Shown piece after piece: positions 1 through 64,000 of a DNA stretch of 64,000 nucleotides. Source of the stretch: Siphonodentalium dalli (lineage: Eukaryota; Mollusca; Scaphopoda; Gadilida; Siphonodentaliidae). Made by a program: the position numbers and the translations under genes. Location: contig CP136064.1 in NCBI GenBank assembly GCA_032622095.1, forward strand, positions 255,421,863 to 255,485,862, in the 5' to 3' direction. The number at the start of each line of letters is the position of its first letter. The first letter of the stretch is position 1. The notes beneath the pieces are model-generated. The model did not search any database. It was given only the letters and a program-made list of their open reading frames with translations, and was not told where the DNA came from.

Positions 1-144
1 AGACCCATCAAATCTTTAATGTCGTAATATTAAATATATATACATATTATTGCTTCAGTCAATCGGGGTATATCGGGGAAGGTTTTTGTGACTCTTGAAC
101 ATAATTAGATTTACATTAAAGTATATATCGATTGCCCGCCCTTA

Positions 145-425
145 ATAATGGGACCTTCGTAGTATCTGACCTTCGTAGTATTGGACCTTCGGTGTATCGG
201 CATTCGTAAGATCCGATATTCGGAATATTCTACATTCAGAGTATTGATCTTCGTAATATCGAACATTCGTAGTATTGGGTCTTCGGAATATAGGACATTG
301 AACCTTTCGAGTATTGGACCTTCTTAACATGGAACCTTCGTAGTATTGGGCCTTCGCAATATAGTACCTTCGTAGTATTGGGCCTTCGGTGTGTAGGAAC
401 TTCGGAATAAAGGGACGACACTTGG
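145..425. repeat. Degenerate minisatellite, 16-20 bp unit
   Basis: About fifteen imperfect copies of a word close to ACCTTCGTAGTATTGG run through this stretch, varying to CCTTCGGAATAT. Open frames on the minus strand here are by-products of the repeat. The same word family recurs at 9846-9946 and 10968-11067, so this may be a stray array of the same element family. Confidence 0.7.
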
Positions 426-429
426 GAAT

Positions 430-2570
430 GCATGCTCCATCAAATTGCAACACATGCATTGTATCAGGCATTGATTAAGGAAGCTATATTAGAGACAGGT
501 GTAAAGTCGAATTACTCACCAGTTCTTGTCAAAAAGACTGAGAAATATTTGTTGTCCGAAACCTCACAGCGTGTACCTCGGATTAGTCGTTTACCATTTT
601 CGTCGTTAAAACAAACACACCTCTGTGTCCAGCTGTTATCCTGTTGAACATAAACAAGGACTAGATGTGCAACATACATACAATATGTGAGAAATGTTGC
701 CTCATTATATGTGCCCATTGAGAGAACAGGTGTAATGGATACCAAAGATAACGACCGAATGGCACTTTTTCGGGCACTCTTACGAAATATATGCATACTT
801 CATATTATGTTTAATATATATGACTCATAGTCGCAAAATGTGGAACAATTCTGGATTAGTATCGCATAGAAAACAATATAAAACACTTTTTGTTACATTT
901 CCCTGATGTAAAATGAAGAGCACTCACAATATACATGGAGAACTGAAAGCAAATACCATCATCCACAAAACACAATATAATTTGAAACTATTGATCTTTC
1001 GCGGTCTCCGTGTACCTCAGTGTAGGTAAACATAGCACAGTACATATACTTGCAAATCAAGGTAAACGCTATATGTTATGATGATGGTGAAAACCGAATA
1101 TCTTACATAATAATATGGTAATATAGTTGTATTCCTTTGAAAATGTCCATGCCGCCATCATAAAGGAACGCGTCCACGTGCACTTCGGTAAAGTGTGTAA
1201 AAAGAGAGGCGCGTTGTTGTTGTTCTATTTCTTTAGAAACACCTCACATTTCAGCCCCTCCACGGGAGGGGGACACCCGAGGGTGTGAAAATGGCATATT
1301 GACCGTTTTCGAGAACGGTTCGAAATTCGGCAAATTTGACGACATACCCGGATGGTCAACACAACATACCCACTGGAAGCAACCCCACCCTTCACTACCA
1401 CCATGGGGGCCACCCACTAACCATGCGGTAAAATTTCTCCGACATCCGAACCATTCTCGCCATTTTTACATCCCCCATTCGGGTTGGTCCAGATAATAGC
1501 TCATCCATGTCACTACGTCCATATCTGAAAAGATGAAGAAATCTACCCCTCATGTTTTTGGTCAGAGTCAGTTTGTATATGCACTCACCTTAATGCCAAA
1601 GTATTTGAAGTCAAAACAAAGGCCCATGCACTGTGCCTCGGTTTTCACATCGACGACTGTATGTGGCTGCAATAACTTCTCGGGGAAGCAGCCGACGCGA
1701 TCGTACAAGTTACTCTTATCTGAAGATAGAGATCAACACTGCACGAAAAATGGAGTTCATGCTAAACATAAATTGAACATAAATGCCAATGTTAGATATA
1801 AATGAGGAATGTATATGCGTAAGAATTTTATAAACCACGGACACTCTTATGAGTGTGCTTTAGCTGATGGTTGTTAATTATGCTGGCGTGTGTTCATATT
1901 AGAATAAACGCGGATAAATTTCATAATATATCAGCATTTAAGCTGCCTGCAAATTTGGAAGTTTATTTACGAATACATCTTAATAATTTATGCAATGCAT
2001 CAATTCGCATAAATGTGATAGTGTAGTGTCATAAGCAGGGTTTATGTGTAAAAATATGCCCTCATTTTGACTTCAGATCTTGATAGCAGAATGATTAGTG
2101 ATTTATTTTATTCTGCTCAGGTGATCTGGTTAGTGGACCATTTCTCGCCATTTTGAAATCCAAGTCGACCGTCATTCCAATGCATTTAATTAATATATAA
2201 GAATGACGGTTTGTGTGTTCTCAATTTGAATTAATATTCGTAAAAAATAACTACTTTAAGCAGGATTATTCTCACTTTCTATTTGATCACCCTACCGGAG
2301 TGTTTCACTTCACTTTAAAATAAAAGATTCGAAAACATTAATAAAACAGGTAGTTTTTTCTGAAGCTTATAATCTCATATATCAGTAGGTTTACTGAACA
2401 GAAACATGACAAAAATGATATGTGCCCCAATTTTTCTCAGAGGCTTTAAAAATGATATCCTCTGATAGTGGGAAAAGATGTTGTCCGATCATTATGTGTA
2501 CCTTCAATTATTTAAACTAATATGCCAGTTCAGACCATTCCACATTATCCACGAAAATAACTTCAACGCA
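430..2570. other. No recognisable gene
   Basis: Short open frames only, none with recognisable motifs. A comparatively GC-rich patch at about 1236-1500 contains a short dyad (GACCGTTTTCGAGAACGGTT). The rest is AT-rich and looks non-coding. Confidence 0.5.
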
Positions 2571-2574
2571 ACCA

Positions 2575-2930
2575 CAGTTTAACCCTTTCTTCACTATGTT
2601 GAATTAGTCCAGGAGATATTGGTCGACCCACCAATAATGCACCCCAAGAACTCAACTTCACTCCAATAATATCCTTTCTTAATGTCTCCTCTAATTGTTT
2701 TCGGTTGTTAACAAGAAAACAAGTGGCCGCAGATAATCCGAACAAGAGTCATTGCCGAACACATGGGGACCATAACATACATTCCTTGTTGGATATTTGT
2801 GTCCGATATCACGATTTCTCAAATGCAGGTATAATACGGTCAAAGCCGAATCACGCGAATAACGCAATGTCTGTTTCGAATCAATGAGTGGTATCACTAT
2901 CATAGCAACACCCATGCATATATAAGTGCA
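2575..2930. repeat. Dispersed repeat, copy A
   Basis: The segment is homologous in inverted orientation to 11190-11420. Shared blocks include the stretch around GTTAACAAGAAAACAAGTG, the 'gaggagacatta' block, the 'ccaggagatatt' block and an outer 'caacacccatgc' block. No coding capacity is evident. It may be a non-autonomous transposon fragment. Confidence 0.55.
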
Positions 2931-2974
2931 GGAGATACTCGAGAATCCTCTTATACCCGAGTTGAGGAATATTC

Positions 2975-3615
2975 ACCCAAATCCAAGATGGCGGCCAAAA
3001 TGGCCACCAGAATTAGAAAAATCGCCGAAGATCACCGATTTTAACATCAGTGAGCGTTATTGTCACGACAACTCCACACATGCTTACTATTGTGAGTTGT
3101 GAACATTGACACGAAGAACTGTCCATATATCACATCCAAATAAAAGTCCCCCAAAGTCAAAATGGCGCCCACAATTGAGGGCAGATTATGAAATATCACC
3201 GAAAATCTCCCATATTCACATCATTGGGCATTATTGTCGAGACAACTCCACATATGCTGACAGTTGAGTTGGAGATACTGAAGTGAAGTAAATACCTTAC
3301 ATCTCATGCAAGAAATTATTTTCCAAATCGAAGATGGCGGCCAAACTGGCGACCTAAATTTGTAAACACGCCAACATTCCTTTACTTTCTTTCGATTGAC
3401 GTTATTGTTACGAGTATTCTACCCATAATTACATGTTGATATGGAACATTGATATGAAGTATTCATTTGAGTTTGGTAACTGGTACTCACAGTCCAGATG
3501 GCGGCCAAACTGGCGGCGAAGAATTGAAAAAAGTCGATATTTTTACATACTAATTTCATATTTTTGTCATAATATCGATATGTATGAACGAAACGGTACA
3601 TAAGCCATCTATTAG
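2975..3615 (+). repeat. Left arm of a long inverted repeat
   Basis: The arm is built of three to four diverged units of about 160-175 bp. Each unit carries a 'gatggcggccaaa' block followed by 'gttattgtcacgacaactcc' and 'catgctnacagttgag' blocks. The unit order is mirrored at 5925-6480 on the opposite strand, so the pair could fold into a stem of roughly 550-600 bp. Confidence 0.75.
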
Positions 3616-5924
3616 TTCCAACATAGCTGGTAGCCTTCTGGAACGATGAAAACCACAATTAATAATCGCGATGTGGCATTTCGAAATCCATTCTTCACTA
3701 AGCTCCAATAATGGCCGTAATCGTATATAGGTGAGCCGAATAGTCATACTATAACTTCCAAAATTCTAAACAACAGTACCTGAGCTTATTCTGATTTGCC
3801 ACATTCAGGACTGTCGGGACCAGCTTCCGTCTCTTCGTCGGATTAATCTATCGTGCGCTCACACCAAACAGTCTTCTACACTTCTTGGGAGAGGGGTCCC
3901 ACTGATCCGAATGTTTCAAATAATAAATATGCCGGTGTCCAGCTCACGTTTTTGTTTTGGGAATTCTTATCCTTATTCTCGGCGAGCTTCATTCGTTGTT
4001 GCATATGGTATAGTTCAGCTGTTACATACGGGATTTGAGCGTCATCTTGCGCGATAAACTAGAAGGTGTACCATCGATGCGTAGATTAGCTTTTAGCAGG
4101 ACCTCTCTATCTACAGATTTCTCAGCTTTGGTGACCTAGTGGGTATAACAACGTGTACATCTGGTGATCTTCCCAGCCACTTCTCAATATATGGTTCATC
4201 AATTCACATACTCATCGAACGCACTGATGTACCCGGACAACTTTTGTATTTTGCTTCGAAGGTTCAAAGCCTAACATGACGGATGCCTCTCTGCTAAGGC
4301 AAGACCATAATGCATAATATACCCACACTTCTTGCCCATGATCCTAAGAACTATCTTGGTGGCAATCGTCTCACCGAACAGATCTAAGCAGATAATAACA
4401 ATACACGCGGTGCTAGTTTGTGGGCATGTGTCATCATAGAGGAAATGAAATGGGGCCATGTCTGCATCGACCCTTCTTTTGGGTATGTTTTAGATTTAGA
4501 CAAGATCTCTGCGTGGTTTTGCTTTCCTTGTATGTTAATATTGTACCTTCCACCTGTTTGGAAGTCGTTCTTAATCAACTGGACCATGCGCGTACCATGG
4601 TATACCCTCCATACCGGCGTGTAGTCTTAAAGACGATGCATTTGACAGTTGGTTGATATATCATACTCGCGCTGGGTGGTGGTCGGTATGGTTCGAGAAA
4701 GTACTTATGCCATCAAAACAAGGGCGAAATGGTCAACGCGAAGGGATGTTACGTTGATGTGATCTTGCAATCAGTTCAACATACGATAGTTGCACCCAGT
4801 TATTTCCTGGCAACATCACCATTCCGACCATTTGCCTGTATGGGTCATACTAACTACTATATTCTAAAGTTATCCTGTATGATCATAAATGCACCGCTGT
4901 TACCGACATTTACTTGAATAATACCGCCCACATACTGACAATAACCCTGCGAGAGGATGATAACAACGTATACTTTCCGTCTGTAAAGACATTATAGACT
5001 GTTCTGGGGGAGCCTAGCATAAAAAATATCCAGACAAATCTATGCGTCTGGTCCAGTTGTTTCACAATGGCTTCGAAACGGATATGGAAATAAAAATACA
5101 ATCTTACCACGCCAAAATCATCGACACGCATGACATTATATATATGATACCTTCACCTGGTGTAGGGATGGTGTATACCATGGCCCCATTTCATTCCCTC
5201 TATCATGGCGCTTGTCCATAAACTAGCTCATCGAATATATATTGTTGTTCTTCTCTGTTTGGGAGATCTTCGACGAGACGAATGCGGTCAAGAAGTGTGG
5301 GTAGTCGGTACATGCGGTCAAGAAGTGTGGGTAGTCGGTACATTATGGTCTTCCCCTTAGCTGAATAGGCATCCGTCCAAGGGAATGAGTCAGCTAGCCA
5401 CATTCGATACACTGCCGACGTTGTCCGCGTATGCCAATGCGTTCGCTAAGTTTGTGAGGTGACGAACCATCTATTGAGAAGTGATTAGCTAACTGGGAAG
5501 TTCGCCAGGTGTACATGTGGTTATCCTCATGGGGTATGTGAAAGACATACATAGATATGCCCTTCTGTAAGCTAGTATACTCATCGACCATATTCATTTC
5601 TAGTTCAAGGTGACGCACAAGTCCCATATTTAGCAAATATTTAAAACTGTAAGCAGGACACCAGAAAACGAATTGTTTGAAACGTTATGATTAGAGGGAC
5701 CCTTCTGGCGGGAAGTGTTGAATACTGTGTCGGTGTGTGCTACCTAAATTTATCAGACAAAGAAATGGAAGGTGGCCCAGATAAATATTGACGTGGAAAA
5801 TCAGAATTTGTTATCAGGTAATTGTTCTAATATGAATATTCGGCGCACCTACGGCTACGACCATTGTCGGCGCTTAATGGAGAATTTATTGTGTTTTGAG
5901 ACGTTTTAAGTTGGAACTAATACA
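3616..5924. other. Interior of the inverted-repeat element
   Basis: About 2.3 kb lies between the two arms. There is no intact open frame; the longest are below 85 codons. A minus-strand series (5394-5636, 5203-5412, 4910-5131, 4384-4587) could be a decayed transposase read in shifting frames. One short match to the 'FTDxxxxxL' style of Tc1/mariner enzymes (near 5000) is too weak to support a call. A perfect 30-bp tandem duplication sits at 5282-5341. Confidence 0.35.
5282..5341. repeat. Exact 30-bp tandem duplication
   Basis: Two adjacent identical 30-bp copies (5282-5311 and 5312-5341) begin with atgcggtcaagaagtgtggg. Exact identity points to a recent slippage or duplication. Confidence 0.9.
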
Positions 5925-6485
5925 TGCTGTATGTTCCGTTTCGTCCATACATATCGATATTATGTCAAAAGGTTGAAGTTAGTGTGTGAAAATATCGTCT
6001 TCATCTTGACTGAGTATCAATTGCCAAACTCAAATGAATGCTTCATATCACTGATCCATATCAACATGTAACAGTTTGTAGAATTCGCGTAATAATAACG
6101 CCCATCGTAGGAAAGTAAAGGAATGTAGAAGTGTTTTCAAATTTCGGTCGCCATTTCAGCTGCCATTTTCGATTGGAAAACCATTTCGTGCATAAGATGT
6201 GAGGTAATTATTTCACCTCAGTATTTCCAACTCAACTGTCAGCATGAGTGGAGTTGTCTCGACAATAATGCCCAACTGTCAGCATGGGTGGAGTTGTCTC
6301 AACAATAATGCCCAATAATTGTCGGTGATGTTTCCAAATCTGTCCGCCATTGTGAACGCCATTTTGTATTTGGGGGACTTTTGTTTGGATTTGATATAAG
6401 GACAGTTCTTCGCCTCAGTGTTCACAACTCACAATAGTAAGCATGAGTGGAGTTGTCGTGACAAAAATATCCAGCAAGGAATGTA
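5925..6485 (-). repeat. Right arm of a long inverted repeat
   Basis: This is the inverted counterpart of 2975-3615 with units in the same order. It contains an extra internal 40-bp tandem duplication (about 6235-6315, 'actgtcagcatgrgtggagt'). Together the arms delimit a foldback-like element of about 3.5 kb. No target duplication could be fixed because the outer edges fade out. Confidence 0.75.
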
Positions 6486-9400
6486 TATTATGGTCCCATT
6501 GTGTTCATAAATGATTTATATACGAGAAATATATAACATCACGCCAAGATGCCCATGTTTTCCCACAGAGACAAAAAAGCAAATGTTCACATTTAGGCGG
6601 CCATCTTGGCCGACACATTGGATTTTGGTGACGGATTTTTTGCTAGGTTGTGAAGGTTGTGTATTCACAACCCAAAGGTTGTTTTACGGTTCGTATAAGC
6701 GACGCAAGTATAGTTTTGACGTCACTAATTTTTATACTCTATCAACCTAAACAAATTGTTTTACATCCGGGCGATTCGGACCTATGGGGCCTTTATGGTG
6801 GCCGCCATGTTGGAATAACCTTGACAAATTAACAAAACGAATTTATTTTTCTTCTTCGATCAGCATCCCCATAGCAACACTGTTAAATTTGAAAAACAAA
6901 ATCAACCTTATTCAAAATTAAATGATTGAAGTGGGGATTTAGTTGACATAGGCGCATAGCATTCGGCAAACTTCGTCAGATTCCGAACCGCTACGTCTCC
7001 TGGCCCATAGCAACGTTGCGATTGGTGACGTAATTTTCGTTACAAAATGCGCCCAGGTGCAAGGAGTTATCGGCGAGTGCATATTCGAAATTCTCCGTTG
7101 TTGTTGTTCTCGAGCTGAATTGTATTGGTATAAGCCAATCGATTGGGCATACATTGTGTGTGAAGCCTCCGGACTTGGTTGAACAGTGGATGTAAAATTC
7201 TGTCAGTCGGAAAGAAACTGAATGATGAATCATTGAATATGTGACTGGAAAATATGAAAATCAAAATGATAGTCAGTGGAGACAGTGGGATGGACGTTGG
7301 ACTGGTCTGTGGTCACCACGGTGATGTGACTTGTTTTGTTAAATTTTAAGTATGTTTTCACCTGGACTGGTTAGAGTTGCAAGCGGCAAATTGTTCCATC
7401 TACTTCTCTAAATTTAATTGTTAATAGCTGACACTGTCAGGTCAACTTCAAGCCATCAACTGATCAAGGAAATAAGAAAATGAACATTTTAGAGCTGACT
7501 GATTTACTCATTTACTACTAGTACTACTAGTCTATTACTATTAGGATTGTATTAGTGATTACAGATTAGTAAATTTAGTTTTCAACGACTTCTGGTTCAG
7601 CCTCACCCACTCACTGTGGGTGTGACTCGGGTCAAAATACAATTCTAGCCAGCTACATAGCAGTCGACACACCGATGTGACAAACATGTGAAGCCCAGTG
7701 AATTGGTGACTGACAAAGTGAATAAATTAACTTGGTGAGTGAAGGAAAAGAAGAACATCTCCCAATTGGTCTCGACACACTGCAGAGTGTAGTGACTGGT
7801 GAGATGATATGCTTTCAACTTTCCATCTATGAATTCTGTTTCCTGTGATTGACAGGTCAAGTTAAATATAATAATTATAATGCACCGTTAATAACGCCTT
7901 TTCGTTAACGGTGACTTGTTTCAGCATTCTCACATATTAAATATTTCATGATTTTAACACTGTGTTCTCGGTTTAAACCTTAAGCATTAAGCGGGAGCTC
8001 GGTCAGCATGGCTAGCATATATACTAGTGGCTATTTGTGGGAAAAGTATTAAATATAGCCCTGCATACTTGCTATTGTTGACTTGACACAATGGGATTGG
8101 TATAATCTGTATGCTAAACATAATAACTCCAGGCCAAGCGGTTCGAACTGTCATGACCTTCTAGTTCTACATGACTCATGGGGAAATCGCAGATGGTCAT
8201 ATAAATGTTTAATCTGGTAGCATGTTCTTAGACCATGCCATGAATCACTATGTATCTATGCCCGTCGAGAATGATATATTCCATCAATACAATTTTTTGC
8301 TGTTGCGATAGGGAAGTTTGTAACATTGAAAAAACAGTACAGGTAATAAATTATGAAATACCTGTTCCTTAATAATGTGTGTCATAGAATGTGAAGGTCC
8401 AACTTTGAAATTGCAAGATTTAAGTGACTTTGTGGTTGATTTTGCTTTGCGTCCCTTACACTAATGTAATTCCTCCCGGGCCATTATAAAATTCTCAACG
8501 ATCATTAAATTATTTGGCATAGAGACATATATATAATTAAATTAAAATAGAATTAAATTTCCATCACTATTATTAATTTCAGTCTAAGTCTCTACTATCA
8601 ATATTATTGACCATCACAATGATAGTAGGACACCTGAGAGTACGATATAATATCACAAAAGTCACAAAGAAGCATGCAATCTCGAGCTGGGACCACCCCT
8701 ACTGTGAAGTAGATTAATGGGGAACAAGTATTAACAATAAAGGGAAATATATTCCCTTCTTGTTTATTCATTGTTATACATTCGCTGTCAGAACATAAAA
8801 AAGTTCCCAGGTTTTTGTACAGTGCAATTAGTGTAATATGGTCTATAGTACGGTCATATCTAGTGTAGAGATTCATGACATGATCTAGTATTTTTTGTGG
8901 TTCGATGGTCTTTTAAGGTGAACTCAGTAAACGTGCATGTATGCACGTTTGATTAATTAGTAGTAACCGTATAGGAAACGCCCGAACATACCAGTATTGC
9001 ACAATGACATCGGTTTGTTTGATCTAAATTATTTATCCACTCCAGCCCCAAAACAATAGTCATTTGGCAAATTATGTCATTCCTTTTTGAAGTGCCTATC
9101 ATCTACTGAAGGTGTATACTACCACAGGCCAGAAATTGTGTCCCATTGAGTCATTGTGCCCCACCCGTGTAACTCGCTGAAAGTCAAGCATACATAAATG
9201 TCTATAAATAAATCAGATGTGTGGCTATGTGAAATATGTAATAAATCCCCGTTTTCCACATCTCAAAAATGTGTTCAGTATTATATGTAAATTTATCCAA
9301 TAAAGATATTTTTCCCTTAAAATTGCAAAAATTAAATTAATTAATTTTGCCTTGAAAATTGGTCGCTGGGCCATTTCAACCTTCACCTGATGATAGCATT

Positions 9401-9840
9401 TTGAACAATATATAGTAACATGTGTTATATGGCTAATATCTCTGGACTGGCGCCATTGCTATTGGTCTGGAAATTAGAGACATGTTAGAGGTAATGTCTC
9501 ACTCTGACCCATGTCTAACTGTGGCCCACGTTCCCCTATATCTGGTGCTGCAACATATTCTCGTGCAAATAGGTTTATATTGTACCTAAATATTCACATA
9601 GGTTCATATTTTTATTCATTTAAATTTGTTAAATCAAAATTTAGAAAAACTAACGCCATTATACACTCTGCCATGGCACCTTGCGTCACCACACCAAATT
9701 TCGTTGAAATCCGGGCACCAAAATTAACAAAGACGTGTTGGTCTCAACTTTACTCCAGTCGTACATGTATATGCATATATAAACAGTCCCATGAAACATT
9801 TATACATTTATTGATGGACGTGTCGTGGGATGTTCATACA
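6486..9840. other. No recognisable gene
   Basis: Only short frames. Motifs of the 'ggcggccatcttgg' type at about 6597 and 6796 recall the inverted-repeat arms to the left and may be outer, decayed units. A 9-bp dyad CACCGTTAA/TTAACGGTG spans 7883-7913. A near-palindrome AACGTGCATGTATGCACGTT lies at 8929-8948. Nothing else stands out. Confidence 0.45.
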
Positions 9841-9845
9841 TGATC

Positions 9846-9946
9846 GGGTTCCATATTCCGAAGGTTCCATATTCCGAATGTTCATTATTCCGAAGGTTCG
9901 CTATTCCAAATTTTCGTTATTCCGAAGATTCGCTAATCTGAAGGTT
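9846..9946 (+). repeat. Minisatellite, left member of an inverted pair
   Basis: Six to seven units of 16-18 bp resembling GGTTCGCTATTCCGAA. The reverse complement, CCTTCGGAATAGCGAA, forms the array at 10968-11067. Arrays in opposite orientation bound a 1.0-kb interval. Confidence 0.75.
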
Positions 9947-10262
9947 TTCTGTTCTGGGCGTATTTAACCAGAAATGAATTAAAATTTGCAGTCAACACCA
10001 CCCCCCCCCCCCACAAAAACCACACGAGGAATGAAAAATGATATTACGCTAGTATTCACATATAGTACAGTTATACACCCCATTCTAATTCCCAAATTGT
10101 TCCAGATGTCGGTTATTAATAGCAAGAAGACCTTATCAGTTTATCGTTTATTATGGAAAGTTGAAAACACGATGACTGCATGACTGAAATAAGCTACATG
10201 TAAGAGTCTAAGTGATACAGTCTGTCCGGACTAGCAATCTGTATTTGAAAGAAACATCAACA

Positions 10263-10560
10263 TTAAAGGCCCACTTAATTTTCGAACCCCCAGATCATAT
10301 ATATATAAAATATATGCCATATTGTATACCATGCAATTGAAATAGGAAGCTCTCTAACGTTGTATTATCAACTTATCCGTGTGTACTAAACTGTGAACAT
10401 GCTTTTGTTGAGTTGCCGACATGTTTTATGCTAAAGTTTCATCTGGTTTTGTTGTGCAAAGTGTATTATTTTCAATGGAGGGGGAATAACTCTATATTTT
10501 AAAGATAGAGTTACATGTATTCCCCTTCCATTGAAAATTCCTTTTTCTAGCTTGAATTCT
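10263..10560 (+). mobile_element. TTAA MITE relic, left half
   Basis: TTAA at 10263-10266 is followed by AGGCCCACTTAATTTTCG. Alignment then continues to about 10500 with the complete element at 23549-23974, including the blocks around 'attatcaacttatccg', 'ctgtgaacatgct' and 'tcaatggagggggaataac'. The expected right terminus is not found, so the copy is broken after the hairpin at 10468-10538. Confidence 0.6.
10468..10538. repeat. Hairpin, about 28-bp arms
   Basis: The arms start ATTTTCAATGGAGGGGGAAT and end ATTCCCCTTCCATTGAAAAT, around a short AT-rich loop, with one 6-base bulge. It lies exactly where homology to the intact MITE at 23549 ends, suggesting an inverted duplication of the break end. 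Confidence 0.8.
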
Positions 10561-10967
10561 GGGAGCCATAACGGAGGGGGGATTTTTTATGATTTAAACT
10601 ATTTTATATTTCTCTATGGGCATCTTCTGAGACACAGACGTTTCAAATGGTGATGGATTATAGTATTTTAATCATATTTTATGGCATAGATTGTTATTAA
10701 AACAGAATATCAATGTTATGGCGCTCCAGTATTCATTAAGCGTTATAGCCCTACTGTTATAAACCGCCTTTATCTGGCGTATTCTTGCCTCTAAGATTAT
10801 TGAGATATAACGCCATGGAAACATAGCAATTGTGTGGGCTGCGTGACGTGACATTAAATTTCAAGGAAACCCTTGTTTCAATGTTTTAAGTTATTTCATT
10901 CATAAAAAGATTCTTATGATAAAGAACCCTCTCAATACTTAAGAATACAGAATTAAACTTCAAAATA

Positions 10968-11067
10968 ACAAAAACCTCCGGAATAGAGAACCATCGGAAT
11001 AGCGAACCTTCGGTATGATGAACCTTGGGAATAGTGAACATTCGGAATAGCAAACCTTCGGAATAGA
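10968..11067 (-). repeat. Minisatellite, right member of an inverted pair
   Basis: Six units of about 17 bp near GAACCTTCGGAATAGN, the reverse complement of the array at 9846-9946. See that entry. Confidence 0.75.
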
Positions 11068-11189
11068 GACATGTCGCTGTCCATACGTACTGACGTAATC
11101 ATATTAGCATAATGAATAGTGCAGAAAACAAGACTGTGTGTGATACATCTTTACTATACCGGCGATCAAAGTTACCTGTGCATATAAAA

Positions 11190-11420
11190 AATGGCCGCCA
11201 TGATGGACGGCATCTTGTCTGGAGTCTCTGCGGTCACTTGTTTTCTTGTTAACAACCGAACAAAATTAGAGGAGACATTATGAAAGAAAATGAGTGGGTG
11301 AAGTTGAGTCCTGGGCTGCAGAGGTCGACTAATATCTCCTGGACTAAATCTCCTATTCAATTATAAGTATACATTGGAATGGAATATTAGTCATGTGCAT
11401 GGGTGTTATGGAAATATAAA
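11190..11420. repeat. Dispersed repeat, copy B
   Basis: Inverted relative of 2575-2930, sharing the 'cacttgttttcttgttaaca' block, 'gaggagacatta', 'atatctcctgga' and the outer 'gcatgggtgtta'. It is shorter than copy A because an inner block is missing. Confidence 0.55.
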
Positions 11421-12740
11421 CAGACGACAACGAATGATAACAGTGTAGCAAGATTCATATGTATTAATGGGGAATGTTTGCATAAGGGCTAATCGCCAAT
11501 AAATTAATAAAAATAAAGATTTAATAACGAATAAGGAAGTTTGCATGTTCAAAGTGTACATTTTGGATATAACATAATTTTATTATAATAAATACAACAT
11601 CAGACATGTGAAATATAAAAGATGAGAAGCATTCCTATGAATGAGTTGGTTTACTCTGGTTTACTGTGATTTTCACACATATGTTTTCTTTTACCTAGAT
11701 ACCATTTCTTTGAGAATAAAATAAAACCTGGTGTTCCCCCCCCCACCCAATATATTGGTAAGTTTCTAACCTTGTCTGTGCAATGAATTGTCCTTGTATG
11801 AAGCCGGTGAAGTCCGATGTAGCACATTGTCTAGTTTCCTGACTCAAAATTATTATTGTATGTCCCTAATCTATACCAAACGTTCAGGTGAGGGATACAC
11901 CATCTTCAATTTGAGTTCACAGTGTTGTTACCATTCAGTATATCAAATCATAAGTTATAACTGTTAGAATGTTCGTACTGTTTTGTTCAGATATACTTAT
12001 ATTAAAGATAGAGGACGAACATAGATTTCGCACATGTGTGAAAATGAGAGCGAATGTGATACAGTTTATAGTCTATTATACTTATTTAACAAATGAATGT
12101 AGTTCGAGTGTGTTCTATTGCGTGGCACTGTGGCCGTTTGAGCACACTGTGCTAAACGGGCACGACATACACCAAAATAAACCACACTCAAACTATATTC
12201 GTTTCGTGTATATACAGCGACACACCCCTCAATAAAACACACTCAAACTACATTAATTTCTTATATTTGTGCGGCGTTTTCCTTATTAATTTCTATAAAT
12301 TCCGCTGATTTATTTTCTTAATATGTTTGCAGTTTCGATTTTTATACCATTCAGACTGTAAGTTAGCCCAACATTCACCTGTGAATGTCGATCATTTAGT
12401 CTACGGCCGCGTAATTGAAAACACGTCCAGCTATTTTACTACAGCTTTTAGTCATCTGCATATATCAAAATTATGTGACGTCTGTTCGTGTTATGGTGTG
12501 TGTTATTGGGAGATGAAGCCCATGACCAATCACCGAACATGATTTAATTTAAAACGTACGGGCTATGTAAAGCATGTATTAAATTTTGAGTATCTCAACA
12601 GCCATCGTATACCTCATGTAGGAATGAAACAAAAGTTAATACCGATAACCAAATGCCATGCGCTGTGAATGCTCACCACTCAGCCAATGCCACCCACTAT
12701 TATTGTTGTAACCACCAAGCCACGCGGTTGTTCCAACAGG
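11421..12740. other. No recognisable gene
   Basis: AT-rich, with a C-run at about 11738. A loosely repeated 'aaacacactcaaactacatt' block occurs twice between 12160 and 12265. Open frames are below 90 codons and carry no recognisable motif. Confidence 0.45.
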
Positions 12741-12746
12741 CAGTTT

Positions 12747-12945
12747 CCACGCTGCATTCGTCAGCTCCTCTTCGGTATGAAGAGTAGCCAATCTTACTGC
12801 CACATCTTGACATGTTATGTTGGCACCCGCCCACGTGACTGTATTGTCGTGCCAGACTTTTTCGCTTGCTGAAAGATTAGATTCGTTTTAGAAAAACATT
12901 CTGTTTCGATGCTCCATTTTGTTTCAAAATTATAGCACCTTGCCG
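12747..12945 (+). repeat. Dispersed repeat, copy 1
   Basis: Direct homologue of 15112-15305. Shared blocks include 'cagctcctcttcggtatgaa', 'ctgacatgtt', 'ttttagatc' and 'atgctccattttt'. No coding capacity seen. Confidence 0.6.
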
Positions 12946-13152
12946 TTACGTGTTCACCATTATACAATCGCGCCTCGCCGTGTTCAACATTACATCATTA
13001 TGCACCATATTTCTCTGTGGTCAACATTACATCAACGTGGCTCTCCGTTTTCAGTATTACAGCACCGTGGCTCAAAGTGTTGAACATTACACAATCGTGG
13101 CTCTCTGTGATAAATATTACAGCATCATGGCTTTCATTGTTCAACAACTTAA
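12935..13152 (+). repeat. Minisatellite, 31-33 bp unit
   Basis: About seven imperfect units near ATTACANCANCGTGGCTCTC followed by 'nGTGTTCAAC'. Two overlapping plus-strand frames here (12950-13159, 13017-13211) follow the repeat and are not genes. Confidence 0.75.
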
Positions 13153-15110
13153 GGCCTAGACGCAAATTGCCCCCAAAATTCCTGTCATTTACCCGAATGA
13201 AGATTTTGTAACAATTAAGAAAGGCACAGTTGTAAATTCGAATTACTGTGGGATAATCCAGTATTACCCCACATATTATACACCGATCTATTATATAAGC
13301 AATTCAGCATCATCTATACATATTTAAGCATATTACATGAACCCCAAATCCATGTATGTTACTATACCATTATGATTATATATAGCGTGTTAGTGATCGG
13401 AATATAAGGAAAATATGAGTGCGCATAAAAGCAAACTAGTAATCCAACATTGATGCATCGAGCACAATGGTCAAATGATGACCAGAACCAAATAAAATAA
13501 AATATGCGGAACATGTGTTCACCACATGTTTAATCAATTATCTATCAGCTATCGTTAGCAGTAATACAATCTTCCTGTGATATAAATACCAATATATCAC
13601 CATTCTAGATTCTTTCTCATTCCCTTCCCCGATTCCGATTCGAGTTAGCTGCGGAGAGTCCATCCGAGAGGCGTCGTTAGACGGATTGTGATTTATCAAC
13701 CGTGGAAATATCTCAATATTTCCAGTCACCAACATCACATCTCATCATTTGACATGACAATTAAATTAAATGTTATCTCCAACAAGACTGCATAACTCCA
13801 CATTGCAACACTTCCCAAACGAACGTCATATAATCACTAGCTGCAATGCGGTGGGGTGTCTCAATCCTCGGCCATTACCGAAAGTGTCCACAGTTCGAAG
13901 CTTCATGCCAGACACAACATTAACATTAGTTGAAATTGTTTTCTTAGTTTGATTTTCCAATCAGTAATTGGTGGGACATTGCTTTTTTTTAGACCAGATT
14001 ACAAACATTGCCCTTAGTGTCGCCCCATGCTTTGGACTGAAATGAGAATCAATTGGAAATTTCAACCATATAGGTACTAAGGTTGGAAATGTCTAAGAGT
14101 TTGAAAGTTTGAGGTACCAGTTGGACAATTCTAATATAGGAGAGTGCATATGGAATGTCTCCGAAATAGAAATTTCGATCTGGTTCAAGGGTTTAGTTCC
14201 AATGTCCCCAGCGTAGACCCTTTAATGACGTCCCTGTCTGTGTCTGCATATACCCATACCTTACACAACATTTAATTCGTCAACAATACTGTGATGATAC
14301 CCAACCCACTTTTTGACATGATGATGAACTGCAACGAGGATGTTCATTTGAACTATATAAATCAAGTGCAATCCGGAAACAGTATCAAACGCCGGACGTG
14401 CACGCTGCATTGTCTACATTTACCCATACTATACACAACACTAACTTATATGTATATGTTAATCAAAACGGCGTATGTGGTTTCATGCACATGATGTATA
14501 TAAGATATTAATATACTAAATCATGACGCATGATATAACGACAAGTTGCAACCCAAAATGAATTATGGACAGGGAGACCTGAATACGTTGGGTCAACTCA
14601 CGCTATTTTACATGCGCGTTTTTTGTGCGAACTGATATACTGGCGAAGAAATTGTTAGTGGCTCAGTTTGTTCATTGGTTGTTTTCGTTTATTGGCGTTT
14701 ATTATCTTTTGAGCAGCTATATCATATCCCGACGTTATCAGTCTAGCTTATGCATAGAGGAGATACCGTGTATGCAGAGGGTGTTTTCAACCTGCAATCG
14801 CTCCACTGCAAGTAGAAACCAATAGTCCTCGGAAAGCGTGCAAAGGACAAACTTTTCCCAGATATATAGAGAATAACTACGGAAATTTATTGAATACTCA
14901 GATTATCTCATGAGTGGCTACAAGGAAATACAGAATTCCCACGAGTGACTGAACTCTGTAAAATTACTCAAAATTGCTAGTTATGTTCTAGCGTTCACTG
15001 CAAAGTTCTAGAACACTTAGAAGTGACAATGTTTACATCCCATCGATTGATTTTCTCGCAACTAAATGATAAATATGACGAAATAAATAGTCCTCAATAT
15101 TTTATTCTGA
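13153..15110. other. No recognisable gene
   Basis: No frame above 70 codons, no repeat family recognised and no RNA gene seen. The T-run near 13983 and scattered AT stretches are unremarkable. Confidence 0.45.
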
Positions 15111-15111
15111 A

Positions 15112-15305
15112 AAGTTCCACATTCATCAGCTCCTCTTCGGTATGAAAAGTTGCTAATCTCCCCCTCGTACTGACATGTTCTGTCGGCATTAGCCTGTTCG
15201 ATATTAATTAGTGTCATACAAGACCTTTATGTTTTCAGAAAAGTGAGATTTCTTTTAGATCCGTCTTTTATGATTTTATGCTCCATTTTTGTATCAAAAC
15301 TACTT
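15112..15305 (+). repeat. Dispersed repeat, copy 2
   Basis: Direct homologue of 12747-12945, about 2.4 kb away. Confidence 0.6.
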
Positions 15306-15454
15306 TAGCCCTCCCAGGTTTACTTTTCACTAAGTAAGAATAGACATGAAATTTATTCAATACAAGTAAACATGTAAACGATCAGTGGCAGAGCTAAAAT
15401 GAATATTACAACTTCTCTATAAGCGTATGTGGAAGAGAATATTATATCTGGGGT

Positions 15455-17068
15455 AAGGATAGGATAGGATAGGATAATTTATTTCCAATATACACATATA
15501 CATACATAACATAGAAAGAACTAGATAAACAATAACAAATGTATGTGGTAAATTGAGGGGACGGTTTAGTCCATAGACTGTCTTCCTGCCACCCCCTGTT
15601 TAATGAGTGTAATTAGTATTAGATGGCTATAGGATAAGCCGTTTACGGACCAGGTATATATGGAAGGGCATTGTGTTGGCTTCAACATTGTGCATGAAGG
15701 GTGACTACTTGACGAAGGTGATTGAATGATCATTAATTTTAATTCCGGTTGTCGAGCAGTATAATAATGTATGACTCCACACGTTATGTCTAGTAATAAA
15801 GATTTATTTCCCTGGATTTCAACGTATTATCGTCTGTATTCTAGGTAACTTTGGAACCAATCAAGAGCAATGCCTCTAATGCCATAATGCTCTAATTTGG
15901 AAAGCAATATGTCATGATTGATAGTGTCGAATGCTTTTTGATAGGTCTAGGTAAAGGGCTACTGTAGAGTCTTTTGTTGGTTTATCGTTGTTGTTGGCAA
16001 CGTGATCAAGAAGATGCAGAATTGGATGAAAGTTGAGTGGTTGGGACGAAAGCCATATTGATGTCTATACAAGATGCTCTAATCGTTTAGAAAGTCTACC
16101 AAGCGTTTGTGCATTTTTTTTTTCCAGGTGTTTAGAAAATGGAGGAAGAATACTTATTGGTCTATAATTGGAAATTTTGAGTGAGTTATCAGTTTTTGGG
16201 ATTGGGACTACCTTTGCTATCTTCATTTTGATGGGGACTGTACCGTGCTCAAATGAGAGATTGAATATGTGTTCCATTGCAGGGGCTATATTCTGGATCG
16301 TAAGGATGATTTCTTGAACTGTTGTTGGAGTAATAGTAAAGTCGTGAGTTATTCTGTAGCGGAGATAATCGGAAAATTCAGAATCGCTGTCATTCACAAT
16401 ACTTTGGCTGGTTTTTCGAACAATGTTTGATAAATATTCACTAAATTTTTCGGCAATTATGTCGGAACTAGTGAGTTCAGTGCCATCATTGTCAAATACA
16501 ACTTGAGGGTGACTGATGGTGCTACCATTCATCTTTAGTGCTCCCTTAAATATTTTCCTTTTTTTTAAGTCGTTTTTGTTCTCTTCCAATATTCTCGAGT
16601 AATACAGTTTTTGCTCTTTATACTGAGTTTACTATAGAGTCGGCGATAATTCATATATTTGTGTGTGTCTTGAGTAGATGTTGTTTTCAATTTCTTTGCA
16701 TAAAGTTCGTGCTTCACAATGCTCGATTTAATCAGGCCTGCTGTCATCCAGGGTTCACGTTTTATAATTTTTTGGGTATTTTTTTATTTCTGTGAGGGAA
16801 AGCCAGTTCGTATGCATTCATATAGATTTCGAGGAAGTTATCGTATGCCTGGTCCGTCGAATTCTACAGTTTAGATTGAAAATTAGGTTTTGTTGTTTAG
16901 GTGGTCACTGACTTCTGTAGGGGAAAAGTATTTGCACTCATTACATGACAGGATATTAGATTGTGAGTTTAAAGCTTCGTCATTTCCTTCCATTTGTGTC
17001 CACTTTGCAGCAAAATCGTATGTATCGGAGTCCTTTTCCTTATCTAACGTAATATTATTCACAGACAT
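15455..17068 (-). mobile_element. LINE copy with internal deletions
   Basis: Read on the minus strand, this is an APE-type non-LTR retrotransposon, probably of the CR1/L2/Jockey assemblage. At 16883-17068 is the start of the endonuclease region ('KYFSPTEVSDHLNNK', resembling the 'YFTPEELNDRLN' segment that precedes LINE endonucleases). It passes directly into the endonuclease-RT linker ('PWMTAGLIKSS') near 16735, so most of the endonuclease is missing. RT follows at 16065-16589 with 'NYRPISILPPFSKHLEK', then in other frames 'YGFRPNHST' and motif A '[15 protein letters not shown]' (about 15900-15950). After 'DITCGV' near 15800 the expected PQG block and the YxDD motif are gone, and the 3' UTR follows. 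The 3' end is a (TATCC)n tail at 15457-15477. Frameshifts and deletions make it dead. Confidence 0.85.
16065..16589 (-). pseudogene. LINE RT N-terminal part
   Basis: The longest surviving frame of the LINE above, 174 codons. It covers the linker ('FDNDGTELTSSDIIAEKFSE', then 'YL') and RT motifs 1-2 ('KVVPIPKTD...NYRPISILPPFSKHLEK'). It ends by frameshift just before the 'YGFRPNHST' block. It is a fragment of a roughly 900-residue ORF2-type protein and cannot be functional. Confidence 0.8.
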
Positions 17069-17224
17069 ATAAATGGGTTATGATATTTGTCAAGAAATTT
17101 ATGCCCTTATATGACACAGCAGATTTCCGAGTGATACACAAGGTATGTACACGTTTACTCTGGACGTTTGCGTACAAATTAACCATGATTACAAGATATT
17201 TGTATTTGGCAGGTTTAATAAATG

Positions 17225-17785
17225 TTGTGAACCAAGTGGCTGGCACTATTACAGGCAATTCCATTAACAGCACATTAACAGTGCATTAAACCAATTAATG
17301 GGAAATCTAATTAAATCTCCCTTAGAAAAACATTAAAAAAGCATTAAAATGGTCCATGAAAGGGACACTTTTAAGATCATGAAAACAAACTGAAAGCTGC
17401 CTTAAATATCGCCACGCCATGTGATCGTTTTTATGCAGTTTTAATAGATCACTTAAACTTTGGAAATTGAATTAATGGCATCAAAATGTGTTACTGGGTA
17501 GTGCATTAAAACAGCCTTAATACTTTTGACAAGGAATTAATGCATGTTTAAGTGCATGAATAATGTCATTAAAACACACTTAAAGGTTACCATATTAAGG
17601 ATATATCTTAATGGCATTAAGCTATTTTAACAAAGAGCTGCTTAAATTGGATAAAATATAATGCCATTAAAATGGATCGGGGGAAAAGTGGTAGAATGAA
17701 TGGCATTAACCAATTTGTTAAGGCTGTGATTTAATGCCATTAGAATATTATCTAGAAAACAATTAATGCAATGAATACTTTCAGT
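17225..17785. repeat. Tract dense in CATTAA/TTAATG words
   Basis: Across about 560 bp the words GCATTAA, CCATTAAAA, TTAATGCC and GCCTTAA recur at irregular 15-40 bp spacing on both strands. Examples are at 17263-17300, 17326-17350, 17500-17580, 17608-17628 and 17695-17770. There is no fixed period and no open frame. Confidence 0.6.
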
Positions 17786-18395
17786 ATATATCATGATCAG
17801 CTGGCCATCATGGAACAAGTTATCAGCTTGAGAGTGTACATATGTGGATATACATGTATTGATGGTATCAATACTAGTACTTGATCTATCCTTATTATTG
17901 AGCTAAACTTCCCAGAGCAGGCAGGTAGGTATGTGTTAATGTGGCCTATAATGTCATGAGAAGGTCCCAGCATCAAATTCGAAGGTTAATTTGCCTGTTG
18001 ATTCTGTCACTAAATTTACCGATCTGGATACCATGTTTTGCAAATGTCCATATTTGGGACTCTAAGAAATTTTTTATATAAACTTTATTGTGCAAACAAA
18101 TGCTTTTGAATTCACAGACTGCATACAAAGAATGGATAACATAATTATACATGTAATTAACACATGATTAACAAACAAAATAAAGTAGTAAATATATATC
18201 ATATATGAAGAAGCTTATATTTTTATATGGTTTCAATCTTGTTGATATATTGTTGGTAATGGCGTCGATCGCTCGATTGTGTATATGACTATGGCATGGT
18301 ATTGATTCATATTATGACCACACTGTTAGAAATAATACCGTCGTTTCAACGTCTGAGACCGCGCAACATCGCTGCCAACATTTGACCGTTAAAAC
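17786..18395. other. No recognisable gene
   Basis: AT-rich. The 'aactttattgtgcaaac' at about 18080 could be the inverted poly(A)-signal end of a minus-strand retroelement, but no body is recognisable. Confidence 0.35.
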
Positions 18396-18399
18396 CGTT

Positions 18400-18540
18400 T
18401 AAGTAACGGGCAGACCGTAACCAATAACTGTCAGACCGTTGTATTTTTTATGGTTCAGCACCGTTTAATTAATATCAAGACCGTAACTAATAAAGGTCAG
18501 ACCAATGGTATTTTTCATGGGTCAACACCAATTTTTTGCT
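18400..18540 (+). repeat. Imperfect tandem duplication, about 64-70 bp
   Basis: Two copies of a block starting 'cagaccgtaaccaataa' and continuing through 'gtatttttyatggktcarcacc', with smaller 'gaccgtt' echoes from about 18385. Confidence 0.65.
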
Positions 18541-18976
18541 CTTAATTTGCTAATTTACAATAGAATTAGCCAGGTTCCCATGGTGACAATATGATTCCCG
18601 GTAGGCATTACGATTCATATGTTTTTGAATGGTCGAAACTAGTATTATTCGGAAATGAAAAATACATCTTAGTTCTTATGTTACGATCATAGTTTTGATG
18701 AAATGTATATCCTCAATGCATAAAATGATAAATGCAAAAAATCGATACCAGTGATAGCTGATAAGCCAACCCATCACTATTCAGCTATGAGTAATACTAA
18801 TTTCGACCATTCTAAAACATGAATCGGCATGCCCTTTTAAGCCATAAAAAGAACAAAGCTACATGTTTCACAGTTAAAACTCACATTTATGTACATGTAA
18901 AAGTAAATAAAAGGTCAGCTGACCACAGTGTCCCCAGAAAACGTGGCAAGTCGATGCCGCTTTGTTGAAGTAATTT

Positions 18977-19440
18977 AAAAAAATGTTGAAATTTTCTAAG
19001 TCGAAAAGGTTTAATAACTCTGTAAAACAATATTTTTCCGTCATCTATATACATGTTGCACATCTCCAATATGTGGGTAACAGTACTCTGAAGTTTCAAA
19101 TATCTACGATCAAAACTGTAGGAGGAGTTGATTACACCACGAAGGTACCCTCATACAGAAGATAATAAAAAATGTTGAAATTTTCTAAGTCGAAAAGGGT
19201 TAATAACTCCGTAAAAAAATAATTTGTCCGTCATCTATATACATGCTGCACATCTCCAATATATGGGCAACAATATTCTGAATTTTCAAATCTCTGGGAT
19301 GAAATCTGTAGGAGGAGATGATTACACCACGAAGGTACGCAAAAGTATGACAGACGAACGGACGGACGGCTCTACGGACGGCCTGACGGACGGACGGAGC
19401 CCGTTTCTATAGTCCCCCCAAAATATTTTTTTCGGGGGAC
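18977..19440 (+). repeat. 189-bp tandem pair plus (GGAC)n tail
   Basis: Two units of about 189 bp (starts near 18983 and 19172) share the blocks 'atgttgaaattttctaagtc', 'catctatatacatg' and 'gattacaccacgaaggtac'. They are followed by a GACGGACGG tract at 19355-19398 and 'cccgtttctatagtcccccc'. The array-plus-tail form resembles non-coding repeats common in mollusc genomes (from memory). The translated frames (60-62 aa) are by-products. Confidence 0.7.
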
Positions 19441-19579
19441 AAATATCTTAATGACATACTTTTTGGTAACATGTAAGGCGTGAAATTGTCCAGTCACTGG
19501 TAAACACAGTTTTTTTTTCAACAGGTGAATCCGTACATCATGACAATACAGTACCAGTCAGAGGAAGTGGTATTTTTAG

Positions 19580-20010
19580 GTGCACCTTTATTGCGATATT
19601 GAGCGTGCTTAATTTAGAAAAAGGCGTGATTGTAGAACACTACCAAAAATCTGTCGCGCTTATTATTGCAATATTGAAAGCAAAATATTGCGATACTAAG
19701 CGCGCTAAATTTCATACAGACCCGATAGTGTTATATTTATATTAGATCAATACTGTGCACATAGTGTACATATAGTGTACATATAGCATTTACAACTATA
19801 ATTATATACATATTTAAAACATTGTCTCTATTTATACAATAAACAATATAGAAGAAGCAATTTTAAAGTCACAATTTTGAGCGCAAGATGTCGCAATATT
19901 AAGCACAAAATATTGAGATATTAAGCGCAAAATATTGCAATAATATCACAAGCCGAAGCGACATTCTTATAAGCGTTTCCACTTGCAATATTATTGCGAT
20001 ATTGGGCGCG
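19580..20010. repeat. Clustered AATATTGCGATATT-type words
   Basis: At least eight occurrences of words such as TATTGCGATATTGAGCG, GCAATATTGAAAGC, ATTAAGCGCAAAATATTGC and TTGCGATATTGGGCGCG, in two clusters (19585-19725 and 19870-20010) separated by AT-rich sequence. Many are partly palindromic. No period and no open frame. Confidence 0.6.
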
Positions 20011-20034
20011 AATAATGAGACTAATTGCATTATA

Positions 20035-20732
20035 GATTATGGGTCCATGTTATCCGTGAAAGTACTAAACCCAGAGCTCGACCACATCCTCGGTGTACTA
20101 TTACAATTTTGGAGGCATTTCCTTTCCCGTGATAGTGGTATGAATTTATTAGTTACGCTTTTAGTTATCTCGACCGGAGAGTGATTACCCGAAAGCAAAG
20201 TACACATATCTCGAACAAACATCAGATATCAATGAAAAACAATTAGGAGTACATATAAAATAATCAATAAGACAAACATTTTTAGATGTAGGTTTGCCAA
20301 TATTCCTATCCCTCTCAATGCGCCCATTTGCAATACCAATATTATTCAATTTACAAAACTCAACAAGCCTAGGGCCATACGTGTTGACAACAGTTTCTTG
20401 CGAATGCATTTGTTTGTCGTATATAGGAAGCGATATAACTCTACTTCCGACTTGATTATTCTGATGCGGCAGTGGAATATCATCCACATCGGAATCAGGT
20501 ATATGAGGCAAAGCGCCGGCACGGGCGTTAAAGTCTCCCATTAGACATAAGATGTCACAATTATTATATTTAGATATCATTTCATTCTCGGTGTCTCAAA
20601 AAATAACCAAAGATGAGCATTCGCTTGATTATGGAGGTATATATAAGAATCCAAAGTTTATGTTCTCAGATATTTCTAAAAGAGTATTACTCAGCTTGAA
20701 CCACAAAACATTTTGTGGACTTACTTTCCAAT
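20035..20732 (-). pseudogene. LINE apurinic-type endonuclease, distal part
   Basis: A minus-strand relic of an exonuclease-endonuclease-phosphatase domain. Visible in order: 'FGFLYIPP' (about 20640), 'NNCDILCLMGDFNARAG' with the GDFNAR motif (about 20520-20570), 'LVEFCKLNNIGIANGR' (about 20310-20370), 'VCLIDYFICT' (the SxxD/ID strand) and, after a frameshift near 20185, 'NHSPVEI', corresponding to the SDHxP block. The domain continues upstream at 21494-21700, beyond the hAT insertion. Such enzymes nick the target DNA for LINE retrotransposition. Stops and shifts make it inactive. Confidence 0.85.
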
Positions 20733-20740
20733 ATCTCTAT
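20733..20740 (+). other. hAT target-site duplication, left
   Basis: ATCTCTAT, repeated exactly at 21486-21493. An 8-bp duplication is the hallmark of the hAT superfamily. Confidence 0.9.
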
Positions 20741-21485
20741 TAGTGTTCGGTCCGAATATTCGAATGTTCGAATATTCGCTCGTAAAAATAAATATTCGAT
20801 TATTCGAATAATTATTTGACTATTCGAATATTCGAGAATAATCTCCGGGTAATTGTTTCCTGGTTTGTTATTAGTCTGAGGGTCTGTTAAAAGTATAGTC
20901 TATTTTCCACTAACCATAAACGAATTAATATGACGTAACTGTAACGTTCTGATTTGATTGGCGTCATGAAGTCGAAATAATTTCTATTGGCTAGGTGTAA
21001 ACCAGACCGTGCTTGCATGTGGTCATATGAAGCAGACCTATAAGGCATCGTTTTGTTTTGTTTGTGCGTTGTCACTTGTGTGTACAATATGGCGTCAAAT
21101 TCGAAGAAATCAGATATATGGACTCACTTCACGTTGGATGCCAAATCTAAAAAGGCAACCTGCAAGCTCAATCCAGATCATGTTCTTAGTTATAATGGCA
21201 CTACGACCAACTTGTGGAACCATGCATGGGAAATTGACAACTTGAACTTCGTAAACAGATAAACTCTTGCTATTAAGCCAAAAGACTCTTTTCTCTCTCT
21301 CTCTCTCTTTTGCGTATAGCATGTGCATGGATAAATATGCTATTTCATTAAATAATAAATTGGTTCCAAAATATGTTATCTATATAATTTTATAATTAAT
21401 CTAAATATTCGAATACTATTCGAATATTCGCTCGTTATTCGAACCGAATATTCGAATACCGAAATCCGTCGAATACCGAACACTA
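20741..21485 (+). mobile_element. Non-autonomous hAT element, 745 bp
   Basis: The element begins TAGTGTTCGGT and ends with the exact inverse, ACCGAACACTA once one interior mismatch region is passed. It is flanked by the 8-bp duplication ATCTCTAT. Subterminal regions (20758-20850, 21405-21475) are packed with TATTCGAATA words, the usual form of transposase-binding repeats in hAT elements. The interior holds a short plus-strand frame resembling a BED zinc finger (21089-21262). No hAT catalytic or dimerisation domain is present, so the copy depended on a transposase made elsewhere. It sits inside a LINE endonuclease relic and is therefore younger than it. Confidence 0.9.
21089..21262 (+). pseudogene. 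BED-type zinc-finger remnant of hAT transposase
   Basis: A 57-codon frame starting at the ATG at 21089 reads MASNSKKSDIWTHFTLDAKS and continues to the segment CKLNPDHVLSYNGTTTNLWN and then HAWEID. The aromatic WTHF, the LSYNGTTTNLWNH block and its spacing match the N-terminal BED finger of hAT transposases (typical form 'VWKHF...CxxC...LSYxGGTTSNLxxHL'). The second zinc cysteine is absent (CKLN in place of CxxC) and the distal His is not preserved, so zinc binding is doubtful. The frame stops after the finger. Confidence 0.7.
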
Positions 21486-21493
21486 ATCTCTAT
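21486..21493 (+). other. hAT target-site duplication, right
   Basis: ATCTCTAT, identical to 20733-20740. Confidence 0.9.
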
Positions 21494-21700
21494 ATACGAT
21501 TCTAGCTCATGCTAATGCAACCAGCTTTTACTTTAGCTAATTCTGTTCTAATTTGAAACTTCACATCATAACCGGTATATATATATTACATCAGTGTCAT
21601 CAGTTGTTGTCTCACATAACCCAATAATCTCAAAACTCATTTATAAAAAATGTGATAATGACTGCACTCCGAAAATAGCGACATTTATATACTCTGCATT
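21494..21700 (-). pseudogene. LINE endonuclease, proximal part
   Basis: Minus-strand continuation of the relic at 20035-20732, cut off from it by the hAT element. Visible: 'SFEIIGLCETTTDDTDVIY' (the IIGLxET strand with the catalytic Glu) and 'IPGYDVKF'. The frame then runs toward the ATAGAGAT site. Joining across the insertion with one copy of the 8-bp duplication restores colinearity with LINE endonucleases. A weaker stretch to about 21800 may be the domain's start. Confidence 0.75.
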
Positions 21701-21799
21701 TGAAAAGCGGTGGTTAATATTTGCAGCAACAAGCCCTCCTACATAATTTCCATATAGTACATCACCAGAAGCATCACTCTATTTGATATCGCTGTCATC

Positions 21800-21940
21800 A
21801 TGAAATATTGTCAAATTCTGTTCAACCATATGCTTATGTTATTGTTTACTTGTTATTGATGTAAAATTGTACTTGTCCATATTTGTCAACTTTCCTTATT
21901 GAATTTATGAAATAAACAATCTATCTTTATAAACGAATAA
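21800..21940 (+). mobile_element. Possible LINE 3' terminus
   Basis: AT-rich sequence ending 'gaatttatgaaataaacaat' plus 'ctatct', like the AATAAA-plus-short-repeat ends of LINEs. The end of the relic at 37540-37570 ('ccaataaatcattatctat') has the same form. No coding part attaches to it. Confidence 0.35.
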
Positions 21941-23540
21941 TATTATGGACATTTGAGCTTGCTGACAATGTCTGGTGAGTCGAGCGTGTTCTTGAAATGT
22001 GTCAAATGGGGTGAAAATTTCAATTGCCATGTTTCATTTCGTTGCCAATGTTAGCACGAGTCTTGATGCTTTCTTTATGAGCTTGTGCTGTTGTGCAATG
22101 ATGGTCAGCAGTACGGTTGTTTATCGAGGTGAACAATATAAAGTCTGTGTTGGGGTTTTGAACGATGCATGATATTCATTCAGGAACGTGACAAGAGGGC
22201 CACCGTTAGGGTGTCCAGCTTGGAAGTTCAAACTGCACCCCAGAAGCAGACCGAAATTATGCTAAGTCCGAGAAATTCCAGCACCCACCCCTACCCGCCA
22301 TTGGGTTGGAAATTTCAAGTTGGTTGCGATTTCAGTCCCAAACATCTGCTCGAAACTTTCGGAGCGTTTCAACCTACTTTTTCTCTGAAATATACCCAAA
22401 CTATGTATTGTCGTGTATGAAATTTCCACTTACTGTTGCACATTTTTGTGATAGATCAAACATTCAACACAACAAGACCTTCCAACCGAGCGACATGAAG
22501 CGAAAACTGCCATGTTATTTTGGAATATGTGCATGCTTGTCGCATATTTGAGTCGTGCAATCATGGCAGTATGTGGGTGGCAAAATGATTATTGTCTCAA
22601 CAGACGCCGTGTGAGGTATATATCATATAGTTCGGAATTATGTGTGGTTCATGGGGCTGTGGTTATAAAATTCGTATGGGTACCACACATATCCAAACAC
22701 ACTTCAGCGAGGGGCAAACTTGACAATGTCTTGCAGCTCCATGTGAAAGCGCCCTTACGCAACGTACAAAATGAAGTGATATAATCCAGATATCTTATGA
22801 TTCCTAATGTTTGATAAATATCAGAAACATTTGCATGACAGGTAAATTTCCTATCTCGAACCAAACGTGCACCATTCTTATCATGAACATTTTGATGCCC
22901 AATTTTGGTTACATAATCGGTATTTGATCTATACCGACATAATTTACACAAAATACAATAATTATAAATTTACAACTGAAAATTCTAAACAAAATCAAAA
23001 CACTGCCGGAAATAAAAATGTAAGGAAAATCCTTTAATGTTTTCTTATTCGCCATATTGGGTACCGACGCATTTAAAATATCTCCTTAACTGTGTATCCA
23101 TTGATTCAAAGAACACAAGTGTTATCATCACCCCAACAATCTTGTCTTCAAATGAATTACAATAAGACTGCTGACATGTTATGTCACATTTATAAGTACA
23201 ACCCGGACATTATATCAATTGATTATTGGCGACATGGCGACGCGTGGACGCTGAAATGTTCTCTCTTTCATGGGAAATCGAGTTAGGAAATTTCCGTCAA
23301 GTATCCCAGTATTTACCCCTGGTTAAATGGTCCTGCTAATTCTCTATGGTGCTGTTTGATCCTGCTTAAATTGCTATGATGCTGGTTGGGCAAACTGATG
23401 CTGTTATTGTTTCAACAATTGTCATGTTCGTATGTTACTTAAATTGACACAGGATACTCGCAGTGGGTAAATGTGCCAAAACTATATAAGTCTGTAAAAA
23501 CATTACCACCAAGAAAGTGGATAAATAGATAGTTCTCCAA
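21941..23540. other. No recognisable gene
   Basis: Frames of 80-100 codons on both strands (for example 22649-22951 minus, with CKLCRY at its start) show no recognisable domain. No repeat family identified. Confidence 0.4.
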
Positions 23541-23548
23541 TAAATTAA

Positions 23549-23974
23549 AGGCCCATTTAATTTTCGTATCACCATATCATATTATATACAACATATTCCA
23601 TAGATTATAGCATTTGAAAGAGGAGGCTCCAAACCATTGTATTATCAACTTATCCGGTCGAATAAGCTGTGAACATGCTGTTTTTGTCAAGGTAGCGACA
23701 TGTGTTATGTGCTTAATTTAAATCCGGTCTGTACTGCCAGTTAATTATTCTCAATGGATGGCGAATAACTGTGTTAGTTGTGAATTATGATGCATTCTGT
23801 TCCGTTTTGGAATACATATAGTTTTGGTTCCTCTTCATGGATTATGATAATAGTAATTTGGGAGCGTTAATTTGGATTATGATAATAGTAATTTCGGAGC
23901 GTTAATTTGGATGGTTCATAATAAGGAATATGTTGTGTATAATGTGATATGGTATTCGATAATTAAGTGGGTCT
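23549..23974 (+). mobile_element. TTAA-flanked MITE, 426 bp
   Basis: TTAA at 23545-23548 and at 23975-23978 flank inverted termini AGGCCCATTTAATTTTCG and (inverse of right end) AGACCCACTTAATTATCG. The similarity continues for about 36 bp to 'accatatca'. TTAA duplication is characteristic of piggyBac transposition (established); assignment of this MITE to that superfamily is inference. It holds a 36-bp internal tandem duplication at about 23838-23910 ('ggattatgataatagtaatt'). A broken relative is at 10263. Confidence 0.8.
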
Positions 23975-24419
23975 TTAAATTTCGCGTGTTGAAACCATTG
24001 TTATGTAAACAAACCTTTTTTGTTTGTCAACAAACATCACTAATCGAATAGTAAGTAAAAATATTTTAGACTGAATCTGATTTTCAGAATATTGTTCAAT
24101 CCTTTACCTTTTCTAATGTTTACCATCAAGTTCCGATTAAACATTGGTTTGTTATAGGACGAATCGGACTGGTATAAGGAACTCACGATTGTTTGCGTAA
24201 CAATGGTTTTGACATGTGAAATCTCATTACGGGAGAGTTATTTTTCAAAATAAAAACAAAGTAAACTTATTTTTCATGTACCCGTTGATGATAATTTATG
24301 TACAGACTTTTATGTTATTTCTCATGAACCCACGCCGAACGCCTTGGGTCACTTTAAACGTCGCCGGGTCTAATCGCACGCGGCTCCACAGATGGGAATA
24401 GTCCTAAATCAGGGCGACA

Positions 24420-24765
24420 CCAGCGTCGAGACATTATAGCAGGACCAGCTGACTATAGGCTTGGTGCCTGGGGGACTCTCAGCAGACGATATGTTTGGCA
24501 CGGGCGGGGGCAGCTGATGGTGGGTTTGGTATCGACGGGGGCTGCTCTCTATAGTTTGAACCATCTGGGCAGCTGATTATAGGTTTGGTGCCTGTGAGAC
24601 TGTCAGCAGACGATATGCTTGGTACAGATGGGGCAGCTGACGATAGGTTTGGTACAGACGGGGGCAGCTAACTATAGTTTGGACCGGCGGGGGGCAACTG
24701 ATTATATGTCTGGTACCGGGGATATTTGACGATAGGTTTGGTACCGGCGGGGGTGTATGAAAAGT
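24420..24765 (+). repeat. Minisatellite, 32-36 bp unit
   Basis: About ten imperfect units near GGGCAGCTGACTATAGGTTT followed by 'GGTACCGACGG'. GC-rich compared with its surroundings. No sustained open frame. Confidence 0.8.
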
Positions 24766-25254
24766 TAGTTACCTGTATATGCATATATCCACACTCCGCA
24801 CAAGATCGTATTAACAAACACCAGTGTGATCATAGCCCCTGACATCTTATCTCATAAAATCAATTGCAATATTAGTATACGGGCACGTTCAGTGGGGACT
24901 ATTAGAGTAACAAGTGCTGTCCGGAAACGGATGTCATGTGACTATGTACGACATTCATTATGACTGTCTGGCCAATGATACCGAGGGATCGACATATTTG
25001 GTTTGATAGAATTAATGCGATATGCATGGTTAGACCAGGAAGAAATGGGTAGAGAAGCGACTTTCTACTCGACAACAAACATGTGGCCGTTGTGCGTATC
25101 ATATATTATCGAAGTAGTTAGTACTCATGTTGATGCTATCCTTGACATGCATTCGTATAAATTTAGATAGCGTGACTATGCAGGTCCAAATGCATGGGCC
25201 TAATGAAATCGACAGTGTGGTACATGTCACGAAAGTTGACACCTTTGATATATA

Positions 25255-25555
25255 TATATACTAGAAGGTGACCCGACTTCGTCCGGGCTTTGACATTGAA
25301 TTGACCATTTTGAAGGTCAAGGTCAGGTGGGGTCACGATTTGACCCGTCCAAAACACTCCCTGGAAACAATTACCACTAAGTATCGAATTTCGTCAAAAT
25401 CTGTCTGGAAGTTTACCAACACGAACACCCCAACAATGGTGGAAATTGGCCCAGCGGATACCGGGAAATCGGCCCAGCGGATACCGAGATACCCTATGTA
25501 TCAAATTTCGTCCGAAAAATTCGCCAGTTTTACCCACTGATTTCCACTAAAGTAT
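25255..25555 (+). repeat. Dispersed repeat with 'cccagcggatacc' duplication
   Basis: Begins with a TA run and 'ctagaaggtgacccgacttc'. The body includes 'tcgaatttcgtcaaaatctg' and a duplicated 'atcggcccagcggataccg' block at about 25445-25485. The 'tttggtcgaaatcggtccag' segment of 26035-26275 is a relative. The layout resembles RTE or SINE 3' regions, but I cannot fix the family. Confidence 0.5.
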
Positions 25556-25559
25556 ATAA

Positions 25560-25886
25560 ATGCGCCTCATATACACACGCTCGTTAATTATCAAGCTTCA
25601 ACGTAAAGATAAATTAGCATTGTATAGTAAATTTAAACTAATTATTTTCTCGGCGTCAAAGTTGAACAATGTCGATGTTGATGGCATTGACGGTTTGGGG
25701 CCACCGGTAGATTCCAACAGCGAAATAGAATTTCAGCTAAATGGATTCTTGGATGAGATTCCAGACCCGCGGGGTAAATGTAAACAACTTGAGCCTATGC
25801 GTGGTGTAAATATACGAAAAATAAATATATCGACAATAGACATAAGAATATCAGCTGTAACAAAATTTATATATCAGAAATTGTAA
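25560..25886 (+). other. Low-confidence exon-like frame
   Basis: A 108-codon frame whose central part (about 25665-25770) is acidic and protein-like ('NNVDVDGIDGLGPPVDSN' then 'FLDEIPDPRG'). It is followed by a good splice-donor match CGG|GTAAAT at about 25770. No convincing acceptor precedes it and no family is recognised. It lies between two dispersed repeats, so it may be chance. Confidence 0.2.
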
Positions 25887-25894
25887 ATGATTTA

Positions 25895-26000
25895 TTTTGG
25901 GATAGATACACGATTCTTAATAGCCTGCAAATTGACAATATATATTGTAAATGTTATAATTTTGGGGAAAATACACGATGCGTAATTGCCTGCAAATTGC
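25895..26000 (+). repeat. Imperfect tandem pair, about 70 bp
   Basis: Two copies sharing 'gatacacgattcttaatagc' and its variant 'aatacacgatgcgtaattgc', each followed by 'ctgcaaattg'. Confidence 0.6.
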
Positions 26001-26034
26001 TTACGTTCGTCAACGCATGAATATAGAGTTATCC

Positions 26035-26275
26035 TCCCTGCATCGCAGTGCTAAATTCCGGCGTGTTAGCACTGGGGATCCCGAGATATGAGTTTTGAAG
26101 ATCAAGGTGACGCCGCACGGACAAATGGACGGGCCCATGTTCGTTCCCGGGTCGAATTACGTGTCCGTACCAAGTTTGGTCGAAATCGGTCCAGCCGTGT
26201 TCGAGTCCATCGCGAACACACACACACACACACACAGATCTTCCAAAATATATAATAGATAGAATCTACAAAGAG
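26035..26275 (+). repeat. Dispersed repeat ending in (AC)n
   Basis: The block 'ccaagtttggtcgaaatcgg' followed by 'tccagccgtgttcgagtcca' and 'tcgcgaac', then (AC)9, is a widely dispersed invertebrate repeat end (from memory). It shares the 'tttcgtcaaaatctg' type segment with 25255-25555. The minus-strand frame across it is a by-product of the dinucleotide run. Confidence 0.55.
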
Positions 26276-26587
26276 CCACCAGTTTATAGCGGAATTTACA
26301 AACGAGTCAATTAAATTTGGTCTGGACCGAGCCTTTGAAGTGGTTCTGACCTTATTTACTGGACAAGTTTTGTAAATGTCGCTATCAATTGGGTATAAGT
26401 TGTAAAAATCTATTTATCACATAATTAACCACAAAACCAGCTTCATAATTATTGGTAAGACACACGTGTAATATTAGCGCGTGCTATGATATCACGGCAT
26501 TATTTAAATGACTTGCGATTGCTGAAGTTTATGATTGTTGTTTTCGATGAATATTTCGCGTTGCATCGCGTTTATTTGATCATGTGA

Positions 26588-26697
26588 TATTTATACGTAA
26601 TTTATCAACCTCGTCCAATACATTCTATTTGAGCCTCGGTAAACCTCGGCTCAAATCGAATTTAGTGAACTCGGTTGATAAATCCCGTATAAAATAG
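26588..26697. repeat. 110-bp imperfect palindrome
   Basis: Outer arms TTTATACGtAATTTATCAACC and GGTTGATAAATcCCGTATAAA enclose inner arms TTTGAGCCtCGG and CCtCGGCTCAAA. The whole unit could fold into a near-continuous hairpin. It may be a very short palindromic MITE. Compare 40245-40427. Confidence 0.8.
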
Positions 26698-26699
26698 AA

Positions 26700-27604
26700 A
26701 CTCATGTGAGATCCTCTATTTATTACATGATCCAAAACCTGGATAAAACATACTTAAATCAACAAATGGGACGTGAAACTAATATCGGCTTCAAAAAGAC
26801 CCGTGATGACGTTTCACGTAACAATGCGTTGTTTGCTTTGACGTATTTAATGGCGTAAATTTAATGAAATAGTCTTCATTCATTTGATTGTTTTGGAAAA
26901 ATATTGGAAACCAGAAGACAGGAATTTAAACAGACGACAAACCGGAAGTCAACGGTCAACTGGCATTGTTTCCCGTTGTGCAACGAACGTTCAATATCAC
27001 AATGTACAAATTGCTTCAATTTTTGTTTTATTAACAGTTTGAACCCACAACCTCGGGAACGCAAGAGTGTTTTCATGTGCGAACTCGGACACCCACGCCT
27101 CCAACGTAATTCATTTGTCAAGGGCAATACGGGACCCACCCCCAATACTTTATGACAAACGGTGAAAATAGCAGGATAATACAGAGAAATGTTTCGATTT
27201 TTTTTTAAACCATGCGGATAAAACACCCAACATGCAAGCTTAGCGAACAGCACCAAAAACAATCTATTGCTATTTAATTAAACTTATAAAAAGCTTCAGC
27301 ATCCATACCAATAGATTACCCGCACCAGTTCATAGATGTGCATGTACATTCTCTAATGTAGTGACTAGATTAACAAAATAGTCACCCAGTTTCTGTTTTA
27401 ATTATATAATTTTTAATCTGCAGTCTGTTCGAATAACCAGTAACTCGTATACTATCCATACACGCAGATATCTCAGCCATGGGTTATCTTTTCAAGTTGT
27501 TATTCTCACAAAGACGAGTACTTCTTTTTGTAATAATGAGCAAGTTATTATCAATTACTCAGCATTTTATCATATTATTAGGTATCCCTATTTATGAAAG
27601 TTGA
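26700..27604. other. No recognisable gene
   Basis: The longest frame is 128 codons on the minus strand (26876-27262), overlapped by an 83-codon plus frame. Neither shows a recognisable domain, signal peptide or codon pattern that would favour it. Confidence 0.4.
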
Positions 27605-28050
27605 ACAAGAAAGGATGTATCCTTATATCCATATTTTAAATTGGGCGTAAGTGTACTTGGGATACATGTACTCGGACACTCACTGTGCATTTGCGGGTCA
27701 ATTACCAATTGGGCGTAAGTCTGTATCAAATTGTCACACTGGGGTCAACGAATTGCATACCTGAGGCATAGAGACGATGTGCTTTTTCACAATGATTCCC
27801 AGAAGGTATTTAACATTTAAATTTTTTTTAAATGAAATAATTTACCCTTAAAAATGGGGTCCCCTCAATATTTGAAATACATTTACTCCTGCTTAATTAA
27901 CTTTCACACAAGGACGCGGTCTCTATATCACACGTATGCAATATGTTGACCGCTTGTCAATTGATAAGTGTCCGAGTACATGAATACCAAGTACCCTTAA
28001 GCCTAATTTAAAATTAAGCTGGATCTGAGGATACACTCTTTCTTCTTGAA
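27605..28050. repeat. Foldback element with about 190-bp inverted arms
   Basis: The left arm starts 'gaacaagaaaggatgtatcc' and runs through 'gtacttgggatacatgtact' to 'cggacac'. The right arm is its diverged inverse, ending 'ggatacactctttcttcttg'. The arms diverge toward the centre (27800-27900). A non-coding MITE-like element of about 445 bp; target duplication not resolved. Confidence 0.7.
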
Positions 28051-30430
28051 CATCATACAATCATACTGAACATATGTACACTGTTCAATATTCATACCAT
28101 ACTAGGAGAGATAGGGTCTATATATATCAAATTACAGGGAACAGTAAGTAGTAGCATGGGTTGAAAAATGGCAATACAAGATGAGTTACTGCAAAGAAAT
28201 ATTTCAGTTTACCATACATAGTTTATGGTAATTGGAGACTTTCTTGCTACCAATCCTTTGTATAAATACATATCTGTTAATCAGTATACAAAAGGTACAG
28301 ATGAATTTTATATTAGCATTTGCTTTCTGGCACATTGTAGCTTTCAATACCGAAATGCATGCAACAGAATGTCTGGCCAAAATCCTCGGTGTAGTCTAGT
28401 GTAATGTAGTGCAACGATTACCACAAACGTTTACAATAACAGTGAATGTTTTCTCCATTATAATTAAATCTATTTAAGAAATAACTTGTTCAGATTTAGC
28501 TTTGGTAGTTATTCGATAGGCATTTTATTAAACATTTTTATTTAAACGTTTCGGTTATAGTTCGTAACGATAATATATGAGCATGAGTTAATACTGATAA
28601 TTTAATCACATTATTGGTAGTCTGGTGTTCACCAATATATTTCCATAAAACTGACAAATTCCTTGAGATAAACAATTATGTCTTTGAAACAAATACCAAT
28701 CATGTCTATCTCGCATCCAGTTGAATATAATCTACTTTCTTTTAAATAATTTTTATTTAAATATGAATATGTACCACACTGTGACAGACAATACATATGG
28801 CAATTACATTTATAACACGTATAATAAAGAAACTACGAAATGTATTAATACTGGGTGAATTTGTGGCAATTGAATTCAATGGACATTAAAAAGAAAAGGC
28901 AAATAGCTAGGTAATTGTGTACTAACATAGGTCAATTGACTAATGTGTTTGAGTGTTTATTTGCACAATTATACAATACAGTGGTACATGTGTATACAAA
29001 TGTATATGTGCAGGGGTGGCATGGCCAATATTGGCCGTCTTTCTGCCACCCCTGTACTATAACGGTACATGTATAATTAAGATGCGGTTAATATGTGAAT
29101 AATGAGTATTCACTACAAGGATGAGCGTTGAAAGGTTTATCAGTGACAGATCTTCTTATAAAACAGGTCAGTTTGACATTCTAATTGTGTTTTTAGTGTT
29201 AGGGAAATATACGTATTATGAAATTTCCCATTATAGGTGAGGGTACACGGGTGGCTCATTCATATTGGGCATGCCAGCAAAAGGTAAGTAATTTCTAGTT
29301 GTAACTCTGCATGATTTACATTCTCGATTTTTACATATGGTATCATTACTATAATGTGATAATAGATTATTGGTGATAGACTTTTAGAATTGTGTTTTAT
29401 TTGGAGAATTTCTGTGCAAAGCGTTCAAGCAGTTCCATACATTTGGGAAAGGCGTGCTTTTGGAAGTATTAATGAGAAATTAGTTCTTGGTTTTGTCATC
29501 ATCTAATTTCCGGCTTGCCTGGTTATAGATATGGGTGTACACTTGAAAAAAAAAATTTCGAACGATGATGGGATAGTTTTATTTATTCTAATTATACGTA
29601 GATAATGCGATTTCGAGATGATACAGATCATGCAGTTTAATGGTCTCTTCCCATCTTAAAAAGTAGTTCGATATGGCTACGATATTTCGTCCTGCATATA
29701 ATGTGTATGTCTTTCTTTTGAAACTTGAATAATTATCCTGTTATATTTGCATGAACCCTTATTATTAAGCCGTACATGACTAATATCACAAAGCATCAGC
29801 AATTCTATGGTTATACAAAGTGATATGTCCGGGTGACAGCCATCTCATAGTATATGGTTGTATGTATATCCGTTTGTATATCGTGAGGGTGTCAAACAAG
29901 AATGCATGTATTTCTATAACCGGATGCAGAAATTCATAATATTATCATCTATAATGAGCTCGCAATGCATTCCTAATGTAATTAAAGCTGTATTAATCTC
30001 GAATTTAAAGTGGCATTTGTCTTTTATTCTGCTCTGGAATTATAAAGAGGACGTTTCTCTAATAACAAATTATATAACAATTGTCTGCTTCGGTGCTTGT
30101 ATTGCAGAAAATACATCATTTTTCTGACAGGTTGTATTTGAATATCCTTTCATTGGTATCTAGTATATCGTGGCTTATCTGACATTGAAATGACAGGAAG
30201 CTGAGTGTCCTTATTGGTTGTCGGAGTGAATATAAATTACTATTCAGTCCTCTGTATTCTCTAATCGTGCTTCCCAAATGTTTTTTGATGAAATGGTTGG
30301 GTTTTTATTAGATGAATGGGACAGGTAAGTTTTATAAAATCCCGGTATGCCTTTTGTTTTACATTTTTTTTAGTTATCAATATTGTCTGTGGTTATCACA
30401 TTAAGTTGGTTATCACACCTGGCATGCATA
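28051..30430. other. No gene; possible LINE 3' end inside
   Basis: At 28960-29070 a minus-strand sequence reads as a LINE 3' end. It carries a hairpin GCAGGGGTGGCA/TGCCACCCCTG and a 'gccaatattggcc' block, similar to the 3' part of the LINE at 15455-15600 ('gccaccccctgt'). The rest is AT-rich. A plus frame of 89 codons (29858-30127) has no recognisable feature. Confidence 0.4.
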
Positions 30431-30431
30431 T

Positions 30432-32628
30432 TAGTCTGGTCGATAAACTAAAAATTTAGGGTCAACCTAGAAAAAATTTGGACTAAGTTGGTTTCTATTC
30501 CATTTTGAAGAGGAATATATCCTCTATAACATATCCAAAATCCGCTAAAATCCGCTTTGAGCATTTTCTGTAATACAAGATGGCGTCCATGATGGCAGTT
30601 GGTATAGAAAAATCCTGAATTTCGGTGGTAGGTGCGCCAACAAATACCAAATTAGTAATAAAATAAAATCCACACAAACAATCCTTAGTCGTAAACCATA
30701 TCGGTAGAATGTCTGTCCAAAATGGCCGCCAAAATGGACAAAATCGAATGAAATTTACAATTTGCGGAAAATTGAATAGCTGGTTATACAAGAACGAACA
30801 GGCCGTCGAATTATACGAGGAAGAATGATTTCAGAGTATAAGGGGATCTATTGATAATAGTATGTAAGAATTATCTCTAATGTGTCTCGCGAGAGAGCAA
30901 CCGAAAGCCAGGTCTCATACAACGATTAAATGTGAACTTTTTGGGCGCCAAGAAATAGAAGAATAACGCAGTTTTATCTGTACTGTTTATCTTGAATCGT
31001 GTAATATATGTGTATTAAAACAGTTAAATGTGATCTAATAGGGATGTACTCATTGTGTGACCTTTTCTAGAAGCAGAAATATATGTAATGAAAACAGTCT
31101 CACGAATGTGACCGATAATCATTTATTTTTGAATCTACAACATACAGTCTGTCAAAATTCACTACTATAGAACAGTATGAGAGCTATTCATATGGTACTA
31201 GGTAAAATGTGTAGATCCTATTATCCGTGTCTTAAAATAGTAGTCATAGTTGCCTCCGGTCAAGTGATTAAACACGAATATTTCATTTTTATCACACAAA
31301 TACATGGTGGTATACCATGAACGCAATTTATCAAAATACAAAGGATTACAATAGACTATCTTCAATAAATTCTCAACATAACCCAATTTGCCTACATACT
31401 CTATGGCAGAGACTGTCTTTATACCTGGAAATTATGTGCACTTAAATGCACTAAGGCCACATATACGCGAAACGTACGACCTTTTCTGCAACCGCATCGC
31501 CGCGTTTACCCATTCTCCCTAATGTTACACATATCTGCTGCATATAAAACCATAAATAGCAACATTGAGTGAATGGTAAACGCAGAACTAATAACTGTAA
31601 ACGCTGATGACCTGATATTTAGCGCAAGTATGTGGGTGGCAATGGTAACATAATTTCAAACAACAAGATACTGACAACTAATAGTGTGTATTGCGGGGTA
31701 CATATTCATGTTGTAAAGTGCCGATTGAAGTAATTTGAACATAATTGGCTACTAAGAAACCGGTTTGAGAGCACCATGAAAATTAGTACTAAATAAAATG
31801 TACGACGTACAGTCTCTTCGATCTAGTGAGATATGGTACTATTCTGTTGAAGAGATAAGTGTTTCTTGACAGTATAATCAGCATTACGACATACGTGTAT
31901 GGTTTATTGTCACGGAGAGTGTTGAAAATTCTGGAAATATAACTAGTATTTACACAGATAGGGTGTGCTCTTCAGTTTCTGCTTTACATTCAATAATTAA
32001 TCATCATTCCAAAAGGAAACTACCACGCACTGTGTGACAAAATATTACTTCGTGTGTTGCATGCCCAAAATAACTGTTTTTGGTCCGACTGTTGGATGTA
32101 TTCTAATAAGAAAACCCGAACGTAAATCATTGGGTTAACGTGCGTAGCAGTGATCGATAAATCATTCAGATAGATCTGTTTTAATTATATGTGTACCTTT
32201 AAAGATATATAACAACATTCTTGTAAATTACAAATGTGTATTTTCGCTTATAGGGGGTTATCCAATATGTTGCTATCATCGTAGCATGGATTGTAGTTGC
32301 GGCCATTTTGACAGCCATTTCATCGCCGCGATTGCATTGTTTTCTGTCATTGTCACTCTATTCGCCCCCTATACTCGTTTACACAAACTGGTATATATCG
32401 GATGGAGGATTAATGCGTTCTGGTGTCGCCGATGATGGATATTGTAGAAAAACGTACTTCGCAAGGTCGAAAAATGAGCATTTTTTAAAATCTCTGTAAA
32501 AAAGTTTGCTCAAAGCGGATTTTAGCGGATTTTGGATATGTTGTAGAGGAAATATTCCTCTTCAAAATGGAATAAAAACCAACTTAGTCCAAATTTTTTC
32601 TAGGTCAAACCTTTTATCGACCAGACTA
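30432..32628 (+). mobile_element. Non-autonomous TIR element, 2.2 kb
   Basis: Both ends read TAGTCTGGTCGATAAA inward. The inverted similarity extends about 135 bp through 'gaaaaaatttggactaagtt', 'tccattttgaagaggaatat' and 'ccaaaatccgctaaaatccg'. Flanks (cat-at / tat-ct) allow a TA or TAT target duplication, which would suit a Tc1/mariner-type insertion. The interior (30600-32480) has no frame above 98 codons and no transposase motif. Inner ATGGCGTCC/GGCCATTTT-type words echo the element at 2975-6485. Confidence 0.8.
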
Positions 32629-33504
32629 TATCTGGTATGAGCAAAGCGGTTATAGGCGATGAAGGTGTTCGTAAGCTGTACGTTTAACAGAAATTTCCAT
32701 CACTCATAACTCCTGTATTTTTATCTAATACTATAACTTTCTCAATTGATTTATTGCTGGCGAAAGGTTTGCGGTTATTATAATATGTCAGTTAAAACTG
32801 AGGGGTTCAATAAGTCTGAAGTTGAAGAGAAACTCCAACGTCATTATTTTCACCGATCGGTCAATTGAAATCAATAATGCGGGCACATTGCAGTTGCTAT
32901 TCGCGCGCACCTGTTCTTTTTGGAAGAGTGATTGACAACGATTATTATCTGTTAATTAAGGGGGAACCAATTGTTTGTCAGTATTCGGTGAATTGAAAGC
33001 TCGCGATTATATTATTCGGGGTTATTCTTGGCATTCTAGTATTGCGACACGATTTTGTGTTTGTGTTAATATAACGTCTGTTCCAATATGACTGTCGCTC
33101 CAGTGGTTCAATTGTTAGTGTCAATCAGGACAACATAAACCTTCCTGCGGTGGAGAAGACTGTTCGAATTTGTGATCCACGTAACGGAAGACTAACCTGA
33201 ATCGACCAAGCTCCAACGTGACTTAACCTTAAGTGTAACTGTGATTTTATTCTAATACGATTATTGGCCATTGTCGCCTTCTTGTTGTTTTCTGCTGCGA
33301 GGGTTTTTGAAACATCTGATTATGGGTTATTCTCATGAAGTCTTTGCACAACAGAGACGGCATCATCCCTGCTTGAATGTGTGGACTGGCAATACGAATG
33401 TACACGCCCACTAACATTTCAAGTAAATGTCACATTTGTCGGCAACGAGGTCCTAGTCGCTCTATTGAATTCTTCGGCTCTTTGTGCCAAACCAAGTTAT
33501 ATCG
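32629..33504. other. No protein gene seen
   Basis: AT-rich upstream part; a tRNA-like segment lies at 33096-33180. No other feature recognised. Confidence 0.4.
33096..33180 (+). pseudogene. tRNA-like sequence, possible SINE head
   Basis: TGGTTCAATTG matches the box A consensus TRGYNNARNNG. GTTCGAATTT about 55 bases later resembles box B (GTTCGANNC), without its final C. The ends do not pair as an acceptor stem, so this is at best a tRNA pseudogene or SINE head. Confidence 0.3.
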
Positions 33505-34135
33505 ATCATATGCGTACACCCTCTGTAGTTAACACACTTCATGGGATTATCAGAACATTATGTATTTAACACACTTCACGGGATTATCAGAATATTATGT
33601 CGTTAACAAACTTTCATGAGATCAAGTGCGTACACCCTCTATAGTTAACACACTTCATGAGATTATCATAGCTCTCTGTTGTTAACACACTTCATGGGAT
33701 TATCAGAACATTATGTAGTTAACACACGCCATGATATTATCAGAACATTATGTAGTTAACACACTTTCATGAGATCATGTGCGTACACCCTCTATAGTTA
33801 ACACACTTCATGAGATTATCATAACTCTCTGTTGTTAACACACTTCATGAGATTATCATAGCTCTCTGTTGTTAACACTCTTCATGAGATTATCACAACT
33901 CTCTGCAGTTAACACACTTCATGAGGTCATGTGCGCACACCCTATGTAGTTAACACACTACATGATATTATCAGAACCTTCTGTAGTTAACACACTTCAT
34001 GAAATTATCATAACTCTCTGTAGTTAACACACTTCATGATCATAACTCTCTGTAGTTAACACACCCCATGAGGCCACGTGCGTACATCCTCCGTAGTTAA
34101 CACACTCCATGAAATTATCAGAACATTCTGAAGTT
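33505..34135 (+). repeat. Minisatellite, about 38-42 bp unit
   Basis: Around fifteen units of TAGTTAACACACTTCATGAG followed by 'attatcagaac' and 'tctctg' or 'attatg'. Every few units is a longer variant containing 'gtgcgtacaccctct' (33510, 33625, 33780, 33930, 34080). This gives a higher-order period of roughly 150 bp. Confidence 0.85.
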
Positions 34136-34307
34136 TTAATAACGATAAATTGTTAACAAAGCAGACTCATTTTTAATTATCCAGTTGCATTTGTTGGTTC
34201 CCTAACTTCCCTTGTACAGCTATGAGTAGTTCTTTCAGATTACATGTGATATTTTTTTTCGGAAATAGCTCACAGCTGCATCTTTAACATTGGGTAATCT
34301 ATTCTTC

Positions 34308-34435
34308 AGTCATTCGGTGTTGCCTTTGATTGGGTCGTGCAGTGGTGTCTTGGATTGAGACGTTCGGTGTTGTCTTTGATTGCACCGTTCACTGTTGTCT
34401 TTGGTTCAGTCGTTCATTGTTGCCTTTGAAATGCC
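34308..34435 (+). repeat. Short minisatellite, about 33 bp unit
   Basis: Four units near CGTTCGGTGTTGYCTTTGAT; isolated relatives lie at 34916-34990 ('cggtcgttcagtgttgtcgt'). Confidence 0.65.
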
Positions 34436-34559
34436 TTCTCGAACATGTTCACTCGCCCTGACATCGAATAGAGATATTCATTGCAAGTTTATTTATCAGT
34501 TGGTATTTACTTTTTTAGATCAGCTGTAAAGATGAGTGTGGGCAGCATCATGTTTTTTT

Positions 34560-34760
34560 ATGAATATGTTCGATGGTTTCTCGAGACAAGAGCTGAGTCA
34601 AGTTGATGGATGGGTCTATAGTTGATGTCACGCCTATCATAACGATCTTCACGTCCTTTGAAGCCTGTCGTATCTGGATCAGTAACAAGGTGACTAATCT
34701 CGATTTTACTATCGGCTTTCATTTCGCGGAATGTCCTGTCATCATCGATACCTAATTTTC
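34560..34760 (-). pseudogene. Unrecognised coding-like relic, possibly transposase
   Basis: The minus strand from about 34752 reads GIDDDRTFREMKADSK, then 'HLVTDPDTTGFKGRE', then 'HQLDSALVSRNHR', and stops after about 65 codons. The even amino-acid composition and acidic D-rich opening look like real protein rather than noise. I cannot name the family; a DDE-type transposase fragment is a guess. No flanking frame extends it convincingly. Confidence 0.3.
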
Positions 34761-34789
34761 AAGTAGAATAATTGCGAAGCAGTATTTCA

Positions 34790-36889
34790 CACATTTGTGA
34801 TCAGTACGTTAATTAATTAATTAAGTATTTACGATTCGAACACCGTGTATTGTGCATCACAAGTCCAATAATGTCATGGGACTGTTCAATTTTCAACAAC
34901 ACTGTATATACTGTGCTTCAGTCGTTCAGTTTTCTGTCCCTTGCTCTGAATAGCATATTCTTCGGTCGTTCAGTGTTGTCGTTGAAATTTATTATGGGAG
35001 TGGCAGAAATTTAAGTTTACAATTCTGGATTTGTTTTTTTCAGAGATGATAACCCAGTCACGAGATGTCGCTGTGGATAGCATCGTGAATGCCGATCAAA
35101 CAGGGTGATGCATAAACTCTTGGAACTCTTCCTTCGCAAATCGTTAGGATTTCTTTGATAACGATTTATGAGATAAGGATTTCATCTACTCCTATACTAA
35201 TTTGGAGCTTTGTGTGACACACCTATGTGAGTAAATGGGGGATGCACATCGACGTGAGCAGAGATAACTTTTGGACTTATATTTCAGATTTTCATTTATG
35301 TATGCTTTTGGAATATCTTTCTCTGAGATCCCTTTTATCTATTCCTCAATGTTTGGTAAATTTTAAATGCTTTGTACTAACTTTACTTGTAGCTGGTGGG
35401 GGATTTTTGACACTTGACATATGCATCTGAAACCATCTTCTGCAATGGCTATTTGACGTTGATGGTATCCTGCCACGTGTCCATGTTATAACACATGTTG
35501 AATTTTCCGATTGAAAGTCACAACACGTGGATATCATTTTCTTTATACAACCGATTCAAGAATTTCCCTCGACATCCATGTCCCAGTATTATGTTTTGCG
35601 AAGGAAGAGTTCCAGAAACTACCTCGGCGCATATTCATCAACCTGTTTGATCCACATTCAGTCTGTCATACACTGCTACATCTCTTATCTGGCTTATCAT
35701 TCCTGAAAATTAAAAAATACAGAATTGTTTACTTTAACCCATATCTTTTAGAGGTACACATAAGTTTAACTGTGGGAGGGTTTTGTTTTAAGGGTCAAGC
35801 GCTCGTTTTGCCAAAGTGTCCTTGTATTTCAAAATGTTTTTTCTCAAAGACATTTGGTAAAAGCGATTAGTGTACACTTCGTTTAAGAACCATAGCACCA
35901 TTGGATTGTATAACCTCATTTAATTCACTTCGTATGGCATGAAACAAACTTTAACATTTTACTGTTTGCAGGTACCCCGAACATCTGTAATATATACATT
36001 TTCAACAGTGAATTTCGTATGCCCATGACATATCTCAAAATCATCAGAGGCGACTTCGTTATTCTTGATTCGTGAAATGATTATTTTCATTTAGAAAGGC
36101 AACTACCACTAAATAGTCTTCAATACATGAGACTGTTCATGTCATGCTTGTTGATCAATGGACAATTGGGCTGAGATAAGTTCTGGATCATGGGTTCATA
36201 ACCAAGTTAACAATGACCTCCGTATATCGTAACACTGTGACCTAATGGCAATTGATTGCTCCCTGCTTGAGTGGACCACACTGCATATTAATATTTGTTT
36301 TCCTTGGGCTGGAATATTTGGTACTATTTTATTCTTCATTATAATACGTGGATATGATGTTATATTGTGCAATAAAAATCTAACTCAACGTTATGATACA
36401 ATTGAAGCCTCCTCTTATAGACCCAAGACAATTCTTGGTACCGAAAGGGAAAAAAATAAACAATAATATTGTCAACCTCTCAAATGTACTAAAATCCATT
36501 GTTTCGTTGTCTCTTAATAATTGCTTAGACTCATGAAGATGATGATATGTGAAATTCAAGAATTTTCGCCAGATAGATCCTGAGAAATTCTTTGTTGAAA
36601 ATATCTTGCCAGTTTTGCTGGATTTATCCAAAAAGTACGATACGTCCCTTAACTGATGCACAATGATACCATTTCAAATATATCATACAATTCATATATT
36701 TATACAATGCTATCCTCTGTATATATGCAGCTTGCAGAATGTCGATATATGCTACCAGTATCATCTCACGTTTGGACTGTAAACTTCTAAGAAATGCGGT
36801 TAAAGAGCAACTGACGGTATTATCTACAAAATCAATTTTCAAAACAATCGAATCTTAGGTTTAACTTTACCAGAAACTTGACAAGCTGC
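34790..36889. other. No recognisable gene; one inverted repeat
   Basis: A perfect 20-bp inverted pair, TGGAACTCTTCCTTCGCAAA at 35121-35140 and its inverse at 35595-35614, lies within looser 80-bp inverted similarity ('gatcaaacagg'). The 119-codon plus frame at 35511-35870 has no recognisable domain. Faint LINE-like text upstream of 36890 is too decayed to annotate. Confidence 0.45.
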
Positions 36890-37570
36890 TGGCATAATAA
36901 CGAACAATTTCCGAAAATCTCTACAAAATAGCTATAACGAATATTTCCAAGCTAGCCGGAGTGACAACTGCTCAAAATCAGGCAGCAACAAACTCAGACC
37001 ATATCGTCTTTACAAGAAAGAGTATAGGCTCGAACCCTATTTTCTCAAAACGAGATCATTGGAAGACAGAATAGCTTTCACCAGCTTCAGAATCAGTAAC
37101 CATCATATAGAGAAAGGGCGTCATTTAGAGCCCCCAGTAAAAATAGAAGATAGAAAGTGTGTATTTTGCTGTGGTGATATCGTAGAAGATGACACACATT
37201 TCCTTATGGAATTCATTGCATATTCACAACTACGAAGAGAACTTTTTGAATCAATTATTAACAATAATCAGAATTTTCGACGCATTAACGCCAACTATCA
37301 ATTTATTACTGTATTGACAAATGACAGTCCCACTTTAACCCTAATAATATGTAAACTGAACCGTCGCTTGTTCAATGCTCGTGCTGAGAAAACAACAGTT
37401 AGGTAATGATTAATATGATACATGATCACGAGCCTGCTTGTGCATCTTAGCATATTACGTAATTTTGTTCTGATATATTTTATTATGACACTTTTGTATA
37501 TAATATTATTTATTGTAATTATAAAACTGTCCTCTTGTGGATGTTTTTTGCCAATAAATCATTATCTATA
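36890..37570 (+). mobile_element. LINE 3' fragment, C-terminal domain
   Basis: The plus strand encodes the end of a LINE ORF2. It begins 'KLRPYRLYKKEYRLEPYF' (about 36990), then the frame 37059-37406 with 'RIAFTSFRISNHHIEKGRH' and the knuckle 'CVFCCGDIVEDDTHFLMEF', in which the last Cys of the usual CxxC...HFLxxC pattern is replaced. It ends about 37406 and is followed by an AT-rich 3' UTR and 'ccaataaatcattatctat'. 5' truncated, as is usual for LINE copies. Confidence 0.8.
37059..37406 (+). pseudogene. LINE ORF2 C-terminus with zinc-knuckle-like motif
   Basis: Surviving 115-codon frame of the fragment above. Order: basic 'SNHHIEKGRH' segment, CxxC with HFL at about residues 34-51, then a helical segment 'RRELFESIINNNQNFRRI'. 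The terminal Cys of the knuckle is Phe or Tyr (EFIAY). No RT motif is present. Confidence 0.75.
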
Positions 37571-38238
37571 TATCTGCACAACACTGTATTAGTTATGTTC
37601 TCTCCACCGACAATTAATATCAACAATGGAAGGGTGGTAACTCTATTTGCAAATTTGTAAGTTGAGAACCTGTGTTATTGGCTCGGCGTCAAAACTTTTT
37701 CTGCACAACGAGGTATGGGTCTTCTCAAATTAAATGTGTTGATGATGCCACCCACGTTTGATATTTATTTTTCACGTGTAGGTAAGAAAATCAATGCGTT
37801 TCATTGGATATACAGACGGTCGATTTATATGTAGCCCTATTTATATTATAATGTTGATTCCCCCTTTTTATCTATTTTATGAAAGGAACATGCAAAGATT
37901 GTTTACTCCCATGCAATATTGTCAGACATGTTTACCCTCTATTTTAATTACATCCTCTTTGTTGTCAATATTGATCCCCATCGCTTGAATTAAGACTGTT
38001 TGTAGCAGACCGATTCCATGTGCACAATTCCCAACCAGTTGCAATAATGATACTGCTAGCCACATATTCAATAAAAGATGTATAAATGCAGACCACATTA
38101 TTCTAGAGAGTCATGTTATAAATGCCGAATACAACGGTGCACTATGGCAGACATACCCATTTGTCTGATTTGAATAAAGAGAAAGGTATATATTCAAGGT
38201 ATATTTCACCTCGGTTTAACCTCGGTTTTGCTACTTGG
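37571..38238. other. No recognisable gene
   Basis: No repeat or RNA feature identified; frames below 65 codons. Confidence 0.4.
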
Positions 38239-38402
38239 ATAACTTGCTGTATGTGTGTTGCTCTAACTGTTGGGGGCATGATTCAAGTGGAATCATGATG
38301 TATTTCTGGTATGAAACTTCATAACTTGCTGTATATGTGTTGCTCTAACTGTTGGGGGCATGATTCAGGTGGAATCATCATGTATGTCTGGTATGAAACT
38401 TC
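38239..38402 (+). repeat. 82-bp tandem duplication
   Basis: Two copies beginning ATAACTTGCTGTATRTGTGT and sharing 'gttgggggcatgattcargt', with only a few differences. Confidence 0.9.
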
Positions 38403-38761
38403 CTGACTATGTTTATCATAAAGGGCATGTAACTTTGTTACCCTGTCCGCGTTTTCCGTTGATATATTTTAGTCATTGTATATTATGATTGATATGAGAT
38501 AATTTTCAGTTTTCTGGTCTGCTATGAGTATTTTTTAAACTTTAGATCTTGGTCTATTCCCGAAGTGTTTTAAAGCTAACCATATATATTCACTTATAGC
38601 ATAAACGTTGTGTTCACTGATCGTGTTTAAGTTAACACACATTGGCCGTTTAAGTTAGAAACACATTTTTCTAAACCCATTGGCATGCTGATAACCTCAA
38701 TATCATTATACATACATGCATACATATTATGTTTTATCAGATTTAAACATTGGGTTATTAA

Positions 38762-39090
38762 CCTCTTCGCTGCTATGACGTCCGTATCTATTACGGACGT
38801 AAAAGTCCACGCCGTGTGCTATATGGTCCGTAGGTACTACGGACCTACTTCAGCACACTAGAAGTAGGCCATTATACATAACTGGAACTAAGAGATTCGT
38901 GCATCGGAATAACTGTATCTCGACGTTTCAAACAGTGTATGATGTTCCATGATTGTGAACAATAATAGCCTTTCAGCTGAGTCACTTTTATGGTTCTTTT
39001 GACATTCCCGCTATATTTTCCCATTGGAAAATGCCAATAACGTCAACAGCCCAGCACACGACGTCATAACGTCATTTAGCAGCGAAGAGG
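38762..39090 (+). mobile_element. piggyBac-like MITE, 329 bp
   Basis: TTAA at 38758-38761 and 39091-39094 flanks the termini CCTCTTCGCTGCTA and its inverse. Just inside the left end are two hairpins, CGTCCGTATCTATTACGGACG and GGTCCGTAGGTACTACGGACC. The CC-start, TTAA duplication and subterminal dyads fit piggyBac-derived MITEs. No coding capacity; the plus frame at 39024-39233 crosses its right end and is spurious. Confidence 0.85.
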
Positions 39091-39094
39091 TTAA

Positions 39095-40244
39095 TATCAT
39101 GATGTTAAATCACGTCCATCATGTTAATAGTCATGGGGTATCTACCATGGAAACTGATTCTGTAAATTTAACATGCTCTTTTGGAGTGATCAATATCATG
39201 ATTATTAACAGAACATGTGACTACCGAACATGAATATGATAGAACACAAACAAGTATTTATAATCATGTACCACCCCGCTACATATATTTCGAACAATAC
39301 TTTTGAAGTATAAAATGAATGTGTTGTAAAAGGGATCACTATGTTTGAAGATTTGTTTGGCAATCGGTTGTGGTATAGAATTTTTCATTGGCCTCCATCA
39401 TAGGAGAGTATATGTACATTATTTCAAGTATTTACAGGCAAGATATATGATTAAAATACAACATTAAGGTATACATAAGTATATATAAATACATCAATGT
39501 AATAAATATGGTACGATAATTGCAGCCATAATTGATATGCTTTAATCTCTGATCCAATGTACATAACTGTAGATTACTGTAGTGGTTTGATGATATGTCG
39601 CACGCATCTGGATAGCATGTACCTTAGTAGTACGTGCGGACAATAAAATATTGTGGACGAGGTAGTCAGTTATGTATGACATAGATAATAAAACGAAGAA
39701 GATAAGGTAATTTCGCTATTGTCTTTTAAAAACTTCAGTCAGGGAAAAGTGAATGTAGTGTATGAAAACTGATATGTCACACTCAAATGGCCCAGGTGAA
39801 TGACTAATCGTTACCTATCTCCCAATTCTAATGAAGCACGTATATGAGTGGTCATCTTCAGAACATGTACGCATAACCTCTCTATAATTTACTCCTTGAA
39901 CTCTTTCTGTAATAAAGCATCATTGATGAGTATTTGTCCCCACATCCGATTGTAACTAACAACCTGATTGGCTACAAAGTCACGTTTAAATCACCATGAC
40001 CCCGTCACCCTTGACCGCGGGGTATAAGAGAACGTGCGCCAAACATCGGGGTATATGAGCACGTGGAACATCGGGGGTACATGAATGACCCTTGAACTGG
40101 CAGTTTCCACCAATCGTGACGTTGCTCTCGCACGCCGAATTTGACGTCACCTGACGCCCGATCCTTAAATCAGCTAGTTAATTATTCTTATTGGCGTTAA
40201 TTAATCGGATAACATATGAAAAACACACTTAAATTAAGGAGACA
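39095..40244. other. No recognisable gene
   Basis: Loose repeats of 'acatcgggg-tatatga' and 'cacgtg' occur three times at about 40015-40085. They match, in inverse, the 'catgtacccccgatgttgcc' of the palindrome at 40245-40427, suggesting duplicated outer parts of that element. Confidence 0.4.
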
Positions 40245-40427
40245 TGGATATTATTGTGGGGACAAAATCGTTATCTCCGGCAACATCGTGGGGTACATGA
40301 ATATTTAATACCCGTGTGTCTCTTTTTGAACCTCTCGGCTCCGCCTCGGGGTTCGAAATCGACATCCAGGTATTAAATTTCCATGTACCCCCGATGTTGC
40401 CGAAAATAACTATAACAATATCCCACA
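40245..40427. repeat. 183-bp palindromic element
   Basis: The left arm reads TGGATATTATTGTGGGGACA, then 'ggcaacatcg' and 'gggtacatgaatatttaata'. The right arm is the diverged inverse, ending 'acaatatccca'. The loop region is itself a dyad, GAACCTCTCGGCTCCGCCTC plus GGGGTTC. Short foldback MITE, non-coding. Confidence 0.85.
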
Positions 40428-41150
40428 GGAAACGATCAGATAATAAGGCCGTTTGTTGAATTATTATCTAAACATTTCCCTCAACAAATATGACTTCTGC
40501 TGTACTTTTATTTATCTGTCGACTGCTTAGTTAAAACTGTACATCCCTGTAACTCAATAATATATCATTCCAATGTACACATTTGAACTGACTAGGAGAA
40601 TCAATTGTGTGTCGAAAGGGTTTATTCTGCATGATTTTATCACTGATAAACACAGTCACGACAATGATTCCACGAACTTCCTAAATAATAAGATATTCCT
40701 TTACAACATGAGACAATTTTAACTATCTTGGACTTATACACACAAACTCAGGCACCTACATTTTAGCGAAAAAGCCTTTGACGAATGAACGCAACCAATG
40801 CAATGTACTCCATTATATCAATATCAAGAACCCATTGCTTGTCAGTTAAAACCATGATTTAGTTTAAACATATGTGTTAAGCTAAACATGGCTCAAGGGA
40901 TCGGAGCTCATGTTATAACACTTACAGCTGATCCTCTACCAGCGAATGTTACAAAGGGTGGATATACAGAAAATAAATGTTAATGATTTTCTGAGAATTC
41001 TCAAAGTTTTGTTTATTTCTATATTTTGCTCTACATAAGTATATTTAAACTGTAATATAATTCCCCACAGTTGAAACATATTTTAACAGTTTAATAATTC
41101 TATTTTTTTAAAGTGTTCTCGAAGATCTAAAATCAACCATTTCTTTACTA
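40428..41150. other. No gene; one dispersed repeat piece
   Basis: At about 40435-40505 'ccgtttgttgaattattatc' followed by 'taaacatttccctc' is a relative of the repeats at 41155-41375 and 46882-46942. Nothing else recognised. Confidence 0.4.
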
Positions 41151-41154
41151 AATA

Positions 41155-41375
41155 ATCACTAACGAGTAGTTCATTTAGGACCTGTAAAGTCACCTGTTCA
41201 TATAATATGTTCCACAAACAGACACAGGACGTTTGTTGAACTTATTATTTGAATATTGCCCTCCAATAAATAAACACTAACGAGTAGTTCATTTAAGACA
41301 TATTCATATGTTTCACAAACACAGAACGTTTGCTGAATCTATTATTTGAACATTTCCCTCCAATAAATAGAACTT
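41155..41375 (+). repeat. Direct repeats, about 120 bp
   Basis: Two copies share 'cactaacgagtagttcattt', 'gaacttattatttgaa' and 'tgccctccaataaata'. Further pieces are at 40435 and 46882. Confidence 0.65.
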
Positions 41376-42182
41376 CTGCACTGGTAGTATCTGTTATCTG
41401 CGTATTCGTTCTGAAAACTCATCCGTAAACAATAATAGACCATTGGTTTAAACATATCTTAATAGTATATTAATATACAGATACTAGGGTATTGGAGGAC
41501 AAGTTCTTGAAACTTAGATGGACCTCCGCTCCCCACAATATGTATAACAACAAATATAAACAGTATATTAAACAGAAATGGTTTGGCATGACGGGTGCAT
41601 GTATACAATAATAATTGATACTATTAAGTATTACTGATGAGTGATAGTGTGGTGGTGGTGGTGGAGGGTTAAGTGTGGGGTGCAAGTTGACTACATAGGT
41701 CGCGTGATTCGTTAAGGGGTGTTAATGGGGGTACACGTGTTAGGGGTGGCTAGCTTTATAGCCGACAGGTGGGTTTGTACGTGAACGTTATACTTAATGG
41801 CTTTTATGATGACTGAATTAAATCAGTACATATATAAAACTATGTATACATATATACACAAGGATACATAATATATATATAATAAATTTAGTTTATTGAT
41901 TAATCACGAGACGATTTAATAAATTTTAAGGCTGCAACAAGGAGAACGAAATTATCGTTGCCATTGAGCGTGATGTCACCAATCAAAATAGTTTTGTGGG
42001 AATATATTTGAAATGATTGCATTCTATTAATCAGTTCAGTTCTTTGGGTTGAGTACAAAGGACAGTTTATTAGGAAGTGTTCACTATCTTCCTGTGGAAT
42101 CCACAGGCACAGAATCGATCATCGGCAATGAAGTTGCTCACTTTGTCGTGATTTAACCCTTTACCTAACAGAACGGCCCTGT

Positions 42183-42251
42183 GCCAATGCATTATCTTAT
42201 ATATGCGAGTCGACCATAGGTCGCCTCGCATTTATAAGAGAATGCATTGGC
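42183..42251. repeat. 69-bp palindrome, copy P1
   Basis: Near-perfect dyad with GCCAATGCATTATCTTATAT on the left and its inverse on the right, centred on CGACCATAGGTCG. The outer flank is 'ggccctgt'. Confidence 0.95.
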
Positions 42252-42330
42252 TTAACACATTAAAAATTATAAAATTGTTAAAGAATGTAAGAAAAAATGG
42301 TAAAAAGTGTTAAAAAACGTTTTTTTTTAG

Positions 42331-42399
42331 GCCAATGCATTCTCTTATATATGCGAGGCGACCTATGGCCGACTCGCATATATAAGAGAATGCATTGGC
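42331..42399. repeat. 69-bp palindrome, copy P2
   Basis: Same dyad as P1, centred on CGACCTATGGCCG, with the outer flank 'cacagggc'. This mirrors the P1 flank, so the pair is arranged symmetrically. Confidence 0.95.
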
Positions 42400-43316
42400 A
42401 CAGGGCATAACTGTAACTATCACAATGTGGTCAAGGAGCCGGTTCCAATGATATCCATATTTGTTTGGTTCTATTGAGACAGACATAAGATATTTTAGGC
42501 TGTTGAAGCTTTATTTGGCCGGTTTTGGCCGTTTTGTTGGGTAAAGGGTTAAATCGCCACAACCATTTCTCAGCCGGCAATGCAAAATGTTTGTTGAACG
42601 ATCACCTATGATAATGTAGTCGGGGATTTTTTGTTTGGGAAGAACAGATGACTTAAAAGAATTGTATCATTTATTTTGAATATCCTTTGCCAAAGAATTC
42701 CAAACTTGTATAGTACAAGGAATGAATGATTGTTTGAATGTCTCAAGTAGGCAAAAGTTGTTTAAGAAATCACTCGAGTTTCGCAGAAAGTATCGATTAA
42801 GCAGGTCTGTTAAGAATCAGGGGGCTTTTCCGTTAACTATTTTGCGCATTAAACTTAACTATAGTGTGCATTGCGTCGACGTTGGAAAGGTTGCCAACCA
42901 CACTCTGGTAGTAAGGTGGAGTTCGATGCATATGTAGTAAGTCCGGAAACGACTCCAGCCGTTATAACCCTCGTGATATACCTTGTCTGGTAGGGATTTT
43001 TCGGTATTAGGCGCATGGTCCCAAACACAGCTACCGTACTCTAGAATTGGTAAGACATGAGCTTTGAACATTGTGTCAAGGGATTTTCTTGGTAGTATAT
43101 ATTTTAATCTACGAATTTGAGACCATTCTCGCCCTAGAACAGCATGTTTTGTTTTGTCATGTGTGGTGATGCTTTTATGTTATTTTATAATTGCGGTTTC
43201 ACGGTCGAGACGGGCGTAATTTACTTCATGGACGTCAACGTCGTTCGATTGCGCATATATGTGTTTACCAGTGTAATATGTATATTGAACGACACAAGTG
43301 CGTTAACATGTTGACG

Positions 43317-43500
43317 CGATGGTGAAACGAGAACAAGCTGTTCTAATTTTACCTCGCGGCACGATAAACAAGTGCAATAATGAACATGTGTGTGAACATG
43401 TTAACGTTATTGCAGGAGTGACACGATGGTGAAACGAGAACCAGAGGTGATCATTTTACCTCGCGATACGACAAACAATTGCAATAATGTTAACATGTTC
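43317..43500 (+). repeat. Tandem pair, about 107 bp period
   Basis: Two copies starting CGATGGTGAAACGAGAAC and sharing 'ttttacctcgcg' and 'caataatg'; the second is shorter. 'gtgaacatgttaac' dyads recur between them. Confidence 0.7.
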
Positions 43501-44330
43501 ACAAAACTGTGTTGCTCTATGTGTATTGACCACTGTGAATATTGTAGCTTGTAATATACTTAAGTTTAGGACGATATTGTTTATGTAATTGAACAAACGT
43601 GTGCTCAATGTAGACTATACCTAACCATTTAGTGAAGAAATTGTCTGCTAAAGTTGACGTCGCCGATGACGTTATTAGTGTAATCGGTCTGTATTTGTCA
43701 AGAACAATACACAATTTGTTAATGAATGTTTTGAAATATTCGGTATTTGCTGTATTTCGCACAAATAAGACATTGGGTGTGCAATAAATACAATCTTATA
43801 CTGGTTTGAATGTGTATTCAATTTCAGCTATATCTTACATATGTGTATTATATGTCAAGAAATGACTATGATCAAAGTGACATTTCACCTCATGACGTTG
43901 CTGTCTTCGCGACGTACCAACAAAAATCTCTCGCCTCGAAACTGGGTCAAATTTCAGATGGGTTTTTTCCTGTAATTTTAGACAGCTTTCACCACAGACG
44001 ATTTGCACAATTTGGGATGTACACTTTTCTCACATTGTGCATTATTATTTCCAATCGAGTGAATTCTGAACTATATTAACTTGAGAGACTTTGATTTTTA
44101 TATGCGAACATTGATATTTGTTTGACAGAATTTCTAAACATGGATGAGCAACATATCCTCGCATAATCGACATATAATGATAAATAGGTACAAAATGTGA
44201 TTATTTGATTCTGAGATAAGCAGACAATGGACTCTTGTCAGTTATTTTGTTCTATGGCGCGTGCCACAGTGAAAACACCTGTTAAAGTGCGTGAACATGA
44301 TAAGTCGTGAGTTGGCTCTTTTATGGCATT
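43501..44330. other. No recognisable gene
   Basis: Frames below 90 codons without motifs. AAGCAGACAATGG at 44217 foreshadows the palindrome that follows. Confidence 0.4.
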
Positions 44331-44428
44331 GTCTGCTTAGAATCGCCTCATTATGAGCCGATAATGTGACTAAAATGTTATCATATTCAGCAGATTATCG
44401 ACTCAAAATGAGGCCATTCTAAGCAGAT
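44331..44428. repeat. 98-bp inverted repeat
   Basis: Arms of about 38 bp: GTCTGCTTAGAATCGCCTCA at 44331 and the diverged inverse ending TGAGGCCATTCTAAGCAGAT at 44428. An AT-rich loop of about 22 bp lies between them. Confidence 0.8.
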
Positions 44429-45689
44429 TACCTACCTCAATCTAAACCTATTGTTCAATTATAAGCAGATAATGTGGTTGTTTCCTGGAAAACAGGCTGG
44501 GATGAATATTAAATCAGCACTTATATCTTGTTTATTGCTGACAAATCAACTTCTCACCATGTAAATATGTTTGTACCGTCATCTTGATCACATGTGTGTT
44601 ACAATATTGTATTAGGAGAGGGGCTTCATAAGTTCCATAAATCCGCGAACTCATTATATGTTCTGAACCTGCGGATTCCTGTGTAACTGGAATTACTCTT
44701 CGAAATTATCAATATGTATGTTGCTTTTGTCGCAAAACTGACATAAATTTGGCTTAATTGACCAAACAATGATAATGTCGGTAGTTATAAGATATAATTA
44801 TACACAATAACACAGTATGTTTTGAGATTTGTGTAGTCTCAACTCGTTAGAAGTATGATTTTTCGCTCACCACAGCCTCGCAAAAACATCTCGAAACACA
44901 CTATGCTATTATCGTATATTTATTACGCACTCAAAAGTAACTTCAATTGCGATCAAGTTTCCCCCTGTAATGGACGAGTGTATAATAGGCATATAACATT
45001 AGGCACTTGAAAATAACTTTAATGAAGATATTATTTTTAACACGTGAATTAACTTTGGGGATATATATATTGTTTGACATAAAAAAAAACATTTACTAAT
45101 ATCTACATGTCAGATTGTTGATGCAACGTTCATAAACATTTATCATATAACAAGTGGAGTTACAACATATACAGCCACTATTATTTATTATTAAAGTGAT
45201 AGCGTGTACTTTTTGACCTTCATAATATGATATACGCTATAAAGAGATCATAAAACAGATAACATAACTACTATACATGCCAAATATAAACCACCAATAG
45301 CAACACGATTTATATTAAAGCATAATACATACTCTGTACAATTCCATTCGTTCGTTCCACTATCAGGGAAACTATACACATCATCAAATTGGTAACATCA
45401 ACAAAGTTGGCACGAAGTGAATACTAGATTGACATAGTGTATACCACCAACATAAATCGACTCTTTGATGACATGGGGTCGGGTGCTCGCTTCTGATCGA
45501 TCGCTGACATTTGTTCAAATACCTTTTGTGTCCACTCTAGTATATTCGAATTATGGATCGTCATGCCATGCAAAGCAGTATTTTTGAGCTACGTGTTAAG
45601 GTCACACAATAGGTCATAAGTGTAGACAGTTTGCTTGAACTTATGTTTCACTGAAGATTTATTTTACACACTCAACAAAGTTGAAATAT
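44429..45689. other. No recognisable gene
   Basis: Low-complexity AT-rich DNA without repeats that I could relate to others in the window. Confidence 0.4.
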
Positions 45690-45840
45690 ATACAGTAGCA
45701 ATGTTATATTTCATGCCTCCGAAACATGGCGAGCATTGCTCTTTGAACATGCTTGGGATTATACAACACACCAGGCGCCTATATTTAGAAGTAAATTTTT
45801 ATGAGACAGTGCAAATTATTTGGGATGAGACCTTAAAATT
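45690..45840 (-). repeat. Inverted copy of SINE-flank sequence
   Basis: Diverged inverse of 46165-46305, including 'gcctccgaaacatg', 'agcattgctctttgaacatg', 'accaggcgcctatttttag' and 'gagacagtgcaaattatttg'. The two could pair as a stem of about 140 bp around a 320-bp loop. Confidence 0.8.
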
Positions 45841-45957
45841 ATTTGGGATGAGACCTTAATATATGCATACAGTGTCCTAAGTGCGACGTCAGAATACAGC
45901 GGCCATTTGTTGAGCTTCCTTATTGGGGGGGTTGCTTCGGTTGCCGTGTGGTATAAA
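45841..45957 (+). repeat. Truncated first copy of the SINE-bearing unit
   Basis: Contains 'gtgtcctaagtgcgacgtca', 'gaatacagcggccattt' and the first bases of the tRNA-like head ('gttgccgtgtggtat'). It then jumps to the next unit start, so the SINE body is missing. Confidence 0.7.
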
Positions 45958-46083
45958 ATATAACATTGCTACTGTGCTATATCTCCTATATATATACTAT
46001 AGAGACCTTAAAATGTTCATATAGTGTCCTAAGTGCGACGTCAGAATACATCGGCCATTTGAGCTTCCTTTTATGGGATTGCT

Positions 46084-46200
46084 TCGGTGGCCGTGTGGTA
46101 TTGACGTCGGACTTTGAGTCGCAAGGGGCGCTCGCCGTCATGGGCTGGGGTTCGAATCCCACCCAATCCCAAATAATTTGCACTGTCTCAAAAAAATCAA
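46084..46200 (+). mobile_element. tRNA-derived SINE, copy 1
   Basis: The head resembles a Leu/Ser-type tRNA gene. GGCCGTGTGGTAT corresponds to box A (one change from GGCCGAGTGG), a long middle section follows, and GGTTCGAATCCCACCC is an exact box B and T-arm. The acceptor-stem partner is replaced by the tail 'aatcccaaataatttgcact' and 'gtctcaaaaaaatcaaa'. Boxes A and B would form an internal RNA polymerase III promoter. The whole unit (about 45958-46287) is tandemly repeated at 46288-46535. Confidence 0.75.
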
Positions 46201-46407
46201 ATTTGCTTCTAAAAATAGGCGCCTGGTGTGGTGTATAGTCCCAAGCATGTTCAAAGAGCAATGCTCGGCATGTTTCGGAGGCATAACATATAACATTGCT
46301 ACTGTGCTATATCTCCTATATATACTATAGACACATTAAAATGTACATATAGTGTCCTAAGTGCGACGTCAGAATACAGCGGCCATTTGAGCTTCCTTTT
46401 TTTGGGG

Positions 46408-46530
46408 TTGCTTCGGTGGCCGTGTCGTATTGACGTCGGACTTTGAGTCGCAAGGCGCGCTCGCCGTCATGGGCCGGGGTTCTAATCCCACCCAATCCCA
46501 AATAATTTGCACTGTCTCAAAAAAATCAAA
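46408..46530 (+). mobile_element. tRNA-derived SINE, copy 2
   Basis: Same structure as 46084-46200. Box B here is GGTTCTAATCCCACCC (G to T at a normally invariant position), which should weaken the promoter. The same tail ends in an A-run. Confidence 0.75.
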
Positions 46531-46881
46531 GTTGATATATTATGTCATATTATTATATCTAATATTTAGTGACAGTAGTGTTAATAGTCACTATCATTTT
46601 ATCCTATTCAATAACATCGATTAATCAAAACAATCAAATAGTATACATGACTTGAGCAGTATTATTTTCATAACATACAGTGGATGTGTTACCTTGTTAC
46701 CATACTTTCAAGAATCCATACCAATTAACCATTTCTTTTCTGAATGGATATTTCGGGTCAGTTATGGAATTTTTCGTTAGAATCTCTCGTATCCGTCTGA
46801 ACGGATATTCAAGATATATAATCAGGCAATAGACAGGCAAATAATACAAATTCAGAACGACTCCTACTTATTGGTGGGAAA

Positions 46882-46942
46882 TGTTCAGATAATAAGTTCA
46901 ACAAATGGTATGCGGCTCTTTGTTGAACTTATTGTCTGAAAC
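46882..46942. repeat. Hairpin with 23-bp arms
   Basis: Arms GTTCAGATAATAAGTTCAAC and GTTGAACTTATTGTCTGAAAC. The arm sequence is the 'gttgaacttattatctgaac' piece of the repeat at 41155-41375, here duplicated in inverse. Confidence 0.8.
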
Positions 46943-47039
46943 TTTCTTCATATAATGACTCATTAACGAGTATTTAATAAAAGAGTTCATAAAGCATAAA
47001 AGGTTCAGTTTACTACGAATCGGGTGTCAAAGTTCTCTA

Positions 47040-47700
47040 TTCACACGGGTAAAACTGAATCCGTCTTATTTTTGGAACCCGCAAGCAAATAAAAGCAGTA
47101 GAAAGAAAGCTTCTCTGACAAACTAGGTCACCACACCATGATACAGGTGGACAAAGTTATATATCTTGAAATCACACTAGACAACACTCTATCTGGTGAA
47201 CTCATGAGAGTGTCAGTTCTGAACAAAGTTAAGAGTGGATTGTAATGTTTATATTACACAAGATAACTTTTGACCGGGCACACTAAGAATTTACTTGTTC
47301 AATGTCATATGGGCTTTGCCAACTTAACATGGCACTTGATCTTGGTGATACATTTTAAAACAAACTACAAGTAGCACAATACAAACAGATTAGATTTATT
47401 TTAGATTAGAAAGCTCGTCATAGTATTAAAGTTAAAGTGTTTAGAGAAGTAAGATTGAAAAATATAACGTTGAACATACAATTATGTTACTTCATAAAGC
47501 TAGGAGAATTGATAATGCACTATATTATATTAGCTACAAGACTTCAAATTAGTTAACAAGATACAGTCACAAGATACATTTTCGTATTTGTAATTACTTT
47601 GTACCAGGGGGAAGTCTCAAATTAAGAAAAATTCATGTATCAAGAAATCAATCCTTGGATTAACGTTCAAGAAATTGATTAGCAATGATTAGCATCTATT
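47040..47700 (+). pseudogene. Decayed LINE RT C-terminal region
   Basis: The plus strand, read across several frames, follows the end of a LINE RT: 'VDKVIYLEITLDNTLSG' (the YLGIxLDxxLS block, near 47150-47205), 'SVLNKVKSGL', 'HTKNLLVQCHM' (near 47280) and 'NTNRLDLF' (near 47385). Stops occur every few dozen codons. No 5' part remains. Confidence 0.65.
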
Positions 47701-49917
47701 TCAAAGACTCCCTGATGAGGGAGACTGTTATTAGACCTCGAGATCAGCTACAGCCTGCTGCATCCGAATATGGGACCTCGAAGTTACCAATGGCCAGGAT
47801 ATGTGACGTCAGGCTGTCGTACTATCGATAATTTCCAAAATACCGGACAAAAATTAGAATGGCGGACAATGCAGGAAAATTAGTGAATTATTCCACCAAG
47901 GAAGACTCATTGGATAAGAGATGTTTTTACCAATGAACATTTTCGTGTCTATTATACTCGTAAGGAAAGACCAGTCCTAAATGTAAAATATAACAAGTTC
48001 TATCCTGATAAGACTACTTTGGTCAACTATGATTGAATGAATGGAAATAGCGAATGTGTGGTGGCTTGATTTTTATCTTCGGGTTCGATGGTTGTTTCAT
48101 GAATAGACTTAACCAATATCATTATAATATTTTTGGAAAGGTTGAGTTTATCGTTAATTCGATGACTAAATTACAGGGAATACATATTGTGTGTATTTGA
48201 TACTGAATGTGGCATTCGTTGTGGCTACAGGCGCGGTTATTGTCGTTCGAGATGCCTGGGAAATGGACATGCACATACTTATTTCCAATATCGGCTATAA
48301 CCAAAGATGCAGCTGATGTCGAAGTCACTCTTTACATACCACTGAATTTTTGCGTTGCCTTGTATGTTGTTTAGGTCGAGTTGCGATTGATGTGTGAAAA
48401 TCAAATGCTGTATTGCAAGGGTACTTAAATGTTTTATTATTATTACTAGTTTTTTATATACAGGTACTAGTCTTCAATACTCATAGACGTATGAGATTTA
48501 TGTCATTAGCTTTTCTCATCTGGCAGCCATTTCTTGCTATATATTACATCTATATATAGCTATCATAGCTGTGCATGTGATTTAAATTAGTACATGTACA
48601 TGTATACCATATATGGGCACTCATTATCAATACTGATAATTATCGACTGATATGCCAATACTTTCTCGTTATGGACAAAACAAATATTTTCCCAATAAGC
48701 AAATGAATTTTCATAGCGACTTGATTCATATATATATAGTTATATATAGCCATGGACTTCTACAACGTTGTTGCATAGTAATATACATTTACTAACAAAT
48801 TATGCATGTACACGTGTACTTGATATTGGATTCTGATTTATCTCCGACGGATTGTATCCGTTTAAGTCTGGACAGTCTTCGTAATTAAACTCATCATATG
48901 TATTAGGGACCACTATGGAAATAAGAGGATGTGTTGTCCTTCTTTCAGTGTTATCCCTGGTAGTGGTATATTTAATTATAAATGCTCACAAGTATTAAAT
49001 ACTAAATATATATATAATGAACCTTCTTTTCAGATTTTATTGGTTAAATATATTTTTTGATTATCTTATCATTAAGCCATTTTTATCACTCAATTACAGT
49101 TAAAATTTATTGACGACCACAGTTCCATCCATATCCGTATTCATATTCCTCATTTAAATGTATACTTGTGCCACCTATGTATGCATCGCAGTGTATTGAT
49201 ATATATAATTACCACTTTATAATATAATCTAAATGAAATTTCTGTCTAAAATGTCGTCTGCCATTGTTTTGTTACTCCCGTGCCGGGTATTGGTACGTGC
49301 CCTTTATTGAATATTGCTAGACTTGTTTCTGGTCCTAAACTTCGAAAATATCAAAACAGTGTAACCTGACTCGTCATCGGTAATAAATGGGAGATCAACA
49401 TAACCCACTGGAACGAATGGTTTAACACGGCCATTGATTACAATTGTTAATTCCTCATTGAATTAAGATATTTTATACAAGCAAACATGATAATATTATA
49501 TGAATGGGTAATTTATGTGGCAATTTGTAACAATTTGCTAGATTTTCAAACTGTTAGTTTTTGTAACGAAGCCAAAAAATGTAGGGTTGCTAAGTAACGA
49601 ATCAACTAGCATCTAAGGAATTAGGAGTGACAACCATGATTATCTCAACTGGTTCAGGAAATGCTGATTGGCAGCAATAACATAGCTCAAAATAAAGTTA
49701 TATTACATAGCTATAAAACACGACTGCACATGTGTTAACTACGACGTTTACAGACCCGGGAAATCCAGACCAGTAAGATACAAACGAATTGAGGATTAAA
49801 ACCTCAACAGATGTTCTGCAGCCAAGAGTTTGAAGTTGAGAAAAAGCCCGACAGAAAGGAGCTTCGTGTCGGCCATTTCTGATTCCATGTGGATGTAACA
49901 TCTCCTATAGATATAGA
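47701..49917. other. No recognisable gene
   Basis: AT-rich, with short TATATATAG runs around 48490-48750. Frames are below 70 codons and no repeat family is recognised. Confidence 0.4.
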
Positions 49918-50004
49918 GGATCTCCAATGAGTTATGATGGGATATAAGATTTTATGAAACGAGTTTCATAAAATGTTATATCCCAACATAACGAGTTGAA
50001 GATC
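49918..50004. repeat. 87-bp near-perfect palindrome
   Basis: The core GGGATATAAGATTTTATGAAAC and its inverse meet at a CGAG centre. Outer arms 'gatctccaatgagttatgat' and 'aacataacgagttgaagatc' extend it. A minimal palindromic MITE or recombination hot spot is possible. Confidence 0.85.
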
Positions 50005-51206
50005 TTGCATTTCACATGAAAAAAACTAAAGCTTTATGGCTTTCTAACAACATCAGCTATGTAGAGAACACGCAAACTGTATACAATTCTTGTGTTGGCT
50101 CAAACGCTTCACCACTATACGTCAGTACTGCCCTACGCGCGCAACGAAATATAGTCCCTTTTAGTTACGTCTTTATAAATAATCAGTTTTCATTAGTAAT
50201 TCACAGAATGGTACGGAATCAAAATTACGTCACGCGCACAGGTATACAATGAAAGTGATTACCGCTTGGACTATTTGCAATTAGCCACTAGTGACAGATA
50301 AGGAAATATGTAATGGATTTTCCAATGATATTATTGGGGTTTCATGTGATATATGCATATTATTCGCTTAAGAAGGCGCCCCATTCGTGAATTTCAAAAG
50401 ATAAACATTTCAAAATATCAATTTGAAGGACAAAAATCATTATTCATAATAAGCAGCGTATGCCACAGTACTATAACAATTCTTTACCCTCACAATCTTA
50501 GATATATGTTAAAAAAATACTTTTAAAAAAAAACTCGATTAGATTGATAGAGATAGTAGATGACAGGAAATATTTGAAAAATCCACACTGAATGATCTAT
50601 ACTAAGAACTCAACTAGGGTATGTGCTCAGTCTACCATTTGAAATCAAGATCGTCTGTGTGAAGCAGTTATTAGTTTTGGCAGCTATTTGCAGAACTATG
50701 ATTTGCTGTTTCGTGCAGTTTGCTGATATTTTCGCCGCAATCCACATCCCATTACCATGTTACAACCGCCGTACATTTTTATGTGACTCGTTATGATGTC
50801 TTCAAACTGTATTAAATTTAAATTGGAAAACCGGGACTATTTCTTAAATAATAGAACATATACTATCAAAGTTGATATCCCGTCTTGCTGGCTGAAACGA
50901 ACACGAATGTTTGCATTGTGTGTCGAGTAAAATTGATGTTCATTGTGTGTCCATTAAATTGACAAAACAGACTGAAATGCTCTACTGTAAGTTCCAAATA
51001 ATTGTTGAAGTCCGTTGTCAAGTAATATGGATGATTAAACCAGATCTTTTGAAATATTAGTGACAATTTAACACTGTAAATTCACAAAGTCGATATAGTT
51101 GCATAACTGCATGCACCCCTTGCTGTCATCATACGATGTGACCATAACGTGGTATAGTTCAGTCAGTTTTTTGTGACCCCGAGGGTACCAGACTCGTATA
51201 GATCAT
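50005..51206. other. No recognisable gene; downstream flank of the tail-exon gene
   Basis: No exon or repeat recognised. The gene ending at 51348 (minus strand) should be cleaved just after 51207, so this is its 3' flank. Confidence 0.4.
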
Positions 51207-51212
51207 TTTATT
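51207..51212 (-). terminator. Poly(A) signal of the repeat-tail gene
   Basis: AATAAA on the minus strand (TTTATT on the plus), about 135 bases past the stop at 51348. This is a usual 3' UTR length for a short terminal exon. Confidence 0.55.
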
Positions 51213-51247
51213 TGATATGGAACGCCGCAATAGACCTGTGTACATAT

Positions 51248-51347
51248 CAGCGTCCGATGTAGATGTATCCGGGAGCTGCGGCAGATTTATATAACTGCTA
51301 CAGATGTATCCGGGAGCCGCGGCTGATTTATATAACTGCTATCAGCG
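51248..51347 (-). repeat. Decayed minisatellite units in the 3' UTR
   Basis: Two imperfect 54-bp units follow the stop codon. A 7-base insertion at the end of the last in-frame unit (near 51355-51362, 'tatacac') throws the next unit out of frame and creates the TGA. A deletion then removes part of the following unit. Repeats that do not code have decayed, whereas those upstream have not. Confidence 0.65.
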
Positions 51348-51836
51348 TCAGCTGTAGAGTGTATATGTATCCGGGAGCTGCGGCTGATTTATATAGCTGC
51401 TATCCGCGTCCGCTGTAGATATATCCGGGAGCTGCGGCTGATTTATGTAACTACTATCAGCGTCCGCTGTAGATATATCCGGGAGCTGCGGCTGATTTAT
51501 ATAACTACTATCAGCGTCCGCTGTAGATGTATCCGGGAGCTGCGGCTGATTTATATAACTGCCATCAGCGTCCATTGTAGATGTATCTGGAATCCGCGGC
51601 TGATTTATATAACTGCTATCAGCGTCCACTGTAGATGTATCCGGGAGCTGCGGCTGATTTATATAACTGCCATCAGCGTCCATTGTAGATGTATCTGGAA
51701 GCCGCGGCTGATTTATATAACTGCTATCAGCGTCCGCTGTAGATGTATACGGGAGCTGCGGCTGATTTACATAACTGCCATCAGCGTCCATTGTAGATGT
51801 ATCTGGAAGCCGCGGCTGATTTATATAACTGCTATC
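51348..51836 (-). CDS. Displaced distal part of YINQ-repeat tail exon
   Basis: The minus strand encodes nine 18-residue (54-bp) repeats of the pattern [VMA]DAD[SG]SYINQP[QR]LPDTST, ending LPDTYTLYS and a TGA at 51348-51350. Eight repeats have YINQ and one YVNQ; all keep the +2 Asn. Units alternate between DADSSY and DADGSY forms, giving a 108-bp higher-order period in part of the array. Without the insertion at 51837-56361 and one copy of TATC, this segment continues exactly in frame from 56362-56690. The ancestral exon then encodes about 270 residues. As the DNA now stands it is cut off by an earlier stop and would need splicing over the insertion to be used. Most substitutions seen between units are conservative or silent. 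Confidence 0.7.
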   Translation of the reverse strand, partial: DSSYINQPRLPDTSTMDADGSYVNQPQLPYTSTADADSSYINQPRLPDTSTMDADGSYINQPQLPDTSTVDADSSYINQPRIPDTSTMDADGSYINQPQLPDTSTADADSSYINQPQLPDISTADADSSYINQPQLPDISTADADSSYINQPQLPDTYTLYS

Positions 51837-52295
51837 GGAATCACTGAACTAAATGGTTTCCCATAGGCGACAGTGTTAACGTTTCCGCCAAATTCACTGA
51901 ATTGAAGCCTGCAGGCCATACCAGTGATGTTTACCCAGCTAGATTGACACCAGTTGATCACGAAAATGCAAGAAAAATCATAGGTCATGTGTTTACTTTT
52001 AAAAATAAATCCCCAAGTGTACGACGGGGCTATCCCACAGCCAAATTTGATCTGGAAAAATCCAGAACTACAGCAGCTAGTTAAATAAATTTCCCGCTCA
52101 CAAAAATCCATTCCCCCATTCATTCACCAGTTTAAATTATTTAGATATTATGTACAAGTCAAATAAACGCGATCTCATCCTTTAACAACGTGTCCGCATG
52201 TATCAGGTGAAGGTCATTCTTCAGTTACCTTCACCTTTAGGGTTCCACGGTGTACTCGCTCCCCGACTCTAGAACACATTTAGCTCCCTGATTCC
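51837..52295 (+). mobile_element. Element E, copy 1 (459 bp)
   Basis: Begins GGAATCACTGAACTAAATGG and ends with the imperfect inverse (CATTTAGCTCCCTGATTCC). The inverted termini match at 19 of 24 positions. The left flank is TATC (51833-51836). It contains a subterminal dyad AGGTGAAGGT/ACCTTCACCT near 52205-52232. A 78-codon plus-strand frame (51848-52084) starts just inside the terminus. Non-autonomous DNA transposon by structure; superfamily unknown. Confidence 0.85.
51848..52084 (+). CDS. Conserved 78-codon frame inside element E
   Basis: An open frame with no ATG, first codon after a stop at 51845-51847. It includes 'DSVNVSAKF' and 'KPAGHTSDVYPARLTPVDHE' and ends 'EKSRTTAAS' with TAA. 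A splice-acceptor-like 'tttcccatag' precedes GCGACAG near 51866, and AATAAA overlaps the stop region (about 52084-52089). It could therefore be a captured 3'-terminal exon. The same frame is intact in E2-E4 (53206-53442, 54560-54796, 55914-56150), but those copies are identical and give no independent evidence. No family recognised. The 100-codon antisense frame is Cys-rich and looks like a shadow. Confidence 0.25.
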   Translation, partial: TKWFPIGDSVNVSAKFTELKPAGHTSDVYPARLTPVDHENARKIIGHVFTFKNKSPSVRRGYPTAKFDLEKSRTTAAS

Positions 52296-53194
52296 TATAT
52301 ATATGTATATGTGTGAAACACAGCGTTTCTTATAGTATTTTATCAAAATATAGACCTTACTGAAATACAAAATGGATTATATCGAGCAGTAGTTGTTTAT
52401 TTTTCCAATATGAGGCATCCTGAAAATTAGTGTCAATCCTCAAAATAAAGCCAAAAAATTTAGATTTTTTTTCAATTTTACTAGCTGATGCATCTCGTAT
52501 AACTGAAGAATGCCCTTATATACGATACTATTACTAAATTGAAGAGGATATGTTAATATACATTTTGAGTGGGATAACTTGTCCAATTTTAAACCCTTTT
52601 CATGCAAAATTTGTCAATTTATAATAAACATTTACAAAAATTAACAGAAAATTTAAATAAAAAATACTTTAATAGCATAATAAAGCAACTATAAGTCAAT
52701 TTAAATATCTAAACATCATCATACAACATCAGCCACAGTCTCAGGCATGAAATTTGACCAGATGGCAGGGCATACTGTCTGTTTAACAAACCTGCCATGA
52801 CAGTTTTGCACGACATTAACACTACTGGCGATGCCATCACCCCCCCCCCCCCGACTTGGGTGGGACTACGGTCCCCGATAAGGCTACTGGGTGCCGGGAA
52901 ATCTTAATTGGGTTAACTGCCACCTTTTCCCAATGGGGGGGGGGGGGGGGGGGCTAACACTACTCAAATTTTTGGGGAGGGGGGCTTTAGCCCCCCTGAC
53001 CCCCTAATGGTACCTGATGTCCATGCAAAATTCCCAGATTTATCACTTTCTTTACTATCTACAGGCGAATCCATGCGTTTCTTCTTTAAATCTGTCCAAA
53101 ATGTGGTCATTATCATTTGAAAATAAGAAAATATGGAATTAACAACTTATCATGGCGAGACGTGAAATTTCGTAAAATTCATATTTTTCCTATA
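52296..53194 (+). repeat. Spacer S, copy 1 (899 bp)
   Basis: Starts TATATATATGTATATGTGTG and ends 'atatttttcctata'. It has a C13 run near 52840 and a G19 run near 52935. The two other copies have a G15 run; that 4-base difference accounts for the whole length difference. No coding capacity recognised. Confidence 0.8.
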
Positions 53195-53653
53195 GGAATC
53201 ACTGAACTAAATGGTTTCCCATAGGCGACAGTGTTAACGTTTCCGCCAAATTCACTGAATTGAAGCCTGCAGGCCATACCAGTGATGTTTACCCAGCTAG
53301 ATTGACACCAGTTGATCACGAAAATGCAAGAAAAATCATAGGTCATGTGTTTACTTTTAAAAATAAATCCCCAAGTGTACGACGGGGCTATCCCACAGCC
53401 AAATTTGATCTGGAAAAATCCAGAACTACAGCAGCTAGTTAAATAAATTTCCCGCTCACAAAAATCCATTCCCCCATTCATTCACCAGTTTAAATTATTT
53501 AGATATTATGTACAAGTCAAATAAACGCGATCTCATCCTTTAACAACGTGTCCGCATGTATCAGGTGAAGGTCATTCTTCAGTTACCTTCACCTTTAGGG
53601 TTCCACGGTGTACTCGCTCCCCGACTCTAGAACACATTTAGCTCCCTGATTCC
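53195..53653 (+). mobile_element. Element E, copy 2
   Basis: Apparently identical to copy 1. Flanked by TATA on both sides (53191-53194 and 53654-53657), as if inserted at a TATA within S. Confidence 0.85.
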
Positions 53654-54548
53654 TATATATATGTATATGTGTGAAACACAGCGTTTCTTATAGTATTTTA
53701 TCAAAATATAGACCTTACTGAAATACAAAATGGATTATATCGAGCAGTAGTTGTTTATTTTTCCAATATGAGGCATCCTGAAAATTAGTGTCAATCCTCA
53801 AAATAAAGCCAAAAAATTTAGATTTTTTTTCAATTTTACTAGCTGATGCATCTCGTATAACTGAAGAATGCCCTTATATACGATACTATTACTAAATTGA
53901 AGAGGATATGTTAATATACATTTTGAGTGGGATAACTTGTCCAATTTTAAACCCTTTTCATGCAAAATTTGTCAATTTATAATAAACATTTACAAAAATT
54001 AACAGAAAATTTAAATAAAAAATACTTTAATAGCATAATAAAGCAACTATAAGTCAATTTAAATATCTAAACATCATCATACAACATCAGCCACAGTCTC
54101 AGGCATGAAATTTGACCAGATGGCAGGGCATACTGTCTGTTTAACAAACCTGCCATGACAGTTTTGCACGACATTAACACTACTGGCGATGCCATCACCC
54201 CCCCCCCCCCGACTTGGGTGGGACTACGGTCCCCGATAAGGCTACTGGGTGCCGGGAAATCTTAATTGGGTTAACTGCCACCTTTTCCCAATGGGGGGGG
54301 GGGGGGGCTAACACTACTCAAATTTTTGGGGAGGGGGGCTTTAGCCCCCCTGACCCCCTAATGGTACCTGATGTCCATGCAAAATTCCCAGATTTATCAC
54401 TTTCTTTACTATCTACAGGCGAATCCATGCGTTTCTTCTTTAAATCTGTCCAAAATGTGGTCATTATCATTTGAAAATAAGAAAATATGGAATTAACAAC
54501 TTATCATGGCGAGACGTGAAATTTCGTAAAATTCATATTTTTCCTATA
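53654..54548 (+). repeat. Spacer S, copy 2 (895 bp)
   Basis: Same as S copy 1 except for the shorter G run (G15). Confidence 0.8.
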
Positions 54549-55007
54549 GGAATCACTGAACTAAATGGTTTCCCATAGGCGACAGTGTTAACGTTTCCGC
54601 CAAATTCACTGAATTGAAGCCTGCAGGCCATACCAGTGATGTTTACCCAGCTAGATTGACACCAGTTGATCACGAAAATGCAAGAAAAATCATAGGTCAT
54701 GTGTTTACTTTTAAAAATAAATCCCCAAGTGTACGACGGGGCTATCCCACAGCCAAATTTGATCTGGAAAAATCCAGAACTACAGCAGCTAGTTAAATAA
54801 ATTTCCCGCTCACAAAAATCCATTCCCCCATTCATTCACCAGTTTAAATTATTTAGATATTATGTACAAGTCAAATAAACGCGATCTCATCCTTTAACAA
54901 CGTGTCCGCATGTATCAGGTGAAGGTCATTCTTCAGTTACCTTCACCTTTAGGGTTCCACGGTGTACTCGCTCCCCGACTCTAGAACACATTTAGCTCCC
55001 TGATTCC
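54549..55007 (+). mobile_element. Element E, copy 3
   Basis: Apparently identical to copies 1 and 2, with TATA on both sides. Confidence 0.85.
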
Positions 55008-55902
55008 TATATATATGTATATGTGTGAAACACAGCGTTTCTTATAGTATTTTATCAAAATATAGACCTTACTGAAATACAAAATGGATTATATCGAGCA
55101 GTAGTTGTTTATTTTTCCAATATGAGGCATCCTGAAAATTAGTGTCAATCCTCAAAATAAAGCCAAAAAATTTAGATTTTTTTTCAATTTTACTAGCTGA
55201 TGCATCTCGTATAACTGAAGAATGCCCTTATATACGATACTATTACTAAATTGAAGAGGATATGTTAATATACATTTTGAGTGGGATAACTTGTCCAATT
55301 TTAAACCCTTTTCATGCAAAATTTGTCAATTTATAATAAACATTTACAAAAATTAACAGAAAATTTAAATAAAAAATACTTTAATAGCATAATAAAGCAA
55401 CTATAAGTCAATTTAAATATCTAAACATCATCATACAACATCAGCCACAGTCTCAGGCATGAAATTTGACCAGATGGCAGGGCATACTGTCTGTTTAACA
55501 AACCTGCCATGACAGTTTTGCACGACATTAACACTACTGGCGATGCCATCACCCCCCCCCCCCCGACTTGGGTGGGACTACGGTCCCCGATAAGGCTACT
55601 GGGTGCCGGGAAATCTTAATTGGGTTAACTGCCACCTTTTCCCAATGGGGGGGGGGGGGGGCTAACACTACTCAAATTTTTGGGGAGGGGGGCTTTAGCC
55701 CCCCTGACCCCCTAATGGTACCTGATGTCCATGCAAAATTCCCAGATTTATCACTTTCTTTACTATCTACAGGCGAATCCATGCGTTTCTTCTTTAAATC
55801 TGTCCAAAATGTGGTCATTATCATTTGAAAATAAGAAAATATGGAATTAACAACTTATCATGGCGAGACGTGAAATTTCGTAAAATTCATATTTTTCCTA
55901 TA
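55008..55902 (+). repeat. Spacer S, copy 3 (895 bp)
   Basis: Same as S copy 2 as far as I can compare by eye. On the minus strand it contains an AATAAA (55109-55114), which could serve as a poly(A) signal for a transcript truncated in E4. Confidence 0.8.
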
Positions 55903-56361
55903 GGAATCACTGAACTAAATGGTTTCCCATAGGCGACAGTGTTAACGTTTCCGCCAAATTCACTGAATTGAAGCCTGCAGGCCATACCAGTGATGTTTAC
56001 CCAGCTAGATTGACACCAGTTGATCACGAAAATGCAAGAAAAATCATAGGTCATGTGTTTACTTTTAAAAATAAATCCCCAAGTGTACGACGGGGCTATC
56101 CCACAGCCAAATTTGATCTGGAAAAATCCAGAACTACAGCAGCTAGTTAAATAAATTTCCCGCTCACAAAAATCCATTCCCCCATTCATTCACCAGTTTA
56201 AATTATTTAGATATTATGTACAAGTCAAATAAACGCGATCTCATCCTTTAACAACGTGTCCGCATGTATCAGGTGAAGGTCATTCTTCAGTTACCTTCAC
56301 CTTTAGGGTTCCACGGTGTACTCGCTCCCCGACTCTAGAACACATTTAGCTCCCTGATTCC
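55903..56361 (+). mobile_element. Element E, copy 4
   Basis: Last E of the array. Left flank TATA (from S3), right flank TATC (56362-56365), the latter matching the left flank of E1. Its minus-strand end supplies 19 in-frame codons and a TAA (56303-56305) to the exon at 56362-56690. Confidence 0.85.
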
Positions 56362-56690
56362 TATCAGCGTCCACTGTAGATGTATCCGGGAGCTGCGGCT
56401 GATTTATATAACTGCCATCAGCGTCCATTGTAGATGTGTCTGGAAGCCGCGGCTGATTTATATAACTGCTATCAGCGTCCACTGTAGACGTACCCGGGAA
56501 CTGTAGCAGATTTATATGCAGACGGCGGGCATCATCGTGTGCACCACTAACAGTCGTCTCGACATCACAGTGTGTATGTTTTTCGGCCACTGTGGAGTCG
56601 TACTGGACACGGTATTCCTCCACCGATGCATAGTAGTGGACTTCATTCTCGGTGGGTTGCATTTGACGCCGACGTCGCCACAGGAAATAC
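56303..56690 (-). CDS. Terminal exon: membrane-proximal and YINQ-repeat cytoplasmic tail, truncated by a transposon
   Basis: The minus-strand exon starts at 56690 after 'gtctgatttcag'. The first base completes a split codon. It then reads YFLWRRRRQMQPTE, a hydrophobic end followed by an Arg cluster, the form of a transmembrane helix end with stop-transfer signal. Next come 'HYYASVEEYRVQYD' (Tyr-rich) and 'VSGAHDD', a degenerate repeat ('HINLLQFPGTST'), two full 18-residue repeats (VDADSSYINQPRLPDTST and MDADGSYINQPQLPDTST) and VDAD, where element E4 begins at 56361. The last 19 codons (RNQGAKCVLESGSEYTVEP) and the stop are transposon-derived. By family knowledge, YINQ fits the pY-x-N ligand of the Grb2 SH2 domain, so a role as a receptor or adaptor tail recruiting Grb2-like proteins after tyrosine phosphorylation is inferred. 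Ectodomain exons are not in the window, so receptor type is unknown. Confidence 0.75.
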
Positions 56691-56705
56691 CTGAAATCAG
56701 ACAAA
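56691..56705 (-). promoter_or_regulatory. Splice acceptor of the terminal exon
   Basis: The minus strand reads a pyrimidine-rich 'gtttgtctgatttcag' immediately before the coding segment at 56690. The open frame continues upstream into sequence that looks non-coding, supporting a boundary here. Confidence 0.65.
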
Positions 56706-56826
56706 CGGTACATAACGAATGAGTTATATGCGACCATGCATATACGGTGAATGCGATAACTAATTTTTCGGCTTGGCATTCATGCGTAGTCTCTATTCAA
56801 CTTAGTTGGCTGCACAAGGTATATCC

Positions 56827-57157
56827 AAAAACCAAAACACTTCTCTTTTTCACACTGTCTATCAATAATGATTTATTAATCATACTATACTATATAATTC
56901 CATTAAATTACATTTCTTGCTCGCACAATTACACAATATATGTGAAAACAGACGATTTAGCCGGGGTTTCGATGCACAAAATTAAAATCATATATCATTT
57001 GAATAGTATCGTCCTCAGTGTTCATTTGAATATGAAGTCTTTCTTCCTTGTCTGTACTTCTGCATACATCATTTTCTCTTCAGCGCAGATACGATTATCA
57101 ATATATTTGAGCTTCATTGCAAATCATTTACGCTTGAAACAAATTAATTATACCAAG
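56827..57157 (-). repeat. LINE 3' UTR, copy 1 (331 bp)
   Basis: Direct repeat of 60621-60934 with few differences, apart from a 17-base extra piece near 57010-57027 flanked by a small 'catttgaata' repeat. On the minus strand it ends GTGTTTTGGTTTTT at the host junction, marking the element's 3' terminus. Confidence 0.9.
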
Positions 57158-57287
57158 AGAGAGATGTTTTATTGCCTCCTTGAAGGAGAGATATGTGTAC
57201 AGGTATATACATGTTTTATGAATACAACAGTGACATTCAAACTAAATCAATTTCACTTATATGAGGTTGGTTGACCTTTTGCATTGG

Positions 57288-58268
57288 TCAGATGGAGCAA
57301 AGGACACACACAAATATGAGACAATGAATAAATAAGCGTTTCTCATCACACATGAGTTCCAGAGTAGGATGACTTCCACATCCACATGCATAAGTGAGGA
57401 CTCCTACCGGCGAGAGTAAATCCAGGAATGAAAATGTAGGAATTCCGAATATGTTTATGATTTTATACCAGAATTCATTTCTGAGTTCCTGTATGTGCGG
57501 AGAGAAGCAATGGAGGTACATGTGTGACATGAGGTCAGAGTATTGGCACACACGGTGCTTGCATAGTGCGTTGTTGTCATATGTCGTTCTGGAGATGATG
57601 TTTGCCATATAGAGAGCTTTAGATTTGTACTTTGGGTGTTCCCTGCATAGTAGCCAGCCTCTCCAGATCGACATAGGATAGGATTTAACCATCCTAAAGA
57701 AATTCAGTGATTCATTTGTCAAATCACACCATGGTGCTTGATATGCGAAGTTGTTGATCTTCTCTTTTACAATTTCTTTCCATTGTTTATGTGATGGAAA
57801 GAACCCAGAATCAATAAAATTTGTGAGGTAATCGATGAGATCATATGCGTGCAGGTGTGTGAATATTGCCTTCGCAAAGCCAGACAGGGGCCGTTTATAG
57901 AGGAGGTGGCCCTGAACATTGAACAGAAACACTCTTAGAGCATCGCGATGAGTGTTTGGAATATTTATTAGTGTTCCCAAGAATAAAAGTTTTTTCCGGT
58001 CTACTTCGACATGCATTGGTGTTAAACCAAGTAATGACAGTGAAGGTTCTGTACTTGTTCTACTAGGCAGACATTGAATATGTTTTATACACATACGATA
58101 GACTCTCTCAAGTTGCAGAACTTGTGTATTTGTCAGGCCATACCACATTTCACATGCATATAATGCCTTGGGGATTACTACGCATTTCAAAATTTCAAGA
58201 GCAGACGAAGGAGTCAGGAACTTGGTGATTGGCGATCGGCATGCACCGAAGAATGTCCTTCTTAGCAT
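57288..58268 (-). pseudogene. LINE ORF2 C-terminal region, 326 codons
   Basis: Follows the RT. It includes 'SSALEILKCVVIPKALYACE' and 'MWYG' (the LINE thumb-region block 'ALYxCExW') near the start, 'TSTEPSLSLLGLTPM' and, near the end, 'CKHRVCQYSDLMSHMYLHC', a CCHC-like knuckle. It is separated from the RT frame by a frameshift near 58270-58315, around a T8-containing run. The C-terminus is at 57288. Confidence 0.8.
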
Positions 58269-58269
58269 T

Positions 58270-58635
58270 GCACATGCTCTGTCAATATTTCGACATCTAT
58301 CAGCGGATTTTTTTTAGGGATACCAAGATGAATAACGTCTTTGACTTCCTTCAGAGTGTTCAGTCCGAGAAACCATTTATGTTCTCTCGCTGGAGCGTTT
58401 GAGCGTTTACGAGTTTCAAAGACGATAATTTCACTTTTAGCAAATGAGTATTCAAATTTCCACGTTTTGCTGTACTTATAACATTTATTCAGAAGAATTT
58501 TTAAGCCACCTTCTGAGTAAGAAAGAATGCAGACATCGTCGGCAGTTGTCGGACATGAACACGAAATTGAATCTATATGAGCGCCCTCCGGTGATAATGA
58601 GAGTTCCTGTAGGAGGTCGTCTATATAGATAAGAT
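58270..58635 (-). pseudogene. LINE RT segment carrying the catalytic ADD motif, out of frame
   Basis: This stretch encodes the middle of the RT in frames other than its neighbours: 'YIDDLLQELSL' near 58600, 'PTTADDVCILSYSEGGL' at about 58500-58550 (the motif C 'ADD' pair), then 'FAKSEIIVFETRKR' and 'FLGLNTLKEVK'. One frameshift near 58625-58640 and another near 58310 isolate it. Confidence 0.75.
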
Positions 58636-59724
58636 ACAGGAAAGGGGACAGAATTCACCTTGTCTTGTACCTTGCTCTATGGTGAACGGTTCTGAAAAAT
58701 AGCTAGCATATCGCACTTTGCTTTTGATATCCGAGTACATGGCAGCAACAACTCTAAGCAAACGCCCTCCGAGGCCTTTCTGCATTAATTTATAGAGTAG
58801 TCCTTCGTGCCATACTCTGTCAAAAGCTTTTTGGGAATCAAAAAATGCGGCGTATACCTTAGAATTGTTGAGATGTGCATATTCGACGACATCTTGGAGT
58901 ATATATGAGGTTACTGTGCAGCCAACCCCTTTCTGGAAGCCATTCTGCAGACAATTCGGAAAACCGGCGAACACATCGCATTTAAGAAGCCTGTCCAAAA
59001 TAATCATCTCAAAAAGTTTATACATTGATGGCAGTAAAGTTATAGCTCTGTAACTATCTGTGTTGTCGACAGGCTTTGGGTCACCCTTGAAAATCGGAAT
59101 TATTATTCCCATTTTCATTTTAGATGGAATAAATTCGTATCTGAGCATACTTGAGAATAGCAGACACAGGGCAGGAAGTAGAGCATCCGGTGCATGACTT
59201 AGATGTCCATTTACAATATTGGTGTACCCACTAGCTTTGTTCCGCTTCAGCCGTTTAATGCAATCACTTAGTTCTGCACCTGTGACGCCCTTACACAGTG
59301 AGTTATCTCTACGCTCTTGGTCAGACATTTCACTTATCTGGGCAATGGTGTCGTTCACCGACGATTCAAAAGATGGGATATTATGACGACACCTACTATA
59401 CAGGTTTTGAAAATATTTGTTCCAACCTAGTACAATGTCTTGAGGGTCCCTGCACATTTTGTTGTCAAACTTTAATTCTGACACAGGGTTCACACCACAC
59501 TTATTTGGGAGTTTAATTGCTTTCCAGAAAGCGGGTTGGTTGTTTTTAGCGAGATATTCTATGTTCTCTATTGATTTTGTTTGGGAATCCAACACTGCTG
59601 TACGGTGACGATTTCGGAATATTCGTTTAGAATCTCTATATGCTCGAAATGTTGGATTGTCAATCGTTTTGGGTCGCCCCTTTGATATCCAGCATTTCCG
59701 GCGTTGACGCATTTCACCATGCAA
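58621..59724 (-). pseudogene. LINE reverse transcriptase, N-terminal two thirds
   Basis: 368-codon frame. It starts in the linker ('RQRRKCWISKGRP'), then 'IIPIFKGDPKPVDNTDSYRA' with 'ITLLPSMYKLFE' (RT motifs 1-2), 'NGFQKGVGCT', motif A 'AAFFDSQKAFDRVWH' with the first catalytic Asp, and motif B 'QGTRQGEFCPL'. It ends by frameshift before motif C. It is in frame with the endonuclease upstream across a single TGA. Confidence 0.85.
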
Positions 59725-60621
59725 TCATTTCAATTCAGAATTCCAGTAAGACTCTGTTTCCTTAGAAGCAGAGAGAAGAATATCGACTAGTTTCGAATAT
59801 AGTGCGTCAACGTCGAATATGCTCGATATGCATCTATTGACTGTGTGCAGTTTATTCCGAACCACTTCTTGATATGCATCTAGATTAACCTTTGACCAGT
59901 TGACAATATTGTTATGATCATTTAGATGTGCGCTACCCTGATAGTTGAATTCCAACGAACAGAAATCTGGCCTGTGGTTTGAGGTATTAAGAGCCTCATC
60001 TTCAATTATTCCTACTCTATTCACAAGGTCAAGTTTGCACCGGGGAATGACAATGTGGTCAATTAGTGATTTTGAGTGTTCAGGGTTGTATGGGACAAAT
60101 GAATATTTTGGTCCGGTGCATGCACTCAGAGTGACGAGTGACTTTAGCTTATGAGTTTCCAGAAATGAATTGAAAGCAGTACATCTACTTGCCCGTTTCG
60201 GCCACTCAATCTGAGCTTTTTCCAGATTGGAAAATAAGTGGGCATTCAAATCGCCCATAATTATTACAGTTCCATGGGAAGAGTACTCGAATATGATATC
60301 ACGTAGTGCATTAATGCAGTCATTGTACTCTATGTCCGTGTAATTTGTGTTGGGCATGTATACTTCAACGATGTAAACGAATTCCTGATACCCCAAGCGG
60401 AGTTTTATGCCAATTAAGCGTTGGTGGTCTAGACGCATATCATTGAAGCAGTTGCGGTGATTTTTGTGAACGAGGAGAGCAACCCCGTCACGCACGTATT
60501 GCCCACCAGAGGACGTCGTCAATGTGCGACCAGGTTTACTAATACTAAAATATTGGTCATGAATATTATCGAGCAGGCGAAGGCCCTCTTCAATTAACCA
60601 GTGTTCAGATAAACCAATCAA
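59725..60621 (-). pseudogene. LINE AP-type endonuclease, 5' truncated
   Basis: 298-codon frame. It begins IGLSEHWL (Glu of the catalytic ExxW block), then 'GVALLVHKNHRNCFND', 'IMGDLNAHL' (the GDxNxH motif), 'SLIDHIVIPR' (the SxxDH strand) and 'SNHRPDFCSL'. The last corresponds to the usual SDHxP, here with Asn for Asp. It ends in a TGA at 59725-59727 in the same frame as the RT, which starts at the next codon. The first residue lies at the junction with a second 3' UTR copy. Confidence 0.85.
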
Positions 60622-60934
60622 AAAACCAAAACACTTCTCTTTTTCACACTGTCTATCAATAATGATTTATTAATCATACTATACTATATAATTCCAATAA
60701 ATTACATTTCTTGCTCGCACAATTACACAATATATGTGAAAACAGACGATTTAGCCGGGGTTTCGATGCACAAAATTAAAATCATATATCATTTGAATAG
60801 TATTGAATATGAAGTCTTTCTTCCTTGTCTGTACTTCTGCATACATAATTTTCTCTTCAGCGCAGATACGATTATCAATATATTTGAGCTTCATTACAAA
60901 TCATTTACGCTTGAAACAAATTAATTATACCAAG
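60621..60934 (-). mobile_element. LINE 3' UTR fragment joined head-to-tail, copy 2
   Basis: A 314-bp copy of the 3' UTR of the same LINE family. Its 3' terminus (GTGTTTTGGTTTTT) abuts the truncated endonuclease of the next element with only the shared T-run between. It is itself 5' truncated at 60934. It differs from copy 1 by a 17-base gap and several substitutions, so the two derive from different templates. Confidence 0.85.
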
Positions 60935-61012
60935 CATCATCTGACTTCCCCGTGAACAAATGAGTTCATCCCATAGCATGGTTTGAGTCTGCTTCAAATA
61001 CGTCATGCTTAA

Positions 61013-61340
61013 CCCTTTACCCAACAAACCGGCCAAAAACGGCCAAATAAAGCTGCAACAGACTAAATTATCTTGGGTCTGTCTCAATAAAGCCATACAA
61101 ATATGGATATCATTGGAACCGGCTCATTGACCACATTGTGATGGTTACAGTTATGCCCTGTGCCAATGCATTCTCTTATATATGCGAGTCGACCTTAGGT
61201 CGCCTCGCATATATAAGAGAATGCATTGGCCTAAAAACAATCCTTTTTTTAACACTTTTTACCATTTGTCTTACATTCTTTAACAATTTTATAATTTTTA
61301 ATGTGTTAAGCCAATTAGGGCCGTTCTGTTGGGTAAAGGG
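61013..61340 (-). mobile_element. piggyBac-like MITE, 328 bp, one palindrome
   Basis: TTAA at 61009-61012 and 61341-61344; termini CCCTTTACCCAACAAACCGG and (inverse of right) CCCTTTACCCAACAGAACGG. Same family as 42157-42548, in the opposite orientation. It carries a single 69-bp palindrome at 61162-61230. Confidence 0.9.
61162..61230. repeat. 69-bp palindrome, copy P3
   Basis: GCCAATGCATTCTCTTATAT and its inverse, centred on CGACCTTAGGTCG. Same dyad as P1 and P2 at 42183 and 42331. Confidence 0.95.
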
Positions 61341-61364
61341 TTAAATCAACACCGCTATCACCCG

Positions 61365-61850
61365 TATGTCTGACCAACATCAATATCACCTGTATTGGTG
61401 ATGGTTTTAACACTATCACCTGTGTAAGTCTGAGTGTTGGTTTTAGCGCTATCACCTATATGTCTGAGTGATGGTTTTATCACTATCACTGGTATGTCTG
61501 AGTGATGATTTAGCGCTATCACAGGTATGTCTGAGTGATGGTTTTAGCGCTATCACCTGCATGTCTGACCAACATCACTGTCACCTGTATGTCTAAGTGA
61601 TGGTTTTCTTACTATCACATGTATGTCTGAGTGATGGTTTTATTACTATCACCTCTATTTCTGAGTGATGGCTTTAGCGCTATCACCTATAAGTCAGAGT
61701 GTTGATTTTTTCACTATCGTCTAAATAGTCTATGTGACGGTTTTAGTGCTATCAACTGTATGTCTGAGTGACGGTTTTAGCGCTATCGCCTGTATGTCTG
61801 ATTGATGGTTTTAACGCTATCACCTGTATGTCTTATTGATGGTTGTCATA
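61365..61850 (+). repeat. Minisatellite, 34-40 bp unit
   Basis: About thirteen units near GCTATCACCTGTATGTCTGA followed by 'gtgatggttttag'. Two units carry 'ccaacatca' in place of 'gagtgatgg'. Confidence 0.85.
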
Positions 61851-62192
61851 GCGTGAGAAATTTTAGTATAGGTATAATTACTGCGTATGTGTATGTGTGC
61901 TTCATTGAAACGACATACACTCCAACTTAAAAGTTATGCATATGCGGCGTGGTAAATGGCATCGCATACATTTTAAGCCAGGAATATCATCACGTACGAT
62001 ATGTAGACTAACTGGAAATAATTCGATGTTTGTGCGATATTATTTGTTAAGTAATATATTTTGGTTTACCATGCAAGACCGTGGGGAGGCGCAAAATTTG
62101 GTTGCAGCGCAAATGCCCTCTATTGACAAATCCCGTTACCTGGATCAGGGTCCACTGACCACAAATAGCGCCTCCTAAAGCTATATTTAACA
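61851..62192. other. No recognisable gene
   Basis: An 80-codon plus frame (61936-62178) shows no recognisable motif. Confidence 0.35.
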
Positions 62193-62320
62193 ATTATAGT
62201 TTAATTTGACAGTGGTAAATACAATATTTCCCGGTTTATTATAGTTTAATTTGACAGTGGTAAATACACTATTTCCCTGTTTATTATAGTTTAATTTGAC
62301 AGTGGCAAATACACTATTTT
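62193..62320 (+). repeat. 45-bp tandem repeat, three copies
   Basis: Units start at 62193, 62238 and 62283 with ATTATAGTTTAATTTGACAG. The third is cut short by the element beginning at 62322. Confidence 0.9.
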
Positions 62321-62321
62321 A

Positions 62322-63522
62322 CGGTGGCTGGTTTAGGACATGGGAATTTTTTTTTTATTTCGTGGCCACGAAACACTAATTCGTGGCCACGAAATAACTA
62401 ACTCGTGGCCACGAAATAACTAATCGTGATATACGATCGTCAGTCATTGTTGTAATGGAAGCGGATAGAGGTATATGGAAGTAGTTGTCCACAATCTTGG
62501 CATGAGCCACGGCGATATGAGATAAAGGGTGTTGTAGGGTGGCCCGTAAAACAAATGAAGTAATCACCCCTTTCACAAACCCGATCCAAAGTTGCCACCG
62601 TCCGGGGGGTCACATAGGGCACTCACGACATTCAGTATATCTTGGGGCCACCATACAACACCCATTATACCACATCAAACGGTTAAGGGGCCGAGAAATT
62701 GTATAGGTGCCATATTTGAACCCATCTGGTGCGGCCATTTTGGATCGCGGAGGGTGAAAGTGGGTGAATATTTAGTTTGTATCAGGGGTCTCCCTACAAC
62801 ACACTTTATTCGACCTAAAATGTGGGGGGGGGTTGCATGGGTACCATATATGGACCCCTCTTATCAGTTATCATTTTCGCTCGAGGTGGGCTGAAGGTGT
62901 GAACAATTAGCTGCTACACTACACTACCCTTTATTTGATCTATATCGATCAGTGGCCGAGAAATAATGGTTACCCTATTTGACCCCTGCTGAGCGGCGAC
63001 CATTTTGGATCGGGTATGGTTGAAATGGGTGAATATTTTTAGTTTGTTTTGGGGCCACCCTAAAACCCCTTATTTGACATTTATCGGTCAATAGGCCGAG
63101 AGAAATGTCATTCCCATTCGACCCCTTGTGGTAAAAACTAATGAATATTCAGTTTGTCTTGGAGCAACCTAACCCTTGTTCCCCGTTCTCTCTGGGCTAG
63201 TTTTTATCGGACGTTCATATCCTCACAGAGCCCGGGTCCCACACCATAAGGGGTTTATAGTAGCTTCTCTGCGATCGTACGCATTGCACCTGGTGCAAGT
63301 GTGACCAGTCGCCGTAAAGGTATCTGGATATATATCAGTTATTTCGTGGCCACGAATTAGTTATTTCGTGGCCAAGAGTGAGCTATTTCGTGGCCACGAA
63401 TTAGTATTTCGTGGCCACGAATTAGCTATTCCGTGGCCACGAATTAGTTATTTCGTGGCCACGAATTAGTATTTCGTAGTTACGAAATAAAAAAAAAATC
63501 CCATGTCCTAAACCAGCCACCG
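62322..63522 (+). mobile_element. TIR element with arrays of a 14-bp palindrome, 1.2 kb
   Basis: Termini CGGTGGCTGGTTTAGGACAT and the exact inverse, continuing through 'gggaattttttttttatttc', with TA on both sides (62320-62321, 63523-63524). Just inside both ends are arrays of the perfect palindrome TTCGTGGCCACGAA: about three copies at 62360-62420 and about seven, some imperfect, at 63340-63480. The middle (62590-63180) is a diverged tandem array of roughly 130-155 bp units containing 'gcggccattttggatcg' and 'gggtgaatatttagtttg'. Non-coding; class uncertain. Confidence 0.85.
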
Positions 63523-63524
63523 TA

Positions 63525-64000
63525 CTATATCCTTGTTTTTGGTGGAAACTTTTGGATCGCGCATCCAGTTCACAGTAAAATTCACCCTTAGGGTGGATAC
63601 ACACATGCATGTAATCTTATTCACCCTTAGCAAATTTTGGAACAAATGAAGAGTCTCCAAATAAATTTCGTTTTTTTTTATTTTGCGGCAGCTTATTTTA
63701 TTTAATAAAAGTATGTCTTTCAAAATCTGACTATTAAATCGCTCCCCTAAAAACAGGTTTTAGTGGCAAGTTAGTTGACTTCCTTATAATGTTCCATCAA
63801 GATTAATCATTTGGATTGATGGAGACAAGTTATTTTGTCACATAACCGCATTATTATGACACTGATTTTCAACAAATATTTTTGTGTGATATGATTTTGA
63901 ATTATCCTGCTTTTATCAAAATCATAAGCCACCGATATCCATATTTAACTATTATAACTTATATAGTTGAATGCAGGATATACATGACCTGTTAACAGCA
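63525..64000. other. No recognisable gene
   Basis: Short frames only; no repeat recognised. Confidence 0.35.

Follow-up and report, generated by a model that had tools for sequence, protein, structure and literature searches.

A satellite-split tail exon in the scaphopod Siphonodentalium dalli and its putative family of WSC receptors with repeated YxN motifs

The minus strand of a 64,000-nucleotide stretch of the Siphonodentalium dalli genome (the window) encodes a tandem array of YINQ motifs. What kind of protein would carry so many similar tyrosine sites, and can this copy still make it? We propose, with a probability of roughly 0.6, that the locus is one disrupted copy within a multigene family, whose members would be single-pass receptors with WSC domains outside and several phosphotyrosine sites in the tail (Table 1).

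Table 1. Features of the tail-exon locus (window coordinates)
Feature	Position	Strand	Remarks
Tail exon, 5' part	56303..56690	(-)	acceptor CTGATTTCAG at 56700-56691
Two 54-bp units, SSYINQPRLPDTSTMDAD / GSYINQPQLPDTSTVDAD	56363..56470	(-)	
Satellite insertion (unit 1,354 bp, 3.34 copies)	51837..56361	(-)	GATA at both junctions
Remaining array, one frame, nine Y[IV]NQ units	51348..51836	(-)	TGA end at 51350-51348
One more unit, array frame lost	51302..51347	(-)	
Last unit (YINL), family C-terminus with ITAM-like YTGLLRRSISNKMIYTSL, stop	51159..51301	(-)	past the stop at 51350
LINE-type element, endonuclease and reverse-transcriptase pieces	57288..60666	(-)	between membrane and tail exons

The first base of the tail exon is 56690, where the frame opens with YFLWRRRRQ. 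The initial annotation had described a splice acceptor at this place, 18-residue repeats behind it and eleven Y[IV]NQ sites, all of which stand. In reading order, YFLWRRRRQ and the residues after it are followed by a degenerate unit, two YINQ units, 19 residues and a stop. These 19 residues (RNQGAKCVLESGSEYTVEP) are encoded by an inserted repeat, and their first codon spans the junction. As assembled, the frame entered from the acceptor holds only two of the eleven sites, within 129 codons (stop included, 56689-56303), and the other nine run to a second stop within 163 codons (stop included, 51836-51348). TRF scores are 226 at 56363-56517 and 783 at 51302-51836. That this copy is itself a working, strongly multivalent scaffold with eleven sites, as first suggested, is not supported: satellite DNA splits the array, a second stop lies further on and the 47 kb upstream of the membrane exon yielded no family WSC exon. 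The repeat copies past that stop had been said to have lost the frame, which is true of a single unit; beyond it the frame of the array reopens into a final unit and a C-terminus of the family type (SSYINLPQLPDTSTSDADMYTGLLRRSISNKMIYTSLVPSGSQKTD and a stop). The peptide SEYTVEP that precedes the first stop was rejected as the receptor's own C-terminus, as it is located in the satellite and tails L007-L009 end with YTSLVP(S/T)GSQ(T/K)T. A search of the window against Rfam at the gathering threshold gave 0 matches.

The insertion is 4,525 bp long and consists of 1354, 1354, 1358 and 459 bp of one repeat, copies 1 and 2 being identical and copy 4 an exact prefix. The same satellite forms an array on contig C1, and the insert is ~99% identical to the C1 copies. 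At its ends a 7-base inverted repeat (GGAATCA/TGATTCC) is present, flanked on both sides by GATA. A classical transposon was considered and rejected, because the C1 satellite copies continue past both end points; for the same reason we read the insertion as a piece of satellite that became joined through short homologies. Assemblers confuse near-identical copies, and satellite reads might have been misplaced into the exon. An error of this kind is very unlikely: GATA occurs in duplicate, once at each junction, the two junctions interrupt the satellite unit at different points, copy 3 differs from the others in the length of a C-run, its only difference, and the later stop is independent of the insertion. 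The window copy is also an example of satellite DNA landing within a coding repeat.

Genome searches, one of which scored 150 of 4445 candidates, identified six tail exons. The five acceptors inspected share their context and phase, that of the C1 tail (L009) being one base shorter (TGATTTAG). This C1 tail has an open stretch of 386 codons with 13 YINQ. YxN sites number 2+9 in the window copy, 5 in both L007 and L008 and 2 in L010; across the six gene copies the counts are 1, 2, 5, 5, 11 and 13. The tandem array is not common to the whole family, because both tails found at 273 Mb are without it. One of these two, L031, needs two frames. Introns are conserved among the paralogue loci too, which makes a comparison of their translated frames uninformative. 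A receptor tyrosine kinase of the EGFR type was rejected, no kinase family having been found in the tail pieces of the window copy, L009 and L010. Matches of the arrays to RunxI, DUF1930, KH_Mug60-KHD4, AAA_lid_9 and YugN were below the Pfam cut-off and were taken as chance on the repeat.

Searches of the genome found eleven exons for a membrane helix that agree in their splice phases (phase 1 in, phase 2 out). Each is compatible with an AG acceptor and, in phase 2, a GTAAGT donor; the pattern by which they were chosen required such splice sites. Joining the donor AT/GTAAGT to the acceptor AG/G is predicted to give an in-frame ...CSACM-Y(F/I)LW. The membrane exon of the window copy lies outside the window (C4:255488380-255488502), 9.8 kb upstream of the tail exon, and its phase matches. 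The receptor-like tail of the initial annotation fits such an arrangement, as the cytoplasmic-tail exon of what would be a single-pass receptor family. In the searches for tails, one of them limited to the 150 candidates scored, a tail of this type was not found for 7 of the 11 membrane exons; a membrane exon was not found for either 273-Mb tail.

The first hint of an ectodomain was a weak WSC match in L012 (15.4 bits; Pfam, three forward frames), the same search giving nothing informative for L007 (first 5.2 kb), L013, L015 and L016. When the two WSC halves of the L016/L012 locus are joined at the predicted junction, the score is 38.3 bits versus a cut-off of 27.8 for Pfam PF01822. The joined domain has 82 residues and eight Cys, which PMC9024836 describes as the WSC hallmark. 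A PDB search with it gave 0 matches at E 0.01. A WSC second-half exon is located 12-27 kb upstream of 7 of the 11 membrane exons, on the same strand, and each of the 10 first-half matches at E<1e-9 is followed downstream by a second half at 0.8-31 kb, again on the same strand. All four exons are present in order (WSC, membrane, tail) at two C4 loci, 262386160-262408141 and 262458691-262493485. In the genome searches no family WSC exon was found near the other four membrane exons; the window copy and the C1 copy with 13 YINQ are among these loci (40 kb upstream covered for the latter). The check for upstream exons yielded the membrane helix of the window copy and, with family HMMs, no WSC exon in the 47 kb upstream of it, where a divergent or farther exon might escape. 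These HMMs recover two control WSC loci at E<1e-27, both of which were in the training set. No signal-peptide exon was identified.

The window gene might still make a working, shorter receptor that keeps two YINQ sites and has a satellite-encoded end. Its splice sites and open frame are intact up to the insertion, and dN/dS 5' of the array is 0.51-0.75 against L007-L009, compared with 0.47-0.93 among those three. However, an insertion so similar to its C1 relatives is too recent to reveal later constraint, the ITAM-like end is cut off, the WSC exon was not found and the membrane stretch has a Lys within its first third. We consider such a shortened receptor improbable. Most likely, the window copy no longer works as a receptor of this family, since the satellite splits the array and the frame stops short of the ITAM-like part.

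A tandem repeat exceeds chance by construction, and constraint between units is the useful test. By the 18-residue register 37 units were taken, among them the degenerate units that open the arrays of the window copy and L007. Of the 37, 34 have the Tyr and 36 the Asn; both degenerate units lack the Tyr and one of them also lacks the Asn. After the unit with the stop and a 19-residue unit of L008 were dropped, 35 units entered the ratios. pN/pS is 0.25 in the Y-x-N core versus 0.89 in the rest, and 0.24 versus 0.90 between loci (428 pairs), for unit pairs that are not independent and ratios that homogenisation can distort. The core has the lowest value of the 18 circular six-codon windows. For the whole unit the ratio is 0.56-0.62, frame-shifted controls giving 0.37 and 1.78. 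A pattern requiring Asn and Tyr or Asp found 35 units, of which 34 and 33 were used, and its counts are biased: the core ratio is 0.14 with pattern-chosen units and becomes 0.25 by register. Distinct amino-acid changes, counted by hand in 34 units, number 4 in the core and 31 in the rest (p 0.006), and with the two degenerate edge units 14 and 30 (p 1.0). The idea that selection keeps Tyr and Asn is supported by the pairwise ratios and not by the distinct changes once edge units enter, and the predicted excess of silent changes is seen in the core only, where it is not robust.

These values bear on a further reading, a coding minisatellite without docking function, in which homogenisation keeps the inner Tyr and Asn and edge units that escape it decay. 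The loss of Tyr from both degenerate units agrees with this, as does the 14:30 distribution of changes, which is what length predicts, and one shifted frame (0.37) lies below the whole-unit ratio of 0.62. Against it, only the core is spared in the pairwise comparisons, including those between loci, whereas homogenisation would affect the entire unit; the ITAM-like C-terminus is also kept, though it is outside the array. We find this explanation unlikely.

The ITAM-like ending, YxxL-x10-YxxL, is observed in all six tails, the ITAM consensus being YxxL/I-x(6-12)-YxxL/I. In the window copy it sits past the stop, and in L031 it is in a different frame from the first part. The same family could instead have an inhibitory tail, in which C-terminal IxYxxL and SxYINL units resemble ITIMs and recruit SHP2-type phosphatases, with YINQ adding Grb2 or competing. 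EIIYTSL and SSYINL match the ITIM pattern [SILV]xYxx[LIV], five of the ten YxN units in L007 and L008 together are YINL, and one open frame of 636 residues in the genome looks by eye like SH2-SH2-phosphatase. But the spacing of the paired YxxL is equally that of an ITAM, and units ending in Q, 13 of 13 in the C1 tail and the 11 counted in the window copy, misfit an ITIM. An inhibitory tail is possible, in our view doubtful.

Grb2 SH2 strongly prefers Asn at pY+2, as reported in PMC7337045. The Tyr-x-Asn of the units is consistent with the Grb2-type motif assigned to them at the outset, and a Grb2-like SH2 exon (C5:53711186-53711344; 70% identity over query residues 41-93, one exon only) carries the EF-loop Trp, in YFLWVVKF. 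According to PMC10253181, Syk binds ITAMs through tandem SH2 domains, and a Syk-like gene and SHARK exist in invertebrates.

Under the receptor-family reading, the plan would be one or more WSC domains outside, a single membrane helix encoded by a small exon, and a tail encoded by one exon. The tail would comprise a basic stretch, a number of individual tyrosine motifs and the ITAM-like end, to which some copies add the 18-residue SSYINQ/L array. In intact members, ligand binding by the WSC domain would cluster the receptor, and a Src-type kinase may phosphorylate the tail. The ITAM-like pair could then bind a tandem-SH2 protein (a Syk/SHARK-type kinase, or SHP2) and the YxN array could gather several Grb2-SOS at once. 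Gain on the Ras side would be set by unit number, which minisatellite expansion can alter. More speculatively, a coding minisatellite would set the signalling strength of these WSC receptors, with every 54-bp unit adding one Grb2 site before the ITAM-like end. The YxN number differs between copies, perhaps between individuals, and such an evolvable multivalent receptor could collect Grb2-SOS with no need of a LAT-like adaptor; we put this forward tentatively.

The ITAM-like C-terminus, the paralogues, the WSC exons and the nature of the insertion are additions to the initial annotation, whose single 11-site receptor is the weaker finding because satellite DNA splits the window copy. If intact members work as proposed, the dependence of signalling on the number of near-identical Grb2 sites could be tested on naturally occurring variants, and an invertebrate WSC ectodomain would prove to carry a tail of the ITAM-like, immune type.

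Several known systems resemble parts of this arrangement. Tyr1068 of EGFR is a Grb2 site, and LAT, NTAL and FRS2 are adaptors with several YxN sites; the sites in these proteins are a few dissimilar ones. The family has the pY-x-N core in common with them but differs in that 5-13 near-identical sites follow one another at a fixed 18-residue interval, with no kinase domain found. The substrate domain of p130Cas, a cytosolic Crk scaffold, also offers many similar sites to one SH2 adaptor, but its motif (YxxP) and location are different and its repeats are not a near-perfect DNA tandem. ITAM receptors such as CD3, FcR gamma and fly Draper have a similar YxxL/I pair, whereas the family has upstream WSC exons and a YxN array preceding the motif. 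We know of no YxN array or ITAM-like end in fungal Wsc sensors or Kremen. By their titles, none of the literature matches listed (WSC, YINQ repeats, ITAM in animals) describes such a receptor, and a mussel gill transcript table names one WSC domain protein (PMC4581086). Kremen carries Kringle and CUB domains besides WSC (PMC3927609). The window copy, for which the WSC exon was not found, differs in this from Wsc sensors and Kremen. In the family as a whole, as described for fungal Wsc sensors and animal Kremen, an eight-Cys WSC domain outside would be joined by one membrane helix to a cytoplasmic tail (PMC9024836, PMC3927609).

Directly past its splice acceptor, the tail exon of the window reads YFLWRRRRQMQPTENEVHYYASVEEYRVQYDST... 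and its 5' part carries three 18-residue units, the first degenerate and the other two YINQ, followed by a stop codon at 56305-56303. Nine further units are read in a single frame in a second array stretch, so that the 11 Y-[IV]-N-Q sites counted in the initial annotation are correct. The 4,525 bases that separate the two stretches consist throughout of a single repeat, in copies of 1354, 1354 and 1358 bp plus 459 bp of a fourth. Copies 1 and 2 are identical, copy 3 is distinct solely by a C-run and copy 4 is an exact prefix. The genome was probed with 200 bases from either end of this insertion, more than 700 candidates per search lying outside the scored set. With the probe from one end, 36 of the 40 scored matches fall in an array at 83.79-83.86 Mb of C1, another contig of the same genome, and the remaining 4 are the window itself; with the probe from the opposite end, 39/40 fall in that array and one at C1:68.51 Mb. 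Long matches in two C1 loci are 99.0-99.7% identical to the insertion unit, and GATA flanks the insertion at both sides. The coding repeat of the window exon is therefore interrupted by a satellite fragment, which encodes the final 19 residues of the present frame. The family C-terminus starts at 51242, after a stop in the array's frame and a single unit that is out of frame. With its array split and a stop preceding that C-terminus, the window copy is most likely a disrupted member of a receptor family, and the proposed 11-site scaffold is not supported for this copy.

Positions of the tail exons and associated features (C1 and C4, contigs; L-numbers, retrieved loci)
Feature	Position	Remark
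Splice acceptor, window tail exon	56700-56691	minus strand
Second array stretch, window	51836-51348	minus strand; nine further units, single frame
Membrane exon of window gene	C4:255488380-255488502	9.8 kb upstream, outside window
Tail exon L007	C4:262407656	162 codons, open to stop
Tail exon L008	C4:262492772	238 codons, open to stop
Tail exon L009	C1:81531871	386 codons, open to stop
Tail exon L010	C4:273460818	269 codons, open to stop
Tail exon L031	C4:273340564	two frames needed
Satellite array (L025-L030)	C1:83788954-83857602	same repeat as exon insertion; units ~1,350 bp, some steps ~2,240 bp

The other tail exons were found by searching the genome (2.23 Gb, nine contigs) with tail pieces. 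The C-terminus YTSLLRRSISNEIIYTSL, or a near-identical one, is present in 6/6 tails, window copy included. YxN sites number 2+9 in the window, 5 in L007, 5 in L008, 13 in L009 and 2 in L010; L031 has a single SYINL. Because L010 and L031, the most divergent tails, both lack a tandem array of the SSYINQ-unit type, the array probably arose through expansion of a single site like theirs. YMEM in L008 and YVDM in L010 resemble PI3-kinase sites.

Eleven small exons with a matching hydrophobic stretch occur in the genome. All fit the pattern of an AG acceptor and a GTRAG donor and exit in phase 2 at GTAAGT, and the predicted join to the tail acceptor reads in frame (...CSACM-YFLWRRR). Four of them lie upstream of a found tail (window, L007, L008 and the C1 copy). 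A second-half exon of a WSC domain is found upstream of 7/11, on the same strand at 12-27 kb, and all ten first-half matches at E<1e-9 are paired with a downstream second half. Joined, the halves of one locus score 38.3 bits against a Pfam cut-off of 27.8. All four exons (two WSC halves, membrane, tail) stand in order at two C4 loci. No family WSC exon was found within 47 kb and 40 kb upstream of the window and C1 membrane exons, respectively; these copies may be 5'-truncated, or their outer exons may be different ones or lie farther away. Receptors may carry more than one WSC domain, as a weak WSC-like half (11.6 bits, E 0.11) at the beginning of locus L016 hints. The initial idea of a receptor tail holds for the family as far as the exons show, not for the most likely disrupted window copy. 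WSC-domain exons also occur in close-packed runs that score almost equally and form two clusters, one on each strand (C2:210.67-210.77 and 213.49-213.54 Mb; 150 of 300 candidates scored).

Units were taken by the 18-residue register with no residue demanded, giving 37 units from five pieces. Tyr is kept in 34/37, Asn in 36/37 and both in 34/37; the three Tyr losses concern the first unit of the window array, the first of the L007 array and one L009 unit. pN/pS is 0.25 for the core (the first six codons, SSYINQ) versus 0.89 for the other twelve (35 units, 595 pairs), and 0.24 versus 0.90 between loci (428 pairs). SSYINQ has the lowest ratio of the 18 circular six-codon windows, for all pairs and between-locus pairs alike. 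With the two edge units left out and the others chosen by an Asn-demanding pattern, the core ratio drops to 0.14. For distinct amino-acid changes, a hand count without the edge units gives 4 in the core versus 31 in the rest (p 0.006); with the edge units the numbers are 14 versus 30, as length predicts (p 1.0). Whole-unit ratios in shifted frames are 0.37 and 1.78. Given its low ratio, the docking core is likely under constraint in the inner units, but the edge-unit dependence and the shifted-frame ratios keep this from being firmly shown. In the pre-array region, tail pairs give dN/dS of 0.29-0.93 with saturation in one of them, and the window copy is no outlier.

Other features were noted. 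An intron of the receptor gene holds a LINE-type element (window 57288-60666, minus strand) in which pieces of an endonuclease (PF14529) and of a reverse transcriptase (PF00078) were recognised. A C-type lectin-like open frame at 12639-12887 (minus strand) matches PF00059 at E 0.0039 and 18.3 bits, under the cut-off of 22.6. Tandem repeats of a 22-bp unit containing the palindrome TTCGTGGCCACGAA lie at 62359-62428 and 63337-63477, and a 37-bp-unit array, whose higher-order periods are 116, 153 and 190 bp, at 33521-34135. A dispersed short repeat, translated approximately as LWSTRIYKRMHWHRA, is found at 42133-42407 and 61154-61229 and in L007, L010 and L011, several times as close copies in opposite orientations. 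miR-1985, known as a mollusc-specific microRNA, has one exact match in the genome; of four stretches folded around it, two give hairpin z of about -4 and the other two, cut differently, -2.8 and -0.5. On this basis the animal is probably a mollusc.

The tail end matches the ITAM spacing, and its second half also fits an ITIM. The genome contains, by eye, an uninterrupted SH2-SH2-phosphatase frame of 636 residues (L056 712-2619, minus strand; C1:245696512-245698419), with two SH2 matches and, by eye, the tyrosine-phosphatase signature HCSAGIGRTG. This apparently SHP2-like frame without introns is possibly a retrocopy. A Grb2-like SH2 exon bearing the EF1 Trp was also found; Asn at pY+2 is strongly preferred by the Grb2 SH2 domain because of this Trp (PMC7337045, in excerpt). 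The tandem SH2 domains of Syk bind ITAMs; both a Syk-like gene and SHARK are present in invertebrates (PMC10253181, in excerpt). From the Grb2-type sites, the ITAM/ITIM-like end and the WSC background, we propose a receptor that combines a WSC ectodomain with an immune-type tail; the predicted Grb2 valency of this tail would be set by the number of repeats. Among the listed matches of the literature searched, no such receptor is described. As for known systems, an excerpt of PMC9024836 presents the fungal Wsc proteins as wall sensors, suggests carbohydrate binding for WSC domains and gives Kremen a role in Wnt regulation.
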